DNA from: Treponema sp.
GTDB lineage: Bacteria; Spirochaetota; Spirochaetia; Treponematales; Treponemataceae
Assembly (NCBI GenBank): GCA_018385315.1
Contig: JAHAZJ010000085.1
Coordinates: 1 to 62,924 of the forward strand
Reading direction: 5' to 3'
DNA: 62,924 nt
The notes under the pieces are model-generated. The model did no database searches. It was not told the origin of the DNA and was given only the letters and a program-made list of their open reading frames with translations. Of the stretch, positions 1-62,924 are shown piece by piece; the stretch's first letter is position 1; each line of letters begins with the position of its first letter. The position numbers and the translations under genes were made by a program.

Positions 1-111
1 TGCCAGTGGCCATAGTGGAGAGGTAATACCCGTTCCCATTCCGAACACGGAAGTCAAGCTCTCTTACGCCGATGATACTGCTCTTTAGCGGGAAAGTAGG
101 TAGCTGCTGGC
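1..111 (+). rRNA. rrf: 5S ribosomal RNA
   Basis: The sequence has the conserved 5S core (CCCATTCCGAACACGGAAG at about 34-53) and terminal arms GCCAG near base 2 and CTGGC at 107-111 that can pair. A run of seven T follows directly and probably ends the transcript. The 16S and 23S genes would lie before the window, so this is the distal end of an rRNA operon. The exact 5' base may lie just outside the window. Confidence 0.93.
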
Positions 112-175
112 TTTTTTTATTTAACTTATCAAATCTTAAGAAATTGTTATTTTTCAAAAATTATTTTTTTTTATC

Positions 176-204
176 TTGAAATTATCTTGTATTTTTTATT
201 AAAT
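176..204 (+). promoter_or_regulatory. Candidate sigma70 promoter for the ABC exporter pair
   Basis: TTGAAA (176-181), a 17-base spacer, then TTAAAT (199-204). The start codon follows only 8 bases later and there is no Shine-Dalgarno sequence, so the transcript would be leaderless or nearly so. Read by eye; not proven. Confidence 0.45.
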
Positions 205-212
205 TTAGTTCT

Positions 213-1970
213 ATGTCTAATATTAAAAAGCTTTTTAGTGGGTTGGAGAAGAAGTATTTTATTAATGCAGCTTTGTCTCCAATTGTAATGATTGGCGAAG
301 TTGTAATGGAAGTTATTATTCCATTTGTTATGGCCAAGATTATTGATGTTGGAATTGCGAATCACGATTTAGGCTATGTTACAAAGATGGGCCTTATTAT
401 GGTTTCAATGGCATGTGTTTCTCTTTGCTTTGGTGTATTGGGAACTCGTTTTTCTACTGTAGCAGCTCAAGGTTTTGCTTATAATCTTCGTAAAAACCTT
501 TACCATAAGATTCAGAGTTTTTCTTTTGGTAATATTGATAAATTCAGTACTGCTTCTCTGGTTACTCGTCTTACTACAGATGTAAACATGATGCAGAATG
601 TATTCCGTATGGTTATTCATATGTGTGTTCGTTCTCCTTTTATGCTTATTGCTGGTACTGTAATGGCGGTAAGGGTTAATGCAGGTCTTGCTGTTATTTT
701 TCTTGTTGCTATTCCTATTTTAACTGTTTCTGTTATCTCACTTTCTTCTTTAGCATTTCCTCGTTTTACCTTGATGATGAAGCGTTTTGATGCTTTGAAT
801 GCAAATATTCAGGAGAATTTAATTGGAATCCGCGTTGTCAAAGCTTATGTTCGTGGGGATTATGAAGAGGATAAGTTTAAGAAATCTGCTGATAATGTAC
901 GAATTGCACAAATTCGTGCTGAAAAAATCATTATTTTTATGATGCCTATTATGCAACTGGTTATGTATCTTTCTATGATGGCTGTTATGTGGTTTGGTGG
1001 ACGTCAGATTATTTTTGGAAGCATGCAATCTGGAGAATTAATCAGTTTCTTTACTTATGTCACTCAGGTCCTTTCTTCTTTAATAATGCTTAGTATGTTC
1101 TTTGTTTCCTTTGTTATGGTTCGTGCTTCTAATGCTCGTATTTTCGAAGTGTTGAATGAAGAAGCGGATATTAAAAATCCTCAAGCACCTGTTATGGAAG
1201 TTAAGGACGGTAGTGTTGATTTTGAAAATGTTTCTTTCTCTTACAATCATAAAGCAAATAATCTTGTTCTTAATGATATATCGGTTTCGATTAAGAGTGG
1301 CCAGGTTGTTGGAATTATTGGCGGAACTGGATCTTCTAAAACTACATTTGTCTCTTTGATTCCTCGTTTGTATGATGCATTCCGTGGTTGTGTAAAAGTT
1401 GGCGGTATTGATGTTAAAAAATATGACATGACTACTTTGCGTGATAGTGTTGCCATGGTTTTGCAGAAGAATGTATTGTTCTCTGGCTCTATTAAGGAAA
1501 ATCTGAAATGGGGAAATGAAAATGCAACGGATGAAGAAATTATAGAAGCTTGTAAAGCAGCAGATGCAGATTCCTTTATTTCTTCTTTCCCTGATGGTTA
1601 TGAAACTGAATTAGGGCAGGGCGGTGTAAATGTTTCTGGTGGTCAAAAACAGCGTATTTGTATTGCCCGTGCTCTGCTTAAAAAACCAAAGATTTTGATT
1701 TTGGATGATAGTACTTCTGCTGTTGATACTGCAACGGAAAGTAGAATTCGTGGTGCTTTGAAAAATCTTGCACCAGATACAACAAAAATTATTATTGCTC
1801 AGAGAATTTCTTCTGTAAAAGATGCTGATGTTATTTTTGTTCTTGATGATGGAAAACTTAGTGGTTTTGGTAATCATGAACAGTTGCTTGAATCTAATAA
1901 GATTTATAGAGAAGTATTTGAAAGTCAGCAACAAGGTTCTGGTGATGCAGACCTTGAAGGAGGTGAATAA
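213..1970 (+). CDS. ABC exporter subunit with degenerate ATP site (half-transporter A)
   Basis: A 585-residue half-transporter: an N-terminal six-helix membrane domain, then an ATPase domain. Walker A is GGTGSSKTT (residues 370-378), the signature is NVSGGQKQR, and Walker B runs ILILDDSTS. Asp499 stands where the catalytic glutamate should be, and the switch histidine is Gln530 (IIIAQRIS). This pattern is known for the inactive-site subunit of heterodimeric exporters such as TM287/288. The stop overlaps the start of the next gene by one base (TAATG), so the two are translationally coupled and very likely form one pump. The substrate cannot be read from the sequence. Confidence 0.93.
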   Translation: MSNIKKLFSGLEKKYFINAALSPIVMIGEVVMEVIIPFVMAKIIDVGIANHDLGYVTKMGLIMVSMACVSLCFGVLGTRFSTVAAQGFAYNLRKNLYHKIQSFSFGNIDKFSTASLVTRLTTDVNMMQNVFRMVIHMCVRSPFMLIAGTVMAVRVNAGLAVIFLVAIPILTVSVISLSSLAFPRFTLMMKRFDALNANIQENLIGIRVVKAYVRGDYEEDKFKKSADNVRIAQIRAEKIIIFMMPIMQLVMYLSMMAVMWFGGRQIIFGSMQSGELISFFTYVTQVLSSLIMLSMFFVSFVMVRASNARIFEVLNEEADIKNPQAPVMEVKDGSVDFENVSFSYNHKANNLVLNDISVSIKSGQVVGIIGGTGSSKTTFVSLIPRLYDAFRGCVKVGGIDVKKYDMTTLRDSVAMVLQKNVLFSGSIKENLKWGNENATDEEIIEACKAADADSFISSFPDGYETELGQGGVNVSGGQKQRICIARALLKKPKILILDDSTSAVDTATESRIRGALKNLAPDTTKIIIAQRISSVKDADVIFVLDDGKLSGFGNHEQLLESNKIYREVFESQQQGSGDADLEGGE

Positions 1971-3925
1971 TGCCACCACGACAGAAAGGTTTTGGAAAAC
2001 CTAAAAATACTAAAAAAACAATTAAAAGAATTCTGGAATATATGGGAAAATTTAAGGCCTTGTGGTTTTTAGTTTTTCTTTGTGTTTTAATTAGTGCAGG
2101 TGCTGGTGTTGCAGGTAGTTATTTTATTAAACCTGCATTAAATAATCATATTATCCCATTGGCTCAGTTAGTTGCAGAAGGTGCTGATAATTCTGTTATT
2201 ACTGCAAAAATATTTGATTTTGCAAAATCGCTGATTGGGATTATTGTAGTATTTCTTTGTGGAGTTGCAGCATCTTATTGTAACTCAAGAATGATGCTTC
2301 AGATTTCTACAACTTTGCTTTATAAAATCAGATGCGATTTGTTTACACATCTAGAAAAATTGCCAATCAAATATTTTGATGCTCATACTCATGGTGAATT
2401 AATGTCACGTTTTACAAACGATACTGATACTTTACGTGAAATGATGAGCCAGACTGTACCTCAGTTATTATCTTCTATCATTACAGTAGTTTCGGTTTTA
2501 GTAATGATGATTGTTTTAAGTCCTATGCTTACTATTGTAATGATTCTTACTATGTTTTTAATAGGAATGATAATTGGATTTGTTGGTAAACGTTCTGCAA
2601 AAGCATTCCGTGAAAATCAGAAATGTGTTGGTGAATTAAATGGTTTTATAGAAGAGATGGTTGAAGGCCAGAAAGTAATAAAAGTATTTAATTATGAAAA
2701 TAAGGCTGAAACTAGATTTGATACTTTGAACAATAATTTAAGAAAAGCCGGTACTGATGCTATGACATATGGTGGTATTATGGGACCAATTACAAATAAT
2801 ATGTCTCATATTCAGTACGCAATTGTAGCTATTATTGCGTCCTCTTTTATGATTCTTGGGCAAAGTCATGCAGGTTTATTAAACTGGTTTACAGGTATGC
2901 TGGATCTTGGTACTATTGCTGCTTTTTTACAGTATACTAGAAGTTTTACGCAGCCTATTAGCACGATGAGTATGCAGGCAAACAGTGTTTTAAATGCTCT
3001 TGCTGGTGCAGAAAGAATTTTTGCTGTTATTGATGAAAAGGAAGAAGTTGATGATGGTAAATATGTTCTTGTAAATGCTTATGAAGTAAAAGAAGATGGT
3101 AAAGATCGTCTTGTTCAGTCTTTTGCTGCTACCGGAGAATGGGCTTGGAAAGATCCTGCTGATAATTCTTTGACTAAACTTAGTGGTGAAGTAATTTTTG
3201 ATCATGTGACATTTGGTTATACTCCAGAAAAAACTGTTTTACACGATGTTTGTATTCATGCAAAACCTGGCATGAAAATCGCTCTTGTAGGTTCTACTGG
3301 TTCTGGAAAAACAACAACAATAAATCTTTTATCTCGCTTTTATGATGTAGAACCTGAAAATGGAAAAATAACATACGATGGTTTTCCTTTAAATGATATT
3401 TCTAAGGGGGCATTAAGAAAGTCTCTTGGAATGGTTCAGCAGAATACACATCTTTTTACTGGTACTATTAGAGAGAATATCCGTTATGGAAATCTGGAAG
3501 CCAGCGATGCTCAGGTTTATGCGGCTGCAAAGCTTGCCAATGCCGATAGCTTTATTCGTCATTTAGAAAATGGATATGATACTGTAATTACAGGTGACGG
3601 TGGAAGTTTAAGTCAGGGACAGCGCCAGCTCTTAGCCATTGCCCGTGCGGCAGTTGCAGATCCTCCTGTATTGGTTCTGGATGAAGCAACTTCTTCTATT
3701 GATACCCGTACAGAAAAATTAATTGAAGAGGGTATGGATTCTTTAATGAAAGGCAGAACTACTTTTGTTATTGCCCATCGTCTTTCTACTGTACGTAATG
3801 CTGATGAAATTATTGTACTTGAGCATGGTAATATTATTGAAAGAGGAACTCATGATCAGCTGATTGCTGCAAAAGGAAGATATTATCATCTTTACACTGG
3901 TAATCAGATTACTTTAGATGAATAG
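1970..3925 (+). CDS. ABC exporter subunit with consensus ATP site (half-transporter B)
   Basis: A 651-residue partner of the preceding gene. It has a six-helix membrane domain and an ATPase domain with canonical Walker A GSTGSGKTT (Lys447), signature SLSQGQRQ, Walker B VLVLDEATSS (catalytic Glu572) and switch His603 in IAHRLST. Between the membrane and ATPase domains there is an extra stretch of about 50 residues (roughly 347-400) containing Trp and acidic residues that most such exporters lack. The start overlaps the stop of subunit A. Together they match a heterodimeric multidrug or lipid exporter; the cargo is unknown. Confidence 0.94.
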   Translation: MPPRQKGFGKPKNTKKTIKRILEYMGKFKALWFLVFLCVLISAGAGVAGSYFIKPALNNHIIPLAQLVAEGADNSVITAKIFDFAKSLIGIIVVFLCGVAASYCNSRMMLQISTTLLYKIRCDLFTHLEKLPIKYFDAHTHGELMSRFTNDTDTLREMMSQTVPQLLSSIITVVSVLVMMIVLSPMLTIVMILTMFLIGMIIGFVGKRSAKAFRENQKCVGELNGFIEEMVEGQKVIKVFNYENKAETRFDTLNNNLRKAGTDAMTYGGIMGPITNNMSHIQYAIVAIIASSFMILGQSHAGLLNWFTGMLDLGTIAAFLQYTRSFTQPISTMSMQANSVLNALAGAERIFAVIDEKEEVDDGKYVLVNAYEVKEDGKDRLVQSFAATGEWAWKDPADNSLTKLSGEVIFDHVTFGYTPEKTVLHDVCIHAKPGMKIALVGSTGSGKTTTINLLSRFYDVEPENGKITYDGFPLNDISKGALRKSLGMVQQNTHLFTGTIRENIRYGNLEASDAQVYAAAKLANADSFIRHLENGYDTVITGDGGSLSQGQRQLLAIARAAVADPPVLVLDEATSSIDTRTEKLIEEGMDSLMKGRTTFVIAHRLSTVRNADEIIVLEHGNIIERGTHDQLIAAKGRYYHLYTGNQITLDE

Positions 3926-3955
3926 AATTTTTTGGGTCATAGAATTTTGGGGTCG

Positions 3956-3984
3956 TTGTAACTAGTTTTAAAATGCATTATAAT
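3956..3984 (+). promoter_or_regulatory. Promoter of valS
   Basis: TTGTAA (3956-3961), a 17-base spacer and a perfect TATAAT (3979-3984). The predicted start is near 3991, giving a leader of about 27 bases that carries AAGGAAGG. Just upstream lies a short imperfect direct repeat (GAATTTT..GGGTC twice, about 3926-3954) of unknown meaning. Confidence 0.75.
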
Positions 3985-4017
3985 TCTTGCTAGCATTTTT
4001 TAAAGGAAGGAATGAAA

Positions 4018-6732
4018 ATGAAAGCAATTGAATTGGAAAAAGCATACGATCCTAAATCTTTTGAAGATCGTATCTACAACGACTGGGATTCTAAAGGTTA
4101 TTTTAAACCTGCATCTGATGAATCATCACCTGTGCATTGTCAGTGTGAAAAATGTCAGGGCAATTATACAGTCGTCATTCCTCCTCCAAACGTAACTGGT
4201 GTTCTTCACATGGGACATGGTTTGAACAACACTCTTCAGGATATTGTTGTTCGCTACCACCGTATGAAGGGTGATAATACTCTTTGGGTAACTGGTACTG
4301 ATCATGCTGGTATTGCTACTCAGAATGTTGTTGAACGTAAGCTCAAAGCAGAAGGTAAATCTCGTAATGACCTTGGCCGTGAAAAGTTTATTGAACGTAC
4401 ATGGCAGGTAAAAGAAGAACATCATAATATCATTGTAAAGCAGCAGAAAAAACTTGGTAACTCAACTGATTGGGAACGTGAACGCTTTACTTATGATGAA
4501 GGTTTAAGTGGTGCGGTTCGTGAAGTATTCGTAACTCTTTATGAACGTGGTCTTATGTATAAAGGTCAGCGCCTTGTAAACTGGTGTCCTCGTTGTGGAA
4601 CTGCTCTTGCAGATGATGAAGTTGATCACGAAGATACTGCTGGTGCAATGTACCATCTTTACTATGAATATGCTGATGGCTCTGGAAAAATTGAAGTTGC
4701 AACAACTCGTCCAGAAACCTTCTTTGGTGATACTGCTGTTGCTGTTAATCCTAATGATGAACGCTATAAGTCTATTGTTGGTAAAAAATTAAAGCTTCCA
4801 TTAACTGGCAAAGAAATTCCTATTATTGCTGATGATTATGTTGATATGGAATTTGGAACTGGTATGGTAAAAATCACTCCAGCTCATGACCCTAACGACT
4901 GGGAAGTTGGAAAACGTCATAATCTGGAAGTAATTAATCTTTTAAATCCAGACGGAACTTTGAATGACAATGTTCCAGAAAAATATCGTGGAATGACATG
5001 TGCTAAAGCCCGTGCTCTTGTTATTGAAGATTTAACAGAGGCTGGTCTTTTTAAGTGCGAAGAAAAAATGAATCACTCAGTTGGTAAATGTTACCGCTGT
5101 AAAACTGTTGTAGAACCTTATTTGTCTGCACAGTGGTTCGTAAAAATGAAGCCAATGGCAGATAAAGCTTTGGCTGCATGGAAAGCTGGAGAAATCAAAT
5201 TCTTCCCACAGAAATGGGAAAACACATACGAGCACTGGCTTACAGGTATCCGTGATTGGTGTGTAAGCCGTCAGATTTGGTGGGGTCATAGAATTCCTGC
5301 ATGGTATTGTGAATGTGGTGAAACAATTGTAAGTCGTACAGATCCTACCTGTTGTCCAAAATGTGGTTCAAAGAATATTACTCAGGATCCTGATGTATTG
5401 GATACATGGTTCAGCTCATGGTTGTGGCCATTCAGTACTCTTGGTTGGCCAGAAAAAACTGCTGACTTGGAAAAATTCTATCCAACAACAGCTTTGGTAA
5501 CTGCATACGATATCATCTTCTTCTGGGTTGCTCGTATGATTATGGCTGGTCTTGAATTTACTGGAAAAGTTCCATTCCACGATATTTATATTCATGGTCT
5601 TGTTCGCGATAAACAGGGACGCAAAATGTCTAAGTCTCTTGGAAACGGTATTGACCCTCTTGAAATTATTGATATGTACGGTTCAGATGCATTAAAGTTC
5701 ACTCTTGCATTTATGTGTGCTCAGGGACAGGATATTTTAGTAGATAAAGATTCTTTCAAGCTTGGTTCAAGATTCTGTAACAAAGTATGGAATGCAAGTC
5801 GTTATTTGCTTGGTAATCTTGAAGGTCGTAACCTTGTTAGTGTAAAAGATTCTGATCTTACTGAACTTGATCGATGGATTTATGCCCGCTTGAACTTTGC
5901 TGCAAAAACAGCTCGTGAAGCTCTTGAATCATACCGTTATAACGATGCAGCTTCTGCTATGATGGAATTCTTCTGGAATGAATTCTGTGATTGGTATGTT
6001 GAAGCAACAAAAATCAACTTTAAGAATGGTGATGATGCAGAAAAAGATCGTCAGGCAACAGTTTTAATGGATATCCTTGAAGAATCATTAAGACTTCTTC
6101 ATCCTTATATTCCATTTGTTACAGAAGAAATTTACAGCAAGCTTCCATTGGCGGATCTTGTTGCAACTCGCTCTAGTGATAATAAGATTGTTACATCAAG
6201 CACATATAATGGCATGTTAATTAATGCTCCTTATCCAGAAGTTGCTGCAAGTCGTGAAAATGCAGAAGTAGAAGCTCGTTTTGAGGTTCTTAAAGATTTG
6301 ATTGGAAAGGTTCGTGCTGCAAAAGTTGACTGTGGTATTGATCCTGCAATCAAAATCAACATTGCTATCAAAATTGAAAAGGGAAGTGCGGCAGAAGTTG
6401 CTACTGAAAAAATTGAAATGATTCAGCTTCTTGGTGGTGTAGCTAAGGTTGACTTTACAGATGTAAAACCTGCTTCTTCTATTGGTACTGTAGGAAAAGG
6501 TTTTGAAGCATTTGTTCTTGTTGATGAAAATATCAATAAGGAACAGCTTTTGACTCGTTTCAAAAAAGCTATGGAAAAAGAACAGGGATATGCTAGAATG
6601 AGTGAAAACAAACTTAATGGTAATTTTGCTCAGCATGCTCCTGCAGAACTTGTTCAGGCAGAACGAGACAGACTTGCTGAAAGTCAGAAGAAAATTGCTA
6701 CTTACGAAAGCTATATTAAAGAATTACAGTAG
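4018..6732 (+). CDS. valS: Valyl-tRNA synthetase
   Basis: A class I aminoacyl-tRNA synthetase of 904 residues that charges tRNA-Val. The HIGH-type motif HMGH follows PPPNVTGVL (residues 64-67), and KMSKS is at 536-540. The editing domain (TTRPETFFGDTAV), a WCVSRQ/WWGH block and a C-terminal coiled coil are present. Cys pairs (CPRCG, CYRCKT, CECG with CCPKCG) suggest zinc knuckles. An unusual HCQCEKC stretch sits just before the catalytic core near residues 41-47. An in-frame ATG at 4012 is only one base after AAGGAAGG (4003-4010); the ATG at 4018 has 7-base spacing, so I prefer it. Confidence 0.97.
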   Translation: MKAIELEKAYDPKSFEDRIYNDWDSKGYFKPASDESSPVHCQCEKCQGNYTVVIPPPNVTGVLHMGHGLNNTLQDIVVRYHRMKGDNTLWVTGTDHAGIATQNVVERKLKAEGKSRNDLGREKFIERTWQVKEEHHNIIVKQQKKLGNSTDWERERFTYDEGLSGAVREVFVTLYERGLMYKGQRLVNWCPRCGTALADDEVDHEDTAGAMYHLYYEYADGSGKIEVATTRPETFFGDTAVAVNPNDERYKSIVGKKLKLPLTGKEIPIIADDYVDMEFGTGMVKITPAHDPNDWEVGKRHNLEVINLLNPDGTLNDNVPEKYRGMTCAKARALVIEDLTEAGLFKCEEKMNHSVGKCYRCKTVVEPYLSAQWFVKMKPMADKALAAWKAGEIKFFPQKWENTYEHWLTGIRDWCVSRQIWWGHRIPAWYCECGETIVSRTDPTCCPKCGSKNITQDPDVLDTWFSSWLWPFSTLGWPEKTADLEKFYPTTALVTAYDIIFFWVARMIMAGLEFTGKVPFHDIYIHGLVRDKQGRKMSKSLGNGIDPLEIIDMYGSDALKFTLAFMCAQGQDILVDKDSFKLGSRFCNKVWNASRYLLGNLEGRNLVSVKDSDLTELDRWIYARLNFAAKTAREALESYRYNDAASAMMEFFWNEFCDWYVEATKINFKNGDDAEKDRQATVLMDILEESLRLLHPYIPFVTEEIYSKLPLADLVATRSSDNKIVTSSTYNGMLINAPYPEVAASRENAEVEARFEVLKDLIGKVRAAKVDCGIDPAIKINIAIKIEKGSAAEVATEKIEMIQLLGGVAKVDFTDVKPASSIGTVGKGFEAFVLVDENINKEQLLTRFKKAMEKEQGYARMSENKLNGNFAQHAPAELVQAERDRLAESQKKIATYESYIKELQ

Positions 6733-6752
6733 GATTTTTTTTCTGGGAGAGA

Positions 6753-7262
6753 ATGATGAAAAAGCCTTTGATTTTTGGATTATTAATTATAATCACAATT
6801 TTATTTTCAGGTTGTTATGAAGGGAAAAATACTCCTTTTTATGATAGTGAATGGATTATGCAGAATGTAGATGGTAATAATCAGGCTTATTATCATCATC
6901 TTATTTTGAATCCTGATAAAACAGTAATGTTACGTAGTTCCTATTTTGATTCTACTAATATCATTGTTTGGACTGGAACTTATAAAATCAAATCAAAGAA
7001 AATCATTTTCAATTTTACAGAATGCAGCCGTTATGAAAATGGACAAAATGTTGGTCAATATAGTGATAAGAGATTAATCAATTATTACAAGGGGGAATAT
7101 TTTTATTCTTTAGGATTAATTGGTGATACTGAAGAGACAAAAAAATATCATTTGCAATTAATAAGACCAGAAAGTGTATTTTATGGAGAAACAAAGGATA
7201 TTTACGGAAATTATTTTGAGGATTTTGTAAAGGTTGATAAACTTATTAAACCTGAGGAATAA
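6753..7262 (+). CDS. Small predicted lipoprotein
   Basis: A 169-residue protein with a Lys-rich start, a hydrophobic stretch and lipobox LFSGC near residue 21, so it is probably lipid-anchored in the envelope. The mature part (YDSEWIMQN, then alternating polar and hydrophobic strands) resembles small beta-barrel lipoproteins of the lipocalin-like type, but I do not recognise a family. It follows valS by 20 bases and probably shares its transcript; GGGAG lies just before the paired ATGATG start. The second ATG (6756) is an equally good start. Confidence 0.75.
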   Translation: MMKKPLIFGLLIIITILFSGCYEGKNTPFYDSEWIMQNVDGNNQAYYHHLILNPDKTVMLRSSYFDSTNIIVWTGTYKIKSKKIIFNFTECSRYENGQNVGQYSDKRLINYYKGEYFYSLGLIGDTEETKKYHLQLIRPESVFYGETKDIYGNYFEDFVKVDKLIKPEE

Positions 7263-7314
7263 ATACTTTTTTAGAAAAGACCATTCTTATATAAACAAAT
7301 ATAATCAACTGTGA

Positions 7315-7320
7315 TATAAT
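7315..7320 (+). promoter_or_regulatory. -10 element before the HD hydrolase gene
   Basis: A perfect TATAAT, 14 bases before the ATG at 7335. There is no convincing -35 box and no Shine-Dalgarno sequence, so the leader would be about 7-8 bases. Confidence 0.4.
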
Positions 7321-7334
7321 CTTTTGTAATAATT

Positions 7335-7976
7335 ATGAACAAACGAAAATACGAAATGAAAACAGAACGCTCGTCTAAAATGGCTACTGAACAAATGCAG
7401 CAGTTAAGTGATATGCGTCTTGCTCCTTTCATGCAGCTTGCAACAGGATTAATTGGAAAAGCTCGTCATGCTGGTGGAAATATGTTCCGTCATCAGATGG
7501 ATACGCTGGCGATTTTAATTGATTATGGATATATTGATCCTGTTTTACTTAAAGCTTCAATCGTCCATGATACAGTTGAGGATATTCCTGGTTTTGATCG
7601 AAATTTAATCATTAATGCAGATGAAGATGGACAGGATGTTTTAGATTTAGTCCTGGAAGTAACACGTCGTGACGATGAAGATAAAAAACAGTTTTTGCAT
7701 AGAATCTTAGACACAGGTAGTCAGAAAGCAAAAGTCTTAAAATGTGCAGATCGTATTTCAAATATGATTTCTCTTGGATATGTTACAGATCCAAAATTTA
7801 TTGAACGTTATTGTGATGAAACTGAGTTTTTTCTTTTGCCTATGGCTTTGGAAATTGATTTTAATATGTATCAGGAATTGATTAATCTTATTATGACGCG
7901 ACGCAGATATCTTGAAGAGGGAGGATATTTCGATAATAGAAGTAAGCCTACAACAAGTGCTGATAGTAATAAATAA
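7335..7976 (+). CDS. Stand-alone SpoT/Mesh1-type HD hydrolase
   Basis: A 213-residue protein matching only the hydrolase half of RelA/SpoT. Visible are KARHAGGNMFRH (His53), the HDTVED motif (His78, Asp79, Glu82, Asp83) and CADRISNM (Asp139, Asn143), which correspond to the manganese and nucleotide-binding residues of SpoT hydrolases. The synthetase, TGS and ACT domains are absent. It is therefore likely a small alarmone hydrolase acting on (p)ppGpp in the cytosol, or on NADPH as reported for Mesh1. There is no Shine-Dalgarno sequence; the start at 7335 could also be 7356. The role is inferred from motif order only. Confidence 0.8.
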   Translation: MNKRKYEMKTERSSKMATEQMQQLSDMRLAPFMQLATGLIGKARHAGGNMFRHQMDTLAILIDYGYIDPVLLKASIVHDTVEDIPGFDRNLIINADEDGQDVLDLVLEVTRRDDEDKKQFLHRILDTGSQKAKVLKCADRISNMISLGYVTDPKFIERYCDETEFFLLPMALEIDFNMYQELINLIMTRRRYLEEGGYFDNRSKPTTSADSNK

Positions 7977-8063
7977 GATACGAGTTTTTTTCTATAGACT
8001 AATTCAATCAAATTCAGTATTTTAATAGTATCAAATTTAATCTAATTTTTTAGGAGATATAAC

Positions 8064-9095
8064 ATGGCAGTTAGAGTTGCTATTAATGGTTTCGGCCGTA
8101 TTGGTCGTTTGGCTTTCCGTCAGATGTTTGAAGCTGATGGATATGAAGTAGTTGCTATCAACGATTTGACAAGCCCAAAAATGCTTGCACACCTTTTAAA
8201 GTATGATACAGCACAGGGTGGTTTCTGTGGAAAAATCGGTGAAGGAAAACACACAGTTTCTGCTACTGAAGATTCTATCATCGTAGATGGAAAAGAAATC
8301 AAAATCTCTGCTGAAAAAGATGCAGCTAACTGTCCATGGGCAGCTAACAAAGTAGACGTAGTTCTTGAATGTACAGGTTTCTACTGTGCAAAAGACAAGG
8401 CTGCTGCTCACATCACAGCAGGTGCTAAGAAAGTTGTAATTTCAGCTCCAGCTGGAAACGACCTTCCAACAATCGTTTACAATGTAAACCACAAAACTTT
8501 GACAAAGAACGACAACATTATTTCTGCTGCTTCTTGTACAACAAACTGTTTGGCACCAATGGCTAAAGCATTGAATGACTATGCTCCAATCCAGTCTGGT
8601 ATCATGTCTACAATCCATGCTTACACAGGTGACCAGATGATTCTTGATGGTCCACAGCGCAAAGGTGACCTCCGCCGTTCACGTGCTGGTGCTCAGAACA
8701 TCGTTCCAAACTCAACAGGTGCTGCTAAGGCTATCGGTCTTGTAATTCCTGAATTGAACGGAAAATTGATTGGTTCTGCTCAGCGTGTTCCAACACCAAC
8801 AGGATCTACAACTATCCTTACTGCTGTTGTAAAAGGTAAAGATGTAACAAAAGAAGGAATCAACGCTGCAATGAAAGCAGCTAGCACAGAATCTTTCGGT
8901 TACAACGAAGACGAAATCGTATCTTCAGACGTTATCGGTATGAAGTTCGGTTCATTGTTCGATGCAACACAGACAATGGTATCTAAGATTGATGACGATA
9001 CTTACCAGGTACAGGTTGTTTCTTGGTACGACAATGAAAACTCTTACACATCTCAGATGGTAAGAACAATTAAATACTTCTCAGAAAATTGCTAA
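8064..9095 (+). CDS. gap: Glyceraldehyde-3-phosphate dehydrogenase
   Basis: The glycolytic enzyme that oxidises glyceraldehyde-3-phosphate with NAD and phosphate. It has 343 residues, the NAD-binding INGFGRIGR near residues 7-15, the catalytic cysteine in [12 protein letters not shown] (Cys158), the conserved block HAYTGDQ and the C-terminal [12 protein letters not shown]. Codon use is strongly biased (many AAC, TTC, CCA), unlike its neighbours, as expected for a highly expressed gene. AGGAG lies at 8052-8056, 7 bases before the ATG. A strong terminator follows. Its last codons recur twice in the downstream spacer. Confidence 0.98.
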
Positions 9096-9118
9096 GTATA
9101 AGATTCTAATTTAGAGTT

Positions 9119-9150
9119 TAAAAAAGGTCAGACTTTGTCTGGCCTTTTTT
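9119..9150 (+). terminator. Terminator of gap
   Basis: GGTCAGAC (9126-9133) pairs with GTCTGGCC (9137-9144) around a TTT loop, with one G-T pair; A's lead in and six T's follow. Confidence 0.9.
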
Positions 9151-9165
9151 CATTTAACTAAGATG

Positions 9166-9188
9166 CTGAGAAGTATTTAATTGTTCTT
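9166..9188 (-). repeat. Inverted exact copy of the gap 3' coding end
   Basis: These 23 bases are the exact reverse complement of 9062-9084, inside the last codons of gap. Between this copy and the direct copy at 9244 lies a GC-richer stretch with a small hairpin (AAAATCC 9203-9209 with GGATTTT 9222-9228). No open reading frame is visible. The region 9096-9402 otherwise holds only the two terminators and these copies. Confidence 0.85.
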
Positions 9189-9243
9189 TCGATAGGCGCG
9201 TAAAAATCCTGCGCACTGCTCGGATTTTCTGCTAAGGTCCTTT

Positions 9244-9275
9244 ACAATCAAATACTTCTCTGAAAACTGCTAAGT
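9244..9275 (+). pseudogene. Fossil 3' end of a second gap gene
   Basis: This stretch matches the end of gap (9067-9098) at 29 of 32 bases. It encodes the same last residues, TIKYFSENC and stop; all three differences are synonymous. Upstream of ACA the similarity stops. A good terminator follows at once. It looks like the tail of a former second gap copy that was under selection before being lost or recombined with the surviving gene. Confidence 0.65.
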
Positions 9276-9295
9276 TTAGATACTTGATTTAAGAA

Positions 9296-9329
9296 GAAAA
9301 AGCTCTCGCGCTGCGAGAGCTTTTTTTTT
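9296..9329 (+). terminator. Strong intrinsic terminator after the gap fossil
   Basis: GCTCTCGC (9302-9309), a three-base loop and GCGAGAGC (9313-9320) form a perfect 8-bp stem, extended by A's on the left and nine T's on the right. Confidence 0.93.
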
Positions 9330-9402
9330 ATGTATTGTATTTTATGGGTGATTTTAATATTATGTGATATATTCAATTATTTATGAACTTTTATAGGAGA
9401 AA

Positions 9403-9858
9403 ATGGTAATGAAAAGTTAGAAGAAAGTATTTTTTTGTTTAGCATTATGTTTGTTAGCAACAAGTGTTTTTTCTCAGGAATCAGATGAAAATACTAACAT
9501 TATGGGTGGCCTTGATGGTGTATTTGATAGAGCTGATTATGAAGAACAGGCTAGTAATCCAGAGGTTGCATATGCTGTTGTAGACCAGTTGGTTCAGTCA
9601 ATTGGTGCTGGTGAAATTACAGATTTATATTTATTAGACGAAGAAACTTCTGATGATGAAGATTTTGCTATTACAGAGGAACTAAAAGAATATGTTTCTG
9701 CTAATTATAAGGTAAAAAATAATCAGGGATATTCTTTTGTAGTTATTAGAAGTCAAAGTGAAGAAGGAATTGACGGATGGATTGCTTTCTACCATTACAG
9801 TAAGAAAGCAAAACCTGCCGATTTGTATTATATTTATTATTTCTGCATTGAATTCTAA
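9403..9858 (+). pseudogene. Secreted-protein gene interrupted by TAG in the signal peptide
   Basis: AGGAG (9395-9399) precedes ATG at 9403 and an in-frame ATG at 9409, but codon 6 from the first ATG is TAG (9418-9420). After it the same frame continues as KKVFFCLALCLLATSVFSQ, a typical signal peptide, then an open acidic 120-residue mature region to 9858. The only in-frame alternative is a TTG at 9451 with no Shine-Dalgarno sequence, which would lose most of the signal peptide. A single AAG-to-TAG change would explain it. The mature part (VVDQLVQSIGAGEITDLYLL) is not a family I recognise. It may be a fresh pseudogene, a readthrough gene or a sequence error. Confidence 0.75.
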
Positions 9859-9881
9859 CTTATTATTCAGTTAGATTTTTT
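9854..9881 (+). terminator. Terminator overlapping the convergent thioredoxin end
   Basis: TCTAACT (9854-9860) pairs with AGTTAGA (9869-9875) around an 8-base loop, followed by six T's. It contains the upstream gene's stop codon and lies partly inside the 3' end of the thioredoxin gene on the other strand. Confidence 0.65.
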
Positions 9882-10168
9882 AACATATCGACTGTCTGGT
9901 AACCTACTGCAGTTCTAGACAGTTCACCATTTTTAAAAACAGCCAGAAAAGGAATGCTCATAACGGTATATTGCTCAGCTAATTCTGGTTGTTCATCTAC
10001 ATTTACTTTACAGACTTTAATGGAAGGATTTTCTTCTGCAAACTCTTTTAAAACCGGAGCCTGCATTTTACAAGGTCCACACCAATCAGCCCAAAAATCT
10101 ACTAAAACTGTTTGTTTTTGATTAATAACTTCGTTTTGAAAGTTTTCTTTTGTTAATAATGTTTCCAT
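9863..10168 (-). CDS. trxA: Thioredoxin
   Basis: A 101-residue cytosolic thiol-disulfide reductant. The active site is WCGPC (Cys30, Cys33) after DFWAD, and the cis-proline is in MSIPF (Pro74). The length is normal for the family and there is no signal peptide. A strong AGGAGG lies just before the start. It lies downstream of the radical SAM gene on the same strand with a gap of 64 bases, so it may be partly cotranscribed. The end is convergent with the TAG-interrupted gene with only 4 bases between. Confidence 0.96.
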   Translation of the reverse strand: METLLTKENFQNEVINQKQTVLVDFWADWCGPCKMQAPVLKEFAEENPSIKVCKVNVDEQPELAEQYTVMSIPFLAVFKNGELSRTAVGYQTVDMLKNLTE

Positions 10169-10232
10169 GGTTATTTCCTCCTGGATTATTTATACATTAA
10201 GTATAAGTATAAAAAATCCAAAAGGCAAACTA

Positions 10233-11171
10233 TTAATGATTGCAAACAAAATCACAGAAGGCACAAATATCTTCTGTTTTTCCTGGGAATTCTATACCTT
10301 GTTTTTTTAATTCTTTTATTTTTTTTGAAAGACCATCTTTAAAACATGTTTTAATCATTTCATTTTTTGATGATTGATGCATTACAGTATCAAAATCCTG
10401 TTTGATGTTTCCAATAAAGAGTTTTTCATTTTCGTTAGCGAATCCACAACAAGGGGCAATATTTCCATCTGGATGTATATAAAGAACCTGGCCAGGTCCT
10501 TCGCAATAATCATCTTTAAACCATTTATCACTTTTCCATGCCCGTGTATCTTTTGATGCAAAGGATTGAGGTTGCCTTTCAATAGGAATGAATATGGTAT
10601 TATTTTTTATGATTATTGTTCCAATGCCAGTTGTTTTGTCCAAATCTTTTTCAATTGTACAATCAAACTCTCTTGCAAGAATATCAAGATTTGTGATGTC
10701 TAATGAGAATTTTGATACAACGGATTGCATTTGTAATGTTGTACCATCAAAAATTTCAAAAACTGCAGAACAAAAGTCTTTTAATTGTGTTATTTTTTGA
10801 CCATGAAAAGAATCAAAACTAAGTCCAATTTTTCCATCATATCCTGCATCGCGAAGGGCTTGAAGAGTGGAATAAAGTTCTTCTTTAGTTTTCCACCAAA
10901 TGCCGTTTGTCATGATTCTATCAAACATGAAGGCATTATCAACAGCATATTTTATTACATCCAGGAGAAAATCTAACTGAAGAAATGGTTCTCCACCTGA
11001 AAAACCAATTTGACGGATTGTACTGCCTTTACAAGATTCTAAAAAATGAATTGCATCTTGAGAAGATAATTTTATGGGTTTTCGTGTTATAAAACAATGA
11101 GGACAATGTAAATTACATTCATTAGATGCTGCAAAAATTACTTCTTCTGGAAAAAAATTTGTTTTACTCAT
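10233..11171 (-). CDS. Radical SAM protein with SPASM-like Cys-rich C-terminus
   Basis: A 312-residue protein. The radical SAM cluster motif CNLHCPHC (Cys19, Cys23, Cys26) and GFSGGEP (56-62) are clear. The C-terminal part has the CEGPGQVLYIHPDGNIAPCC pattern and ends with ICAFC and CNH, resembling a SPASM domain that binds extra iron-sulfur clusters. Such proteins often modify peptides or activate sulfatases, but no substrate peptide is visible nearby. It starts one base after the stop of the CBM48-type gene, so the two form an operon. Function beyond radical SAM chemistry is not assigned. Confidence 0.85.
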   Translation of the reverse strand: MSKTNFFPEEVIFAASNECNLHCPHCFITRKPIKLSSQDAIHFLESCKGSTIRQIGFSGGEPFLQLDFLLDVIKYAVDNAFMFDRIMTNGIWWKTKEELYSTLQALRDAGYDGKIGLSFDSFHGQKITQLKDFCSAVFEIFDGTTLQMQSVVSKFSLDITNLDILAREFDCTIEKDLDKTTGIGTIIIKNNTIFIPIERQPQSFASKDTRAWKSDKWFKDDYCEGPGQVLYIHPDGNIAPCCGFANENEKLFIGNIKQDFDTVMHQSSKNEMIKTCFKDGLSKKIKELKKQGIEFPGKTEDICAFCDFVCNH

Positions 11172-11172
11172 C

Positions 11173-11901
11173 TTATTTAACCTGTATTACAGAAACACTT
11201 CTTCCATCTTTGAGAAATGTTCGCTCTGGATTTGTTGTATCTAAAACTGGAGTTAATCCAATATAATAATTGTAAAAATATTTACCATCGGCTAATGGTA
11301 GTTCAAGCTCGTAAAAACCAGGAGCTGTTTCTTTTAGCTGATAAATCCATGGATCCCAGTTACAGAAGGTTCCCGCAATTCTAACAGTTTGTCCACTTTC
11401 TCCTTTATAAATAAAATGTACTGTAGCTCTGTCAGTAACTTCTGTATTTCTAATAATGCCCTGAGCATCTGAAACTTTTGAAAAATATAAATTAACTGAA
11501 TCATCATATTCTTTTTCAGGATTTGTTGGATCTGTTGTCCAAAGTCCATCAATTACAATTCTATATTTGATTTCTGAAATTTTATGTGTTCGTTCATAAC
11601 AATAAAAAAGATGCTGTGGTGTTTTATTTCCATCTTCATCTGTTGAACATTGCAATTTGTAGGGATGAATTATTTGATAATCTTCGAAATCAAAAGCAAT
11701 ACCCACATAACGGTTTTTTGGATCTGCAGTGAATATGATATAATCATCTGTAATTACAGGTGCGGTAGGTCCTTTGATTTCTCTTAAAATTGTGTCTAAT
11801 TCATAAGGTCTGTATTTTATAGGCTCTGCGGAAAAAAGAGAAAGTCCTGATGAAAGTAAGAATAATGCGGAAATTGTTTTTATAAAATGATTCTTTTTCA
11901 T
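11173..11901 (-). CDS. Secreted protein with glycogen-binding (CBM48-like) fold
   Basis: A 242-residue protein with an N-terminal signal peptide cleaved near FSA. It has two beta-sandwich segments. The second contains VRIAGTFCNWDPW (about 174-186) and FYELELPLADGKYFYNYYI, the pattern of AMPK/CBM48 domains that bind alpha-glucans. The first (KYRIVIDGLWTTDP) looks like a degenerate copy of the same fold. It probably sits in the periplasm or at the outer membrane; the ligand is unproven. First gene of a two-gene operon with the radical SAM protein. Confidence 0.75.
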   Translation of the reverse strand: MKKNHFIKTISALFLLSSGLSLFSAEPIKYRPYELDTILREIKGPTAPVITDDYIIFTADPKNRYVGIAFDFEDYQIIHPYKLQCSTDEDGNKTPQHLFYCYERTHKISEIKYRIVIDGLWTTDPTNPEKEYDDSVNLYFSKVSDAQGIIRNTEVTDRATVHFIYKGESGQTVRIAGTFCNWDPWIYQLKETAPGFYELELPLADGKYFYNYYIGLTPVLDTTNPERTFLKDGRSVSVIQVK

Positions 11902-12003
11902 ACTAAAATTTTCGGTTAAATTTCTTATAAGTTTATAAATTTATAATAGTAAATAATGGTTTTTTAATGTAAAGTCCATGCTGATTTTTTCCGTAGATAT
12001 ATA

Positions 12004-12033
12004 TGGACAATCAAAAGGAATGTAGGGTAAAAT
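12004..12033 (+). promoter_or_regulatory. Candidate promoter of the collar-like TPR gene
   Basis: TGGACA (12004-12009), an 18-base spacer and TAAAAT (12028-12033), only 9 bases before the ATG at 12043. A leaderless or near-leaderless transcript is implied. Confidence 0.45.
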
Positions 12034-12042
12034 TAAAGAAGT

Positions 12043-15000
12043 ATGCCAGGCTTAAATCAGCTTAAACAATTCAATAACGATATTCTGTCTCTTGGTGATG
12101 AAATTACACTCCGCGCTAGTCGTGGAGAAAAGCCTGTCAGAGTTCCTCTTCCTAAAGGGGTTCCTGAAAAAGATGACTCAGAAGACTTTGTTCTGGGAAT
12201 GCCAGAAATTGCTGCAATTGAAGAAAGTTCGCCTGTAGATGAAGATCTTTCTGATATTACTGGTATTAGTTCTTCCAACAAGAAGGATTCTGGGGAAAAA
12301 GAAGCCGATGCTCCATCTTTTGAAGCTCCAGATTTGTCTGCATTATTAAATCCAATTGCAACTGAAGATAATTCTGTGGATATGGGCATGCCAGATTTAT
12401 CCCAATTCATGGATGAACCGGAAGAAGAAGAATTTGTTCAGGAAGAAATTGAACCAGAAGAAATCTCTGTTGCTGATATGGGACTAGATGCTCTTTTATC
12501 TGGCTCTGGCTTTGATGGTTCTGAAGGTACTGGTGTCGAAGAAAAACAGGAAGAAACTGAACCAGAAAATTATTTTTATGATGATATAAATACAACTCCC
12601 TCAAAGGATGAAATATCTGATATAGAAGAAATTCAAGAGCTTGATAATGTTTCTGATGGGCTGGAAGAGCCTCTTGATGAACCAATGGAAGATATTGGTC
12701 CTGCAACTACTTCTGGAGATGCTCTTTCTCTTGATGAAATTATGGGAACCGGAACTCCAGATTTGGAAAACAAGGTTCCTGAAATTGAAGATGCCCCTTC
12801 TGTTGAAGATTTTGACCTTCCAGAATCAACTGACAGTTTTGAAATGGATGCTCCATCAGAAGCTTTTGATTTTGACTCACCTGAAAATTTAGATGAACCT
12901 GCTGACTTAGATGATCCTGCTGACTTAAATGAACCTGCTGACTTAAATGAACCTGCTGATTTTGATGTGCCAGAAGCTTTTGAAGAAACAGATTCTCCTG
13001 AAGCCCCTGATGCAGATTTTGATTCTCCAGAAGCCCCTGCTGATTTACCAGAAGAAGAAAAATTTGAAGCAGCAGAGGTATCTGATTTATCAGAAGATTC
13101 TTCTGGATTAGATGATGCTCTTCCTGGTTTGGATGATTTTGCATCTGATGTAAATGCAGAAATGCCAGACTTTAAAGAAGAAATTGAAGCTGCTGGCGAT
13201 ATGGATTTTTCTGGAGATGAAGCAGACTTTGGGCTTGAAGATGCAGATTCAAATGAGCCTGTAGAAATTTTTGATACAACAGGAATGGACGAAGATATTG
13301 ATTTTGGAATTCCTGATACAGATGCACAGCTTAATGGAGACGGTGATTTCCAGATGGGTAATGCAGATGACTTTGCAATGGAAGGCTCTGATTTTGAAAT
13401 TCCTGGTTTCTCCGATGTTTCAACTATTAACGAAAAGACTGCAAAAGCTGCTTCTCAATCTGCGGCAGAAAAAGCAAAACATCTTGATGTTCCAGATTTT
13501 TCTGGAGCAAAAGAAGGGGATTCCATTCCTGAAAATGCACTTTCTGATGAACAATATAAAACTTTCTTAAAAAATCTTGGTGAATATCCTTTAAATGTTC
13601 GTTTGGCATTTGAAAATCTTATTGTTCAAGATGAATTTACTGATGATGCTGAATTTGAAATTATTCAAAAGATTTTAAATAAGGCACCATCACGTCAAGT
13701 TGCTGCTTCATTGGAAAAAATGCTGGATATTTCTATTCCAGTACCTAGAGATTTTGAACATCGTACTGCAGAAGAATATGAGGCTTATAAAAAATCTATT
13801 TCTTATCAGCTTAGAAACAGAATTCTTCCTGGTATTTTATGTGCAATGATTCTTCTTGTTGCAGGATGGGGATTGTTCAATTTTGGTAAATATTGTGTTG
13901 TTTGGCCTTTAAAAGCAAATAGTCTTTACAAACAGGGATATGCCTTGCTTGAAGCAGATGAATATCCTCAATCTGAAGATTATTTTGAAAGGGCTGCCAA
14001 GTATAAGATGAAAAGAAAATGGTTCTTTACTTATGCCCGGGGCTACAGAGATAAAAAACAATATCAACGTGCAGAACGCATGTATAAATATATTTTAAGA
14101 TATTTTAATCATGACAAAGAGGGTGGTCTGGAATATGCAGATATGGAATTAAACTATCTTGCTAATTACGAAAAAGCCGAAGAAGTTCTTCGTCGTGAGG
14201 TTCTGGATTATCATATTAATGATAAAGATGGAATTTTAATGTTAGGGGATGTTTTCCTAGAGTGGGGAACAGAAAAAGATCCATCTAAATTTGCAGATGC
14301 TAAAGAGCAATATAACACTTATTACCAGTATTTTGGTTCTTCAAATACAATCAACTCTCGCTTTATGAAATATTTCATTAGAACGGATAATTTGGAAAAT
14401 GTTCTTGGTTATAAAGAAATGTTTGAACCAAAAGAGAAGAGTTTAAGTTCTGATGATTGGACTGAATTAAGTGGTTATCTTTTGGAAAAATTGTATGGGG
14501 ATCTTTCGCCATCAGAAGAGTATTTACGTGAAAGGATTGAAGGTGTTAGAAAATTATTACAACGTGCAGTAATAACAAATCCTGAAAATCCTATTGCACT
14601 TTATAATTTGGGAAAATATTACGTTTACACAAATGAAACTGTTAGGGTTGAATCAACATTAAATGCGGCTATTGAAAAATTTAATAATGCAACTCATATA
14701 AAACCAAAAGATCTTTATAAGTTTATTGATTCTTATAGATTACTTGGTGAAAATTATATTAAGACCTTGGATTATTTAAGAGCCCAAGAGCAGTTTACAA
14801 ATGGAATCACTCTTTATACTAAAGAAAAAGAAAATGCTGGCTTTAAAGGTAATGAACAGATTGGTCATCTTTATGCTGATTTAGGTGATATTAATTATTT
14901 TGTTGCCGCAGATTATGATAATGCTGAAAAAAATTATAACGCAGCAATTGAATTGAATTACGATAATTCAAAAATCCGCTATAGAATGGGTTATATTGAT

Positions 15001-15510
15001 TATAAAGATAAAGATTATCTTTCTGCATTGGCTTCATTTATAAAAGCGGGCGAAGGTATAAAACAGGAAGAGAATCTTCTTTTGGCAATGGGTAATACTC
15101 TTACATTAAGAAATGATGATATGGCTGCAGAAGGCTATTATTCACAATTGCTTGAAAAACTTAATGCTTCTATTGCGAAAGATGCTGGTTCATTATTGCC
15201 ACAGAGTAATTCAAAAGACAATGAATTAATAACTAAGTATTTGTATGCAACTAACAATGCAGGTGTAAATCTTTATAAAGTTGCAAAAAGAACTGGAGAC
15301 AGTAATTTAAATGCACAAGCTATTGTACAATTGCAGGAATCTTTAAGAGCGTGGGATGCCCTTACTCGAAATCAGGTTTCAATGGTAAGGCTTGGCGGAA
15401 GTAATCTTGCAGAAGAAAATATTAAGTATATTACTCATTCTATTACAGAATTTGAACCTTCGATTTATTTGGATATTCCAAAAACTCTTTATGTAGACGA
15501 AGAATTTTAA
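12043..15510 (+). CDS. Large TPR protein, probable periplasmic flagellar collar protein (FlcA-like)
   Basis: A 1155-residue protein in three parts. A short conserved head (MPGLNQLKQFNNDILSLGDE) is followed by a very acidic, Pro-rich, probably disordered region (about 40-470) with tandem EPADL repeats. One transmembrane helix (about 595-616, ILPGILCAMILLVAGWGLF) leads to a C-terminal half built of tetratricopeptide-type helical repeats (YKQGYALLEADEYPQSEDYFERA and others). This layout matches the spirochaete flagellar collar protein FlcA (Borrelia BB0326), which helps place the periplasmic motor collar. The assignment comes from architecture and recalled resemblance, so it is moderate. The acidic part would face the cytoplasm and the TPRs the periplasm. 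Confidence 0.65.
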   Translation: MPGLNQLKQFNNDILSLGDEITLRASRGEKPVRVPLPKGVPEKDDSEDFVLGMPEIAAIEESSPVDEDLSDITGISSSNKKDSGEKEADAPSFEAPDLSALLNPIATEDNSVDMGMPDLSQFMDEPEEEEFVQEEIEPEEISVADMGLDALLSGSGFDGSEGTGVEEKQEETEPENYFYDDINTTPSKDEISDIEEIQELDNVSDGLEEPLDEPMEDIGPATTSGDALSLDEIMGTGTPDLENKVPEIEDAPSVEDFDLPESTDSFEMDAPSEAFDFDSPENLDEPADLDDPADLNEPADLNEPADFDVPEAFEETDSPEAPDADFDSPEAPADLPEEEKFEAAEVSDLSEDSSGLDDALPGLDDFASDVNAEMPDFKEEIEAAGDMDFSGDEADFGLEDADSNEPVEIFDTTGMDEDIDFGIPDTDAQLNGDGDFQMGNADDFAMEGSDFEIPGFSDVSTINEKTAKAASQSAAEKAKHLDVPDFSGAKEGDSIPENALSDEQYKTFLKNLGEYPLNVRLAFENLIVQDEFTDDAEFEIIQKILNKAPSRQVAASLEKMLDISIPVPRDFEHRTAEEYEAYKKSISYQLRNRILPGILCAMILLVAGWGLFNFGKYCVVWPLKANSLYKQGYALLEADEYPQSEDYFERAAKYKMKRKWFFTYARGYRDKKQYQRAERMYKYILRYFNHDKEGGLEYADMELNYLANYEKAEEVLRREVLDYHINDKDGILMLGDVFLEWGTEKDPSKFADAKEQYNTYYQYFGSSNTINSRFMKYFIRTDNLENVLGYKEMFEPKEKSLSSDDWTELSGYLLEKLYGDLSPSEEYLRERIEGVRKLLQRAVITNPENPIALYNLGKYYVYTNETVRVESTLNAAIEKFNNATHIKPKDLYKFIDSYRLLGENYIKTLDYLRAQEQFTNGITLYTKEKENAGFKGNEQIGHLYADLGDINYFVAADYDNAEKNYNAAIELNYDNSKIRYRMGYIDYKDKDYLSALASFIKAGEGIKQEENLLLAMGNTLTLRNDDMAAEGYYSQLLEKLNASIAKDAGSLLPQSNSKDNELITKYLYATNNAGVNLYKVAKRTGDSNLNAQAIVQLQESLRAWDALTRNQVSMVRLGGSNLAEENIKYITHSITEFEPSIYLDIPKTLYVDEEF
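12895..12966 (+). repeat. Four tandem 18-base repeats inside the TPR gene
   Basis: Four near-identical 18-base units (GAACCTGCTGACTTAAAT and variants) encode (E/D)PAD(L/F)(D/N) four times in the acidic region. Repeat number is likely to vary between strains by slippage without breaking the frame. Confidence 0.9.
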
Positions 15511-15542
15511 TATAATCTAAGAGTAGTACCTATTCATTAATT

Positions 15543-16136
15543 ATGAGCGTTGTTTTAAAAGAAATTATTAGAAAATCAATTCATTTATGTAGTGGTTTTA
15601 TCCCTCTTCTTCTTTTTAATTTTTATTGGCCAACAATTGTATTATTAGTTTTTGCTGTAATATTTTATTCTATTTGTGAACTATTAAGAATGAAAGGATT
15701 TGTAATTCCGTTAGTGTCTAAAATTACAGAGGCTGCAGCAAGAAAACGTGATGAAGATAAATTTGTTTTGGGTCCAGTTACATTGGTATGTGGTATTTTA
15801 GTTGCTGCATTAGTTTTGCCATATGATGCTGCCAGAGTTGGCATATTTGCCCTTGCTTTTGGAGACGGTTGCGCCAGTTTGGTTGGTAAGACAATTGGAA
15901 AGATAAAAATTCCTCACATGGGCGGGAAAACATTAGAAGGCTGTCTTGCTTGTTGTATCGCTGTATTTATTGCAACATTTTTTGTAACAAATAATGCACT
16001 GCTTAGTCTTTTTATTGGCTTATTTACAATGGTAATAGAAGTTTTACCACTATTTGATTTTGATAATCTTATTATTCCTGTGTCTGTAGGTTCATTATTT
16101 CTGGTATTAACAAAGTTATGTCCGTTATTTTATTAA
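15543..16136 (+). CDS. SEC59/DGK1-type polyprenol or diacylglycerol kinase
   Basis: A 197-residue integral membrane protein with about six helices. It carries the family signature: KEIIRKSIHL near the start, LGPVTLVCGIL, and AFGDGCASLVGKTIGKIKIP followed by GKTLEG. Relatives are CTP-dependent dolichol, diacylglycerol or phytol kinases that recycle lipid carriers. The exact substrate cannot be told. A TATAAT at 15511-15516 lies 26 bases before the ATG. The stop overlaps the convergent next gene by 4 bases. Confidence 0.75.
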   Translation: MSVVLKEIIRKSIHLCSGFIPLLLFNFYWPTIVLLVFAVIFYSICELLRMKGFVIPLVSKITEAAARKRDEDKFVLGPVTLVCGILVAALVLPYDAARVGIFALAFGDGCASLVGKTIGKIKIPHMGGKTLEGCLACCIAVFIATFFVTNNALLSLFIGLFTMVIEVLPLFDFDNLIIPVSVGSLFLVLTKLCPLFY

Positions 16137-16948
16137 TCAGTCCAAAGGTATTGATTATGTAATTCTTTTATAAAGAAAACACTTCCCATTGTAAGGAATA
16201 GGGTTGCCACAATTACCATAGCAATGTTTACTGAATGTCTTACAGCATGATATCCAATCATTAAGAAAAGTAATCCAAAGGTTGTTTTCTGATCGTAAGT
16301 GCGTTGTTTGTTATAAAGAAAATTAATCAGCAGGGTTAAGCCGTAACAAATTATAGTGTAAGTGACTATTATTTTTTTAAAACTATAAGCAACAGTAAAA
16401 TTAAAAAGATTTTTTGTTGTATTTAATGGGATAAATACGGCTGTAAAAATTGCGATGAAAATAACGATTGCAACCAATTTTTCTGTATCTTGTTTTTGTT
16501 CGTTGAATGAATGAATGCACATTATGAGTAAAGAAGCTGGTGTTAAAAGCGTAGAAACAAGGCTGGCATTTCCGCAGAATAAGAAAAGTGGAGAATAGGT
16601 ATTTTGCAGGTTAAATGCTGGAATCCACAATCGAAAAGAATCTAGTAGTCCTGCAAAAATAAATAATGCAAAAAAGAGAACTTCGGAAGACTGAGTATTT
16701 ACAAAGCTTCTGTATGTAACATATGTACCAACAATGGCAAACATAAGCTGGAGAAAAATTCCAATCACAATATAAAGTTGTTGAATTTTAAAAATGAAGA
16801 AACCTGTTCTTTCACTGTTATAAAGCATGGAAAAAGGCAGCACTTGTGTCTTAATTGAATGAGCAAGGATAAGGGAGTTCAAGATAAGGAAGCCAATGGA
16901 CAACCAGAGGAGGGCAAGAATCATTCGATTTCTGTTTTTTAAAGTCAT
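16133..16948 (-). CDS. Polytopic membrane protein of unknown function
   Basis: A 271-residue protein with seven to eight hydrophobic helices, a short cytoplasmic-looking N-terminus (MTLKNRNR) and no catalytic motif that I recognise. Helical layout loosely resembles 7TM sensor modules, but there is no attached signalling domain. It overlaps the lipid kinase gene tail to tail by 4 bases (TTAA). Nothing in the sequence tells its function. Confidence 0.65.
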   Translation of the reverse strand: MTLKNRNRMILALLWLSIGFLILNSLILAHSIKTQVLPFSMLYNSERTGFFIFKIQQLYIVIGIFLQLMFAIVGTYVTYRSFVNTQSSEVLFFALFIFAGLLDSFRLWIPAFNLQNTYSPLFLFCGNASLVSTLLTPASLLIMCIHSFNEQKQDTEKLVAIVIFIAIFTAVFIPLNTTKNLFNFTVAYSFKKIIVTYTIICYGLTLLINFLYNKQRTYDQKTTFGLLFLMIGYHAVRHSVNIAMVIVATLFLTMGSVFFIKELHNQYLWTD

Positions 16949-17050
16949 ATTTAAATAGTAATATGTTCAGAAATAATAGTAAAGAGTAAAAAAAACATTC
17001 CGAAAATAAAATAAGTGTATTGTTTTATTTCGTTTTGGGAGGATTAAAAC

Positions 17051-17758
17051 ATGAAAAAACTTCTTTCTGGCATTTTGCTTATGACAATCACTTTGGCAGC
17101 TTTGTGTGCTGGTGATGTTGCAACCTTTGTTGATAAAGGTTTTTCTGAAGATGGAAAGTATTACATTTTTGGTCAATATGGTCGTACTGATAAAAAATAT
17201 CAGGGATGGGCAGAAATCTATCAGGTTGATATTTCAAAAAATGATTATGTAGATGGTGGTGTTTTCAGAACAAAACCAAGTGCTGTAACATCAGATAAAA
17301 ATGGCATTCAGGTTTATGAAGCACTGGAAGCTAAAAGCTATTACTACTTCAAAAATATTAAAACAAAGAAAGCTGATGCAGATCACGTTCTTTATGTTTG
17401 TGATGATGTAAATAAAACTGGTTCTGATAAAATTGTTTTTAAGGATTTTAGAACCGAGGATGTTGAGAATGCAGATTCATATTCTATTCAGCTTGTTTCG
17501 ACTGTAATTAACAGTGGTAAAAATGTAAAATCATCATTTTATATTCTTGTTGAAAAAAAAGATAAAGATGGAAAAGTAATTGCCTCTAAAAAAGTAGGCT
17601 CCCCTGATATTGTTAGAAAGGGAATTTGTGATTATAAGATTGAAAGAATCATGTGTGATGAAAGTGAACAGAAGTTTATTTTTATTGTAGAAAAGATTCT
17701 TGAAGATGAAACAGGAATTTCAATCAGATATATGGTTGAGGCTGCAGAAATTGATTAA
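17051..17758 (+). CDS. Predicted secreted protein (DUF2259-like)
   Basis: A 235-residue protein with a clean signal peptide (MKKLLSGILLMTITLAALCAG). The mature part starts DVATFVDKGFSEDGKYYIFG, which fits the DUF2259 family of secreted spirochaete proteins; it is otherwise uncharacterised. A strong GGGAGG lies just before the ATG. The gene stands alone, with its own terminator. Confidence 0.7.
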   Translation: MKKLLSGILLMTITLAALCAGDVATFVDKGFSEDGKYYIFGQYGRTDKKYQGWAEIYQVDISKNDYVDGGVFRTKPSAVTSDKNGIQVYEALEAKSYYYFKNIKTKKADADHVLYVCDDVNKTGSDKIVFKDFRTEDVENADSYSIQLVSTVINSGKNVKSSFYILVEKKDKDGKVIASKKVGSPDIVRKGICDYKIERIMCDESEQKFIFIVEKILEDETGISIRYMVEAAEID

Positions 17759-17827
17759 AAATTTGTAAAAAAAATAAAAAAATCTTCCGTTTTTTAAATA
17801 AAAAAGCATTATTAAAGATAGAGAAAA

Positions 17828-17858
17828 ATCCTGTGCATTTAGCATGGGATTTTTTTTT
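17828..17858 (+). terminator. Terminator after the DUF2259-like gene
   Basis: ATCCTGTGC (17828-17836) pairs with GCATGGGAT (17842-17850) with two G-T pairs and loop ATTTA, then eight T's. Confidence 0.85.
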
Positions 17859-17891
17859 CCTAAATATATTGTGTTTGTACTGGAGGTTAAT

Positions 17892-18968
17892 ATGAGCACT
17901 AAGATTCGTAATGTTTTTTTATTTTGTTTTGAGACTTTAATGATTATTGGAATTACCTTATTGTGTGTTTTGCCATTTTCTTGCAAAGTAACTGAAAGTG
18001 GAATAAAGATTCTTGATGGTGATTATGTATGTCCTAAATTGCTATATTACAATGTTATGGATTCAAAAAATGTGAAAATAGGTTTTTCTGAACCTGTCGC
18101 ATTAAAATCTCATGTTGTTTCTACTGATTCTGAAAAAAGGATTCCTACAAGTGTACTGTCGGATGAGTTTAAAAAAGATGTGACAATTATTTTTGATAAA
18201 GAAATGATTGTGGGTGAAGAATACCAGTTTGTTGGTGTAGTAAAAGATGAATTTGGAAATTCACTAACATTAGAATTGCCTTTTACAGGTTATAATCCAC
18301 GAGTTCCTAAATTAATAATAACTGAAATTCAAACTGTTACAGTTTCGAGTAGAACAAAAGCAGAAATAGAAAACGATATGTATAAAAATGAGTTTATAGA
18401 ATTTGTTGCCTTATCTGATGGAAACTTATCTGGAATTGATTTGTTCAGTGTTTATGATGGTGAAGATAGAATTTTCAATTTCCCGGCGGTTGAAGTAAAA
18501 AAAGGTGAAGTATTTTTAGTTCATTTTAGAAATAAAGGTAATGGTTGTTATAATGAAGATTCTGATAATCTTAGTTTAGCTACGGCTCCTTATTCAAAAA
18601 ATGGAGTTCGAGATTTTTGGATTGACAATCCTGATACAGCCCTCGGAAATAAAACTGATGTGATACTTTTAAGAAATACAGCAAATGGGAAAATACTAGA
18701 TGCATTAGTGTATAGTGAAAGTAAGTATGAAGATTGGGCTTCCAAGTTTGAGGATTATATATATACGTTAAGTAAAACTAATATATATGATTCTTTGAGC
18801 TGCTGTGATGTGATTAATGGCGATGAAATGGGTAAAACGAAAACACTTCAAAGAACTAATGCTAAGGAAATTTTAAGAAAATTTATTGAAAATGAAGATT
18901 CAGAATATCCTGTACGAAATGAAGTATCTGCTTGGGTAGTAACTGATAATTCTGCAGGTTCTTTATGA
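17892..18968 (+). CDS. Probable lipoprotein with Ig-like and lamin-tail-like domains
   Basis: A 358-residue protein. The hydrophobic N-terminus ends in LPFSC, a loose spirochaetal lipobox. Residues about 30-130 look like an SbsA-type Ig domain (VKIGFSEPVALKS). The rest starts PKLIITEIQT and carries NEFIEFVALSDG, VYDGEDRIFNFPAVEVKKGE and TDVILLRNTANGKILDALVYS, the pattern of lamin-tail (LTD) domains found in secreted bacterial proteins. The ATG at 17892 is chosen because TGGAGG (17881-17886) precedes it; a longer frame from 17844 starts inside the upstream terminator. Confidence 0.7.
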   Translation: MSTKIRNVFLFCFETLMIIGITLLCVLPFSCKVTESGIKILDGDYVCPKLLYYNVMDSKNVKIGFSEPVALKSHVVSTDSEKRIPTSVLSDEFKKDVTIIFDKEMIVGEEYQFVGVVKDEFGNSLTLELPFTGYNPRVPKLIITEIQTVTVSSRTKAEIENDMYKNEFIEFVALSDGNLSGIDLFSVYDGEDRIFNFPAVEVKKGEVFLVHFRNKGNGCYNEDSDNLSLATAPYSKNGVRDFWIDNPDTALGNKTDVILLRNTANGKILDALVYSESKYEDWASKFEDYIYTLSKTNIYDSLSCCDVINGDEMGKTKTLQRTNAKEILRKFIENEDSEYPVRNEVSAWVVTDNSAGSL

Positions 18969-19019
18969 TGAAATTTTATTAGTCTTTAAAAAACAAAATA
19001 ATTATGTTAAAGTTTCCCT

Positions 19020-21254
19020 ATGGTAGAATTATTAGCTCCTGCGGGAAACATGGAATCATTAGATGCTGCAATTGGTGAAGGTGCAGATGCAGTATATTTA
19101 GGTTTAAAGAGTTTTAATGCACGTTTACGAACCACTAACTTTGCTTGGAATCAGTTTGGTGCAACCATAGACGCGCTTCATAAGCAGAATAAGAAAATTT
19201 ATGTTACTGTTAATACAGTTTGTGAAGAACGTGAAACAGAAAGACTATATCGTTTCTTGTCATATTTAAATGAAATGAAACCTGATGGCTTAATTGTTCA
19301 AGATTATGCTGTAATGCGTCTTGCTCAGGAGTTTTTCCCAAATCTAGAATTACATGCTTCGACTCAAATGAATGTGGAAAGTGCTCATGGTGTTCGTCTG
19401 TTACAAAATGCAGGTGTAAAAAGGGTTGTTCTTGCTCGCGAATTAGGATTGGATGAGATTCGAAAAATTAAGAATGAAACCGGAGCAGATTTAGAAGTAT
19501 TTGTACATGGTGCTTTGTGTGTTAGTGAATCGGGACTATGTTTATTTTCTAGTTTTCTTGGTGGAAAATCTGCAAATCGCGGTATGTGTGCTCAGGCTTG
19601 TAGACGTTATTATACAGCTGAAGTGCCAGGCGGAATTAAGCAAGGATATTATTTTTCTCCATGTGATTTGCAGCTTATAGATCAAATTCCTGATTTGATA
19701 GAGGCGGGTGTCAATTCGTTTAAAATTGAAGGACGAATGAAAAGTGCAGAATATGTTGGCAGTGTTGTTGCGGCTTATAGATATGTAATAGATCATTATA
19801 AGGAAGATAAAAAGGGTGCAATTGCTGCAGGAAAACGTATGCTGGCATCCGATTTTGCACGTTCCAAAACATCCTATTGGTATGGATTTAATTCTTTAGA
19901 AGAGGGTATTGATAATGCTGCAACTAAAATATTAAATCCAGACCAGGCAGGTGGAACTGGTATTTATCTTGGCAAAATTGCATCATTAAAACCAGCCCCA
20001 AAAGAACTGGTGGAGGCAATCAATCAGAGTAGAGTTCCTACCGATGAACCTCCATTAAGATTGCAAATGGCAAATTTAAAAGGTGGCTCATATGATCCTG
20101 ATCCAGGTGATTCTATTCGTATTCACAAAAAAGATGATACAGGTCGCGTTAGTCATAAAATACGTAGTGTTGAAGTAGAAGATGACGGTAAACGATGGAT
20201 AGATATACCTGCAGGTTATTCAGTAGGTGATAGTGTTTATCTTTTACAAATTAAATCAAGTTCAAAAAGATATTCTCGTGTTGTAACTGCAGATTTAAGC
20301 AAATACAGGAAACAGCCAAAAGATGAACTACTCCCTATCTTGGATTTAACCCCTGTTGCTCAAAAAGAACTTCAGTATTTTCCAGATGGAGTTTATGTAC
20401 AGGTTTCATCAATTGCAGATGTTTTCATTGTTCAAGGGCTTAATCCTGTTAGAGTAATATTGGAATATAATTCAGAGACATCATACGACTTATTAAATCA
20501 TAAGACTGTACTTCCATTTTCAAAAAAACAATTGTATATCTCTTTAGATCCTTTCTGTTCTGCTTTGCAGGAAGATAAATTAAAGGAAGAGCTTTCTAAG
20601 TTAATCGATGACGGATATACTAATTTTGTTGTAAATAATCTTGCTCATATTCAAATGTTAAAAAAGAAAAATGTGAATATGATTGCTGGTCCATATTTGT
20701 ATACATTCAATCGATGGGCTGTATCATGGTTAGAAAATCAAAATATTGGTGCCTTTATTATGCCATATGAAAATTCTCGCAGAAATCTTGAAGCAACATA
20801 TGATGAAAAGGTGCGCTCAAGAGTATTAGTTCCTGTTTTTGCATATCCAGCATTATTTAGAATGAGATTTAAATTACCATCTGATTATGATTTTACATAT
20901 TTTGAAGATAAAGAAGAAACTGTATTCAAAGTAAATTCAACACCTGATGGCTCTTTTGTAATGCCAGAGCAACCATTCAGTATTCTTGATAAAGTCAACT
21001 TTATTACTTCATCAGGTTTTAAAAAGGTTCTTATTGATTTCTCAAAAACTAAAGTAACAAGAAGCCAGATTAAAGCAATTACAACATCAATGGCAAAATC
21101 TCAACCTTTACCAGATGTTTCTCGTTTTAATTGGAAGGACGGCTTCTATAATCCACAACAGCTGGAAGAATATAAGGCAGCAGCAGAAAGAGCTGCAATT
21201 AAGAAGAGTAGTTCTCAAAGAACATATCGACCTAATCGCAGCAAGAAAAAGTAA
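19020..21254 (+). CDS. U32 peptidase-family protein (RlhA/TrhP-like RNA hydroxylase)
   Basis: A 744-residue protein. It begins VELLAPAGNMESLDAAIGEGADAVY and holds the family cysteines CVSESGLC (Cys167, Cys174) and RGMCAQAC (Cys190, Cys194), which bind an iron-sulfur cluster in relatives. Members include RlhA, which hydroxylates 23S rRNA C2501, and TrhP, which makes 5-hydroxyuridine in tRNA; both use prephenate. The long C-terminal extension is closer to RlhA in size, but I cannot decide. There is no Shine-Dalgarno sequence; a TATGTT lies 11 bases before the start. The tail is Lys/Arg-rich. Confidence 0.8.
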   Translation: MVELLAPAGNMESLDAAIGEGADAVYLGLKSFNARLRTTNFAWNQFGATIDALHKQNKKIYVTVNTVCEERETERLYRFLSYLNEMKPDGLIVQDYAVMRLAQEFFPNLELHASTQMNVESAHGVRLLQNAGVKRVVLARELGLDEIRKIKNETGADLEVFVHGALCVSESGLCLFSSFLGGKSANRGMCAQACRRYYTAEVPGGIKQGYYFSPCDLQLIDQIPDLIEAGVNSFKIEGRMKSAEYVGSVVAAYRYVIDHYKEDKKGAIAAGKRMLASDFARSKTSYWYGFNSLEEGIDNAATKILNPDQAGGTGIYLGKIASLKPAPKELVEAINQSRVPTDEPPLRLQMANLKGGSYDPDPGDSIRIHKKDDTGRVSHKIRSVEVEDDGKRWIDIPAGYSVGDSVYLLQIKSSSKRYSRVVTADLSKYRKQPKDELLPILDLTPVAQKELQYFPDGVYVQVSSIADVFIVQGLNPVRVILEYNSETSYDLLNHKTVLPFSKKQLYISLDPFCSALQEDKLKEELSKLIDDGYTNFVVNNLAHIQMLKKKNVNMIAGPYLYTFNRWAVSWLENQNIGAFIMPYENSRRNLEATYDEKVRSRVLVPVFAYPALFRMRFKLPSDYDFTYFEDKEETVFKVNSTPDGSFVMPEQPFSILDKVNFITSSGFKKVLIDFSKTKVTRSQIKAITTSMAKSQPLPDVSRFNWKDGFYNPQQLEEYKAAAERAAIKKSSSQRTYRPNRSKKK

Positions 21255-21269
21255 ATAAGAGTTACAGAA

Positions 21270-21683
21270 TTAGAAAACTGTTAATTCTTTTTCTTTTTTT
21301 GAAGATTCCTCAGAAGATGATTCTTTATCATCCTTCTGAGAATCGTCCTTCTTGAAAATTGGCTTATATTCCAGATGCTCAGCTACGACGAAAACCTTAC
21401 TGACATTTTTACCATCAGAATCTTTCCATCTGTTTTGTTTTAAGCGACCAACCACACGAACCCCACGACCTTTTGTTGTATACTTTTCACAATACTCAGC
21501 AACTTTCCCGTAAGCTTCAATCTCAAAAAAAGACACTTCTTCTGTTCCGTTACCATCCTCGCCCTTCAAAAAGCGATTCACTGCTAATGGAAATTTACAA
21601 ACTTTAAAACCCTTCGCAGGTTCAGAAAATTCTGCCTGACGAACAACGTTTCCTTCAAGAATAATTGAGTTTAAATGATTCAT
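21270..21683 (-). CDS. ssb: Single-stranded DNA-binding protein
   Basis: A 137-residue OB-fold protein (MNHLNSIILEGNVV, FEIEAYGKVAEYC, GRGVRVVGRLKQNRW). It coats single-stranded DNA in replication and repair. After residue 110 there is a low-complexity Lys/Glu/Ser tail ending EKELTVF. This differs from the usual acidic DDxPF tip that recruits partner proteins; only the final Phe is kept. AGGAG lies before the start. Confidence 0.9.
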   Translation of the reverse strand: MNHLNSIILEGNVVRQAEFSEPAKGFKVCKFPLAVNRFLKGEDGNGTEEVSFFEIEAYGKVAEYCEKYTTKGRGVRVVGRLKQNRWKDSDGKNVSKVFVVAEHLEYKPIFKKDDSQKDDKESSSEESSKKEKELTVF

Positions 21684-21826
21684 ACGTAACTCCTATTTTT
21701 ACATAATCTTTTTGTGTATGGCCAAAACACTTTAGAAGCAAAAAACTTCCTGTTATAGTAATTGCTTTTTTATGTAAAAAAGGACCATTTTTGAGAAAAA
21801 AATTTAAAAAAAATGTGAATTTTTTC

Positions 21827-21848
21827 AAAAAAAACTGATTTTTATCAG
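21827..21848 (-). terminator. Terminator downstream of the 631-residue unknown
   Basis: On the minus strand CTGAT, loop AAAA and ATCAG are followed by eight T's. The stem is only 5 bp, so confidence is moderate. Confidence 0.55.
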
Positions 21849-21874
21849 AATATGTAAGTTTTTTTCGTAAAACC

Positions 21875-23770
21875 TTAGTTTGTATTACTTACAAGACGCA
21901 AAATATATAAAGCTACGTACTCTTTAAGAGCTTTTTCTTCACCAATTTTTTGCATATTTGGAGTTTTAACTAATGTTTCTGCAAGATTTTCTACCCGGTC
22001 TTTTGTAAAAGATTGTGCAGAAAGAGTTCTAACAACACGTCTTGTATAATCACGGATTAATGAATTCACATCCTCGGTGAGAGCAAAATTTGCTTCTTTA
22101 GTAATCATTTTATTCCATTGCTTTTGCAGGTAATTTAATTCACGATCAAGAGTAGAACCTTCTGGAATAAAATCGTTTGTAAGATTTTTAGCTTGTTCTG
22201 CAAGTGCTTCTTCTTTTGAAATATGCTTTTTTGGAGCTTCAGTTTTTTCTTCAAAAGGATTTTCAACAGCTTCTGTCTGATTTTGCGATTTTTTATTTTT
22301 TTTCTTAGAGCGGAATAGTGTGATTAACCATGAAATAATTGGAATTGAATAAATGAATGGTAAATCCATTTTTGCTTTTGACATAATTGCATCACTTGTT
22401 AAAAGTAAAAGTTCACTATAAGGTCTAAGTTGTCCATCAACAAAAGGTTGAAAACCTACGGTTGAAATATCATCACTTTTTTCCAATGATAACATTGTCA
22501 TAAAATTTGCATTTAATAACGCATAAAGAACAGGAGAATTTTTTTCAACCTGTTGTTCCAGGCACTTTTCAAATTTTTTGTTATCTGTCATTTCTGGTAA
22601 TTTTTCATAATTAAATAATGCGTTATACCATTTTTGAACAAGATTAGCTTCAATAGAATCATGAGCTTCATTACAAAGACGAACAACTAATGGTAATGCA
22701 TTCTTTTTATAAACGTAATAGCGAGTTCCAGAATTAACCTTGAATACAAGTAAATCTGGTAATTCATTCTGTTTTCCATCTGTTGTAAGATTTTGCAAAG
22801 TATTTTTTAAATCATCCTCTGAAAACTGTCCGTAAAGTAATTTTCCATTCTGATCGTGAAATTTTAGAATCTGATTCATTGAATAGAAAAATGGAGCTTT
22901 TCCAAGTTGACTTTTTAATTCTTTTAGTGCTTCTTCTCGTTTTTTGTTTGTCTGGAATTTCTGTTTTAAATATGTACTATGAATTTCAGAAATCTGAATG
23001 GCTTGAAGAACACTTGTGTCTTCTGCTGAACGATCCTGAATTTTTTCAAAATCCTGACGCATATAATAACAGAGTTGGTTCCATAGATAATAATCATCAC
23101 CTTCAGAAACATCCATTAAACCCGCTTGTGGTTTATCAATAAAGTGACCAAAGAAATTTTTTATTGTGATTTCTTTTGAAGGATTGGAAGATCTAAGTTT
23201 TTTTAAGAAATAATCGTGATATTCATCCTTCTTACAAACACGTATAATTTTTTTCTGAGCTGTTTCAAGCAATAATTCCATTGGTACACATGCTGGTAAA
23301 ATAATTGAAGGCAGGTCTCTTGAAAAAACAATTATATGCAATAAAGGTGATTTAATATTTTGATTGGCAAGGGTCTGTGTTATATACAGTTCTGCCTGTT
23401 TTCTTTCAATAGCATTTATTGGGAACTTTTTTGGTAGTTCAGATTCTAAAGGATATGGTACAGCTTCGTTTCTCTGAATTTCTTTATATCGATTTGCATA
23501 TTTAATTGAAAAGTTAGTTATGGAAACAATCATTTTTTTGTTTCTATTTGGAATTATAGCAGCCAGGTGTTTTTCTTCCAATCCTGCAAGCTCTGCTGTT
23601 ACAGTATTTGTAGGATCGCCCAGATATTTTACAAGTTCTGCCTGTTCTTCCACATGATGTTCTGCGTATTTTTTAATATAAGCACAGAATTCATTTAAGT
23701 CGATGAAAGGTGACTTTTGTTTATCTGCGTAGAATCTAATGATTGAACTTAAATTTGAAGAAGTTGCCAT
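21875..23770 (-). CDS. Large protein of unknown function, probably spirochaete-specific
   Basis: A 631-residue protein that I do not recognise. It is mostly helical with many charged residues, has a short hydrophobic stretch (LPFIYSIPIISWLITLF) about three quarters along, followed by a basic RSKKKNKKSQ patch and then a Lys/Glu-rich segment. It has no signal peptide. The layout resembles peripheral cytoplasmic proteins with one membrane contact. There is no Shine-Dalgarno sequence; a TATAAT (23779-23784, minus) sits 8 bases before the start codon, so the mRNA is probably leaderless. Confidence 0.75.
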   Translation of the reverse strand: MATSSNLSSIIRFYADKQKSPFIDLNEFCAYIKKYAEHHVEEQAELVKYLGDPTNTVTAELAGLEEKHLAAIIPNRNKKMIVSITNFSIKYANRYKEIQRNEAVPYPLESELPKKFPINAIERKQAELYITQTLANQNIKSPLLHIIVFSRDLPSIILPACVPMELLLETAQKKIIRVCKKDEYHDYFLKKLRSSNPSKEITIKNFFGHFIDKPQAGLMDVSEGDDYYLWNQLCYYMRQDFEKIQDRSAEDTSVLQAIQISEIHSTYLKQKFQTNKKREEALKELKSQLGKAPFFYSMNQILKFHDQNGKLLYGQFSEDDLKNTLQNLTTDGKQNELPDLLVFKVNSGTRYYVYKKNALPLVVRLCNEAHDSIEANLVQKWYNALFNYEKLPEMTDNKKFEKCLEQQVEKNSPVLYALLNANFMTMLSLEKSDDISTVGFQPFVDGQLRPYSELLLLTSDAIMSKAKMDLPFIYSIPIISWLITLFRSKKKNKKSQNQTEAVENPFEEKTEAPKKHISKEEALAEQAKNLTNDFIPEGSTLDRELNYLQKQWNKMITKEANFALTEDVNSLIRDYTRRVVRTLSAQSFTKDRVENLAETLVKTPNMQKIGEEKALKEYVALYILRLVSNTN

Positions 23771-23843
23771 ATTCTACTATTATATAGCAAAAATTGTCCT
23801 TTTTCCACTTTTTTTTATAAAATCACATAAAATCTGTTAAATC

Positions 23844-23875
23844 AAAAAGGCAGGCACATATAATATGTACCTGCC
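23844..23875 (-). terminator. Terminator of the PadR operon
   Basis: On the minus strand GGCAGGTACATA and TATGTGCCTGCC form a 12-bp stem (one T-G pair) around TTA, followed by TTTTT. Confidence 0.92.
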
Positions 23876-23897
23876 ATCATTAATAATCTTATAATGT

Positions 23898-24620
23898 TTA
23901 TTCTGTTAATTCACAACTTCCAATGTCTATATCTGCATTAATGTATTTTTTATCAGAAACATCAGTTTTAATTTTTTTGCCGCTGTTTCCAAATGCATTT
24001 GTATCTCCAATAGAGCATTTGATATCTAGTGAATATGATGAAGGATCTTTTACGCCATTAACTTGCAAATCGCCAACATCAACTTCAAATTCACCTTTAT
24101 TAAAGTCTACATTTTTAAGATTTATTTCACCAACATTAACATCAACATTAATTTTATCTGCAAAAAAGTCTGACAGATTTACTTCCCCAACATTTACGTC
24201 AATATCCAAATCAGAAAAAATAGTATCTTCTGGAACAGTAATTGTAACAGATGCATTATTGGAACCTACGTTTGTTTTTGATTTTCCAGATTGCTTAATC
24301 GAAAGAGTTCCCTTTGTTATTTTTATTTCTGGTACAAGCCATGCTCTGTTAGCAGAATAACTGTATTTAAAAGAGTCTCCTTTAACAATCTTAAAATCGC
24401 CAACTTTAATATCAGCTTCAATTCTATCAAAATTTTCCAAGATAATGTTACTTTCAGATTTATTTACAATGGGATCATTTTTATCTGAAGAAAAATTCAT
24501 ATGGAATTTTTCCTTAAGATTTTCAGCAAAACCTGAAATATGATACCAGCTTCCCCAGATAATACAAAATACTGTTATTGCACTAATAATAGCTATATAA
24601 ATTGATTTTTTCATTATCAT
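23898..24620 (-). CDS. DUF4097-type putative adhesin / envelope beta-solenoid protein
   Basis: A 240-residue protein with one N-terminal membrane anchor (IAIISAITVFCIIWGSWYH) and a region of repeating beta segments (DVNVGEVNL, DVNVGEINL, EVDVGDLQV). This is the DUF4097 pattern, usually found next to PadR and permease-prefix genes in cell-envelope stress operons. It overlaps the upstream gene by 4 bases (ATGA), so translation is coupled. The role is inferred from operon partners. Confidence 0.8.
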   Translation of the reverse strand: MIMKKSIYIAIISAITVFCIIWGSWYHISGFAENLKEKFHMNFSSDKNDPIVNKSESNIILENFDRIEADIKVGDFKIVKGDSFKYSYSANRAWLVPEIKITKGTLSIKQSGKSKTNVGSNNASVTITVPEDTIFSDLDIDVNVGEVNLSDFFADKINVDVNVGEINLKNVDFNKGEFEVDVGDLQVNGVKDPSSYSLDIKCSIGDTNAFGNSGKKIKTDVSDKKYINADIDIGSCELTE

Positions 24621-25606
24621 TCGTCTCCTTCTATTCCATAAATGCCTTTAATCATTGTCTGAACTACAGCTGCAATTGGCCAGATTATCCAGGTATGTTC
24701 CCAATTGAAAGTCAGAAAACTCCAGATAAGGTAAATACAAGTGATTGTTGACCAGTAAACATCCATGATAACTTTTACGACTTTATTATTGTATTTAACT
24801 TCACCATTGTTCTGTTTTGCTTTTTTTGAATAAGAACCACCAATTGTAGAAGCCGAATTGATGTTCAAGAGCATTTCATGCATATTGCTAACCTTGTTTG
24901 AGTAGATTAAGAATCCTACGCCCAAACCTATACAAATGAATAAAGATACACCAGAAATTGGGTCAGAAAAGTGAATTTTCATTTCATCCATAATGGCAGC
25001 AGGCACAAAGCAGAGCATACACAACAGAATTCCTGCAGCATGGAAAACACTGTATTTTGTTTTGAAGTTTTTCTTTTCGTTTGCAATGTAATCAATTGAT
25101 TCCTGGCTGATAGAGCAAGGTTCATTTTTGATGTAATCCCAGTCTGCCATGCGGGACCCTGCAATAACATTTAATACAACTCCAGCTGCAATAAAAGCAA
25201 ACATAAGAGCTAATCCTACAGCGTTGTTGTTAAAAATTTCATCTGTAATGATAACAGGAGTTACACAAGTAATAAAACAGAAAATAGCAATAGCCACTGT
25301 AATAATGCAGGCTTTTCTTTCTGCAACATAATTTTTTACTTCATCAAAAGAAATGCTTCTTCGGTTCATATTATCTTTGTTATTATGAATAATATTTTCC
25401 AATCCCAAGTCTTCTGCCAGTTCTTCAAGATTTCCAAATTCTGAAATAACAGTTCCAACTGCTTCGTTTTCTGAAACACCATTATTTCTTAATTCAGAAA
25501 ATTTATCTTCCATCATCTGAAGAAGTTCTTTTTTTGCTTTTCTAACCTGATCTGTATCAGGAAGATTTCTAAACATTGTTTCTAAGTAATTTTTGATTGT
25601 TTCCAT
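24617..25606 (-). CDS. Permease-prefix domain (DUF1700-like) membrane protein
   Basis: A 329-residue protein. Residues 1-75 form the permease prefix domain (METIKNYLETMFRNLPDT, VISEFGNLEELAEDLGL), followed by about seven membrane helices. Proteins of this type sit between a PadR repressor and a DUF4097 protein, as here, and are thought to act in envelope sensing. The start follows the PadR stop by 12 bases. Confidence 0.85.
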   Translation of the reverse strand: METIKNYLETMFRNLPDTDQVRKAKKELLQMMEDKFSELRNNGVSENEAVGTVISEFGNLEELAEDLGLENIIHNNKDNMNRRSISFDEVKNYVAERKACIITVAIAIFCFITCVTPVIITDEIFNNNAVGLALMFAFIAAGVVLNVIAGSRMADWDYIKNEPCSISQESIDYIANEKKNFKTKYSVFHAAGILLCMLCFVPAAIMDEMKIHFSDPISGVSLFICIGLGVGFLIYSNKVSNMHEMLLNINSASTIGGSYSKKAKQNNGEVKYNNKVVKVIMDVYWSTITCIYLIWSFLTFNWEHTWIIWPIAAVVQTMIKGIYGIEGDE

Positions 25607-25618
25607 TGTATTTCTCCC

Positions 25619-25951
25619 TTAGTTTTCTTTTTTTATGAATTTTTCAACAACTTCTTTTGTTAAATCCCATTCTTTACGTTTTTCCTGATAATATTCTCTA
25701 CCTTTGTCGGTTATGCGGTAATAGGTTCTTTGCTTTCCATTGTCCGAAGCCTGGGAAAAAGAAGTAATAAAACCATTGTTTTCCAGGCGGGTAAAAGCTG
25801 AATAGAGGGTGGTTTCTTTTATTATATATTTTTCCTCTGTCAGATTTTTGATTTGCCTGGAAATTTCATAACCATAGGAAGGATTATCTAAAAGAAGATA
25901 CAAAATCATTGTGTCGTTATATCCGCGAATTACATCACTACTAATAACCAC
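25619..25951 (-). CDS. PadR-family transcriptional regulator
   Basis: A 110-residue winged-helix repressor: YLLLDNPSYGYEISRQI, then ETTLYSAFTRLENNGFI and QRTYYRITDKGREYY, the standard PadR core. It starts at a GTG (25951) 11 bases after AGGAGG. It leads the three-gene operon and most likely represses its own promoter through the repeats at 25973-26026. Confidence 0.92.
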   Translation of the reverse strand: MVISSDVIRGYNDTMILYLLLDNPSYGYEISRQIKNLTEEKYIIKETTLYSAFTRLENNGFITSFSQASDNGKQRTYYRITDKGREYYQEKRKEWDLTKEVVEKFIKKEN

Positions 25952-25972
25952 TATTTAGCGTTCCTCCTTTTT

Positions 25973-26026
25973 ACTATGTCTGTCGTTACTACGATAGATA
26001 ATGCTATGTCAATCGTAGTATGTCTG
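25973..26026. promoter_or_regulatory. Candidate PadR operator
   Basis: ACTACGAT (25988-25995) and ATCGTAGT (26012-26019) are a perfect 8-bp inverted repeat 16 bases apart. TATGTC occurs three times around them (about 25973, 26004 and 26019). PadR sites typically contain ATGT/ACAT half-sites. The cluster lies just downstream of the padR -10 box, where a bound repressor would block initiation. Confidence 0.65.
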
Positions 26027-26034
26027 ATGGAGTA

Positions 26035-26063
26035 AATATAATACTAGAAAACATATCTGTCAA
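26035..26063 (-). promoter_or_regulatory. Promoter of the padR operon
   Basis: On the minus strand TTGACA (26063-26058), a 17-base spacer and TATATT (26040-26035). Transcription would start near 26028, inside the operator cluster. Confidence 0.75.
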
Positions 26064-26073
26064 GTGATAAAAT
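26045..26073 (+). promoter_or_regulatory. Candidate promoter of hisC
   Basis: TAGAAA (26045-26050), a 17-base spacer and TAAAAT (26068-26073), 7 bases before the ATG. It overlaps the divergent padR promoter: the padR -35 box lies within this spacer. Confidence 0.5.
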
Positions 26074-26080
26074 AATATTT

Positions 26081-27232
26081 ATGATAATATCTAATCGTAT
26101 GAAAAATCTGCATCCTTATGTACCAGGAGAGCAGCCAAAAGATCGTGTTTATATAAAACTCAATGCAAATGAGAATCCTTATGCACCAAGTCCTGCAGTT
26201 CAGAAAGCAGTTCTTAATTTTGTGCAGCAGCATCCAGAAAAAATGGGATTGTATCCAGATCCGGATGCAACACAGCTTCATAAAGCAATAGCAAAAATGT
26301 TGAATGAAACTGGTGGTGTACTTTGTCGTGCAAAAGTTCAGGGAAATAAAGTTTCTCCTGCAGAAGAAGATAAAATTCCTTTTGAAGTAACAGAAAATAT
26401 GATTTACACAGGAAATGGTAGTGATGAAGTTTTGTCTTTTGTTTTCTATGCATTTTTTGATTCTTCAAAGAAATTTGTAATGCCAGAATTTACATACAGT
26501 TTTTATCCTGTGTATGCAGGTTTTTATAATATTCCAATGGACAATGTTCCTCTTAAATCTGACTGGTCTTTAGATACAGATGAAATGCTTAAACGCGCCG
26601 AAAACAATAAAGGTGGAATTATTTTTGCAAATCCTAATGCTCCAACAGGATTAGGACTTACAAGAGACGAAGTGAGACAGATGCTTAAAAAAGCAAGTCC
26701 AGATGAAATTTTCATTGTTGATGAAGCTTATGTTGATTTTGGCGGAGAATCTTGTATACCTTTGTTAAAAGAATTTAATAATCTTGTGATTGTAAGAACT
26801 TTTAGTAAGAGCTTGTGCGGGGCTGGTCAGCGACTTGGATATATTGTTGCATCAGAAGAACTTGTAAATATTGTTACAACAGTAAAAAATAGTGTAAACC
26901 ATTTCCCAATTGATGCTGTTTCTCAGGTAAGTGGCGTGGCTGCCTGTGAAGATATTGGCTATTATGTGGAATGTTCAAAAAAAGTTGCAGAAGAAAGAGA
27001 TGATTTTTATAACTTTTTGAAGTCTCAAGGTTTTTATGTATTGGAGAGTAAAACAAACTTCCTTTTTGCAAAAAAAGAAGGAATGGCCGGAAATGACATT
27101 TACAAAAAAATCAAAGAAAAGGGTATTTTAATTCGTCATTTTAATACACCTGGAATTGAAGATTTTGTAAGAATCACAATTGGGACTCACCAACAGATGG
27201 AAGAGCTTAAAAAAGCTTTCTTAGATTTATAG
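26081..27232 (+). CDS. hisC: Histidinol-phosphate aminotransferase
   Basis: A 383-residue PLP aminotransferase for the histidine pathway. Visible are LHPYVPGEQP, LNANENPYAP, NGSDEVL, FANPNAPTG, DEAYVDFGG, the PLP lysine in RTFSKSLCGAGQRLGY (Lys243) and RITIGT near the end. Compared with usual HisC there is an extra loop of about 25 residues before FEVTENMIYTGNG (GGVLCRAKVQGNKVSPAEED). The start at 26081 fits the family length better than the ATG at 26099. There are no other his genes here; related HisC proteins can also act on other amino acids. Confidence 0.9.
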   Translation: MIISNRMKNLHPYVPGEQPKDRVYIKLNANENPYAPSPAVQKAVLNFVQQHPEKMGLYPDPDATQLHKAIAKMLNETGGVLCRAKVQGNKVSPAEEDKIPFEVTENMIYTGNGSDEVLSFVFYAFFDSSKKFVMPEFTYSFYPVYAGFYNIPMDNVPLKSDWSLDTDEMLKRAENNKGGIIFANPNAPTGLGLTRDEVRQMLKKASPDEIFIVDEAYVDFGGESCIPLLKEFNNLVIVRTFSKSLCGAGQRLGYIVASEELVNIVTTVKNSVNHFPIDAVSQVSGVAACEDIGYYVECSKKVAEERDDFYNFLKSQGFYVLESKTNFLFAKKEGMAGNDIYKKIKEKGILIRHFNTPGIEDFVRITIGTHQQMEELKKAFLDL

Positions 27233-27250
27233 AAATAAAAGGTGGAATAA

Positions 27251-27943
27251 ATGAAATTTTTAGTATTAAGTGATTTGCATGCCGCTAATGATATGATTGA
27301 AAAAATGGATTCTTTATTTAAACAAGCTGATGGAGTTTTGTTTGCTGGAGATTTTGCTGAATGTTTTAAGCCGGAAACAGGAAAAGAAGCCTTAGATAAG
27401 TTCTGTAAAAAGCACGATACAATTTTTGCAGTTTTAGGAAATTGTGATAACGAAGATTTTCTTGTTGATTTGGACGAACAGGATATTAATGTTGAAAAAA
27501 CTTTAGTTTACGAAGGTGGTCTTGCAATTGCTGGTGCAGGTGGTGGCACAAAGTTTACTGGCAAAACAGAATTTGAACGTACAGAAGAAGATATCATTGC
27601 TGACTTCGAAATTGTTGAAAATGCGGTTGCAGAAACTGGAGATGCATCTTTATGGAAGAGCCTTATTATGATTTGTCATAATCCTCCAAAAGGTGAAGTT
27701 TGTGACAAAGTAAATGAAGAACTTCATGCCGGAAGCCAGATGTTTGCAGATTATGTGGCTAAAAATCAGCCTGTTGCTGTTATTTGTGGACATATTCACG
27801 AGGGACAGGGTGTGGAAAAAATTGGCGAAACTACAGTAATGAATCCTGGTTCTATGGCAGAAGGCTGTTACGGCTGGCTGGAAGTTGAAAAAGATGGAGA
27901 AGGCTGGAAGGTAACATCAGCAGAAACAAAAAAGTTGGCCTAA
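27251..27943 (+). CDS. Calcineurin-like metallophosphoesterase
   Basis: A 230-residue cytosolic protein. Metal ligands are visible: Asp8 and His10 (SDLHA), Asp34 (AGDF), Asn64 (GNCDN), a histidine in MICHNPP and GHIHEG near residue 178. It resembles the YfcE/Rv0805 group of small phosphodiesterases. The substrate is unknown. AGGTGG precedes the ATG. It follows hisC by 18 bases and precedes the SUMF1 gene by 22, so the four genes 26081-30152 may be one transcript. Confidence 0.88.
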   Translation: MKFLVLSDLHAANDMIEKMDSLFKQADGVLFAGDFAECFKPETGKEALDKFCKKHDTIFAVLGNCDNEDFLVDLDEQDINVEKTLVYEGGLAIAGAGGGTKFTGKTEFERTEEDIIADFEIVENAVAETGDASLWKSLIMICHNPPKGEVCDKVNEELHAGSQMFADYVAKNQPVAVICGHIHEGQGVEKIGETTVMNPGSMAEGCYGWLEVEKDGEGWKVTSAETKKLA

Positions 27944-27965
27944 ATCAGATTAAGAGGAGTTCACT

Positions 27966-28943
27966 ATGAGTTTAAAAAAAATTTATACTTTTATGGCACT
28001 TGCAACTTTGACTGTTGCCACTTTTGCACAGGAAAGTTTTAATCCATTAAATTTTGTCTCATTTAAAAAGAATCTTACATATGTTCAGGGAGAAGATTCT
28101 CAGACATATACAGTTGAACGAACTCTTAATCCTTATGCAATAAACAAGTTTGAAACAACTTACAGGCTCTGGTATGAAATTAGAGTTATGGCTGAAAAAC
28201 GTGGATATGTATTTCAGAATCCAGGTCAGCCAGGAAGTCATGGGAAACGGGCAGTTGTTCCAAATGCAGAAAATGAAAATCAGCCTGTAACAATGATTAA
28301 CTGGTATGATGCTATTGTCTGGTGTAATGCTTTAAGCGAAATAAAAGGAAAAACTCCATGTTATACTTACAATGGTAAAGTAATAAAAGATGCTCAGGAT
28401 TCTGCTGCCTGCGATTTATGTGAATGTAATTGGAATGCAGATGGTTTTAGACTTCCTAGTGAGTCAGAATGGGAGTATGCGGCGCGAAAAACTAAAAAAG
28501 GGATGGCTAAAGGAGATAGAATAAGCGGTCAAAAAACTGGGGATTATGAAGAAGGGCAGCGATATGCCTGGATTAGTGAAAACTGTATAAATACAAAAAT
28601 TGTTGGTACTGCCGGTCTTCCATTCAATCCGGAAGAGGTTAGCCGACCCGCAACTGGAAATGCAAATGAAGCTGGTCTTTATGATATGAGTGGAAATGTT
28701 ATGGAATATTGCTGGGACTGGAATGGTGATTACAGTAGTGAATATCCTTATGGAATAGAAATGGGATATGACAGAATATGTAGAGGTGGAAGCTGGTCTC
28801 CATATACAATGTTTGCCTATGCTGGAGATCGCTATGGTTATGATCCAAATGAAACCTATAACTATATGGGGTTTCGTCTGGCATATTCAATTGTTACAAC
28901 TGATGGAAAAACTCCAGTAAAAAATACTGTTAGTGCCTATTAA
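27966..28943 (+). CDS. Secreted SUMF1-fold (formylglycine-generating-like) protein
   Basis: A 325-residue protein with a signal peptide ending TFAQ. It shows the SUMF1/FGE-sulfatase fold: INKFETTYRLWYEI, NWYDAIVWCNALSE, FRLPSESEWEYAAR, GNVMEYCWDW, CRGGSW and MGFRLA. The two catalytic cysteines of true formylglycine enzymes are missing (RGGSWSPYTMFAYAGDRYG), and no sulfatase is nearby. It is therefore more likely a binding or structural member, as is common in treponemes. AGGAG lies before the start. Confidence 0.85.
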   Translation: MSLKKIYTFMALATLTVATFAQESFNPLNFVSFKKNLTYVQGEDSQTYTVERTLNPYAINKFETTYRLWYEIRVMAEKRGYVFQNPGQPGSHGKRAVVPNAENENQPVTMINWYDAIVWCNALSEIKGKTPCYTYNGKVIKDAQDSAACDLCECNWNADGFRLPSESEWEYAARKTKKGMAKGDRISGQKTGDYEEGQRYAWISENCINTKIVGTAGLPFNPEEVSRPATGNANEAGLYDMSGNVMEYCWDWNGDYSSEYPYGIEMGYDRICRGGSWSPYTMFAYAGDRYGYDPNETYNYMGFRLAYSIVTTDGKTPVKNTVSAY

Positions 28944-28955
28944 AAAAGGAATAGT

Positions 28956-30152
28956 ATGACATATAATCATTTAAATCATATTCAGGAAGTTTTTGATACT
29001 TTTGTTTCTAAAAATGAAGTAGCAGGTTTAAATCTGTTAATTTATCAAAATGATAAAGAAATTGGATACTGGCAGGCGGGATATAAAAATATTGAAAAAA
29101 AACAGACTTTTGATAGAGATACAATCTGTCGTCTGTATTCAATGTCTAAACCAATAACAAGTGTTGCTGCATTAATGCTGGTAGAGCAGGGTAAACTGGA
29201 TTTAGGTTCACCAGTTGGAAATTATTTGCCTGCATTTTGGAATATTAAGGTTTGTACTGAACCTGGAAAGAATGGAAAACCTGTAAAAGCTCAGCGGACA
29301 ATTTTGATTCAAGATCTTCTTAATATGACTAGTGGATATACTTATGGGGCATATTGGGAAGGTGCAACTTTAGGCGAACATATGACTTCTGAATATATTC
29401 AAGTTCTTAATCAAGATTGTATAAAAGATTGCAAGATTTCTACACAGGAAGTGGCAAATCATTTTAGTGAAATTCCTCTTAGCTTTGAACCTGGTACCGA
29501 TTACAATTATGGTTTTAGTGCAGATATTTTAGGTGCTGTCATAGAAGTTGTTTCTGGCCAAAAACTTAGTGAGTTTCTGAAAAAGAATATTTTTGATCCT
29601 TTAGAAATGAATGATACAGCATTTTATGTACCACAAGAAAAGCAGTGTCGCTTATCTAATGTATATAAATGTGTGAATAATAAACTTGAGCTTTTTACTT
29701 CGCCAAATCTTGGTATTCAGCCATTTATGGATCATACGCCTTCTTTTGAAAGTGGAGGGGCAGGGCTTTGTTCAACAATTGATGATTATATGAAATTTGC
29801 CTCTATGCTCTGTAATAAAGGTGTTTACAATGGAGTAAGAATTCTTCAGGAAAAAACAGTGGATTTTATATCCAAGGGTAAACTATCGCCATTATTGCAA
29901 CAGAAATTTAATCAGAAAATGGAACATTTGTTGGGTTATTCATATTCCAATCTTATGCGTATTGCTCAGGAACCCGGTTATTGCAAAGCCATTACGGAAA
30001 AAGGTGAATTTGGATGGGACGGTTGGCTTGGCCCATATATGTCTGTGGACTTAAAAAATAACCTTACAATAGTAATGCTTATGCAAAAAACAGATGCAGG
30101 AACCTGGGAGCTTACAAGAAGAGTAAAAAATATTATTTACACTTCTTTATAA
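28956..30152 (+). CDS. Serine hydrolase of the class C beta-lactamase/EstB fold
   Basis: A 398-residue protein without a signal peptide. The nucleophile motif is SMSK (Ser62, Lys65), and DYNYGFSADILGAVIEVVSG carries the second catalytic Tyr in the style of EstB esterases. SFESGGAGLCSTIDDYMKF is also typical. It is probably a cytosolic esterase or D-amino peptidase rather than a resistance enzyme, since it is not exported. It follows the SUMF1 gene by 12 bases. Confidence 0.85.
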   Translation: MTYNHLNHIQEVFDTFVSKNEVAGLNLLIYQNDKEIGYWQAGYKNIEKKQTFDRDTICRLYSMSKPITSVAALMLVEQGKLDLGSPVGNYLPAFWNIKVCTEPGKNGKPVKAQRTILIQDLLNMTSGYTYGAYWEGATLGEHMTSEYIQVLNQDCIKDCKISTQEVANHFSEIPLSFEPGTDYNYGFSADILGAVIEVVSGQKLSEFLKKNIFDPLEMNDTAFYVPQEKQCRLSNVYKCVNNKLELFTSPNLGIQPFMDHTPSFESGGAGLCSTIDDYMKFASMLCNKGVYNGVRILQEKTVDFISKGKLSPLLQQKFNQKMEHLLGYSYSNLMRIAQEPGYCKAITEKGEFGWDGWLGPYMSVDLKNNLTIVMLMQKTDAGTWELTRRVKNIIYTSL

Positions 30153-30154
30153 AA

Positions 30155-31195
30155 CTATAATCTGCTTTCCTGCTTTTTTAATCTCTTTGTTTCTGCGCGA
30201 ATATATTTTTTCTGTTTGCGGCTTAATTTTTTTCCCCGTTTAATGGTCATATCCTCTTTTTTGAAATTTAATAACCAGTAAGAAAGGAATACGGAAATGA
30301 TACAAAGAATAGTAGCCATAATTACAGGTACATAACCTGGCAAATTTTCGAATGGCAATTTAAAGTTCATACCAAAGAAACTTGTTATAAATGTTGGAGC
30401 CATCATAACAAGGTTGATGATAGCAAGTTTTTTCATAACAATGTTCAAATTGTTGGATGTAACAGAAGAGAAGGCATCCATAACACCAAAAATAATATTA
30501 GAATATGTGTCGGCCATTTCAATTGCCTGTCGGTTATCAATACTAACACCTTCTACAAAATCAATATCTTCTTCGTCAAATTTAATCAGCTTTGTAACTT
30601 TCATTTTTTGAAGTAGAAGGGCGTTACTTCTAAGGGATGTTGTAAAATATACCAAAGATTTTTCTAACCCAAGCATTAACATAATTTCCTGGTTTTCGAT
30701 TTCTTGACGCATTTCATTTTGAATGCTGGTAGATCTTCTGTTGATTTCTTTAAGATAACGCAGAAAGTTTAAGTTTGCCCGGTTCATAATCTGTACAATA
30801 AATGATGGGAAATCTGTCAGGCGAACATTTTTTACCCGGTTATTTCCAAAATCTTTTAGAATTTCGCAGTCTGTCCAGCAAAGTGTGATAATGGTTTTTC
30901 CTTTAATAATAATGCCCACAGGAACTGCAAAATATGGTGTTTCTGCATTTGGATCGTAAACAGGAACCCGAACAATAGTAAGGATATATCCTTCACCATC
31001 TTCCATACGAGAAAGTTCATCGGGGTCTAAAATATCTAGAATATGATCTTGATCAATGTCATATTCTTTTTGAAGTTCTGCTGTTTCATCTCTGTTTACA
31101 TTTCGGGCGTCAATCCAAACAGGTTTTCTGCCGTCAAGTTCATCTTTTTTTGTCTTTGTAAATTGACCGTCAATTTGCTGCCAGTATGTAATCAT
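30155..31195 (-). CDS. corA: CorA-family magnesium/divalent cation transporter
   Basis: A 346-residue inner-membrane channel. It has a cytosolic N-terminal domain, a long helix, two C-terminal membrane helices and the selectivity motif GMN in FFGMNFKLPFENLPGY. The ATG at 31195 is preferred because AAGGTG (31209-31204) lies 8 bases upstream; a GTG at 31204 would begin inside that ribosome-binding site. The stop of a 39-codon upstream ORF touches the ribosome-binding site, which suggests translational coupling. Confidence 0.93.
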   Translation of the reverse strand: MITYWQQIDGQFTKTKKDELDGRKPVWIDARNVNRDETAELQKEYDIDQDHILDILDPDELSRMEDGEGYILTIVRVPVYDPNAETPYFAVPVGIIIKGKTIITLCWTDCEILKDFGNNRVKNVRLTDFPSFIVQIMNRANLNFLRYLKEINRRSTSIQNEMRQEIENQEIMLMLGLEKSLVYFTTSLRSNALLLQKMKVTKLIKFDEEDIDFVEGVSIDNRQAIEMADTYSNIIFGVMDAFSSVTSNNLNIVMKKLAIINLVMMAPTFITSFFGMNFKLPFENLPGYVPVIMATILCIISVFLSYWLLNFKKEDMTIKRGKKLSRKQKKYIRAETKRLKKQESRL

Positions 31196-31208
31196 GCTAT
31201 TCACCTTT

Positions 31209-31328
31209 AAAATAATAATATGTGCGTAAATAGCCTTCTGAATAATCGGGGAAAAATTAGAGAGATTTATTCAAGAGGCTTTTTATTGTGATTAATGAAT
31301 GTATGGGATAACTCGACCCGCCTTCCAT
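31209..31328 (-). CDS. 39-residue upstream ORF, possible corA leader peptide
   Basis: On the minus strand AGGAGG (31341-31336) is followed 7 bases later by ATG and an open frame of 39 codons, MEGGSSYPIHSLITIKSL and onwards, ending TAA at 31211-31209. The C-terminal part is basic and hydrophobic (IFPRLFRRLFTHILLF). The stop codon is 13 bases before the corA start and abuts the corA ribosome-binding site. The ribosome-binding site is the best in this neighbourhood, so translation is plausible. No family is recognised. It may be a regulatory leader or a small membrane protein. Confidence 0.55.
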
Positions 31329-31341
31329 AAAGAAGCCTCCT
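31275..31341 (-). promoter_or_regulatory. Hairpin sequestering the leader-ORF start upstream of corA
   Basis: On the minus strand GAGGCTT-C-TTTAT (31339-31327) pairs with ATAAAAAGCCTC (31286-31275): 12 bp with one bulged C. It occupies four bases of the AGGAGG and the A and T of the ATG. The distal arm lies inside the ORF, so ribosomes would have to open it. No known magnesium riboswitch consensus was recognised. Confidence 0.55.
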
Positions 31342-31398
31342 GTTTAAGATTTGTGCAAATAAATTGCTAGAAACATAATATCATAAAAAAAGCTTTTA

Positions 31399-31410
31399 GT
31401 AAGTACTTAC
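31399..31410. promoter_or_regulatory. 12-bp perfect palindrome GTAAGTACTTAC
   Basis: A perfect palindrome in the spacer between corA and the small + strand gene. It lies about 19 bases upstream (minus strand) of TATTAT (31380-31375), a possible corA -10 box, so it would overlap the -35 region. Candidate operator; the binding protein is unknown. Confidence 0.4.
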
Positions 31411-31474
31411 GTGAAAAAAGCAATTTTTTTTGCGTAAAATAGTCCAAATTTTACATTTTGAGGCAATATTATAA

Positions 31475-31741
31475 ATGGAGGATTATGTGGAAAAATATGA
31501 ATTTCGGCTAGCAGCGGGATATTGCAGAAAAAAAGGAATTGCGGTGCTGGAACAGAATGGAGCCAGTATAAAGTTCCTAATCAAAAATCAGGATGATGAA
31601 GTTACAAAACAAAAGCTGAGGAGTGCCTTTTGTTCTTACATAAAGTTTGTGAGAAGACAAAAGGATTGTGACAAAACTTTCCAGCAGGTGCCTAAAGTAG
31701 ATTTTATAGGCATCACCGGGAATTTCTACTCATATATATAA
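31475..31741 (+). CDS. Small protein of unknown function
   Basis: An 88-residue soluble, basic protein (EKYEFRLAAGYCRKKGIAVLEQNGASIKFLI, ending ITGNFYSYI) with no recognised family. A GTG at 31487, in frame, has GGAGG (31477-31481) 5 bases upstream and is a good alternative start, giving 84 residues; the ATG at 31475 has only a distant GAGG. A terminator follows. It stands alone between corA and the metal-chaperone GTPase. Confidence 0.65.
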   Translation: MEDYVEKYEFRLAAGYCRKKGIAVLEQNGASIKFLIKNQDDEVTKQKLRSAFCSYIKFVRRQKDCDKTFQQVPKVDFIGITGNFYSYI

Positions 31742-31783
31742 TAATTTTATATATACAGTTTAATCTTGCAGAGCTTCATAAAA

Positions 31784-31818
31784 AAAAGCCATTTTACTTT
31801 TACAGCAAAATGGCTTTT
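31784..31818. terminator. Bidirectional terminator
   Basis: AAAAGCCATTTT (31784-31795) pairs perfectly with AAAATGGCTTTT (31807-31818). T-runs lie on both strands, so it can end both convergent genes. Confidence 0.9.
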
Positions 31819-31843
31819 CTTATTGCAATTAAGCAGAAGTTAT

Positions 31844-33085
31844 TTATTTTGCAAGACAGTTATCCAGGTCTTTTGTAATCTGTTCTTTGTCTAAGTGGCG
31901 ACCAATAATAACAAGCTTTATCATTCGATCACCAACTTCAGGATCCCAATCTTTTTTCATTTCTGGTTCTTCTGCAAGAACTTTTTCCTGTTCTTCTTTT
32001 GGACAAGATGCAAGCCAGTTTCCAGAGTACCCGGCAGAAATCTGGCGGCCACTTGTTTCAAGAACATATGCCATTTCTTCTTCATCGCTGAACCAGATAA
32101 CACCTTTTGAACGGATAATATTTCTTGGCCATTTTGCGGCATACTGGTCTAACTTATTGCGGTCAAATGCCTTTCTGCGGTAGTAAACGAAAGAGCCGAT
32201 TCCATATTCATCTTCGCTTTCACCTTCATGTTTGTGTTCATGATGATGGTGATGATGTCCGTGTTCGTGTTCATGTTCGTGGTCATGATCACATTCTTCA
32301 CCTTCTTCGTGATGATGTCCGCATTTTTCACAAACCTCATCGTCGTCGTCATCATCATCATGGTGTTCATCATGTTCTTCTGCTTCATGAGCTTCAAGTT
32401 CTTTTACCCAGCCTGCAGAAGCATAAACTGTTTCAAAATCAAAGCGGTCTGTTCCAATAATATCTTCAACAGGAACTTCGCAGCGAGTTGTTTCAATAAC
32501 TTTAACTTCTGGCTGAATTTTATTAATTACTGCACGAACCATTTTCATCTGTTCATCTGTAACAAGGTCCCGCTTGTTTACGATAAGAGTAGAACAGAAT
32601 TCAATCTGCTGAATAAGGAGAGATTCAATATCTTCTTCATCAATGCCTTCTTTAAGCAAAGATTTTCCTTCGTCAAATTCATCAACAAGGCGGGCTGCAT
32701 CAACAACGCCAACTACGTTATCAAGTTTACCAATTTCAATTGTTTCAATAGCCTGGGCAATTGGCATTGGTTCACAAACACCAGAAGCTTCAATTAAAAT
32801 GTAATCATATTTTCCAGTTTTCATCAGGTTTTCAATTCCCTGAACCATGTCTGACTTTAATGTACAGCAGATACATCCGTTTGTAAGAGGTACAATGCTG
32901 TTTGTGTCTGTAATGTTTGCTTCTTTAGAAATAAGACGTTCATCAACGTTTACTTCACCAATATCATTTACAATAACTGCAACCTTATATCCCTTCTGAT
33001 TTGTAAGAACTCTATTAAGAAGTGTAGTTTTTCCAGCACCCAAGTAACCACAAAGTAATGTAATTGGAATTTTTTTCTTAGCCAT
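31844..33085 (-). CDS. COG0523 metal-chaperone GTPase (CobW/ZNG1 type)
   Basis: A 413-residue GTPase. Walker A is GYLGAGKTTLL, the metal site CICC is at residues 71-74, and a GTP-specificity NKRD is visible (IVNKRD). Between the two domains (about 235-300) is an extreme His/Asp/Glu linker with runs such as HDHEHEHEHGHHHHHHEH and CEKCGHHH. Relatives deliver zinc or other metals to client enzymes, and such linkers bind metal. GGAGA precedes the start. No zinc-uptake operon or Zur box was recognised around it. Confidence 0.9.
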   Translation of the reverse strand: MAKKKIPITLLCGYLGAGKTTLLNRVLTNQKGYKVAVIVNDIGEVNVDERLISKEANITDTNSIVPLTNGCICCTLKSDMVQGIENLMKTGKYDYILIEASGVCEPMPIAQAIETIEIGKLDNVVGVVDAARLVDEFDEGKSLLKEGIDEEDIESLLIQQIEFCSTLIVNKRDLVTDEQMKMVRAVINKIQPEVKVIETTRCEVPVEDIIGTDRFDFETVYASAGWVKELEAHEAEEHDEHHDDDDDDDEVCEKCGHHHEEGEECDHDHEHEHEHGHHHHHHEHKHEGESEDEYGIGSFVYYRRKAFDRNKLDQYAAKWPRNIIRSKGVIWFSDEEEMAYVLETSGRQISAGYSGNWLASCPKEEQEKVLAEEPEMKKDWDPEVGDRMIKLVIIGRHLDKEQITKDLDNCLAK

Positions 33086-33148
33086 TTTTTTTCTCCAGTA
33101 AATTTCTCTTATTTATTAATATAATAAAAAAGTATTTATATTTCACTA

Positions 33149-34564
33149 TTATTTTAAGTTTTTTGAATTAATTTTCGTAAAGATTGTATCAATTTCTGCA
33201 GGTTGAAGATGTCCATAGCCAATTATGAGCCAACCGGTTCCTGTTCCTTTTATATGAATGTTATTTTTTTTTGCAAATTGAATAAATTGGTCTTCTGAAA
33301 CATTAGGAATGCGGATAATAAAATGGAGTCCAGCTTGTTCCCCTCGCACTTCCACCTGGGGAAATTCTCTATATAAATGTTCAAGAATTAAATCCCTTCT
33401 ACTTCTATATATTTTTTTTGCCCGATTGATGTGTCGTTCAAAATAACCGCCTTGAATAAAATCAGCCAGAACCTGCTGTTCAATGCGAGGCACAGGACAT
33501 TTATAATAAGAATAATTGCTTTTGTATAATTCTATTAGTGGTTGTGGCAAAACTATATAACTTATGCGTAAAGCAGGTGTAAGTGTTCTGGAAAAAGTTC
33601 CCATATATATAACTTTATTTTTTGTATCAAAACCCTGCATAGAAGGAATAGGTACCCCTTTGTATCTAAAATCGCTATCATAATCATCTTCAATAATGTA
33701 TCTGTTTTCTTTTTCCTGAGCCCATTTTAATATAAGATTTTTGCGGGGAGCCGTCATAGTGATTCCAGTTGGAAACTGATGGGCAGGAGTAAGATGCAAA
33801 AGACATGTCTGATTTTCCAGCTTCTGGGATTGGGAAATTATAGAATTGATATCAGCACCATCTTCTGTAACAGGCACATCTACAGTTTTGCATCCTGTGT
33901 CTTCTATGATTTTTTTGATTGTTGTAAAACCCGGTTTTTCCAGAAAGAATACTGGTGTGATAAAAGAACCAGAGGGATTTTGAAGCTGTTCTTTTAAAGT
34001 GAATAACCGAATTAATAATTGCAATAAATCTGATGTACCACCACCGACTACAATTTGACTGGGATTACAATTAACACTTCGGTGGGAATATAAATATTGG
34101 CAAATTGCAGTTCTGAGTTTTTCTTCTCCTTGAAAATCGCCGGAACGTTCCAAAATTTCATTATTTTTTTGGGATAATACTTCTCTATATAATTGTCTTA
34201 ATGTGGCATAAGGAAAAAAAGATGTATCTGTAATATTTGCTTCCAGGTTTATTTCCTCTTTCGGAAGTTGTGTATTTGATACATCAGAACTGATTTTTTG
34301 TGTTGATTGGGAGGACTGAAGATTTTCTACAACATCAGTCTGAAAATCGCAAACAAAATATCCTTTTTTTTCTTTTGAATAAATATAGCCTTCATCTAAA
34401 AGTTGATTGTAGGCATTTTGAATGGTGTTGCAACTGACGTTGTAAAAAGCAGCTGCCTTGCGAACAGATTGTAATTTTGTGTCAGCAGGCAGCCATTTAC
34501 TGCGAATGTCTGAAGTTATTTTTTGATAAATATTAAAATAAAGACTTTCTTCAGTTTTTTTCAT
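33149..34564 (-). CDS. MocR/GabR-type regulator lacking the PLP lysine
   Basis: A 471-residue fusion of an N-terminal GntR winged helix (KLQSVRKAAAFYNVSCNTIQ) and a class I aminotransferase-like domain (YIIEDDYDSDFRY, GTFSRTLTPALRISY). In active PLP binders the last motif reads FSK; here the codon is AGA, giving Arg326. PLP may thus not form the usual Schiff base. MocR proteins regulate vitamin B6 or amine metabolism. It lies 3 bases after the protease gene and has no Shine-Dalgarno sequence, so it is probably coupled to it. Confidence 0.85.
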   Translation of the reverse strand: MKKTEESLYFNIYQKITSDIRSKWLPADTKLQSVRKAAAFYNVSCNTIQNAYNQLLDEGYIYSKEKKGYFVCDFQTDVVENLQSSQSTQKISSDVSNTQLPKEEINLEANITDTSFFPYATLRQLYREVLSQKNNEILERSGDFQGEEKLRTAICQYLYSHRSVNCNPSQIVVGGGTSDLLQLLIRLFTLKEQLQNPSGSFITPVFFLEKPGFTTIKKIIEDTGCKTVDVPVTEDGADINSIISQSQKLENQTCLLHLTPAHQFPTGITMTAPRKNLILKWAQEKENRYIIEDDYDSDFRYKGVPIPSMQGFDTKNKVIYMGTFSRTLTPALRISYIVLPQPLIELYKSNYSYYKCPVPRIEQQVLADFIQGGYFERHINRAKKIYRSRRDLILEHLYREFPQVEVRGEQAGLHFIIRIPNVSEDQFIQFAKKNNIHIKGTGTGWLIIGYGHLQPAEIDTIFTKINSKNLK

Positions 34565-34567
34565 TTA

Positions 34568-36562
34568 TTAATTAAATTTTGTGCAACCACGAACCTTTTC
34601 TGAAAATTCTTTAATTTCTTCAAAGCGGTTCTGATTTTTTAATTCATTAAACATAATGTAAGCAAAATCAGATTCTTCAGCATTTTCCTGAACAAAGACA
34701 GAATCCAGGTATGTGTACTGATCGCTGTTGTATGGCTCGCCATTATAAGGTGAAACTTTGTTTATGAATTGTTCCCAGTTTTGGGTGATTTGTTTTTTAG
34801 CATCTTCTGTAGGTTTATAAAATTTTCTGAAAGAGAAATACTTATAATCTTCAGTTTTTGTACTGTTGTATACTGTAAAACCTTTAATTTCTAATGCAAC
34901 ATTACCTTTAGAATCTTTGTTGAAGCCTGTAATAATATCAATTTTTGTTTCATCATCAGTTTTGAAAACATCTTCTGTAAGTGAAACTTGGAATGGACCT
35001 GCTTTTAAGTTTAAATTATTATCTTTCGTTTCAATTATTAAATCATTCATGAATGCTGGGCGTTTTCCTACCAGGGATTCTGGAAGTTCAAAGTATTCTT
35101 TCCAGTTTTTAACTTTACCAAACATATCTGAATAATAACTGTCTGCAACATACTGCATATCAAGATAATGGGAAGCAAGAACTTCGCTAATAGAATCCAG
35201 CATGTACATTAAGTAAACGCCAGTTGGAGTAGGAAGGGCATAACATACAAGCATTGCATCTGCAAATTTAACATCATAATATGTAACTTGCCAGGTTCTG
35301 CCAAAGTAGTCTGTGTATGATTCTTGTTTGCAAGGTTCACCAAAAGATGTTAGTGCAATTTGTTCTGAACCTACATTTCTTTGCAGTTTGTATGCTTCAA
35401 GACAGTAATCCATGTAAGTTTTTGGAGATGATAAAAGTTCTTTCAATGAAATTGAATCTGGTTTTTCAATTACGGCAACGAAATAGTTCATCATAGAGGT
35501 ATAATAAACATTACCGTTATCTTTAAGCGCATATGATTTTGTATTGTTGTTTCCTAAATCCCAATCCCCAGAGTCATCTTTGTAAACTGTATATGGGAAA
35601 GATGGGGAATATGAATAGAATGCAAAATCTGGCCAGTTTCTAGAATTTCCATAACCACCTTTTCCATTTGGACCATATTCTTCTTTCATTTTATCAAATG
35701 TTTTTTTGATGAATTCTTTATATTCTGAAGTAAGCTGACTGTGTAATTCCTTGTACTTCATTGGTAATTTTATTTGAGTTTTAAAATCATCAAGTTCTTT
35801 TTCATTTGTTACATTTGGAAGACGATAGTAAACAGAAGATTTAATAATACCTGTATTTTCCGGGTCATTTTTTGTTTCTGCAATAGGAAGAGCATAGTTT
35901 AAGTTTTCATTTTCACTTTTCATTGTAATAATGCCAATAACTTCACCTTCTTCATTAATTAAAGGACCACCAGAATTTCCTGGACTTGCTGCTGCAGAGA
36001 AACGGAGCCACTGCCATTCACCAGCTTCCATTTCGTAAGTGCGGCTTGTAAGAATTCCATTACGAATAATGATTCCTTCTCCTAATGCATTTCCAACAGA
36101 AAATACATTTGTATTCATTTTTGCTTTTTCATTAATCTTTAAGCCCATGCCTTCTTCAAATTCATAATCAGGAACTGTAAAACTGATGTAATCTCTTGTG
36201 TTTGAAAAAGATGTAATTTCATCAATTGGATATGTGTTTCCATCTGCGTCACGAAGATAATAATCTGTTTTATAAGAATCTCCGTAAAGAGTAATAACAT
36301 GAGCTGCAGAATAGAATGTACCGTCTTCCAGCAAGAAGGCAGTTCCAATAGGTGTGTATTTATCATTTCTAATGGCAAAAGGAATTCTTTCCATTGGTAA
36401 TTTTTTTTCATAACTAATTGTTGTATCTTCGTATTTGTCTACAACAACTTCAAAAACAGAACTGCGTACTTTTAATAATACATCATTTGGAAGTACAGCC
36501 TGCGCAAAGATTGTTGAGCTTATAAACAGGCACATAAGGATAAGAGATAATTTTTTCTTCAT
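34568..36562 (-). CDS. Secreted trypsin-like serine protease
   Basis: A 664-residue protein with a signal peptide (ending FAQA). The N-terminal 220 residues form a DegP-type trypsin domain with catalytic His88 (YSAAHVI), Asp124 (RDYISF) and Ser197 (PGNSGGPLI). No PDZ domain is seen; the remaining 430 residues have no family I recognise and look like a large beta-rich ligand or substrate domain. It probably acts in the periplasm or outside. The ATG at 36562 is chosen because GGAG precedes it by 6 bases; the upstream ATG at 36574 overlaps that site. Confidence 0.85.
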   Translation of the reverse strand: MKKKLSLILMCLFISSTIFAQAVLPNDVLLKVRSSVFEVVVDKYEDTTISYEKKLPMERIPFAIRNDKYTPIGTAFLLEDGTFYSAAHVITLYGDSYKTDYYLRDADGNTYPIDEITSFSNTRDYISFTVPDYEFEEGMGLKINEKAKMNTNVFSVGNALGEGIIIRNGILTSRTYEMEAGEWQWLRFSAAASPGNSGGPLINEEGEVIGIITMKSENENLNYALPIAETKNDPENTGIIKSSVYYRLPNVTNEKELDDFKTQIKLPMKYKELHSQLTSEYKEFIKKTFDKMKEEYGPNGKGGYGNSRNWPDFAFYSYSPSFPYTVYKDDSGDWDLGNNNTKSYALKDNGNVYYTSMMNYFVAVIEKPDSISLKELLSSPKTYMDYCLEAYKLQRNVGSEQIALTSFGEPCKQESYTDYFGRTWQVTYYDVKFADAMLVCYALPTPTGVYLMYMLDSISEVLASHYLDMQYVADSYYSDMFGKVKNWKEYFELPESLVGKRPAFMNDLIIETKDNNLNLKAGPFQVSLTEDVFKTDDETKIDIITGFNKDSKGNVALEIKGFTVYNSTKTEDYKYFSFRKFYKPTEDAKKQITQNWEQFINKVSPYNGEPYNSDQYTYLDSVFVQENAEESDFAYIMFNELKNQNRFEEIKEFSEKVRGCTKFN

Positions 36563-36679
36563 AACTAACTCCATTTTTTTTGGATTTTTATATTTTAATC
36601 TAAATATAAAAAGTTTTCTACAATTTAATGGTTACTTGTGGAATTGAATTTATATAGTAAAAAATATATTCTAAAAATC

Positions 36680-38248
36680 ATGAAAACTATTGAAATTCTT
36701 GATTCAACATTACGAGATGGTGCTCAGGGCGAAGGTATAAATTTTTCTGTGCAAGATAAAATTCATATTTGTCAGGCTTTAGATGAATTAGGAATTAAAT
36801 ATATAGAAGCAGGAAATCCTGGAAGTAATCCTAAGGATATGGAATTTTTCCAGGAGATGAAAAAAATTCCTCTTAAATCAGCATGCCTTTGTGCATTTGG
36901 TGCCACACGAAGAAAAAATATCACTTGTGAAAAAGATTTAAATTTAAAAAGTCTGTTAGAAGCAGGAACTTCATGTGTTGTTATTTTTGGAAAATCCAGC
37001 TCATCTCAGGTAAAACAAATTATAGGAACATCGTTAAAAGAAAATCTTTCTATGATAAAAGAGACTGTGGCTTATATGAAGAGCAATGGTCGCAAAGTAA
37101 TATATGATGCGGAACATTTTTTTACAGCCTTTGCAGAAGATAAAGATTACGCCCTTGCAACCCTAACTGCGGCGCTGGAAGGGGGAGCAGAATATCTTAC
37201 TCTTTGTGAAACAAAGGGTGGCTTTATGATGGATGAATTCCGTAATGCTGTAAAAACTGTTTATGAAGCATTTGGAGACAAGGTGGCAATTGGTGTTCAT
37301 ACTCATAATGATTGTGGTCTTGCAGTAGCCAATTCAATTTTAGGAGTAATGGAAGGGGCCACAATGGTTCAAGGAGTTCTTCTTGGATTTGGTGAACGAA
37401 CTGGAAATGCAAATCTTTCTACAATCATTCCAGATTTACAGCTTAAAATGGGGTATTCTTGTATTCCCCAGGAAAATATGAAAAAGCTTACATCAATCTG
37501 TAAAAGAGTTTCAGAGCTTACAAATCTTAGTGTGGATTCTCAGTTGCCCTATGTAGGTGCCAGCGCTTTTGCCCATAAAGCTGGAATGCATATTGATGCA
37601 GTACTAAAAAATCCAACGGCATATGAGCATATTGAGCCGGAAACTGTAGGAAACAGCCGCGTATTTTTAATGAGCGAGGTTGCAGGAAAAAGTACAATTG
37701 TTGAAAAAATTCAAAAAATTGTTCCAGGCATAAAAAAAGACGATGAAGCAGTTGAAAAAATTGTTGCCTGTATGAAAGAAAAAGAATTTCAAGGGTATCA
37801 GTTTGAAGGGGCAGACGGTAGCTTTGAATTAATGGTAAAAAAGATTCTTGGCTTATATAAACCTTTCTTTAAATTGCATTACTATCAGACAACCGGTTCA
37901 AATCCTAGACCAGAAGAAGGGGTGTGTTGTTGTGCACAAATTAAGCTTAGTGTAGGGGAACAGTTTGAAATTACAGCCGGAGAAGGTGATGGACCTGTCA
38001 ATGCTCTTGATATTGCATTAAGAAAAGCATTGGAAGGCTTTTATCCGGAAGTTTCAACCTTCAGACTTGTGGATTATAAGGTACGTGTAATTGATGGAAA
38101 ATCTGCCACTGCTGCTAAAGTAAGGGTAATTATTGAATCAACAGACGGAAAATCAAACTGGACAACTGTTGGTGTGTCTTCCGACGTTATTGAAGCTTCC
38201 TGGATTGCTCTTGTAGATTCTTTTGAGTATAAAATGAATAAAAACTAA
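36680..38248 (+). CDS. cimA: Citramalate synthase
   Basis: A 522-residue member of the isopropylmalate synthase superfamily. It starts ILDSTLRDGAQGEGINFS, has the metal motif HTHNDCGLAVANS and GERTGNANLSTIIPDL, and ends in a LeuA-type dimer/allosteric domain. The length and TLRDGAQ-EG pattern fit the citramalate synthase branch, which joins pyruvate and acetyl-CoA to start isoleucine synthesis without threonine. A separate LeuA lies at 58.7 kb. The start at 36680 fits the family; the frame extends upstream but without support. Confidence 0.88.
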   Translation: MKTIEILDSTLRDGAQGEGINFSVQDKIHICQALDELGIKYIEAGNPGSNPKDMEFFQEMKKIPLKSACLCAFGATRRKNITCEKDLNLKSLLEAGTSCVVIFGKSSSSQVKQIIGTSLKENLSMIKETVAYMKSNGRKVIYDAEHFFTAFAEDKDYALATLTAALEGGAEYLTLCETKGGFMMDEFRNAVKTVYEAFGDKVAIGVHTHNDCGLAVANSILGVMEGATMVQGVLLGFGERTGNANLSTIIPDLQLKMGYSCIPQENMKKLTSICKRVSELTNLSVDSQLPYVGASAFAHKAGMHIDAVLKNPTAYEHIEPETVGNSRVFLMSEVAGKSTIVEKIQKIVPGIKKDDEAVEKIVACMKEKEFQGYQFEGADGSFELMVKKILGLYKPFFKLHYYQTTGSNPRPEEGVCCCAQIKLSVGEQFEITAGEGDGPVNALDIALRKALEGFYPEVSTFRLVDYKVRVIDGKSATAAKVRVIIESTDGKSNWTTVGVSSDVIEASWIALVDSFEYKMNKN

Positions 38249-40191
38249 GGATTTCTGGTTGCATGCTTAATCTTTTTTTCCTCATAAAGCATTTTGTCTG
38301 CTTCTTCCAGCAATTCTTTTAAGATGTGATTTTCCTTATGGAATTTTGCAAAACCAATGCTTATTGATAATTTAAATGGAAAATTATGTTGTTTAGTAAT
38401 ATCTTCACAATATTTTTCTGCCTGAGCACGAACTTTTGAAATATGTTTTGAATCCATGCCCGAAGCAACACCACCAAATTCATCTCCACTTAGGCGACCA
38501 ACAACATCATTTGCTCTTAGTACCTGGGAAAGAACTGAACCGGCTGCTTTAATTGCGGCGTCTCCCATTTTGTGGCCATAAGTGTCGTTAATTATTTTTA
38601 AACCGTCTAAATCAGCAAAAAAGACAAGACCAGAATCATTAGCTTCTATGCTCATGTTGATGTGTTCTTGTCCTAATTCCATAAAGCCACGGCGATTAAG
38701 CAAACGGGTTAATTCATCTGTTTTAGATTGCTTATTAAGGCTTGTATTGTTTTCCTGTAACTGTTTGTTTTCTTCTGAAAGCATACTGTTTTCGCTAAGT
38801 CGGTTTGAATACTCATATGCCTGAGAAAGGGCAGTAACAAGAATACGGATTATAACGGAATAAACAGCATAATCATTATTTTCAATACGGCATAAAACAT
38901 AGCCATAGTTTAATTCACCAGAATATATTGGATGCAGAATATATGTTCCTTTTGCTCGTTCTAAAACATTTGAAGGAAGAATTTCTTTTGAAGGGTCAAA
39001 ATATCGGTTGGATTCAAACTCGGAAATGCCGTAATCTAAATCCAAAAGCATATTAAGATTAATTTTAGAAACCAGAGCAAAACTTTCTTTTCTTCCGATG
39101 GTTAGGGGTTTATCATAATAACATACTGCAATTTCTCTTATGTTAGAATGATCCATCATAAAGCGAAGGGAGTAAAATAGGCGACGTGTTGTGTCGGAAG
39201 CCTTAGTCATATCAAACATAGCAGAAATATTGCATAACTTACCAAGGAAATGATTTTGAGCTCCATTTGAGAGTAACTGAAATTTGGGATCTTTTCGAAT
39301 AAGTTTTCCATTAATTTTTAATATACATCCACAGGATTCGCGAATAACAGGAGTGGATGATATTTTTGTAATTTCAGGAACATTTTTTCCGTCGATTTTT
39401 CTTAGAATAAGCTGTGCGGCTTTTTGCCCCTGGGAATATAAGTTTTGGTCTATAGTTGTTAAAAAAGGATATTCTTGTCTGGAGTGGGATGTATTATCGT
39501 ATCCAATAATTTTTATATCTTCAGGAATTTTAAAACCTAAGCTGGAAAGATGTTTTGAACAGGCAAGAGCCATTAAATCATTTGCGGCAACAATGCAGTC
39601 AAATTTTACATCAGACTTTTTCTTCAAACGGGTTTGTAATTCTGCTTCTGCAGAGCTGGTTGTGAAATTTCCATAAAAAAATAAATCAGAATCAAAGGTG
39701 AGATTATTTTTTTTCATGGCATTCATAAAGCATTGGAAACGATGTTTGCCTTCTGTAGAAGTTTCTGGGTCTGTACCCATAAAAGCTATTTTCCGAACCT
39801 TATGTTCTTTATGAAGATGGGTAATTATTTTTTCATAGGATTTTGAATCATCTACAATAACTGTACTACAATCTGGGAGATCCAAGGGTATAGAAATTGA
39901 AACAACAGGTTTACTCTTATATTTTGAAAATTCTTTTACCAATGTCTTTAATGTATTTGTTGTGTTGTAAATGCCAGAAACAACAATAAGACCATCAACC
40001 TGGTCACTGAAAATTGATGGAAGTGATGAAAAGGATTGATATTCATAAAGGCTATTTGTATATGATGGAGCCTTTAATTGTGTAATAATAGAGCGAATAT
40101 CCTTTTCTTTAAAGTAATCTGAAATTCCATTTAAAATCGACAAAGTATATTCAACTGTAAGTGAGTGTACTACTACTGCAATTGTTTTCAT
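38245..40191 (-). CDS. LacI-type sensor fused to diguanylate cyclase
   Basis: A 648-residue soluble protein. Residues 1-290 are a LacI/periplasmic-binding-like sensor (KTIAVVVHSLTVEYTLSIL, DGLIVVSGIYN, IKIIGYDN), but the DNA-binding helix-turn-helix is absent and there is no signal peptide. A middle domain (about 300-480) and short coiled coil follow, then a GGDEF domain: LTRLLNRRGF, FADLDGLKIINDTYGHKMGD and the active loop SGDEF. RAND, five residues before the loop, fits the product-inhibition I-site. It likely makes c-di-GMP in response to a cytosolic sugar-like ligand. GGGGAAGAG precedes the start. Confidence 0.9.
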   Translation of the reverse strand: MKTIAVVVHSLTVEYTLSILNGISDYFKEKDIRSIITQLKAPSYTNSLYEYQSFSSLPSIFSDQVDGLIVVSGIYNTTNTLKTLVKEFSKYKSKPVVSISIPLDLPDCSTVIVDDSKSYEKIITHLHKEHKVRKIAFMGTDPETSTEGKHRFQCFMNAMKKNNLTFDSDLFFYGNFTTSSAEAELQTRLKKKSDVKFDCIVAANDLMALACSKHLSSLGFKIPEDIKIIGYDNTSHSRQEYPFLTTIDQNLYSQGQKAAQLILRKIDGKNVPEITKISSTPVIRESCGCILKINGKLIRKDPKFQLLSNGAQNHFLGKLCNISAMFDMTKASDTTRRLFYSLRFMMDHSNIREIAVCYYDKPLTIGRKESFALVSKINLNMLLDLDYGISEFESNRYFDPSKEILPSNVLERAKGTYILHPIYSGELNYGYVLCRIENNDYAVYSVIIRILVTALSQAYEYSNRLSENSMLSEENKQLQENNTSLNKQSKTDELTRLLNRRGFMELGQEHINMSIEANDSGLVFFADLDGLKIINDTYGHKMGDAAIKAAGSVLSQVLRANDVVGRLSGDEFGGVASGMDSKHISKVRAQAEKYCEDITKQHNFPFKLSISIGFAKFHKENHILKELLEEADKMLYEEKKIKHATRNP

Positions 40192-40279
40192 ATAACTCTT
40201 CCCCTTTGTTATATTTGGGATTACTTTTAAAATATTATATTATATTTTGCCATAAAATAAAAAGTTTCGGTATAGGTTA

Positions 40280-41935
40280 TTAACACCATGTAACAAAGTT
40301 GTTTTTTTTGAAGATTCTAACGGTCTGTTTTTTAGGACGAATATTCTGAAAAAAGAAGTTTAAATCTGTAGCATAAGGAGAATCAATGTATTGAGCTTCG
40401 TAAGACAGGGATAATTTTTCTTCTTTTCCTGTATCAAGAACTCTGGACATTGCTCCATTAAATTTTATAAGGTCTGTAATCAATGGGGAAAGCTTTGTTT
40501 GATTTTTTTCTTTAAGAATACGGTTTATAAAATCTAATTGTAATTTTTCAATTTCTTTATGCTGGCAGGTTATGTCTGCAAAATTGTTGTTTACAGTATC
40601 ATAATCTTTTGCAAAACGCTTAAAGAATTCAGAAGGCCGCAAACGTAAAACAGAGCATACTGAATTAAACCAAGGTACAGCTCGTCCCTGGTTATAAAAA
40701 ATACTGCAGGCGTTACTTAACCCCTTTGCATTCTGAATGTCTGTTTGAGAAAACACATTTGTATGTATAACATTGTATGGTGGAGTTGTGCTGAATGTAA
40801 GCTTTAATTCTTTTGCTCTATCATAAAGGTCTGTTCCTGGTAAAACCGAAAGACAGAAAATTTCCAGATTATTTGGATAAAGAGAAATAGCATAATCAAT
40901 TCCCTGGCAAAAAGTTTTAAATGTTTCAAAAGGAAGTCCGTAAATAAGGTCCAGACCAAAAATAACACCTTCCTGATTTAATAAGCCAATGTTTTTTGTA
41001 AACTGCTTTTTGTTAAAGGGTCTGTGAACAGCTTTTAAAACTTCTTCCCGGGCACTTTGTAAACCAATTTGCAAAGCACAAGGAATTTTTGTAAATGCAT
41101 GGGCAAGTTCTCTGTCAATAAATTCTGCCCGGGCTTCAAAATAGTAAAAGGTATCTGGTGTTTTTTTGTGGATAAGATTTATTAAATCTATGGCCCGTTT
41201 TTTATTTGCATTGTAAGTTGGATCTAAAACAAAAACCTGAGGGATTTTCTTCTTTGCAAATAAATCAAGTTCAGCTTCAATTCGATTCATTGGAAACAGG
41301 GAAACTTTATTTTTGCCTTTTGATTCATAGCAATAGGAGCACTTAAATGGGCAGCCTCTTGCTAATTCCCAAAGGGCTCCTCCATACTTTGCAGGATCAA
41401 GAATATTTTCCAAATAGGGACTTGGTATTGTTTCCAGATTGCATTCTTCTGCAGCAATTTTTTCTCCAGTACAAATTTCATGGATTAAAGCAGGAACTTT
41501 TGTTTCTCCTTCCCCTGTTATTACATAATCAAATACAGGAAAATCCAGAGGATGGGCGGTAATTTCGGGGCCGCCAGCAATACAAATAATTCCTTCATTT
41601 TTTAATAAAGCTGCAGCTTCTTCTAATATAACTCTGTTCCATACAAATAGACTGAAAGCACAAATTTTAAAATCTACATTTTTAGAGAAGTCAGGATTAT
41701 CTTTTTCAAATTCCTTCGTTAAAATGGAACATATCCAGGAGGCAGCGGTGTGGGTGGAAGAGGAATGAGTTTTAAAATCATTATCTTCAGGGTTAAAATC
41801 AATAAGAGTTGCCTTACAAAAATCTTTTGTTAATGGGTGATGATTTATGGCAGCTGCAATACAGGCGGCTCCCAATGGAAGAGCCTGAGGGGAATTTTCT
41901 ACAAGAAGAGTAGTGCAGATGATTTTTGCTTTCAT
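40280..41935 (-). CDS. B12-binding radical SAM protein
   Basis: A 551-residue protein. An N-terminal cobalamin-binding-like Rossmann domain (about 1-150, FKICAFSLFVWNRV, GGPEITAHP) precedes a radical SAM domain with CPFKCSYC (Cys195, Cys199, Cys202) and a C-terminal DUF4080-like extension. The classic DxHxxG cobalamin motif is not evident. Such proteins are radical methylases or ring modifiers; the substrate is unknown. TAAAAT lies 6 bases before the ATG (41942-41947, minus) and there is no Shine-Dalgarno sequence, so the transcript is probably leaderless. Confidence 0.82.
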   Translation of the reverse strand: MKAKIICTTLLVENSPQALPLGAACIAAAINHHPLTKDFCKATLIDFNPEDNDFKTHSSSTHTAASWICSILTKEFEKDNPDFSKNVDFKICAFSLFVWNRVILEEAAALLKNEGIICIAGGPEITAHPLDFPVFDYVITGEGETKVPALIHEICTGEKIAAEECNLETIPSPYLENILDPAKYGGALWELARGCPFKCSYCYESKGKNKVSLFPMNRIEAELDLFAKKKIPQVFVLDPTYNANKKRAIDLINLIHKKTPDTFYYFEARAEFIDRELAHAFTKIPCALQIGLQSAREEVLKAVHRPFNKKQFTKNIGLLNQEGVIFGLDLIYGLPFETFKTFCQGIDYAISLYPNNLEIFCLSVLPGTDLYDRAKELKLTFSTTPPYNVIHTNVFSQTDIQNAKGLSNACSIFYNQGRAVPWFNSVCSVLRLRPSEFFKRFAKDYDTVNNNFADITCQHKEIEKLQLDFINRILKEKNQTKLSPLITDLIKFNGAMSRVLDTGKEEKLSLSYEAQYIDSPYATDLNFFFQNIRPKKQTVRIFKKNNFVTWC

Positions 41936-42030
41936 ATTTTCATTTTAGCAGATAGTGTATTATTAGAAAATATAAAAAGAAAATTTCAAATTTCAAAAAA
42001 ATAGTGTTATATTTTTAGGAGAGGTTGAGT

Positions 42031-42582
42031 ATGAAATTAAAAAATTATTTTCTAGGTGTTTTGCTGGCAGTTATTGGTTTGGTTATGTTAATTTGGCCTG
42101 CTTTTTGTATAAAAATTGTTGTAATACTTGCTGGTGCCGCCACTGTTGCAAATGGTGTCTGTAATCTTGCAAAAACAACACAGGTTAGCGAGGATCCTGC
42201 TTACAAAAAGACATCTTTTATTAAAAATATTGTAAGCATTTTAATTGGTGTAATTGCAGTTTTATGTCCTCTGCTTTTAATGAAATCTGTTTCTGTTATT
42301 TGGACTGTTATTACATATGTGCTTGCAGTTTACTTTGTAATTTATGCAATTTCAGGATTCTTTATTTCTTCATACACAAAAGATTTAGATTCTGAAATAC
42401 GCAGAAGAATTACAACAGAAAGTATGATTTATTTGCTTATAGCAATTCTTTTGTTTGTGTTACCAATTGGTGCAGTTATTGAAACAATAATTAGAATTGC
42501 AGGGGCTGTTGCAATTGTAGTTGGTGCCATTTTTATTACAAAAGAAATTGTTTATTCAAAGAAAATGAAATCAGTAAAATAA
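42031..42582 (+). CDS. DUF308/HdeD-like membrane protein
   Basis: A 183-residue protein with six membrane helices and the pattern of the DUF308 family (GVLLAVIGLVMLIWPAF, GAATVANGV). Function is unknown; HdeD relates to acid stress in enterobacteria. AGGAGAGG (42017-42024) places the start at ATG 42031. Its 3' end overlaps the FliL-like gene on the other strand by 31 bases. Confidence 0.8.
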   Translation: MKLKNYFLGVLLAVIGLVMLIWPAFCIKIVVILAGAATVANGVCNLAKTTQVSEDPAYKKTSFIKNIVSILIGVIAVLCPLLLMKSVSVIWTVITYVLAVYFVIYAISGFFISSYTKDLDSEIRRRITTESMIYLLIAILLFVLPIGAVIETIIRIAGAVAIVVGAIFITKEIVYSKKMKSVK

Positions 42583-43103
42583 AGCTGATTTAATTTTCCA
42601 AGGGAAAGGTTTCCGTTTATTTCTGTAAGTAAGGCACTTTTTATAGTTTCTTCTGGTAAGGCAATAATTTCATCTTTTGTTTTAGAAGAAAAATAATAGG
42701 TGAGTATACTTGTGATTAATGTTCTTTTTCTTGAAAGCTCTTCATAAAATTCTGTATCATCTGCCGGATAAGAAAACCAGGGAGTAATAATCAGAATAGA
42801 AGGGGAATCGCTGGAAGATGGAGAAGAAAGTGTTGTTGCACGAATGGTAGAAATACCAGTAAATGCGGCCATTTCTTCTCCATTTTTTTTATTTAAACTT
42901 TCAATTTCTGTTGGAAGAGGATCTGAAATAAGCTGATTTTTATTCTTTGTGAACAACTTTGCAATGGAAGCCACAATTGTAACAAGGATAATTATACTGA
43001 TTAATCCTGCAATTATATAGTACAAAATTCGTTCCATTTTAGTGTTGTTATTCTTAAAATCATCCCAAAAATTTCTTTTTTGAAAATCAAATTTCATTTT
43101 CAT
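42552..43103 (-). CDS. FliL-like membrane protein
   Basis: A 183-residue protein with a cytosolic N-terminus, one membrane helix (ILYYIIAGLISIIILVTIVASIA) and a periplasmic domain. The last 60 residues follow the FliL layout (RTLITSILTYYFSSKTKDEI, then LLTEINGNLSLGKLNQLYFTDF). FliL supports stator function in the flagellar motor. The gene is outside a flagellar operon, directly downstream of hflX, so it may be a divergent paralogue. The start is uncertain between 43115 (TTG), 43103 and 43097. Confidence 0.65.
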   Translation of the reverse strand: MKMKFDFQKRNFWDDFKNNNTKMERILYYIIAGLISIIILVTIVASIAKLFTKNKNQLISDPLPTEIESLNKKNGEEMAAFTGISTIRATTLSSPSSSDSPSILIITPWFSYPADDTEFYEELSRKRTLITSILTYYFSSKTKDEIIALPEETIKSALLTEINGNLSLGKLNQLYFTDFIFFE

Positions 43104-43128
43104 CAGTTTATACAAATCCTTTTAGTTT

Positions 43129-44370
43129 TTAGTTTACTGCAAATGGAGTAATTAGGGCTTTTAGTCTTCCTGTAGCACGGGCTGTAATATGAACACCATC
43201 ATCCAGCCATTCTTCCGAAGTAATGCATCCTGCTTTTCTAAGTTCTGTAATCAAAACTGATTGAGTTGCAGGAAGAATATATTCGCAAATTTCACCGTAA
43301 AGCAGCTCATAAATTTTATCTTTTAAATCTAAAAAGCCAATTTCTTCTCTTGCACTTATGCATAAAGCATCTGGAAACTTATGGCGCAGAATATTTAATT
43401 GCTCAGGATTATCTTCTGCCTTATCAATCTTATTAAGAAGAATAAGACGAGGATTTTTTGTAGCACCAATTTCTTCTAGAACAGTACAGACAGTATTGTA
43501 TTGGAATTCTGCTTCCGGATCTGTGGCATCAAGAACAATAAGCAGTAAGTCGGCACAGGCTGCTTCCTCCAAAGTTGACTTAAATGCATCTATAAGATGA
43601 TGGGGAAGGTTGCTAATAAAACCTACTGTATCTGTAATTAATACCCCCGCACTTTCATTAAGGGGCAATCGTCGTGTCAAAGGATCAAGAGTTGCAAACA
43701 ATTTGTTTTCTACAAATGCGTCTGCTCCAGTTAATGCGTTTAAAAGACTAGATTTTCCGGCATTAGTATATCCAACTAAGGCACAGGAAGGATTTTTATC
43801 TCGCTGTTTTCGCTGAGTTTGACGGTTTAATTCAATTTCTGCCAATTCTCGTTTTAATGCAACAATTTTTTCCCGAATTAAACGCTGATCAAGTTCCAGT
43901 TGTGTTTCACCAGAACCTTTCGCACCAAAGGCTCCACCCCGCTGTCTTGCAAAATCCTTACGCATGTGGGAAAGGCGGGGAAGGGAATAAGAAAGCCGTG
44001 CCAGTTCGACTTGTAGAACAGCTTCTTTTGTCTGAGCCCGGTCTGCAAAAATGCGAATAATGACTTCTTGTCTGTCAAAACAAGAAAGGTTTGTAAGTTC
44101 TTCCCAGTTTCTTTGTTTTCGTGGGTCAAGATTAAAGTCGAAAATTATACAATCGGCTTCAATTTGGTGTGCCAAATCGCAAATTTCCTGGGCTTTCCCT
44201 TTTCCCATACCATAAGCCGGCTGAACTTCCATGCGACTAAGAGTTAATCTTTGAATAATATCAAAACCTAATGTCTGAACAAGACCTTTTAATTCTTGTA
44301 AATCATTTCCAGGTTCGCCAATGAGTAATGCTCTTGGAACTATGTTTTCTTCTTTTTCTACTTCAATCAT
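43129..44370 (-). CDS. hflX: Ribosome-associated GTPase HflX
   Basis: A 413-residue GTPase that binds and splits stalled ribosomes. The N-terminal domain has YGMGKGKAQE and DPRKQRNWEE; then GAFGAKGSGETQLELDQR precedes the G domain with GYTNAGKSSLLN, DTVGFISNLPHHL and LNKID. The length is normal. TATATT (44383-44378, minus) lies 7 bases before the ATG with no Shine-Dalgarno sequence, suggesting a leaderless mRNA. The FliL-like gene follows at a gap of about 25 bases. Confidence 0.95.
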   Translation of the reverse strand: MIEVEKEENIVPRALLIGEPGNDLQELKGLVQTLGFDIIQRLTLSRMEVQPAYGMGKGKAQEICDLAHQIEADCIIFDFNLDPRKQRNWEELTNLSCFDRQEVIIRIFADRAQTKEAVLQVELARLSYSLPRLSHMRKDFARQRGGAFGAKGSGETQLELDQRLIREKIVALKRELAEIELNRQTQRKQRDKNPSCALVGYTNAGKSSLLNALTGADAFVENKLFATLDPLTRRLPLNESAGVLITDTVGFISNLPHHLIDAFKSTLEEAACADLLLIVLDATDPEAEFQYNTVCTVLEEIGATKNPRLILLNKIDKAEDNPEQLNILRHKFPDALCISAREEIGFLDLKDKIYELLYGEICEYILPATQSVLITELRKAGCITSEEWLDDGVHITARATGRLKALITPFAVN

Positions 44371-44484
44371 TAAGACTAATATATCACATTAATTGAAAAA
44401 GTGAACATTTCTTTATTTAGTTTTTAAGTATATGTGCCGAAAATTATATGAAGAGTAGAAAACTCAAGAGAGAAAGGAAATTAT

Positions 44485-46899
44485 ATGTCTTCTGGCCAGA
44501 AGGTAGCTCTAAGTTTTCTAGCTGCTCTAATTTGTTTTGCTGGCTTTGTTTTCTTTGCCCAGACAAATCTAATGTCTACAATTGAAACAAAGTTTTATGC
44601 ACAGTCAAAAATTGCCCAACGGCAAGAACAGTTAGATAGACTTTCCAATAGCTGCAATAATTACATCTCCAATATCCTCAAAAAAATCGAAACGGATTCA
44701 TCTTCTTATCTGAATTCTCCAGCGGTAAAGAGTTATGCAAATCAAAATCCCTCTGAAAAAGATGAAGTAACCCGTAGAAATCTTACAAGTGCTCTTTTTG
44801 ATACAATTGAAGGTCTAGATGGAATTCGCCTTATTGAAGGAAATGGTCGCAATGTTCATTTTAGTACTTATGATACAGATGTTTTAAAAGTAGATGGCCT
44901 GGTAAAACAATATAAAAATTATCCGGATTTACAGGAAGAATTGGGAGAATTAGAATCAGAAATGATTTTAACCGATTCAAATAATCCAAAACACAAAATT
45001 ATTTTTGATAGCAAACAAAACAGAATAATTGTTTCCTTCCCATTTTACATTACAGAACAAACAACTTTTGGTTCTTTAGTATGCTATTTTAATATTTATG
45101 ATTTTGAACAGATTCTTGTAAACAGCAATATATTACCTTTAGGCGAAAGTTTTGATTTATTGACGGATGATGATGGAACTGGTTATGGTTTTGCCTGTGG
45201 AATTCCTGGTGATGGAAAAGCTGATTTTACAAAAGCAATTATAAACAGCTGGAAAATATCATCTGGAAAAGCTGATGGTAAAAATAAAGGTCCTGAAAAT
45301 CTTATTTCTCAGTCAAATGGAACAAACTGGGTTCTTTTAAATAGTTCCAATAATACATATTTTAATGTTGGTTGGGTTTTTAAAGCAAACCTATTTGAAT
45401 TACCAAAAGAATTAATTTACATAATTTATGTTAGTGTTTTTGTTACTTTACTTCTCATTTTCCTTTTAATTTTTAGTCTTAAAAAAGATTATCTAATTAA
45501 AGTAAAACAACGCATTAAGAAAGTTCAGTTAGGAATTATTAATGAGTATCTGGAAAATAAGCAACAGATTGAATGGGATCAGATTGCCCGCCAGCTGGAA
45601 TACAGAAAAGAAGAACTTTCTCTTGAAATTAAGAAGAGCGTTGGTGGAAAAAACAAAAAATACGAAAAAATTATTGATGTCTATCTTGAACAAAGCTGGT
45701 CAGAAATAATTAATATTATCAATTCTCAAAATAACAATCAGAAGAGTGGATTAAGTGGAGCTTCCATTGAAGAAATTCGTCGTGTAATGGAAGAGGTTTT
45801 ACAAACTGCAAAACTTAATGTTTCAGTAGCACCAGGTGCAAAAACTGTTGTTCAAAATGTTGAAGAAGTTGACGAGATTGAAGCTGCTGAGGAAATAGAG
45901 GAAGTAGAAGCAGTAGACGAAGTTGAAGCTCTAGAAGATGTTGAAGAAATAAAAGATGTTGATGAAATTGAAGATGTTGAAGTTCTAGAAGAAGTTGATG
46001 AAATAGATGATGTTGACGAAATAGAAGAAACAGAAGAAATTGAAGAAGCAGACGAAATTGAAGAAGTTGATGAAATAGCAGAAGCAGAAGAAATAAAAGA
46101 TTTTGATGAAATAGATGAAATTGAAGAAATTGAAGATGCTGATGAAATTGAAGAAGTTGAAGTTGTAGAAGATGCTGATGGAATTGAAGAAGCTGAGCCT
46201 GTAGAAGAAACTGTTCAAGAAGTTTCAGGCGAGGACGACCCTGTAGAAATTGTAGAAGCTGCATCTGAAGAAATTGAAGTTATTGAAGAGAATGAAGCTG
46301 ATTCTGTTGAGTCTTTAGACGAGGTTGAAGAATTAGAAGATATAGAAATTGAAAAGACTGATGAAACTGTTGAAGTTGATATTTCAGAAGAATTTGGTGA
46401 CCTTTCAGAAGTAGGCGATTTGGAAGAATTAGAAGACGATGGAATTTCTTTGGAAAATTCTGCTATAACACAAACTGAACCTGAATATCACTATGAAGAA
46501 AGTAATAGAACTTTTGTTAGTGCTTCATCTGATGATTTTGCCAGTTGTGACACAATTTTTGCAGAAGATTTATGTATTGGTTCTCATTATACACCAGACA
46601 CAAAAAACATTTCCCAAGATTTTAATTTTGTAGTTTATATTCCAGATTTTACACCAGACCATGATTTTGATATGGAATTAGCGGCTGCAGATGAACTTTT
46701 GCCAGAAGAAGGTAAATTCTTTTCTATGACAGGTTTTGCCGAAAATGAACTTCCGGTTTCTGAACTTGAAGAAATAGAAGAAACCCCTGCAATTGTAGAA
46801 AAAAAAGGGGTTTATTCTATATCTGAAAACATTGAATGTTCTCATTTAGAATTAAACCCCGAATTTAAAGAACTGGTAGATTCAGTTTTATTCAGATAA
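44485..46899 (+). CDS. Membrane protein with periplasmic Cache-like domain and acidic repeat tail
   Basis: An 804-residue protein. A membrane helix (8-28), a periplasmic domain of about 280 residues (FDTIEGLDGIRLIEGNGRNVHFS looks Cache-like), a second helix (about 312-335) and a basic cytosolic helix region (IKKVQLGIINEYLENKQQIEWDQIARQLEYR). Then comes a long run of Glu/Asp/Val/Ile repeats (about 455-640) and an acidic tail. There is no HAMP, kinase or GGDEF domain, so it may be a sensor or scaffold. GAAAGGAA precedes the start. The stop overlaps the convergent gene by 12 bases. It appears specific to treponemes. Confidence 0.75.
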   Translation: MSSGQKVALSFLAALICFAGFVFFAQTNLMSTIETKFYAQSKIAQRQEQLDRLSNSCNNYISNILKKIETDSSSYLNSPAVKSYANQNPSEKDEVTRRNLTSALFDTIEGLDGIRLIEGNGRNVHFSTYDTDVLKVDGLVKQYKNYPDLQEELGELESEMILTDSNNPKHKIIFDSKQNRIIVSFPFYITEQTTFGSLVCYFNIYDFEQILVNSNILPLGESFDLLTDDDGTGYGFACGIPGDGKADFTKAIINSWKISSGKADGKNKGPENLISQSNGTNWVLLNSSNNTYFNVGWVFKANLFELPKELIYIIYVSVFVTLLLIFLLIFSLKKDYLIKVKQRIKKVQLGIINEYLENKQQIEWDQIARQLEYRKEELSLEIKKSVGGKNKKYEKIIDVYLEQSWSEIINIINSQNNNQKSGLSGASIEEIRRVMEEVLQTAKLNVSVAPGAKTVVQNVEEVDEIEAAEEIEEVEAVDEVEALEDVEEIKDVDEIEDVEVLEEVDEIDDVDEIEETEEIEEADEIEEVDEIAEAEEIKDFDEIDEIEEIEDADEIEEVEVVEDADGIEEAEPVEETVQEVSGEDDPVEIVEAASEEIEVIEENEADSVESLDEVEELEDIEIEKTDETVEVDISEEFGDLSEVGDLEELEDDGISLENSAITQTEPEYHYEESNRTFVSASSDDFASCDTIFAEDLCIGSHYTPDTKNISQDFNFVVYIPDFTPDHDFDMELAAADELLPEEGKFFSMTGFAENELPVSELEEIEETPAIVEKKGVYSISENIECSHLELNPEFKELVDSVLFR
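45850..46210 (+). repeat. Acidic coding repeats (EEVDEIE type)
   Basis: Degenerate repeats with GAAGAAGTTGATGAAATAGA-type units encode heptad-like EEVDEIE/EEADEIE blocks. They form no CRISPR-like spacing; the unit is translated throughout. Length change by slippage is likely. Confidence 0.85.
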
Positions 46900-48444
46900 A
46901 TACTGTTGCATTAACTGCACAAACAGATAAATCTTTTTATAAATATTTACGCAGAATTCTTTCATTGGATGATCAATATATCTTTCCAATTCTCTCCAGT
47001 TTTGAACAAGAACAGGCTTTGGTTTTACATAATCTTCAATCAGCTGCTTTAATGTTTTTCCAATAGTAACCAATTCCTGTGTACAAGAAAGTAAGAAACC
47101 ATGAGCCTGATCATTTGAATCAGAAATTACCCGGTTAATAATATTTTCAGCTCCAGGATCATGGGCAGTTTTTGGTAAAAGAGTCTTAATCTTTGTTCCC
47201 AAGGAACCATCTTCTGCAAGTTCAGAATCGAATAATGTAATAGCATCAGAAGCTTTTAGCAATTCCTGGTACGCATTTGACATTGGTGCAGATAAGGATG
47301 CATCCCACTGTCCACGAATAACTACAACATCATAAATTTCTCGAATATCTTTCTTTACATATTCAAGAATAAATGCTTTTAAGTAATTAAGAGGTTCAGA
47401 ATAAATGAATGTATTAAGCTCTTTTTTTTCAAAAGTACTGTTAATTCCAGATGTGTAATTCTTTAGTAATGAGATGTCAGATGTACCAAAAATCTGCTCA
47501 CAGAAAGAATTTGCTTTTGATTCTTTTTGTGCATAACTAATTTTTGAGATTGTGGACATTACTTCTTCCTGAAGATTGTCTAAATAAGGTTCAACAAGAA
47601 GCTCTGTAGAATAATGTACTTCTGGTTCATACCTAGGATCCCTTGTAATATGACGAACCATTAAATCAAAAGCGCCAGAAGCTTTTATAGTTTTGATTTT
47701 GGCAATGATTTTTTTCCAATTTGAAAGAGGAATTGGTTCAGAACCACGAGTAGTTTTTATAAATTCAAATAAATCATCCCAAAAAATGGAATCATCAACA
47801 AGGGAATATGCAATGGAAATAAAATCTTTTAAATTATCTATTATATATTCAGCATTAATTTTTTCAAAAGTTGGTTGTACAGAAAAGTTATTTTCCTGAA
47901 GTCTGTTGTTAAATTTTTTTAAGAGAACATAATAATCATAAGTACAGAATTCTTTGAATAAAAGGAAGGCTTTATAAGTACCTTCTGTTTTATTAATTCT
48001 TTCAGCGGTAAATTCCTGAGAAAATGTTGCTAAATCATCTTCAATTTGTTTTGTCAGATTTGGCAGAGGAATTTTTCTAGACATTTCCTGAATCTGCTGT
48101 TCATCAAAATGAGCATGAACTTCAATCTGTTTTTCAGAAAGGGAATAACTAATAATCTGACTTTTATACAAAGCCATGTTTTCGTTAACATGAAGCATTG
48201 TTTGAGCAGGTGCAATTAATTTATAAATGTCATAGAAAAGTTTTGCAAAAGGAGGGAGAACCTCAAATGTACTTGTTTTATAAAAACCATGATATTTTGT
48301 TTTCTGAAAAGCTTTTGCAATAGCTTTAAGTTTCCGTTTTTTTTCAGCTTCTGGCCCAGACGACTTAAAGATGTTTTCAATAAGAGACTGAAAGAAGCCG
48401 TTTTTTGGCGTACTTTGCTCAGTATTTTTGTTTTTTACACCCAT
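46888..48444 (-). CDS. Protein of unknown function, probably spirochaete-specific
   Basis: A 518-residue soluble, helix-rich protein with no signal peptide and no motif that I recognise (KYHGFYKTSTFEVLPPFAKL, YDIYKLIAPAQTML). It may belong to a spirochaete family of unknown function (possibly DUF5312). GGGGAA precedes the start. It shares its 3' end with the acidic-repeat gene on the other strand, a pairing worth comparing across treponemes. Confidence 0.7.
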   Translation of the reverse strand: MGVKNKNTEQSTPKNGFFQSLIENIFKSSGPEAEKKRKLKAIAKAFQKTKYHGFYKTSTFEVLPPFAKLFYDIYKLIAPAQTMLHVNENMALYKSQIISYSLSEKQIEVHAHFDEQQIQEMSRKIPLPNLTKQIEDDLATFSQEFTAERINKTEGTYKAFLLFKEFCTYDYYVLLKKFNNRLQENNFSVQPTFEKINAEYIIDNLKDFISIAYSLVDDSIFWDDLFEFIKTTRGSEPIPLSNWKKIIAKIKTIKASGAFDLMVRHITRDPRYEPEVHYSTELLVEPYLDNLQEEVMSTISKISYAQKESKANSFCEQIFGTSDISLLKNYTSGINSTFEKKELNTFIYSEPLNYLKAFILEYVKKDIREIYDVVVIRGQWDASLSAPMSNAYQELLKASDAITLFDSELAEDGSLGTKIKTLLPKTAHDPGAENIINRVISDSNDQAHGFLLSCTQELVTIGKTLKQLIEDYVKPKPVLVQNWRELERYIDHPMKEFCVNIYKKIYLFVQLMQQYLSE

Positions 48445-48596
48445 TGTAATTCCCCTGCCTTAACTATAAGACAAAAGTGCCAATTTATCAACTGTGAAAA
48501 CCTTTCCATTTCATATTTGATTTTTGTATCTATATGGCATAAAAAGTGTTATTTATTTATAATTAAGAATATTCTTATGTATTAAAAGAGGTTTTT

Positions 48597-49661
48597 ATGA
48601 AGAGAATATCAATTATTGCGGCTACTTTATTGTTTTGCATTACAGCAGCTAATGCATACAATCCTCCTGTAAATGGAGATGGACTTTTTGAACTTTCAAG
48701 TGCACGCATGTTATCTACTGCATCTTCTGTAACTGGTGGAGGACTTTTTAATGGGAATCCTTCATCTGTTACTGTAAATCCTGCACTAACTGTTGATGAA
48801 CAGCGTATTGCATTAAATGCTGGTTTCACAATGTTGTTTTCAACAGATTCATCTAATGACAAATCTGTTGGCACTGCTATGCAAATTGGTGGTATAGTTC
48901 CAACTAAATGGACAGTAATGACATTTTATTTGAACGGAGTTTTTGTTCCATTCTACGAAATGAATTTAAATGATTCTGTAAACTTCAAGTTTGGTATGTC
49001 AAAACAAGTTACTGAAAAGTGCAGCATTGGTTTGGGCTTGAACACAGGTTATCTTTGGGGGGCTGGAAAGGACTGGAGTTTATCTGGAAATGTAGGTCTT
49101 CTTTATAATCAAGGAAACTTAGGATTTTTAAAGGATGTGAGATTTGGAGCTTCTGTTCTTAATATAGGTAAAAACTATAATAAAACTTCTGCAATTGGAA
49201 TGAATCCTACAGAACAGGTAACAGAATATCCTTCTTTGCTCACTATAAAAGCTGGTGTTGCTGGTTTATTAGTTTCTTCTCCATCTTTTAATATGGGATT
49301 TAGTCTTGATGTTACAACACCAATGTTCCAGAATATTATGATTGATGCTGGGCTTGAATGTAGCATTAATAATCTTGTGTATATTAGTGTAGCTGAAAAA
49401 TTCAATCTTAATGAATTTTCCAATGGAATTAATGATTTTATTCCTTCAATTGGGGTTGGCATGAAGTTCCATTTTGGATTTAAAGATAATGAATATTTTG
49501 ATAAAAAAGGTTGGGCGGAAAGTGAACTTTCAACAACGGCGGCTTACAAACAGATGTACGGAACTGTAAATGCAATTTCTACAGAAGTTGATTTGAAGCT
49601 TGGTATGGAAGATAGTACTCCTCCTGTAATTACTCTTTGGTTGGATGAAGGAGATGAATAA
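48597..49661 (+). CDS. Outer-membrane beta-barrel protein (UPF0164/PorV-like)
   Basis: A 354-residue protein with a signal peptide cleaved near ANA. The body is alternating beta strands with Gly and aromatic residues (SSARMLSTASSVTGGGLFNGNP, FRFGASVLNIG-type strand ends), typical of the FadL-related UPF0164/PorV family of treponemes. It probably sits in the outer membrane as a lipid or protein shuttle. TATAAT (48558-48563) and AGAGG precede it. It is one base from the FlgD-Ig/OmpA gene, so they form an operon. Confidence 0.75.
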   Translation: MKRISIIAATLLFCITAANAYNPPVNGDGLFELSSARMLSTASSVTGGGLFNGNPSSVTVNPALTVDEQRIALNAGFTMLFSTDSSNDKSVGTAMQIGGIVPTKWTVMTFYLNGVFVPFYEMNLNDSVNFKFGMSKQVTEKCSIGLGLNTGYLWGAGKDWSLSGNVGLLYNQGNLGFLKDVRFGASVLNIGKNYNKTSAIGMNPTEQVTEYPSLLTIKAGVAGLLVSSPSFNMGFSLDVTTPMFQNIMIDAGLECSINNLVYISVAEKFNLNEFSNGINDFIPSIGVGMKFHFGFKDNEYFDKKGWAESELSTTAAYKQMYGTVNAISTEVDLKLGMEDSTPPVITLWLDEGDE

Positions 49662-49662
49662 T

Positions 49663-52600
49663 ATGAAAAAAAGAACAATAAGTTTTTTGTTTAGTGTAAT
49701 TTGTCTTGCTGGGCAAATGGCATTTGGAGCTCCAAAATATATTTCTCCAAATAATGATGGTGTTCAAGATGAACTTGTTATTCCTCTTCATATTACAGAC
49801 AAACGTTATATTGAAGCCTGGAGTCTTGTAATTCTTGATTCAGAAGGAAATGTAATTAGAACTATTGAAAATAAAGTTGCATTGCCAGAAAAACTTGCAG
49901 TAAAGAGTATAATGAAGCAGCTTGTAACACCAAAATCAGGCGTACCAATTCCAGAATCAATTACATGGAATGGTGCAATGAATAATGGTGAAACTGCACC
50001 AGATGGTATTTATTCATATTATGTTACTGCCACAGATGATAATGGAAATGTGGGAAAGACAAAGGAATATCAGGTTGTAGTTGATACAAAAGCTCCTGAA
50101 ATTAATTTGATTCAGCCTGCTGATAAAACTTTTGGTGAAGGTTCAAAATCTTCTTTAAAAATTCAGCAGACTGGCTCTGTTGAAGATGAATGGGTTGCTA
50201 CTTTTAAAACTGTTGATGGTAAGGTTGTAAAAACATATAAATGGGCAAATGGGGAACCTGCTGTTGTAAACTGGTATGGTACAAATGATGATGGAGAACA
50301 GGTTCCAGATGGTGTTTATTCTTATGAAATTACTGCAAAAGACCGGGCCGGAAATGTAAGTGAGAGGGCAACTGTTACAAACATCATTTATTCCGCTGAC
50401 AAGCCTGCAACTAACATTTACATTGTTGGTTCAAAGTATTTTGCACCAAATACAGAAAGTGATATTCAGACACTTGTTTTGAATATTCGTATTCCTGTTC
50501 CAGAGGAAAAAACAGGTAATAAGCTGGTAGAATGGGCTGTAGTAATTACAGACAGTAAAAAGAATATTGTCAGAATGTTCGATAATAACAAAATGGGCAT
50601 TTTACCTCCTGAGCAAATCTTATTTGATGGTAAAGATGATAATGGAAATCTTTTGCCAGATGGAAATTATCAGGCTGCAGTAACTGCAAAATATTTGAAC
50701 GGTTATGTTCCTGCAAAAATCAGTTCACCTGTATTTATGATTGATACAGTAAAACCCGAAGTTGCAGTAAAAGCTGTAAATAAAGTATTTGGTGGTAAAA
50801 ATCTTCCTGAAGTTCGCTTTAATGTAACCTCAGTTCCTAATACAGGCTCACCAGAAGGTTCATGGAAGGCTGAAATTAAATCGGTTGAAACAGGAAATAC
50901 TGTTCGCACTTTTGAATATGATGCATACATTCCACAGATTATTAGCTGGAATGGTTTGAATGATAAGGGAAAAATTGCTGATAAAGGCGAATATAAGCTG
51001 GAAATCAGTGGAAAGGACGCTGCCGGAAATATTGGTGGTGGAAAAGCAGAAGATGTTATTACATTTGATACAACAGAAGCGACATTGCTTTTGGCTTCAA
51101 ATATTTCTGCCTTCTCTCCAAATGCTGATAAGGTAAAAGATACAGTTACATTTACTCCAGTTACTGAAACAAAAGATGTAAATAACTACGAATTTAAGAT
51201 TAAAAACAGCAATAATGAAGTTGTTTATGTAAAATCAGAAAAAAAACGTCTTCCTTCAAGCTTTATTTGGGATGGTAAAGATACAGAGGGCATTCGTTGT
51301 GCAGATGGAGTATATACGGCATCTCTCTATATAGAAACAGCCAATGGTTCTTCTGCCAGTGCTTCTTCTAATGAAGTTGAACTCGATACACAGTTCCCAA
51401 GTCTTGTAGCTGAAGTTCCATATACTTACTTCTCTCCTGATAATGATGGAATTCAAGATACATTGCCAATTGCAATTTCTGGTTGTACAAATGAAAACAA
51501 GTGGATTTGTGAAGTTCGTAATGCAAAAGATAAAGTTGTAAAAGCTTTTGTATGGAGTGGTTCAAAAGACAGTCTTGTTTGGGAAGGGGAAGATGAATCT
51601 GGAAATCCTGTTGAACATGGAAAATATAATATTGTTTTGTATTCTTCTGATAATGCTGGAAACAGCTTCTCAACAGAAATTAAAAATATTGTAATGGATA
51701 ATCGTGAAACAAAAATTTATCTTACAGCTGAATATGAAGGTATTTCTCCAAATAATGATAAATATCTTGATTCACAGGTTTTCGAAATTAAAGCAACAGT
51801 AACAGAAGATATTACAGATTGGAAATTTGATATTAAGAGAGAAGACGGAACTGTAGTTTATAGCCTTTCAAATCTTGATACACCAGATTTACCAGCTAAA
51901 ATTACATGGAATGGTGCTGATATAGAGCGTAATGTTTGTGAAGGAACATTCTTTGCAACTGTTGATGTGAACTACAAGAAAGGAAATAAAGTAAATGCTG
52001 TTTCCTCTCCATTTATTTGTACTGCATCTGCACCAGCATTAACTGTTCAGACTGCACCACAGTATTTTAGTCCTGATAACGATGGTATTGATGATGATTT
52101 ATTCATTAAACTTTCTGCAACAACTAAAGCACAGATTAAGAACTGGTCCTTTGTAATTAAAGATCCTAAAGGTAAGAAATTCTGGACTACAGAAGGAAAA
52201 GAACAGCTTACAGAAAGACTTATTTGGGATGGTTTAAGTAACATTCAGAAGGATAGTGGTGGAAATGCAGAACGGGTTCAGTCAGCAATGGATTATCCAT
52301 ATACATTTACTGTTACAGATAATCTTGGTATGACTTCGGTTGTAGAAGGTGTTATTCCAATTGATGTTCTTGTAATTCGTGAAGGTGATGTATTAAAAAT
52401 GGCCGTTCCTTCTATCATCTTTGAATCTGATGCTGCAAACTTCCAAAAAGCAAACAGCAAGCTTTCAAGTGCCCAGGTTAAGAAAAATCTTGAAATTTTG
52501 GATCGTATTGCGGCAATTTTGAAGAAGTTCCCGGATTATAAAATTTCTATTCAGGGACATGCAAACAGACTTTCTGATAACGAAGAAGAAGAAACTGTTG

Positions 52601-52803
52601 ATAATCTAAATGTTTGGGGTAGAGCTCTTGTTCCACTTTCAAAAGAAAGAGCAGAAGGAATTAAAGCATACCTTGTAAAGAAAGGTGTACCAGCTTCTAA
52701 TATTTCTACAGAAGGTTTAGGTGGTACAAGACCTGTTGTTAATCCTAAAGATAAGGATAATAACTGGAAAAATAGACGTGTAGAATTTATTTTAATGAAA
52801 TAG
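49663..52803 (+). CDS. Secreted protein with FlgD-Ig repeats and C-terminal OmpA domain
   Basis: A 1046-residue protein with a signal peptide (FGA cleavage). About six to seven modules follow, each opening with a Ca-binding-like SPN/SPD-x-DG motif (YISPNNDGVQD, YFSPDNDGIQD, GISPNNDKYLD, YFSPDNDGIDD) and closing with TWNGxxDxGExxPDGxY, the FlgD-Ig/gliding C-terminal pattern. Residues about 909-1046 form an OmpA domain (ISIQGHANR, RAEGIKAYLVKKGVP, NRRVEFILMK) that binds peptidoglycan. It likely bridges the wall and outer membrane with the barrel partner. AAGGAG (49648-49653) selects the ATG at 49663. Confidence 0.85.
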   Translation: MKKRTISFLFSVICLAGQMAFGAPKYISPNNDGVQDELVIPLHITDKRYIEAWSLVILDSEGNVIRTIENKVALPEKLAVKSIMKQLVTPKSGVPIPESITWNGAMNNGETAPDGIYSYYVTATDDNGNVGKTKEYQVVVDTKAPEINLIQPADKTFGEGSKSSLKIQQTGSVEDEWVATFKTVDGKVVKTYKWANGEPAVVNWYGTNDDGEQVPDGVYSYEITAKDRAGNVSERATVTNIIYSADKPATNIYIVGSKYFAPNTESDIQTLVLNIRIPVPEEKTGNKLVEWAVVITDSKKNIVRMFDNNKMGILPPEQILFDGKDDNGNLLPDGNYQAAVTAKYLNGYVPAKISSPVFMIDTVKPEVAVKAVNKVFGGKNLPEVRFNVTSVPNTGSPEGSWKAEIKSVETGNTVRTFEYDAYIPQIISWNGLNDKGKIADKGEYKLEISGKDAAGNIGGGKAEDVITFDTTEATLLLASNISAFSPNADKVKDTVTFTPVTETKDVNNYEFKIKNSNNEVVYVKSEKKRLPSSFIWDGKDTEGIRCADGVYTASLYIETANGSSASASSNEVELDTQFPSLVAEVPYTYFSPDNDGIQDTLPIAISGCTNENKWICEVRNAKDKVVKAFVWSGSKDSLVWEGEDESGNPVEHGKYNIVLYSSDNAGNSFSTEIKNIVMDNRETKIYLTAEYEGISPNNDKYLDSQVFEIKATVTEDITDWKFDIKREDGTVVYSLSNLDTPDLPAKITWNGADIERNVCEGTFFATVDVNYKKGNKVNAVSSPFICTASAPALTVQTAPQYFSPDNDGIDDDLFIKLSATTKAQIKNWSFVIKDPKGKKFWTTEGKEQLTERLIWDGLSNIQKDSGGNAERVQSAMDYPYTFTVTDNLGMTSVVEGVIPIDVLVIREGDVLKMAVPSIIFESDAANFQKANSKLSSAQVKKNLEILDRIAAILKKFPDYKISIQGHANRLSDNEEEETVDNLNVWGRALVPLSKERAEGIKAYLVKKGVPASNISTEGLGGTRPVVNPKDKDNNWKNRRVEFILMK

Positions 52804-52834
52804 TAAAAAAAATTAAAAATAATCTTTTTTGCTA

Positions 52835-52863
52835 TTGACATAAAATGTGTGATTCTATATTAT
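52835..52863 (+). promoter_or_regulatory. Promoter of tRNA-Asn
   Basis: Consensus TTGACA (52835-52840), a 17-base spacer and TATTAT (52858-52863). Confidence 0.88.
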
Positions 52864-52889
52864 ATTAATACATTCAGCAATGAGTGTAT

Positions 52890-52962
52890 GGTTCCTTAGC
52901 TCAGTCGGTAGAGCAACGGACTGTTAATCCGTTTGTCGCTGGTTCAAGCCCAGCAGGAGCCG
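52890..52962 (+). tRNA. tRNA-Asn (anticodon GTT)
   Basis: A 73-base cloverleaf: acceptor GGTTCCT pairs with AGGAGCC (one G-T), D-arm AGCTCAGTCGGTAGAGC, anticodon GTT at 52923-52925 and T-arm GCTGGTTCAAGCCCAGC. The 3' CCA is not encoded. It is flanked by its own promoter and terminator. Confidence 0.96.
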
Positions 52963-52966
52963 CATA

Positions 52967-52996
52967 AAGCCTTCTCAAAAGAGAAGGCTTTTTCTT
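52967..52996 (+). terminator. Terminator of tRNA-Asn
   Basis: AAGCCTTCTC and GAGAAGGCTT form a 10-bp stem around AAAA, followed by T's. Confidence 0.93.
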
Positions 52997-53050
52997 TTTA
53001 ACAATCTTTCAATAATGTTTTAGAAGATGAACTGGGGGGATGAGAACTTA

Positions 53051-53638
53051 ATGGAAGAAGAATTAAAAATAAAGAGTGAAATCAGAAAGAGAATTAGAAC
53101 TAACATCGCTGAAAAAATAAATATTCTTCCTTTAGAAAGTAAACGGGTATGTGAAAAAATTCTTGATTCTGAAGAATATAAAAAGGCAGATTACATATTT
53201 GCTTACATGGCACTTAATGATGAAGTGGATTTGTCTTTATTAATTCAGAAGGCTCTTTCTGAAAATAAAACTGTTGCTATTCCAAAAATCAATAGGGAAA
53301 ACATGACAATGAATTTTTTTCATTATCATAATCAAAAATCAGAAACTGCAGATGGCTATTGCAAAATAAAAGAACCTGTTGATGAAGCTAAAATTTTAGA
53401 TATTGAAAAAATAAAAAATCATAAAGTACTGATTCTTGTTCCTGGTCGTGCTTTTACTGAAGAGGGGGGCAGATTAGGTCGTGGCAAAGGATTTTATGAT
53501 AAATATTTGGCTAAATTATTGTCTCTGATTAGTGCTGATAATGTTTTTCTATTGGGTGTAGCCTTTAGCTGTCAGATTGTTAAAGAACTACCTTTAGACA
53601 ATCATGATATTTTGATGAATAGTGTAGTTCATTTTTAG
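53051..53638 (+). CDS. 5-formyltetrahydrofolate cyclo-ligase family protein
   Basis: A 195-residue cytosolic enzyme that converts 5-formyl-THF to 5,10-methenyl-THF with ATP. It shows the N-terminal IRKRIRTNIAEKI, YIFAYMALNDEVDL and the signature PGRAFTEEGGRLGRGKGFYDKYL. The ATG at 53051 fits the family; GGGGGG lies at 53034-53039, and a longer frame starts at 53027. It ends 2 bases before the convergent M16 gene. Confidence 0.9.
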   Translation: MEEELKIKSEIRKRIRTNIAEKINILPLESKRVCEKILDSEEYKKADYIFAYMALNDEVDLSLLIQKALSENKTVAIPKINRENMTMNFFHYHNQKSETADGYCKIKEPVDEAKILDIEKIKNHKVLILVPGRAFTEEGGRLGRGKGFYDKYLAKLLSLISADNVFLLGVAFSCQIVKELPLDNHDILMNSVVHF

Positions 53639-53640
53639 TT

Positions 53641-56454
53641 TTATTTTTTTCCTTCTTTGGAATAAATTATGAGCTGTGGTTTTGCAGGAAAATATTCCAT
53701 GATATCGATAAAATCTGAAAGTTCAGCATTTTGAATATGATTGTATTCTTCCAGATAAAGATAGGGATTTTGTTCAAAAGGGAAATATTCCATACCTTTT
53801 TGAATTAAAATGGCATTTCCAGTATTTGTTGTAGTCTTTGATAAAATCTGCTTTATCCAGGTATCTTTGATTTGAGTTGCAATGGAAGTTCCTGCTCCCT
53901 GTTTTAGTTCCAAAGAAATTTCTTCAATTAATGAATAAAAAAGATTATCCATTGCCTTTGTGTGGGATACATTTTGAATTGTAATTGTGGCGGCTTCCAT
54001 GGAAGATTTTGCCGGAGTAACAAAGGCTTTTGCATCTTTTAGTGTACTATTGTTCTGCAAGGCAAGATTTAGTCTGTTTTCTAGGTAATATAAAAGGGCG
54101 TCAAAAATTGCTGATTTTTTTGTTCCAGCTTCTGGTGTTTGGAAAACATATATTACAGGATCAATAAACTCTTTTGTTGGAACTAAAACAGCTGGCATAG
54201 GACCCGCTTTTTCAGCAGGAATATCTGTAAGGAATGTGTGATTAACTTTTACAGTTACAGTTTTGTTTTTAGGCATTTTAGTTGTTGTTCCAGAATAATT
54301 TACAGCCCCATTTTGATTTACTAAAAGACCAAGTGTCTTGTTTAATGTTTCTGCATAGTTTTCATCATAATTGCCTGTAAGAATAAGACTATAGCGTGAT
54401 GCATCAAGAAGTTTTGGATATGTTTCTAGAATATGCTGATAAGATGTGTTTTCCAAAATTTCTTTATCCCAGGTATAGATTTTGCTTAAATCGCTTTTCG
54501 GATATAAAGCTTCAATCACTGCACAGTACATTTGATATGTTACAGTTCCGTTTTCCAGACGCTTTTGATACTGCCTGTTTGAAACCGCTCTGTCTGCAGA
54601 AGAGGGAATAATGTCACCATAAATGAGGGCATTAGAAATACAGCGGCAACAGATTTCAAAATCCTCTTTTTCACATTCCAGTATTATATAGCTGGAAGCA
54701 GTTTGAACTTCGTAATCAACATTGGGAATGCCAAGAATATAACCTGCCTGAGCCTGGTTGTATATTTCTTTTTGGATATTTGTTGTTAAAAGGCTTACCA
54801 TAACTTCTTCAAAACCGTTGTCGTTGCTGGAATTTAATTTTCCACCACGAATAGAAAGCAAAAGTGTGATTTGGGAAGAATTATTATTATGTTTTGTATA
54901 AACAGGAATTCCATTTAATAATTTTGTAGTTAGTATTTGTTCTTTATTTCTATTGTAATAATCGTTTTCATAAGAAACAGGTTTTGTTTGTGTTGCAGGA
55001 ACAATGTCAGAAATGGCTTTAACATCATCATATATTTTCTGATTGTACCAGGATGCATTGGCTTTTGTTATTACTTCGAAACCTGCTTTTGCATATGCAT
55101 CCTTGTTTTTTTTGTAATCTGATGAGCCTATTATAACAAACAGATAGGGCTCTTCTGCAAGAAATTGTTCTTGAATAATTGGAAGAGAAGAATTTTTTAA
55201 TCTTAAGTCTCTGTTTAAGAAATTTTGAACAATAGTAGAACCATTTGAATTGTCAAAGATTTCTTCATAGCTGGAAAAATAAGGCTCAATGGCCCACCAG
55301 GATGAAAGCTTATCCATGAAAACTGTTGTGCTGGAACCTAAAAAATTAATGTCAAAAACCAGCTGCTTCTGAAAATGATTAAATTCTCCTGGAGTAATCT
55401 GCTCGATACCGACTTTTGTTTGTTTAAGAAAGTTTAATGCTTGTGTTACCGATGTAGTTTTTTTTGCCAGATTTTTGTCTTCTGGAGATTGCAAAAGGGA
55501 TTGAATAATCAGACGATTACTGTTTTTTTTGTAAGCCGATTGGGCATTTATATATTCATGGCCCGGGATGTTTAAATCTTCCTGACTAAGAAGATTGAAT
55601 TTGAAAAAAGAAGAATTGTTGTTCAAAATGGCGGCAGCAATATCGCAATCTTCCATGGAATTAAAACCAGTATATTGAACAACAACTTGAGTCATTTCAG
55701 AAGACATTTCTGGATCGTGAATAACGAATTTTTTTTGGGTATTTTTGATAGTGCCTTCTTTTTGAACAGGAACCTGATATGTAGAATAATAAGCTCCAAA
55801 GGTATTTTGAATAAGTGAAAGAATTTGCTGGGAGTTTATATTACCACTTACAAAAACAGCACTGTTTTGTGGAGTGTACCATCTTTGGGAAATTTCAGAA
55901 AGAATAGTTCGTGCTTTTTCAATTGTTGTTTTTTGAAATAAAGGCGAATATAACCCTGAATCGTGTTTCCAAGGTGATGATGAAAAAACTTTTGAATCTA
56001 TTGCCGCATTAATTAAAGTAGATAATTCACTTGCATTTTCTGCAACTTCCTTTTTCAACTGTAATAATTGGGATGAAATAAGTTCATTTGAAAAGTCTGG
56101 GCAAAAAGCCTGCTTTGCTAAAAGAGAAAAAGTTTCTTCTGCTTTTGATGAAGTGATGGTTGTTACATATCTTGAAGAGTCTGCATAACAGTCTGCTCGT
56201 TCAAATTCAATTTGTGGCATAGAGGTTTTGAGGACTCTTGAATAAAGCTTAAAAAATCCATTAGTATTCTGGGTTTGGTTAGAAAAGCCTGCTTTTGCAG
56301 TATATTCTACACGAATAAAAGGTGTGGATGGATCTTCTAATAAAAAAACTGTTAAACCATTTTCTAAAGTAAGTTGTTGTACAGAGTCGGCTGGGGCGGC
56401 AAAAAGACTGAAAGCAACAAATAAAGCCGCAATAAATGATAAGACCTTTTTCAT
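53641..56454 (-). CDS. M16-family protein without catalytic zinc motif
   Basis: A 937-residue secreted protein (signal peptide ending FAA) with two tandem M16 peptidase-like halves (TLENGLTVFLLEDPSTPFIRVEY; GIPVYTKHNNNSSQITLLLSIRGG). Where active members read HxxEH, the first half has KLYSR (residues 69-73) and the second shows no such motif. It is thus probably a non-catalytic M16 chaperone or subunit, as in pairs where only one partner cuts. No active M16 neighbour is present. A promoter (TTGCAT 56490-56485, TATACT 56467-56462, spacer 17) lies 7 bases before the ATG; there is no Shine-Dalgarno sequence. Confidence 0.8.
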   Translation of the reverse strand: MKKVLSFIAALFVAFSLFAAPADSVQQLTLENGLTVFLLEDPSTPFIRVEYTAKAGFSNQTQNTNGFFKLYSRVLKTSMPQIEFERADCYADSSRYVTTITSSKAEETFSLLAKQAFCPDFSNELISSQLLQLKKEVAENASELSTLINAAIDSKVFSSSPWKHDSGLYSPLFQKTTIEKARTILSEISQRWYTPQNSAVFVSGNINSQQILSLIQNTFGAYYSTYQVPVQKEGTIKNTQKKFVIHDPEMSSEMTQVVVQYTGFNSMEDCDIAAAILNNNSSFFKFNLLSQEDLNIPGHEYINAQSAYKKNSNRLIIQSLLQSPEDKNLAKKTTSVTQALNFLKQTKVGIEQITPGEFNHFQKQLVFDINFLGSSTTVFMDKLSSWWAIEPYFSSYEEIFDNSNGSTIVQNFLNRDLRLKNSSLPIIQEQFLAEEPYLFVIIGSSDYKKNKDAYAKAGFEVITKANASWYNQKIYDDVKAISDIVPATQTKPVSYENDYYNRNKEQILTTKLLNGIPVYTKHNNNSSQITLLLSIRGGKLNSSNDNGFEEVMVSLLTTNIQKEIYNQAQAGYILGIPNVDYEVQTASSYIILECEKEDFEICCRCISNALIYGDIIPSSADRAVSNRQYQKRLENGTVTYQMYCAVIEALYPKSDLSKIYTWDKEILENTSYQHILETYPKLLDASRYSLILTGNYDENYAETLNKTLGLLVNQNGAVNYSGTTTKMPKNKTVTVKVNHTFLTDIPAEKAGPMPAVLVPTKEFIDPVIYVFQTPEAGTKKSAIFDALLYYLENRLNLALQNNSTLKDAKAFVTPAKSSMEAATITIQNVSHTKAMDNLFYSLIEEISLELKQGAGTSIATQIKDTWIKQILSKTTTNTGNAILIQKGMEYFPFEQNPYLYLEEYNHIQNAELSDFIDIMEYFPAKPQLIIYSKEGKK

Positions 56455-56515
56455 GTATAATAGTATAAACTAGCAAGGAAGTTCATGCAATTATGCAATC
56501 CATAAATAATGTTCT

Positions 56516-56544
56516 TTGCACAAATGGCGTTCTTGTTGTATGAT
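56516..56544 (+). promoter_or_regulatory. Candidate leaderless promoter of the DUF4954 gene
   Basis: TTGCAC (56516-56521), a 17-base spacer and TATGAT (56539-56544), 9 bases before ATG 56554. The divergent M16 promoter (56462-56490) lies just upstream. Confidence 0.5.
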
Positions 56545-56553
56545 GATAGAACT

Positions 56554-58692
56554 ATGGTAAAAGTTGAATTGAATTCCAAAAATACTCCTGTAAAATTGGG
56601 AGCAGATATATTAAGAGGAAAGAGAAATCTTACAGAAAAAGAAATTGCTATATTAAAAAGCAATCAGAATTTTATGGAAAATGATGATTGGAGCAATTTT
56701 TACGTTTCTGAAAAAGAAGGAGAATTTAATCCTTCCTTAATACAGTTTTCATTTTTTTCTGGCTTTGTTGTTTTAGGGCGGCTAGTAGATGCTACTCTTA
56801 ATTATAACGACCTCCATCTTAAATGCGGCATTTCCAATTCAAAAATAAAGGATTTGATTGCCGGAGACGACTTTGTAATTAAAAATGTTGCATATCTTGA
56901 TAATTACAAAATTTCCAATAGAGTAATCCTTTTTAACGTAACAGAAATTTGTTGTACAAAACATTCAAAATTTGGTAACGGAATTCTGAAAGAAGGGGAG
57001 CCGGAAGAAAACCGGGTTTGGATTGGTGTAGCCAATGAAAATGATGGTCGTCGAGTTCTTCCTTTTGAAAGTATGATTCCTGCCGATGCCTATCTTTGGT
57101 CCCATTATCGGGATGATAATGATTTATTAGCCAGATTTATGGAGCTTACTGAATCAGGCAATACTGGTAAGCTGGATACAATGGGCTTTATAGATGATGA
57201 TTGTGTAATTAAAAATTCAAACATCATTAAAGATACAAAAATTGGAAAAGCTGCTTATATTAAAGGGGCCTTAAAGCTTAAGAATATTACAATTCTTTCA
57301 TCAGAGGATGAAGTGTCTCAGATTGGTGAAGGTGTGGAAATGGTAAACGGTATTCTTGGATATGGAAGCCGGGTTTTTTACCAGGCTATTGCCATTCGTT
57401 TTGTGATTGGTCGCAACTGTCAGATTAAGTATGGAGCCCGCCTTTTAAACTCAGTTCTGGGTGATAATTCTACAATTTCCTGCTGTGAAGTTTTGAATAA
57501 TCTTATTTATCCATTCCATGAACAACATCATAATTCATCATTCTTAATTGCAACTACAGTTATGGGACAGTCTAATATTGCTTCTGGTGCCACAATTGGA
57601 AGTAATCACAACTCTCGAAGTCCTGATGGGGAAATTTTTGCAAAGCGTGGATTCTGGCCGGGACTTTGTTCTGATTTTAAGCATAACTCCAGATTTGCCA
57701 GTTTCGTGTTAGTTTCAAAGGGAAGCTATCAGCATGAATTGGATATTCCTTATCCATTTGCTTTGGTAAGTCCTGGTGAAAAAACTGATGAAGCAGTAAC
57801 AATCATTCCTGCATTCTGGTTCATGTATGATATGTTTGCCATTACCAGAAATAAGAATAAATTTGCAAAGAGAGATAAACGCAAAGTAAAGGTTCAGAAT
57901 ATAGAGTTTGACCCCCTTGCTCCGGATACAATGCAGGAGATTATGGGTGCCTTGGATCGCATTATTAGATTAACTGCAGATTATTTAAAAGAACCAAAAA
58001 ATCTTCAGGGTGCTAAAGATTATCTTCATCAAAATCCTGATGCACAATTTACTTTAATGGATATGACTTGCCAGAAAAAGTATGGTGCCCTTATTGCAAA
58101 ACCTGTAAAAGCCTACAAAATGTATCGCAAAATTGTTAAATATTTTGCATCTTCCACTTTGATTGAATACTGCAAAGCACAAGAAAAAAAAGCTCTTTCC
58201 TTATCTGATATTAACGAAATCAGAAAATTCCCATTATTTACAGAATGGGAAAATGTTGGGGGACAAATCATTCCATCAGCAAAAATTATAGAGCTTTTTA
58301 ATTTAATTAAAGGACGCACAATTAACAATTGGGACATGGTTCATGATTATTATAATCAGTGTCAGTCAGAATATAACCAGTGGAAAGTTAGATATTCACT
58401 TTATCTTCTTGAGCAATTATATTCTCGACCAATTGAAGATTTTTCAAATCTTGTTTATCAGGATATTATTGATGATGTAAAAGTTGTGGCTCAAGATATT
58501 TATGATGATTCTGTATCGTCACGAGAAAAGGATTATACAGATTATTATAGAAATATGACTTATAGAAATCAGAAGGAAATGGAAGCCGTTATTGGTTCTT
58601 TAAGTGATAATTCTTTCCTGATTCAGTTGAAGAAAGATACTGCCCAGTTTATTGAAAATCTTGAAAATGTGTTTGAAGGACTTGCAAAATAA
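56554..58692 (+). CDS. DUF4954-family left-handed beta-helix protein
   Basis: A 712-residue protein. The middle part shows hexapeptide-type repeats (VIKNSNIIKDTKIGKAAYIKG, ATIGSNHNSRSPDGE) forming a left-handed beta-helix, and the whole fits the DUF4954 family known from Bacteroidetes and treponemes. Such helices occur in acyl- and nucleotidyl-transferases; the reaction here is unknown. The ATG at 56554 is preferred over 56509, which overlaps the promoter. LeuA starts 4 bases after its stop. Confidence 0.85.
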   Translation: MVKVELNSKNTPVKLGADILRGKRNLTEKEIAILKSNQNFMENDDWSNFYVSEKEGEFNPSLIQFSFFSGFVVLGRLVDATLNYNDLHLKCGISNSKIKDLIAGDDFVIKNVAYLDNYKISNRVILFNVTEICCTKHSKFGNGILKEGEPEENRVWIGVANENDGRRVLPFESMIPADAYLWSHYRDDNDLLARFMELTESGNTGKLDTMGFIDDDCVIKNSNIIKDTKIGKAAYIKGALKLKNITILSSEDEVSQIGEGVEMVNGILGYGSRVFYQAIAIRFVIGRNCQIKYGARLLNSVLGDNSTISCCEVLNNLIYPFHEQHHNSSFLIATTVMGQSNIASGATIGSNHNSRSPDGEIFAKRGFWPGLCSDFKHNSRFASFVLVSKGSYQHELDIPYPFALVSPGEKTDEAVTIIPAFWFMYDMFAITRNKNKFAKRDKRKVKVQNIEFDPLAPDTMQEIMGALDRIIRLTADYLKEPKNLQGAKDYLHQNPDAQFTLMDMTCQKKYGALIAKPVKAYKMYRKIVKYFASSTLIEYCKAQEKKALSLSDINEIRKFPLFTEWENVGGQIIPSAKIIELFNLIKGRTINNWDMVHDYYNQCQSEYNQWKVRYSLYLLEQLYSRPIEDFSNLVYQDIIDDVKVVAQDIYDDSVSSREKDYTDYYRNMTYRNQKEMEAVIGSLSDNSFLIQLKKDTAQFIENLENVFEGLAK

Positions 58693-58695
58693 TTT

Positions 58696-60387
58696 ATGAA
58701 AATTGATGGTAAGTATAAACAATTTGAATCTGTAACTCTTGAAAATAGAACCTGGCCAGGAAAAAGAATTACAAAAGCACCAATATGGTGTGCTGTTGAT
58801 TTAAGAGATGGTAATCAGGCACTTATTAATCCTATGAGTATTAATCAGAAACTGGAATATTTTAAGATGCTGGTTAATATTGGTTTTAAACAGATTGAAG
58901 TGGGCTTTCCTTCTTCTAATGATACAGAATTTAATTTTATACGGACCCTTGTAAATGAAAATCTGATTCCTGATGATGTTACGATTCAGGTTCTTTGCCA
59001 ATCCCGGGAACATTTGATTGAAAGAACAATGGAATCTTTGCGTGGTGTAAAAAAAGCAATTTTTCATATTTATAATGCAACTTCTCCCGCTCAAAGAAAA
59101 TATAATTTTGGAAAATCTAAAGAAGAGCTGATTAAAATTGCAACTGATGGAATTGCTTTTGTTAAACAGTATGAGCCGGTTGCAGAGGGATGTAAAATCA
59201 GTCTTGAATATTCTCCTGAAAATTTTACACAGACAGAAATGGATTATGCACTGGAAATTTGTGAAGCTGTTGCAGATAAATGGAATGCGTCAAAAGAAAA
59301 CAAAATTATCTTAAATCTGCCCTCTACAGTAGAAGCTTGTTTACCAAATCAGTTTGCGGACCAGATTGAATATTTTTGTACTCATATTAAAAACAGAGAA
59401 AGCTGCATAATTTCTCTTCATAATCATAATGACAGAGGAGAAGGTGTGGCTCAGTGTGAAATGGGACTTTTGGCAGGGGCAGAGCGAGTAGAAGGATGTC
59501 TTTTTGGAAATGGAGAGCGTTCTGGAAATCTTGATATTGTTACTGTAGCATTGAATATGTATACACAAGGGGTGAATCCGGAGCTGGATTTTAGTAATCT
59601 TGCAAAAGTTTCAGCAGAATATACAAGACTAACTGGAATGAATATTCATCCTAGAACTCCTTATTCTGGGGAACTGGTTTTTACCTCCTTTAGTGGCGGG
59701 CATCAGGATGCTATTAGAAAAGCAATGGCATTTCGTGAAAAACAGAGTAAAAATTTTTTATGGGATGTTCCATATCTTCCAATTGATCCCCATGATATTG
59801 GCCGTCAGTATGAAGGAATTATTCGAATTAACAGTCAGAGCGGAAAAGGTGGTGCAGCTTTTATTCTGGAAACAAACTTTGGAATTATGGCACCAAAAAA
59901 CATGCATCCCATTATTGGTGATGTTGTAAAAAAAGCGGCAGATGAGTTACAGAGAGAACTTTCTTCTGCAGAAGTATATGATTTGTTTGCAGAAAAGTGG
60001 CTTAATACAAAATCTCCTCTTAATGTACTGGAAATTACAGAAAAACATATTGAAGGGGAGCGAGGCGGAAATGGAGAAGAACATGTTGCTGCAACTGCTA
60101 CTATTGAATGGTATGGAAAGAGACTTGTAATTACTGCCAGTGGAAACGGACCTTTGGATGCCTTTGTAAATGCGATGAAGAGAACTTCGGCTCCGATTTT
60201 TAATATTACATCTTTTAGTGAACATTCTATTGGTATTGGTTCTGACACCCATGCTATTGCTTATGTTCAGCTTTCAATGGAAGATGGAACTTCTGTTTGG
60301 GGTGTAGGAAAGAGCTCCAATGTAGGCCGCGCCGGTGTAGGGGCAGTTGTTAGTGCATTGAACTTTTATTTGAATACGGAAAATTAG
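58696..60387 (+). CDS. leuA: 2-isopropylmalate synthase (type 2)
   Basis: A 563-residue enzyme for the first leucine-specific step, condensing acetyl-CoA and 2-oxoisovalerate. It has ITKAPIWCAVDLRDGNQAL, the metal motif SLHNHNDRGEGVA, GERSGNLDIVTVALN and a C-terminal allosteric domain (SPLNVLEITEKHIEG). The N-terminal WPGKRITKAP and length place it in the long yeast/actinobacterial-type branch. It lies 4 bases after the DUF4954 gene and 9 bases before the sensor-GGDEF gene. Confidence 0.95.
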   Translation: MKIDGKYKQFESVTLENRTWPGKRITKAPIWCAVDLRDGNQALINPMSINQKLEYFKMLVNIGFKQIEVGFPSSNDTEFNFIRTLVNENLIPDDVTIQVLCQSREHLIERTMESLRGVKKAIFHIYNATSPAQRKYNFGKSKEELIKIATDGIAFVKQYEPVAEGCKISLEYSPENFTQTEMDYALEICEAVADKWNASKENKIILNLPSTVEACLPNQFADQIEYFCTHIKNRESCIISLHNHNDRGEGVAQCEMGLLAGAERVEGCLFGNGERSGNLDIVTVALNMYTQGVNPELDFSNLAKVSAEYTRLTGMNIHPRTPYSGELVFTSFSGGHQDAIRKAMAFREKQSKNFLWDVPYLPIDPHDIGRQYEGIIRINSQSGKGGAAFILETNFGIMAPKNMHPIIGDVVKKAADELQRELSSAEVYDLFAEKWLNTKSPLNVLEITEKHIEGERGGNGEEHVAATATIEWYGKRLVITASGNGPLDAFVNAMKRTSAPIFNITSFSEHSIGIGSDTHAIAYVQLSMEDGTSVWGVGKSSNVGRAGVGAVVSALNFYLNTEN

Positions 60388-60396
60388 TTTATTTGT

Positions 60397-62913
60397 ATGA
60401 AAAATTATATTCATCATAAGCGGGTTAAAACCATTCTCTTTAGTTTAATATTTTTATTATTGCTATTAACTTCAGGATATGGGGAAGAAAATAAAACCGT
60501 TAGAGTAGTATGTTCAATTATGGATACCTCAAGTACAGGTTACAAGTCTGGTTATTCTTATGAATACTTTCAGCGCATTGCATATATTACAGGCTGGAAA
60601 TATGAATATGTTTATGCAGATTTTTCAACTGCCCTTAAAATGTTAGAGAATGGGGAAGTTGATATAAAAGACAATCTTTCTTATACAGATGAACGGGCAG
60701 AATTCATTTCATACTCAGAATATCCCCAGGGAGAAGAAGATTATTATCTTTTTACATCCGTAAACAATCGTGATTTATTACATGAAAATCTTGAAAATCT
60801 TAACGGAAAGAAGGTTGCCGTTTCAAAAGGAAGCTTTCAGGAAAATGCATTTAAAAAATGGCTTATACAACATAATATAAATGTTGAAATTATTGAAACA
60901 ACTGGAAGCAATGCTACTTTTGAAGCTTTAAATAGAGGTGAAGTTTCTGGCATTGTTTACCCTGGGACAAACGATGCTCGTGGATATGTTCCTGTTGCCA
61001 ATATTGGACATTCAGATTTTTATTTTGGTGTAAGCAAAAAACGCCCTGATATTCTTAATGAGTTAAATGAAGCTCTTAGAAAAATCCAGACTTTAAATCC
61101 AAGTTTTAATGATGCTTTATATAAAAAATACGAATCATTCGATGCAGCTTCACTTATCCTTACTGAAGAAGAATATGAATATGCTAATAATCTGAAAGAG
61201 ATAAAAATAGGTATTCTTGACGATTATTTGCCATTTTCTACCGAGGAAAAGGGTGAAGTTAAAGGTGTAGTTACATATATTGCAGACTGTATAAAAGAAA
61301 TGACTTCTGATTCAAACAATCTGCAAATAAGTTATAAAACATATTCAACTTATTTAGATATGATTCAGGGCTTAAAAGATAAAGAAGTTAATATTGTTTT
61401 TCCTGTGACAAGTGATTTTTATTATTCTGAATTTAACCAAATTCTGGAATCAGAAGAAATATTCGAACTTTCTATGTCCCTTATTTATCGTGATTATAAT
61501 GAAGATGTAACTTCAAAAATTGCCGTTACTAAACATTCTCCTTCTCAACGAATATATGTAAATAATAATTATCCTGACAGTGAAATTATAGAATATGATA
61601 CTCCAGAAGAATGTTTTGAATCTGTCCTTGCTGGAATTGCAACAAGTACAATATTCAACTCATTCCGGGCAGAATTATTCTTTAATACAACAAAATTCTG
61701 GACATTAAAGGAAATCTCTTTACCAAAACATGCTTCAATGTGTTTTGCAGTAAATAAGGACGACAGAACTTTCTTAAATATTCTAAATAACCAGATTTTA
61801 AGAATTGATAATTATGAACTTATTAATAAAACCTATGATTATCTGAAAATAATGAATACTTATACTGTAGAAGATTTTATACGGGAATATAGAGAATTAA
61901 TTTTCTTTTTAAGCATAATTTTAGTTTTTACTGTAATTATCACCCTTGTAATCAGTATTATTCGTGAACGCAAACATAAAGAGGCTCTTAAAAATAGCCT
62001 TTTAATGGAAACAAAACATGTTATGGCCCGTCTTGCAATTGATGAAGCAATGGAATCTGGCAGCTGGGAAATGGAATTTGATAAATATGGGAATTTTCTA
62101 AGCTGCTATTGGTCAGATCAGTTCAGACGACTTCTTGGCTATACAGACGAAAATGATTTTCCAAATAAATTAGAATCCTGGTCAAATCTTATTGTTCCAG
62201 AAGACAAAGAACATTCCCTTAACGTTCTTTTTGATTCTGCAATCGATACAACTGGTTCAAAGGGATATAATCTTGAGCATCGGCTCATAACAAAAGACCG
62301 TGGAATAAGATGGTTCAGAGCTGGTGGGAAAGCTGTTAAGAAGGTTGTTGATGATAAGATTATTTATTATGGTGCTTTTCAGGATATAAATGAAACAAAA
62401 CTTGCACAGGAAAAGGCCTACAATGATTCTATAAACGACTCATTAACAGGATTAAAGAACAGACGTGCCCATGATGCATTTGTTACCGAACTGGAAAAGG
62501 ATGCAAAACCTTTTGTATGCGTCATTTCAATTGACCTGAACGGATTAAAAAACGCAAATGATGAGTATGGCCATGCCGCTGGTGATGAACTAATTTTGGG
62601 TGCAGCCCAATGTTTATCAAAAGCCTTTGATGGAATTGGAAATGTTTACAGAATGGGTGGCGATGAATTTGAAGTACTTTCTACAGATCATAATGTAGAT
62701 TTTAAATCTGCCATTGAAAATCTTAATCAGATATGTGAAAACTGGCATGGTGTTTATGTAAAAGAACTGACAATGTCCATAGGAGTAGCCTGGGGGGAAA
62801 ATGTAACCCGCCTGCTTTTTGAAGAAATTGTTAAGACAGCTGATGAAAGAATGTATGAAGATAAACGTCTGTTCTATCAGCAATCTGGCAGAAACAGACG
62901 TAAGCAAAGATAA
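60397..62913 (+). CDS. Periplasmic-sensor PAS-GGDEF diguanylate cyclase
   Basis: An 838-residue protein. A signal-anchor is followed by two tandem SBP_bac_3 amino-acid-binding domains in the periplasm (TVRVVCSIMDTSSTG; IKIGILDDYLPFSTEEKGE), a membrane helix (about 504-523), a PAS domain (SDQFRRLLGYTDENDF, IVPEDKEHS) and a GGDEF domain (DSLTGLKNRRAH, SIDLNGLKNANDEYGHAAGDE, MGGDEFEVL). It makes c-di-GMP in response to a periplasmic ligand. No RxxD I-site is visible before the active loop. It starts 9 bases after leuA. Confidence 0.93.
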   Translation: MKNYIHHKRVKTILFSLIFLLLLLTSGYGEENKTVRVVCSIMDTSSTGYKSGYSYEYFQRIAYITGWKYEYVYADFSTALKMLENGEVDIKDNLSYTDERAEFISYSEYPQGEEDYYLFTSVNNRDLLHENLENLNGKKVAVSKGSFQENAFKKWLIQHNINVEIIETTGSNATFEALNRGEVSGIVYPGTNDARGYVPVANIGHSDFYFGVSKKRPDILNELNEALRKIQTLNPSFNDALYKKYESFDAASLILTEEEYEYANNLKEIKIGILDDYLPFSTEEKGEVKGVVTYIADCIKEMTSDSNNLQISYKTYSTYLDMIQGLKDKEVNIVFPVTSDFYYSEFNQILESEEIFELSMSLIYRDYNEDVTSKIAVTKHSPSQRIYVNNNYPDSEIIEYDTPEECFESVLAGIATSTIFNSFRAELFFNTTKFWTLKEISLPKHASMCFAVNKDDRTFLNILNNQILRIDNYELINKTYDYLKIMNTYTVEDFIREYRELIFFLSIILVFTVIITLVISIIRERKHKEALKNSLLMETKHVMARLAIDEAMESGSWEMEFDKYGNFLSCYWSDQFRRLLGYTDENDFPNKLESWSNLIVPEDKEHSLNVLFDSAIDTTGSKGYNLEHRLITKDRGIRWFRAGGKAVKKVVDDKIIYYGAFQDINETKLAQEKAYNDSINDSLTGLKNRRAHDAFVTELEKDAKPFVCVISIDLNGLKNANDEYGHAAGDELILGAAQCLSKAFDGIGNVYRMGGDEFEVLSTDHNVDFKSAIENLNQICENWHGVYVKELTMSIGVAWGENVTRLLFEEIVKTADERMYEDKRLFYQQSGRNRRKQR

Positions 62914-62924
62914 TAATAGACAGG

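Follow-up and report, generated by a model that had tools for sequence, protein, structure and literature searches.

Does the short reading frame in front of corA in a Treponema control that gene, and if so, what would it respond to? The window is the whole stretch of DNA that was analysed (62,924 nucleotides); its source is a gut or rumen Treponema of the T. bryantii group, and the nearest relative of its corA comes from a horse-faeces genome. A translational attenuator of a magnesium transporter had been proposed for this locus in a preliminary description. That idea is well supported by comparison with related loci: an attenuator of corA made of RNA and leader peptide is very probable. The coupling of leader and corA on which the proposal was built does not stand.

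The leader and the competing arms in the window

The features are sorted from corA to the start of the leader. All are on the minus strand.
30155..31195 (-): corA, CorA Mg2+ transporter family (Pfam PF01544, 171 bits).
31196..31208 (-): SD/start region of corA, with the Shine-Dalgarno (SD) AAAGG and arm 4, GTGAATAGC.
31226..31234 (-): GCTATTTAC, which pairs with arm 4 at the start of corA in the state C structure.
31232..31247 (-): arm 3, GATTATTCAGAAGGCT, a partner of arm 2, whose 3′ end overlaps the sequence that pairs with arm 4.
31257..31259 (-): frame-0 stop, located a median 15 nt past the pairing region of arm 2 (46 loci).
31257..31328 (-): leader ORF, frame 0, 23 codons, MEGGSSYPIHSLITIKSLLNKSL followed by the stop; a homologous leader lies 5′ of corA in 71 distinct loci.
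31264..31286 (-): arm 2, ATAAAAAGCCTCTTGAATAAATC, which pairs with arm 1 or arm 3.
31292..31294 (-): conserved +1-frame stop TAA, the 4th +1 codon after CCC (codon 4 in 41/46).
31305..31307 (-): putative +1 slip site, the Pro codon CCC with A as the next base (CCC in 46/46 YP leaders).
31327..31342 (-): arm 1, leader SD and start; its pairing with arm 2 spans 15 bp and has one bulged C.
31336..31341 (-): leader SD AGGAGG, core of arm 1; GGAGG is kept in nearly all leaders.

The leader start, an ATG at 31328-31326 placed 7 nt after AGGAGG (31341-31336), is as it had been described. The length is not: the frame had been given 39 codons and a stop abutting the corA ribosome-binding site, and its TAA (31259-31257) is in fact separated by 61 nt from the corA ATG (31195). 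The leader is thus not coupled to corA by overlap in the window genome. The hairpin with a bulged C that had been reported to mask the leader SD and start is real. It is formed by CAGGAGGCTT, the bulged C31332 and TTTAT (31342-31327), paired with ATAAAAAGCCTCTTG (31286-31272) inside the leader ORF, and is just one among three competing pairings. Arm 3 (31247-31232), which had been missed, is an alternative partner of arm 2 and also competes for arm 4 around the corA SD and start (31204-31196).

The leader part folded alone gives -18.5 kcal/mol, and the fold of the single sequence stands out only slightly (z -2.07 for 216 nt, z -1.02 for 136 nt); the case for the leader and for a switch rests on comparison of loci and not on this fold. 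The SD core of arm 1 is paired in 62-68 of 68 loci. Covariation of the stem 1:2, which had been suggested as a check, is clear at a single position (C-G 52, T-A 8, T-G 6); it is thin because arm 1 is fixed by the Shine-Dalgarno sequence, and with so little variation it was dropped as support.

A gene encoding a His-/Asp-rich CobW-like GTPase, possibly metal-related, is found upstream of corA on the same strand (31844-33085, minus).

The leader family and its two reading frames

corA loci were drawn from GTDB genomes and the same genus, and their upstream regions were retrieved. In the 71 loci of the genus that carry the leader, the ORF, its start and its SD are conserved, the peptide is kept with third-base variation and indels are multiples of three. 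The leaders are sorted according to their peptide. P-type (46 loci, the clade of the window): M[DE]xGSS(S)YP[IL]... H-type (16 loci, YH in place of YP) and other (9 loci): leaders such as MDSGSSSGYHQC.., found before more distant corA genes. The leader of T. bryantii itself, a rumen commensal, is P-type. Codon periodicity, proposed earlier as a check, supports coding and brought out an unexpected change from frame 0 to +1 at CCC. As in ermC-type attenuators, the sequences thus point to a translated leader ORF that has its own SD.

The same conservation could be read as that of an aptamer, the conserved GGGTCGAGTTATCCCATACG being a ligand- or Mg2+-binding RNA and not a coding one. Very high base conservation around TCGAGTTATCCC and strong competing stems would suit a riboswitch. 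Third positions that vary before CCC, indels in multiples of three, an invariant start codon and SD and a frame 0 that never holds a stop do not, and the GGG-CCC pairing is lost in some leaders (GGT, GGA or AGT opposite CCC). The M-box (ykoK) riboswitch, RF00380, also regulates Mg2+ transporter genes from a 5′ leader; neither the window nor any of 196 genomes of the genus matches it. Rfam scans, one of the whole window and a permissive one of the spacer, gave chance matches only, which bears out the earlier remark that no known Mg2+ riboswitch motif is present. The aptamer was rejected because of the codon-wise variation and the indels, and is very improbable.

In P-type leaders, the Pro codon after Tyr is always CCC, a codon used for 5% of Pro in 36 large ORFs of the window. 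It is followed by A in 40 and by T in 6 leaders, and the next codon is ATA (38), TTA (6) or AGT (2), ATA being 16% of Ile codons. In the +1 frame, a stop is reached within six codons of CCC in all 46. The five leaders that have lost the usual one (L057, L058, L065, L073, L082) have another stop nearby, and in L042, L060 (TTAGAC) and L095 (ATAGCT) the +1 stop is retained as TAG despite different frame-0 codons. One of these, L060, is otherwise P-like and has CAC in place of CCC.

Substitutions were counted site by site on a 41-leaf corA protein tree. Of the three codons before CCC, two change fastest at their third position. CCC has 0, 0, 0 changes. The following codons, taken in the +1 register, have 1, 1, 11 / 9, 3, 8 / 14, 13, 11 and, at the stop, 5, 2, 3; sites beyond have mostly 8-18. 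In the +1 register, the Tyr codon after CCC is therefore slow at positions 1-2 and fast at position 3, and the stop codon is slow. The +1 stop is present in 41 of the 41 leaves, as compared with a maximum of 38/41 in simulated evolution with frame 0 kept open, although the leaders are related, the loci are not independent and the tree tests correct for kinship only in part. In frame 0, none of 552 codons after CCC is a stop (most frame-0 ORFs have 22-24 codons), as against 27 stops in the -1 frame; together with the conserved +1 stop, this argues that frames 0 and +1 are both held. Non-synonymous changes exceed synonymous ones after CCC in both frames, and the ratio of synonymous to non-synonymous changes mildly favours +1 (27:54, versus 18:67 in frame 0). 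A -1 frameshift was discarded, as its frame has no stop pattern; that frame served as control. H-type leaders have neither CCC nor a constraint on a +1 stop.

A conserved slip codon at which the coding signature changes frame is what a programmed +1 frameshift would be expected to leave. This two-frame signature is best read as a functional +1 shift at CCC, a reading that is rather probable.

The tRNAs that could read CCC were compared by similarity tests, mostly in draft genomes. tRNA-Pro(GGG) was not found in 16 P-type genomes, where the tests gave only UGG with or without CGG, one genome having no match at all; it was found by such tests in six genomes with an H-type or other corA leader or an mgtE leader, and in none of two further such genomes. 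In the window's own genome, UGG alone was seen. In a P-type genome assembled in two contigs (G077), a family search with tRNA genes read by ARAGORN gave UGG and CGG only. CCC is thus probably decoded in the P-type clade by the shift-prone tRNA-Pro(UGG). Native E. coli tRNA-Pro(UGG) shifts +1 in vitro fastest and most on CCC-A (PMC4519876). The CCC-leader clade appears to have lost tRNA-Pro(GGG), when P-type genomes (e.g. G000, G042, G077) are compared with H-type or other ones (e.g. G049, G155, G044).

Ribosome position and the corA Shine-Dalgarno

In the 46 P-type loci, the distance from the +1 stop to arm 2 has a median of 12 nt (10th-90th percentile, 8.5-12), which is about the leading edge of a ribosome terminating at this stop. 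Frame 0 is open through arm 2. The two stops thus bracket arm 2.

The consequence for corA was computed by mask folding: nucleotides covered by the ribosome were excluded, the cost of opening the corA SD was calculated for 42 non-overlapping P-type loci, and shuffled spacers were used as null. For a ribosome at the frame-0 stop (state C) this cost is 6.5 kcal/mol, and for one at the +1 stop (state B2) it is 2.2. The mean difference (C-B2) is +4.3 kcal/mol versus -0.5 for shuffled spacers, the highest of 60 null means being -0.008, and 33 loci are individually significant. In the window alone, the switch is modest (+2.5 kcal/mol, shuffled fraction 0.03), and the minimum-energy fold of the open state still retains the arm-4 stem. 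A switch is also predicted with the ribosome parked at CCC (state B), and in H-type and other corA leaders (mean 1.7, null maximum 0.18). The predicted state of the corA SD thus depends on the stop at which the ribosome sits: open for the +1 stop, closed for the frame-0 stop. As in ermC, mutually exclusive arms would expose or hide it according to the position of the ribosome.

The coding leader, its codon bias, the bracketing stops and the predicted switch come from comparison of loci; slipping itself, the signal, the part played by TrmD and the sign of the response are read from sequence and are given as conditionals. We lean, with some reserve, towards an ErmC-like translational attenuator in which a +1 slip at CCC-A decides where the ribosome ends up and low Mg2+ gives more transporter. 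Initiation at AGGAGG/ATG would yield the peptide M-E-G-G-S-S-Y-P, after which tRNA-Pro(UGG), reading CCC by wobble, may slip one base forward at CCC-A. A slipped ribosome would terminate at the +1 stop, some 12 nt short of arm 2, and leave this arm free; arm 2 would pair with arm 3, the corA SD would open and corA would be made. A ribosome remaining in frame would cross arm 2 and end just past it, so that arm 3 would pair with the corA start and corA would be shut. With no ribosome, the 1:2 and 3:4 pairings would also hold corA shut. Low Mg2+ would raise slipping, or pausing at Tyr-Pro, and hence the amount of transporter. A possible route is through Mg2+-dependent TrmD and m1G37 on tRNA-Pro; TrmD is encoded, but this route is a guess and a somewhat doubtful one.

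The preliminary description had arranged the same elements differently: a single hairpin masks the leader start, and a leader reaching the corA ribosome-binding site activates corA by translational coupling. The hairpin exists, and four relatives (L032, L036, L057, L073) do show an overlap of 26 nt between the leader and the start of corA; there, corA is read in +1 with respect to the leader, and the two ATG are 64, 67, 67 and 70 nt apart. The 61 nt of spacer in the window argue against coupling, and in the folding of the 42 loci, a ribosome that reads as far as the leader stop is predicted to close corA instead of opening it; such coupling is accordingly hard to credit. Transcriptional control is a little less improbable. 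Leader translation would then act on RNA polymerase, which would terminate within the leader either intrinsically or with Rho, in the manner of corL and mgtL of Salmonella and E. coli. This is the known mode of enterobacterial corA leaders as outlined in PMC11552253, and it might apply to mgtE leaders, where there is no SD switch. In most corA loci, by contrast, the predicted switch acts on the SD.

mgtE leaders, the signal and known systems

A related leader (e.g. MGDGSSTSGSYPANIKFVLSDLSAGFRL) precedes mgtE, a Mg2+ transporter gene of an unrelated family (PF01769), in 25 of the 30 loci read in other genomes. In mgtE leaders of the same genus (L241-L249, L255-L270), the motif is M[GP]D[GD]S[SN]xGSYP[GA].., of which DGSS..SYP is common to the corA leaders. 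The Pro codon is always CCG and not CCC, there is no conserved +1 stop and no significant SD switch was found. Extension of the CCC/+1 idea to mgtE leaders and to H-type corA leaders is therefore not supported, and slipping cannot be the whole sensor of the leader family. The peptide is the common and older part, and the frameshift looks like a P-type addition. Since the substrate is common to the unrelated CorA and MgtE transporters, Mg2+ is the natural candidate signal, and a likely one.

In one genome (G056 contig C1, about 104700; L284 / L241), the leader directly precedes an N-terminally truncated mgtE and no corA match is found; this is possibly a recombination or an assembly chimera.

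The distribution of the peptide bears on an explanation that needs no frameshift. MxxGSSxSY[P/H] would pause the ribosome at Tyr-Pro/His in low Mg2+, by the nascent chain or by codon rate, and so free arm 2 according to the logic of ErmCL or MgtL, the +1 stop being a safety device for accidental slips. The motif is common to P-type corA, H-type corA and mgtE leaders, the last two without CCC. The switch works in silico with the ribosome parked at CCC and in H-type and other leaders. The Pro codons of MgtL are moreover described as sensing Mg2+ by slow decoding via m1G37 in the relevant part of a review (PMC6335274). A stall alone leaves unexplained the CCC in 46/46 leaders, the +1-register Tyr codon TAY with its stop and the 12-nt spacing between stop and arm 2, and we judge it unlikely. 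The slip at CCC-A remains the preferred reading for P-type leaders.

The arrangement resembles that of ermC and ErmCL: a leader ORF over arm 1, competing 1:2, 2:3 and 3:4 pairings, and a ribosome position that opens a downstream SD. The downstream gene differs, being here that of a Mg2+ transporter, and no drug is implied. Ketolides can act on ermC via frameshifting on the leader (PMC5009743); ribosomes are carried further downstream in that case, whereas the +1 shift proposed here would take place at a conserved CCC and bring the ribosome to an early stop. In pheL, a +1 shift also occurs at a CCC of a leader peptide (CCC_UGA, 15% in E. coli) and was judged incidental (PMC5009743); here, the +1 stop is conserved across a clade.

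MgtL and CorL of Salmonella and E. coli are likewise short leader ORFs before a Mg2+ transporter gene, and there the leader ORF senses Mg2+. According to the sections of the sources that deal with them, the Pro codons of Salmonella MgtL sense Mg2+ through TrmD, which needs Mg2+, and m1G37 (PMC6335274), and E. coli corA is regulated by intracellular Mg2+ via its leader region, translation of corL being important (PMC11552253). MgtL has Pro at 3, 5 and 7, a Pro-rich codon pattern (PMC6335274, same section) that M[DE]xGSSYP.. lacks. The output there is Rho-dependent transcription termination, and these sections describe neither a frameshift nor a bracketing stop pair.

A literature search, with little cover of subscription journals, gave no description of such a leader in treponemes. 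In prfB and antizyme, a +1 programmed frameshift gauges cellular state, and prfB has a Tyr codon before the slip codon. The locus studied here is like prfB in its Tyr codon and in the proposed use of a +1 shift as a gauge; unlike prfB and antizyme, where the shift lies in the main protein, frame choice here would position the ribosome on an RNA switch.

The widest reading is a natural metal sensor, in which a +1 frameshift at CCC-A chooses between stops bracketing a switch arm; it would have become possible after loss of tRNA-Pro(GGG) and would derive from an older Mg2+-responsive peptide of corA and mgtE. We regard its chances as even. If true, it would be one of few bacterial leader ORFs in which frameshifting is used purposefully, and the supply of magnesium would be linked directly to the fidelity of the reading frame (tRNA-Pro, m1G37, TrmD), a ribosome slip perhaps serving as the magnesium gauge of the cell. 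The peptide motif common to leaders of two unrelated Mg2+ transporter families is an independent pointer to the signal.

Some corA loci and pattern matches fall outside this family. The leader is absent before L048, L053 and L068 and before most of the 50-58% identical corA homologues examined. L048, L053, L068 and L040 are close corA relatives without the leader ORF; L040 perhaps retains a remnant of the later stem. Pattern matches away from corA (L279-L283, L285) are ordinary coding sequence, or else short ORFs that lack the leader motif. TATAAT upstream of the leader is not enriched above shuffles in this AT-rich DNA. A second copy of a P-type leader (L015; G008 contig C215:140-214) is found at a contig end, its downstream gene being cut off. 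The 9-mer TCAGTTTGA, absent from the window's own leader region, is conserved in 18 P-type corA upstream regions, 37-57 nt 5′ of the leader ATG. It lies directly 3′ of a -10-like sequence, is also found before the leaderless L048 and L053, and is perhaps a transcription start or a binding element.
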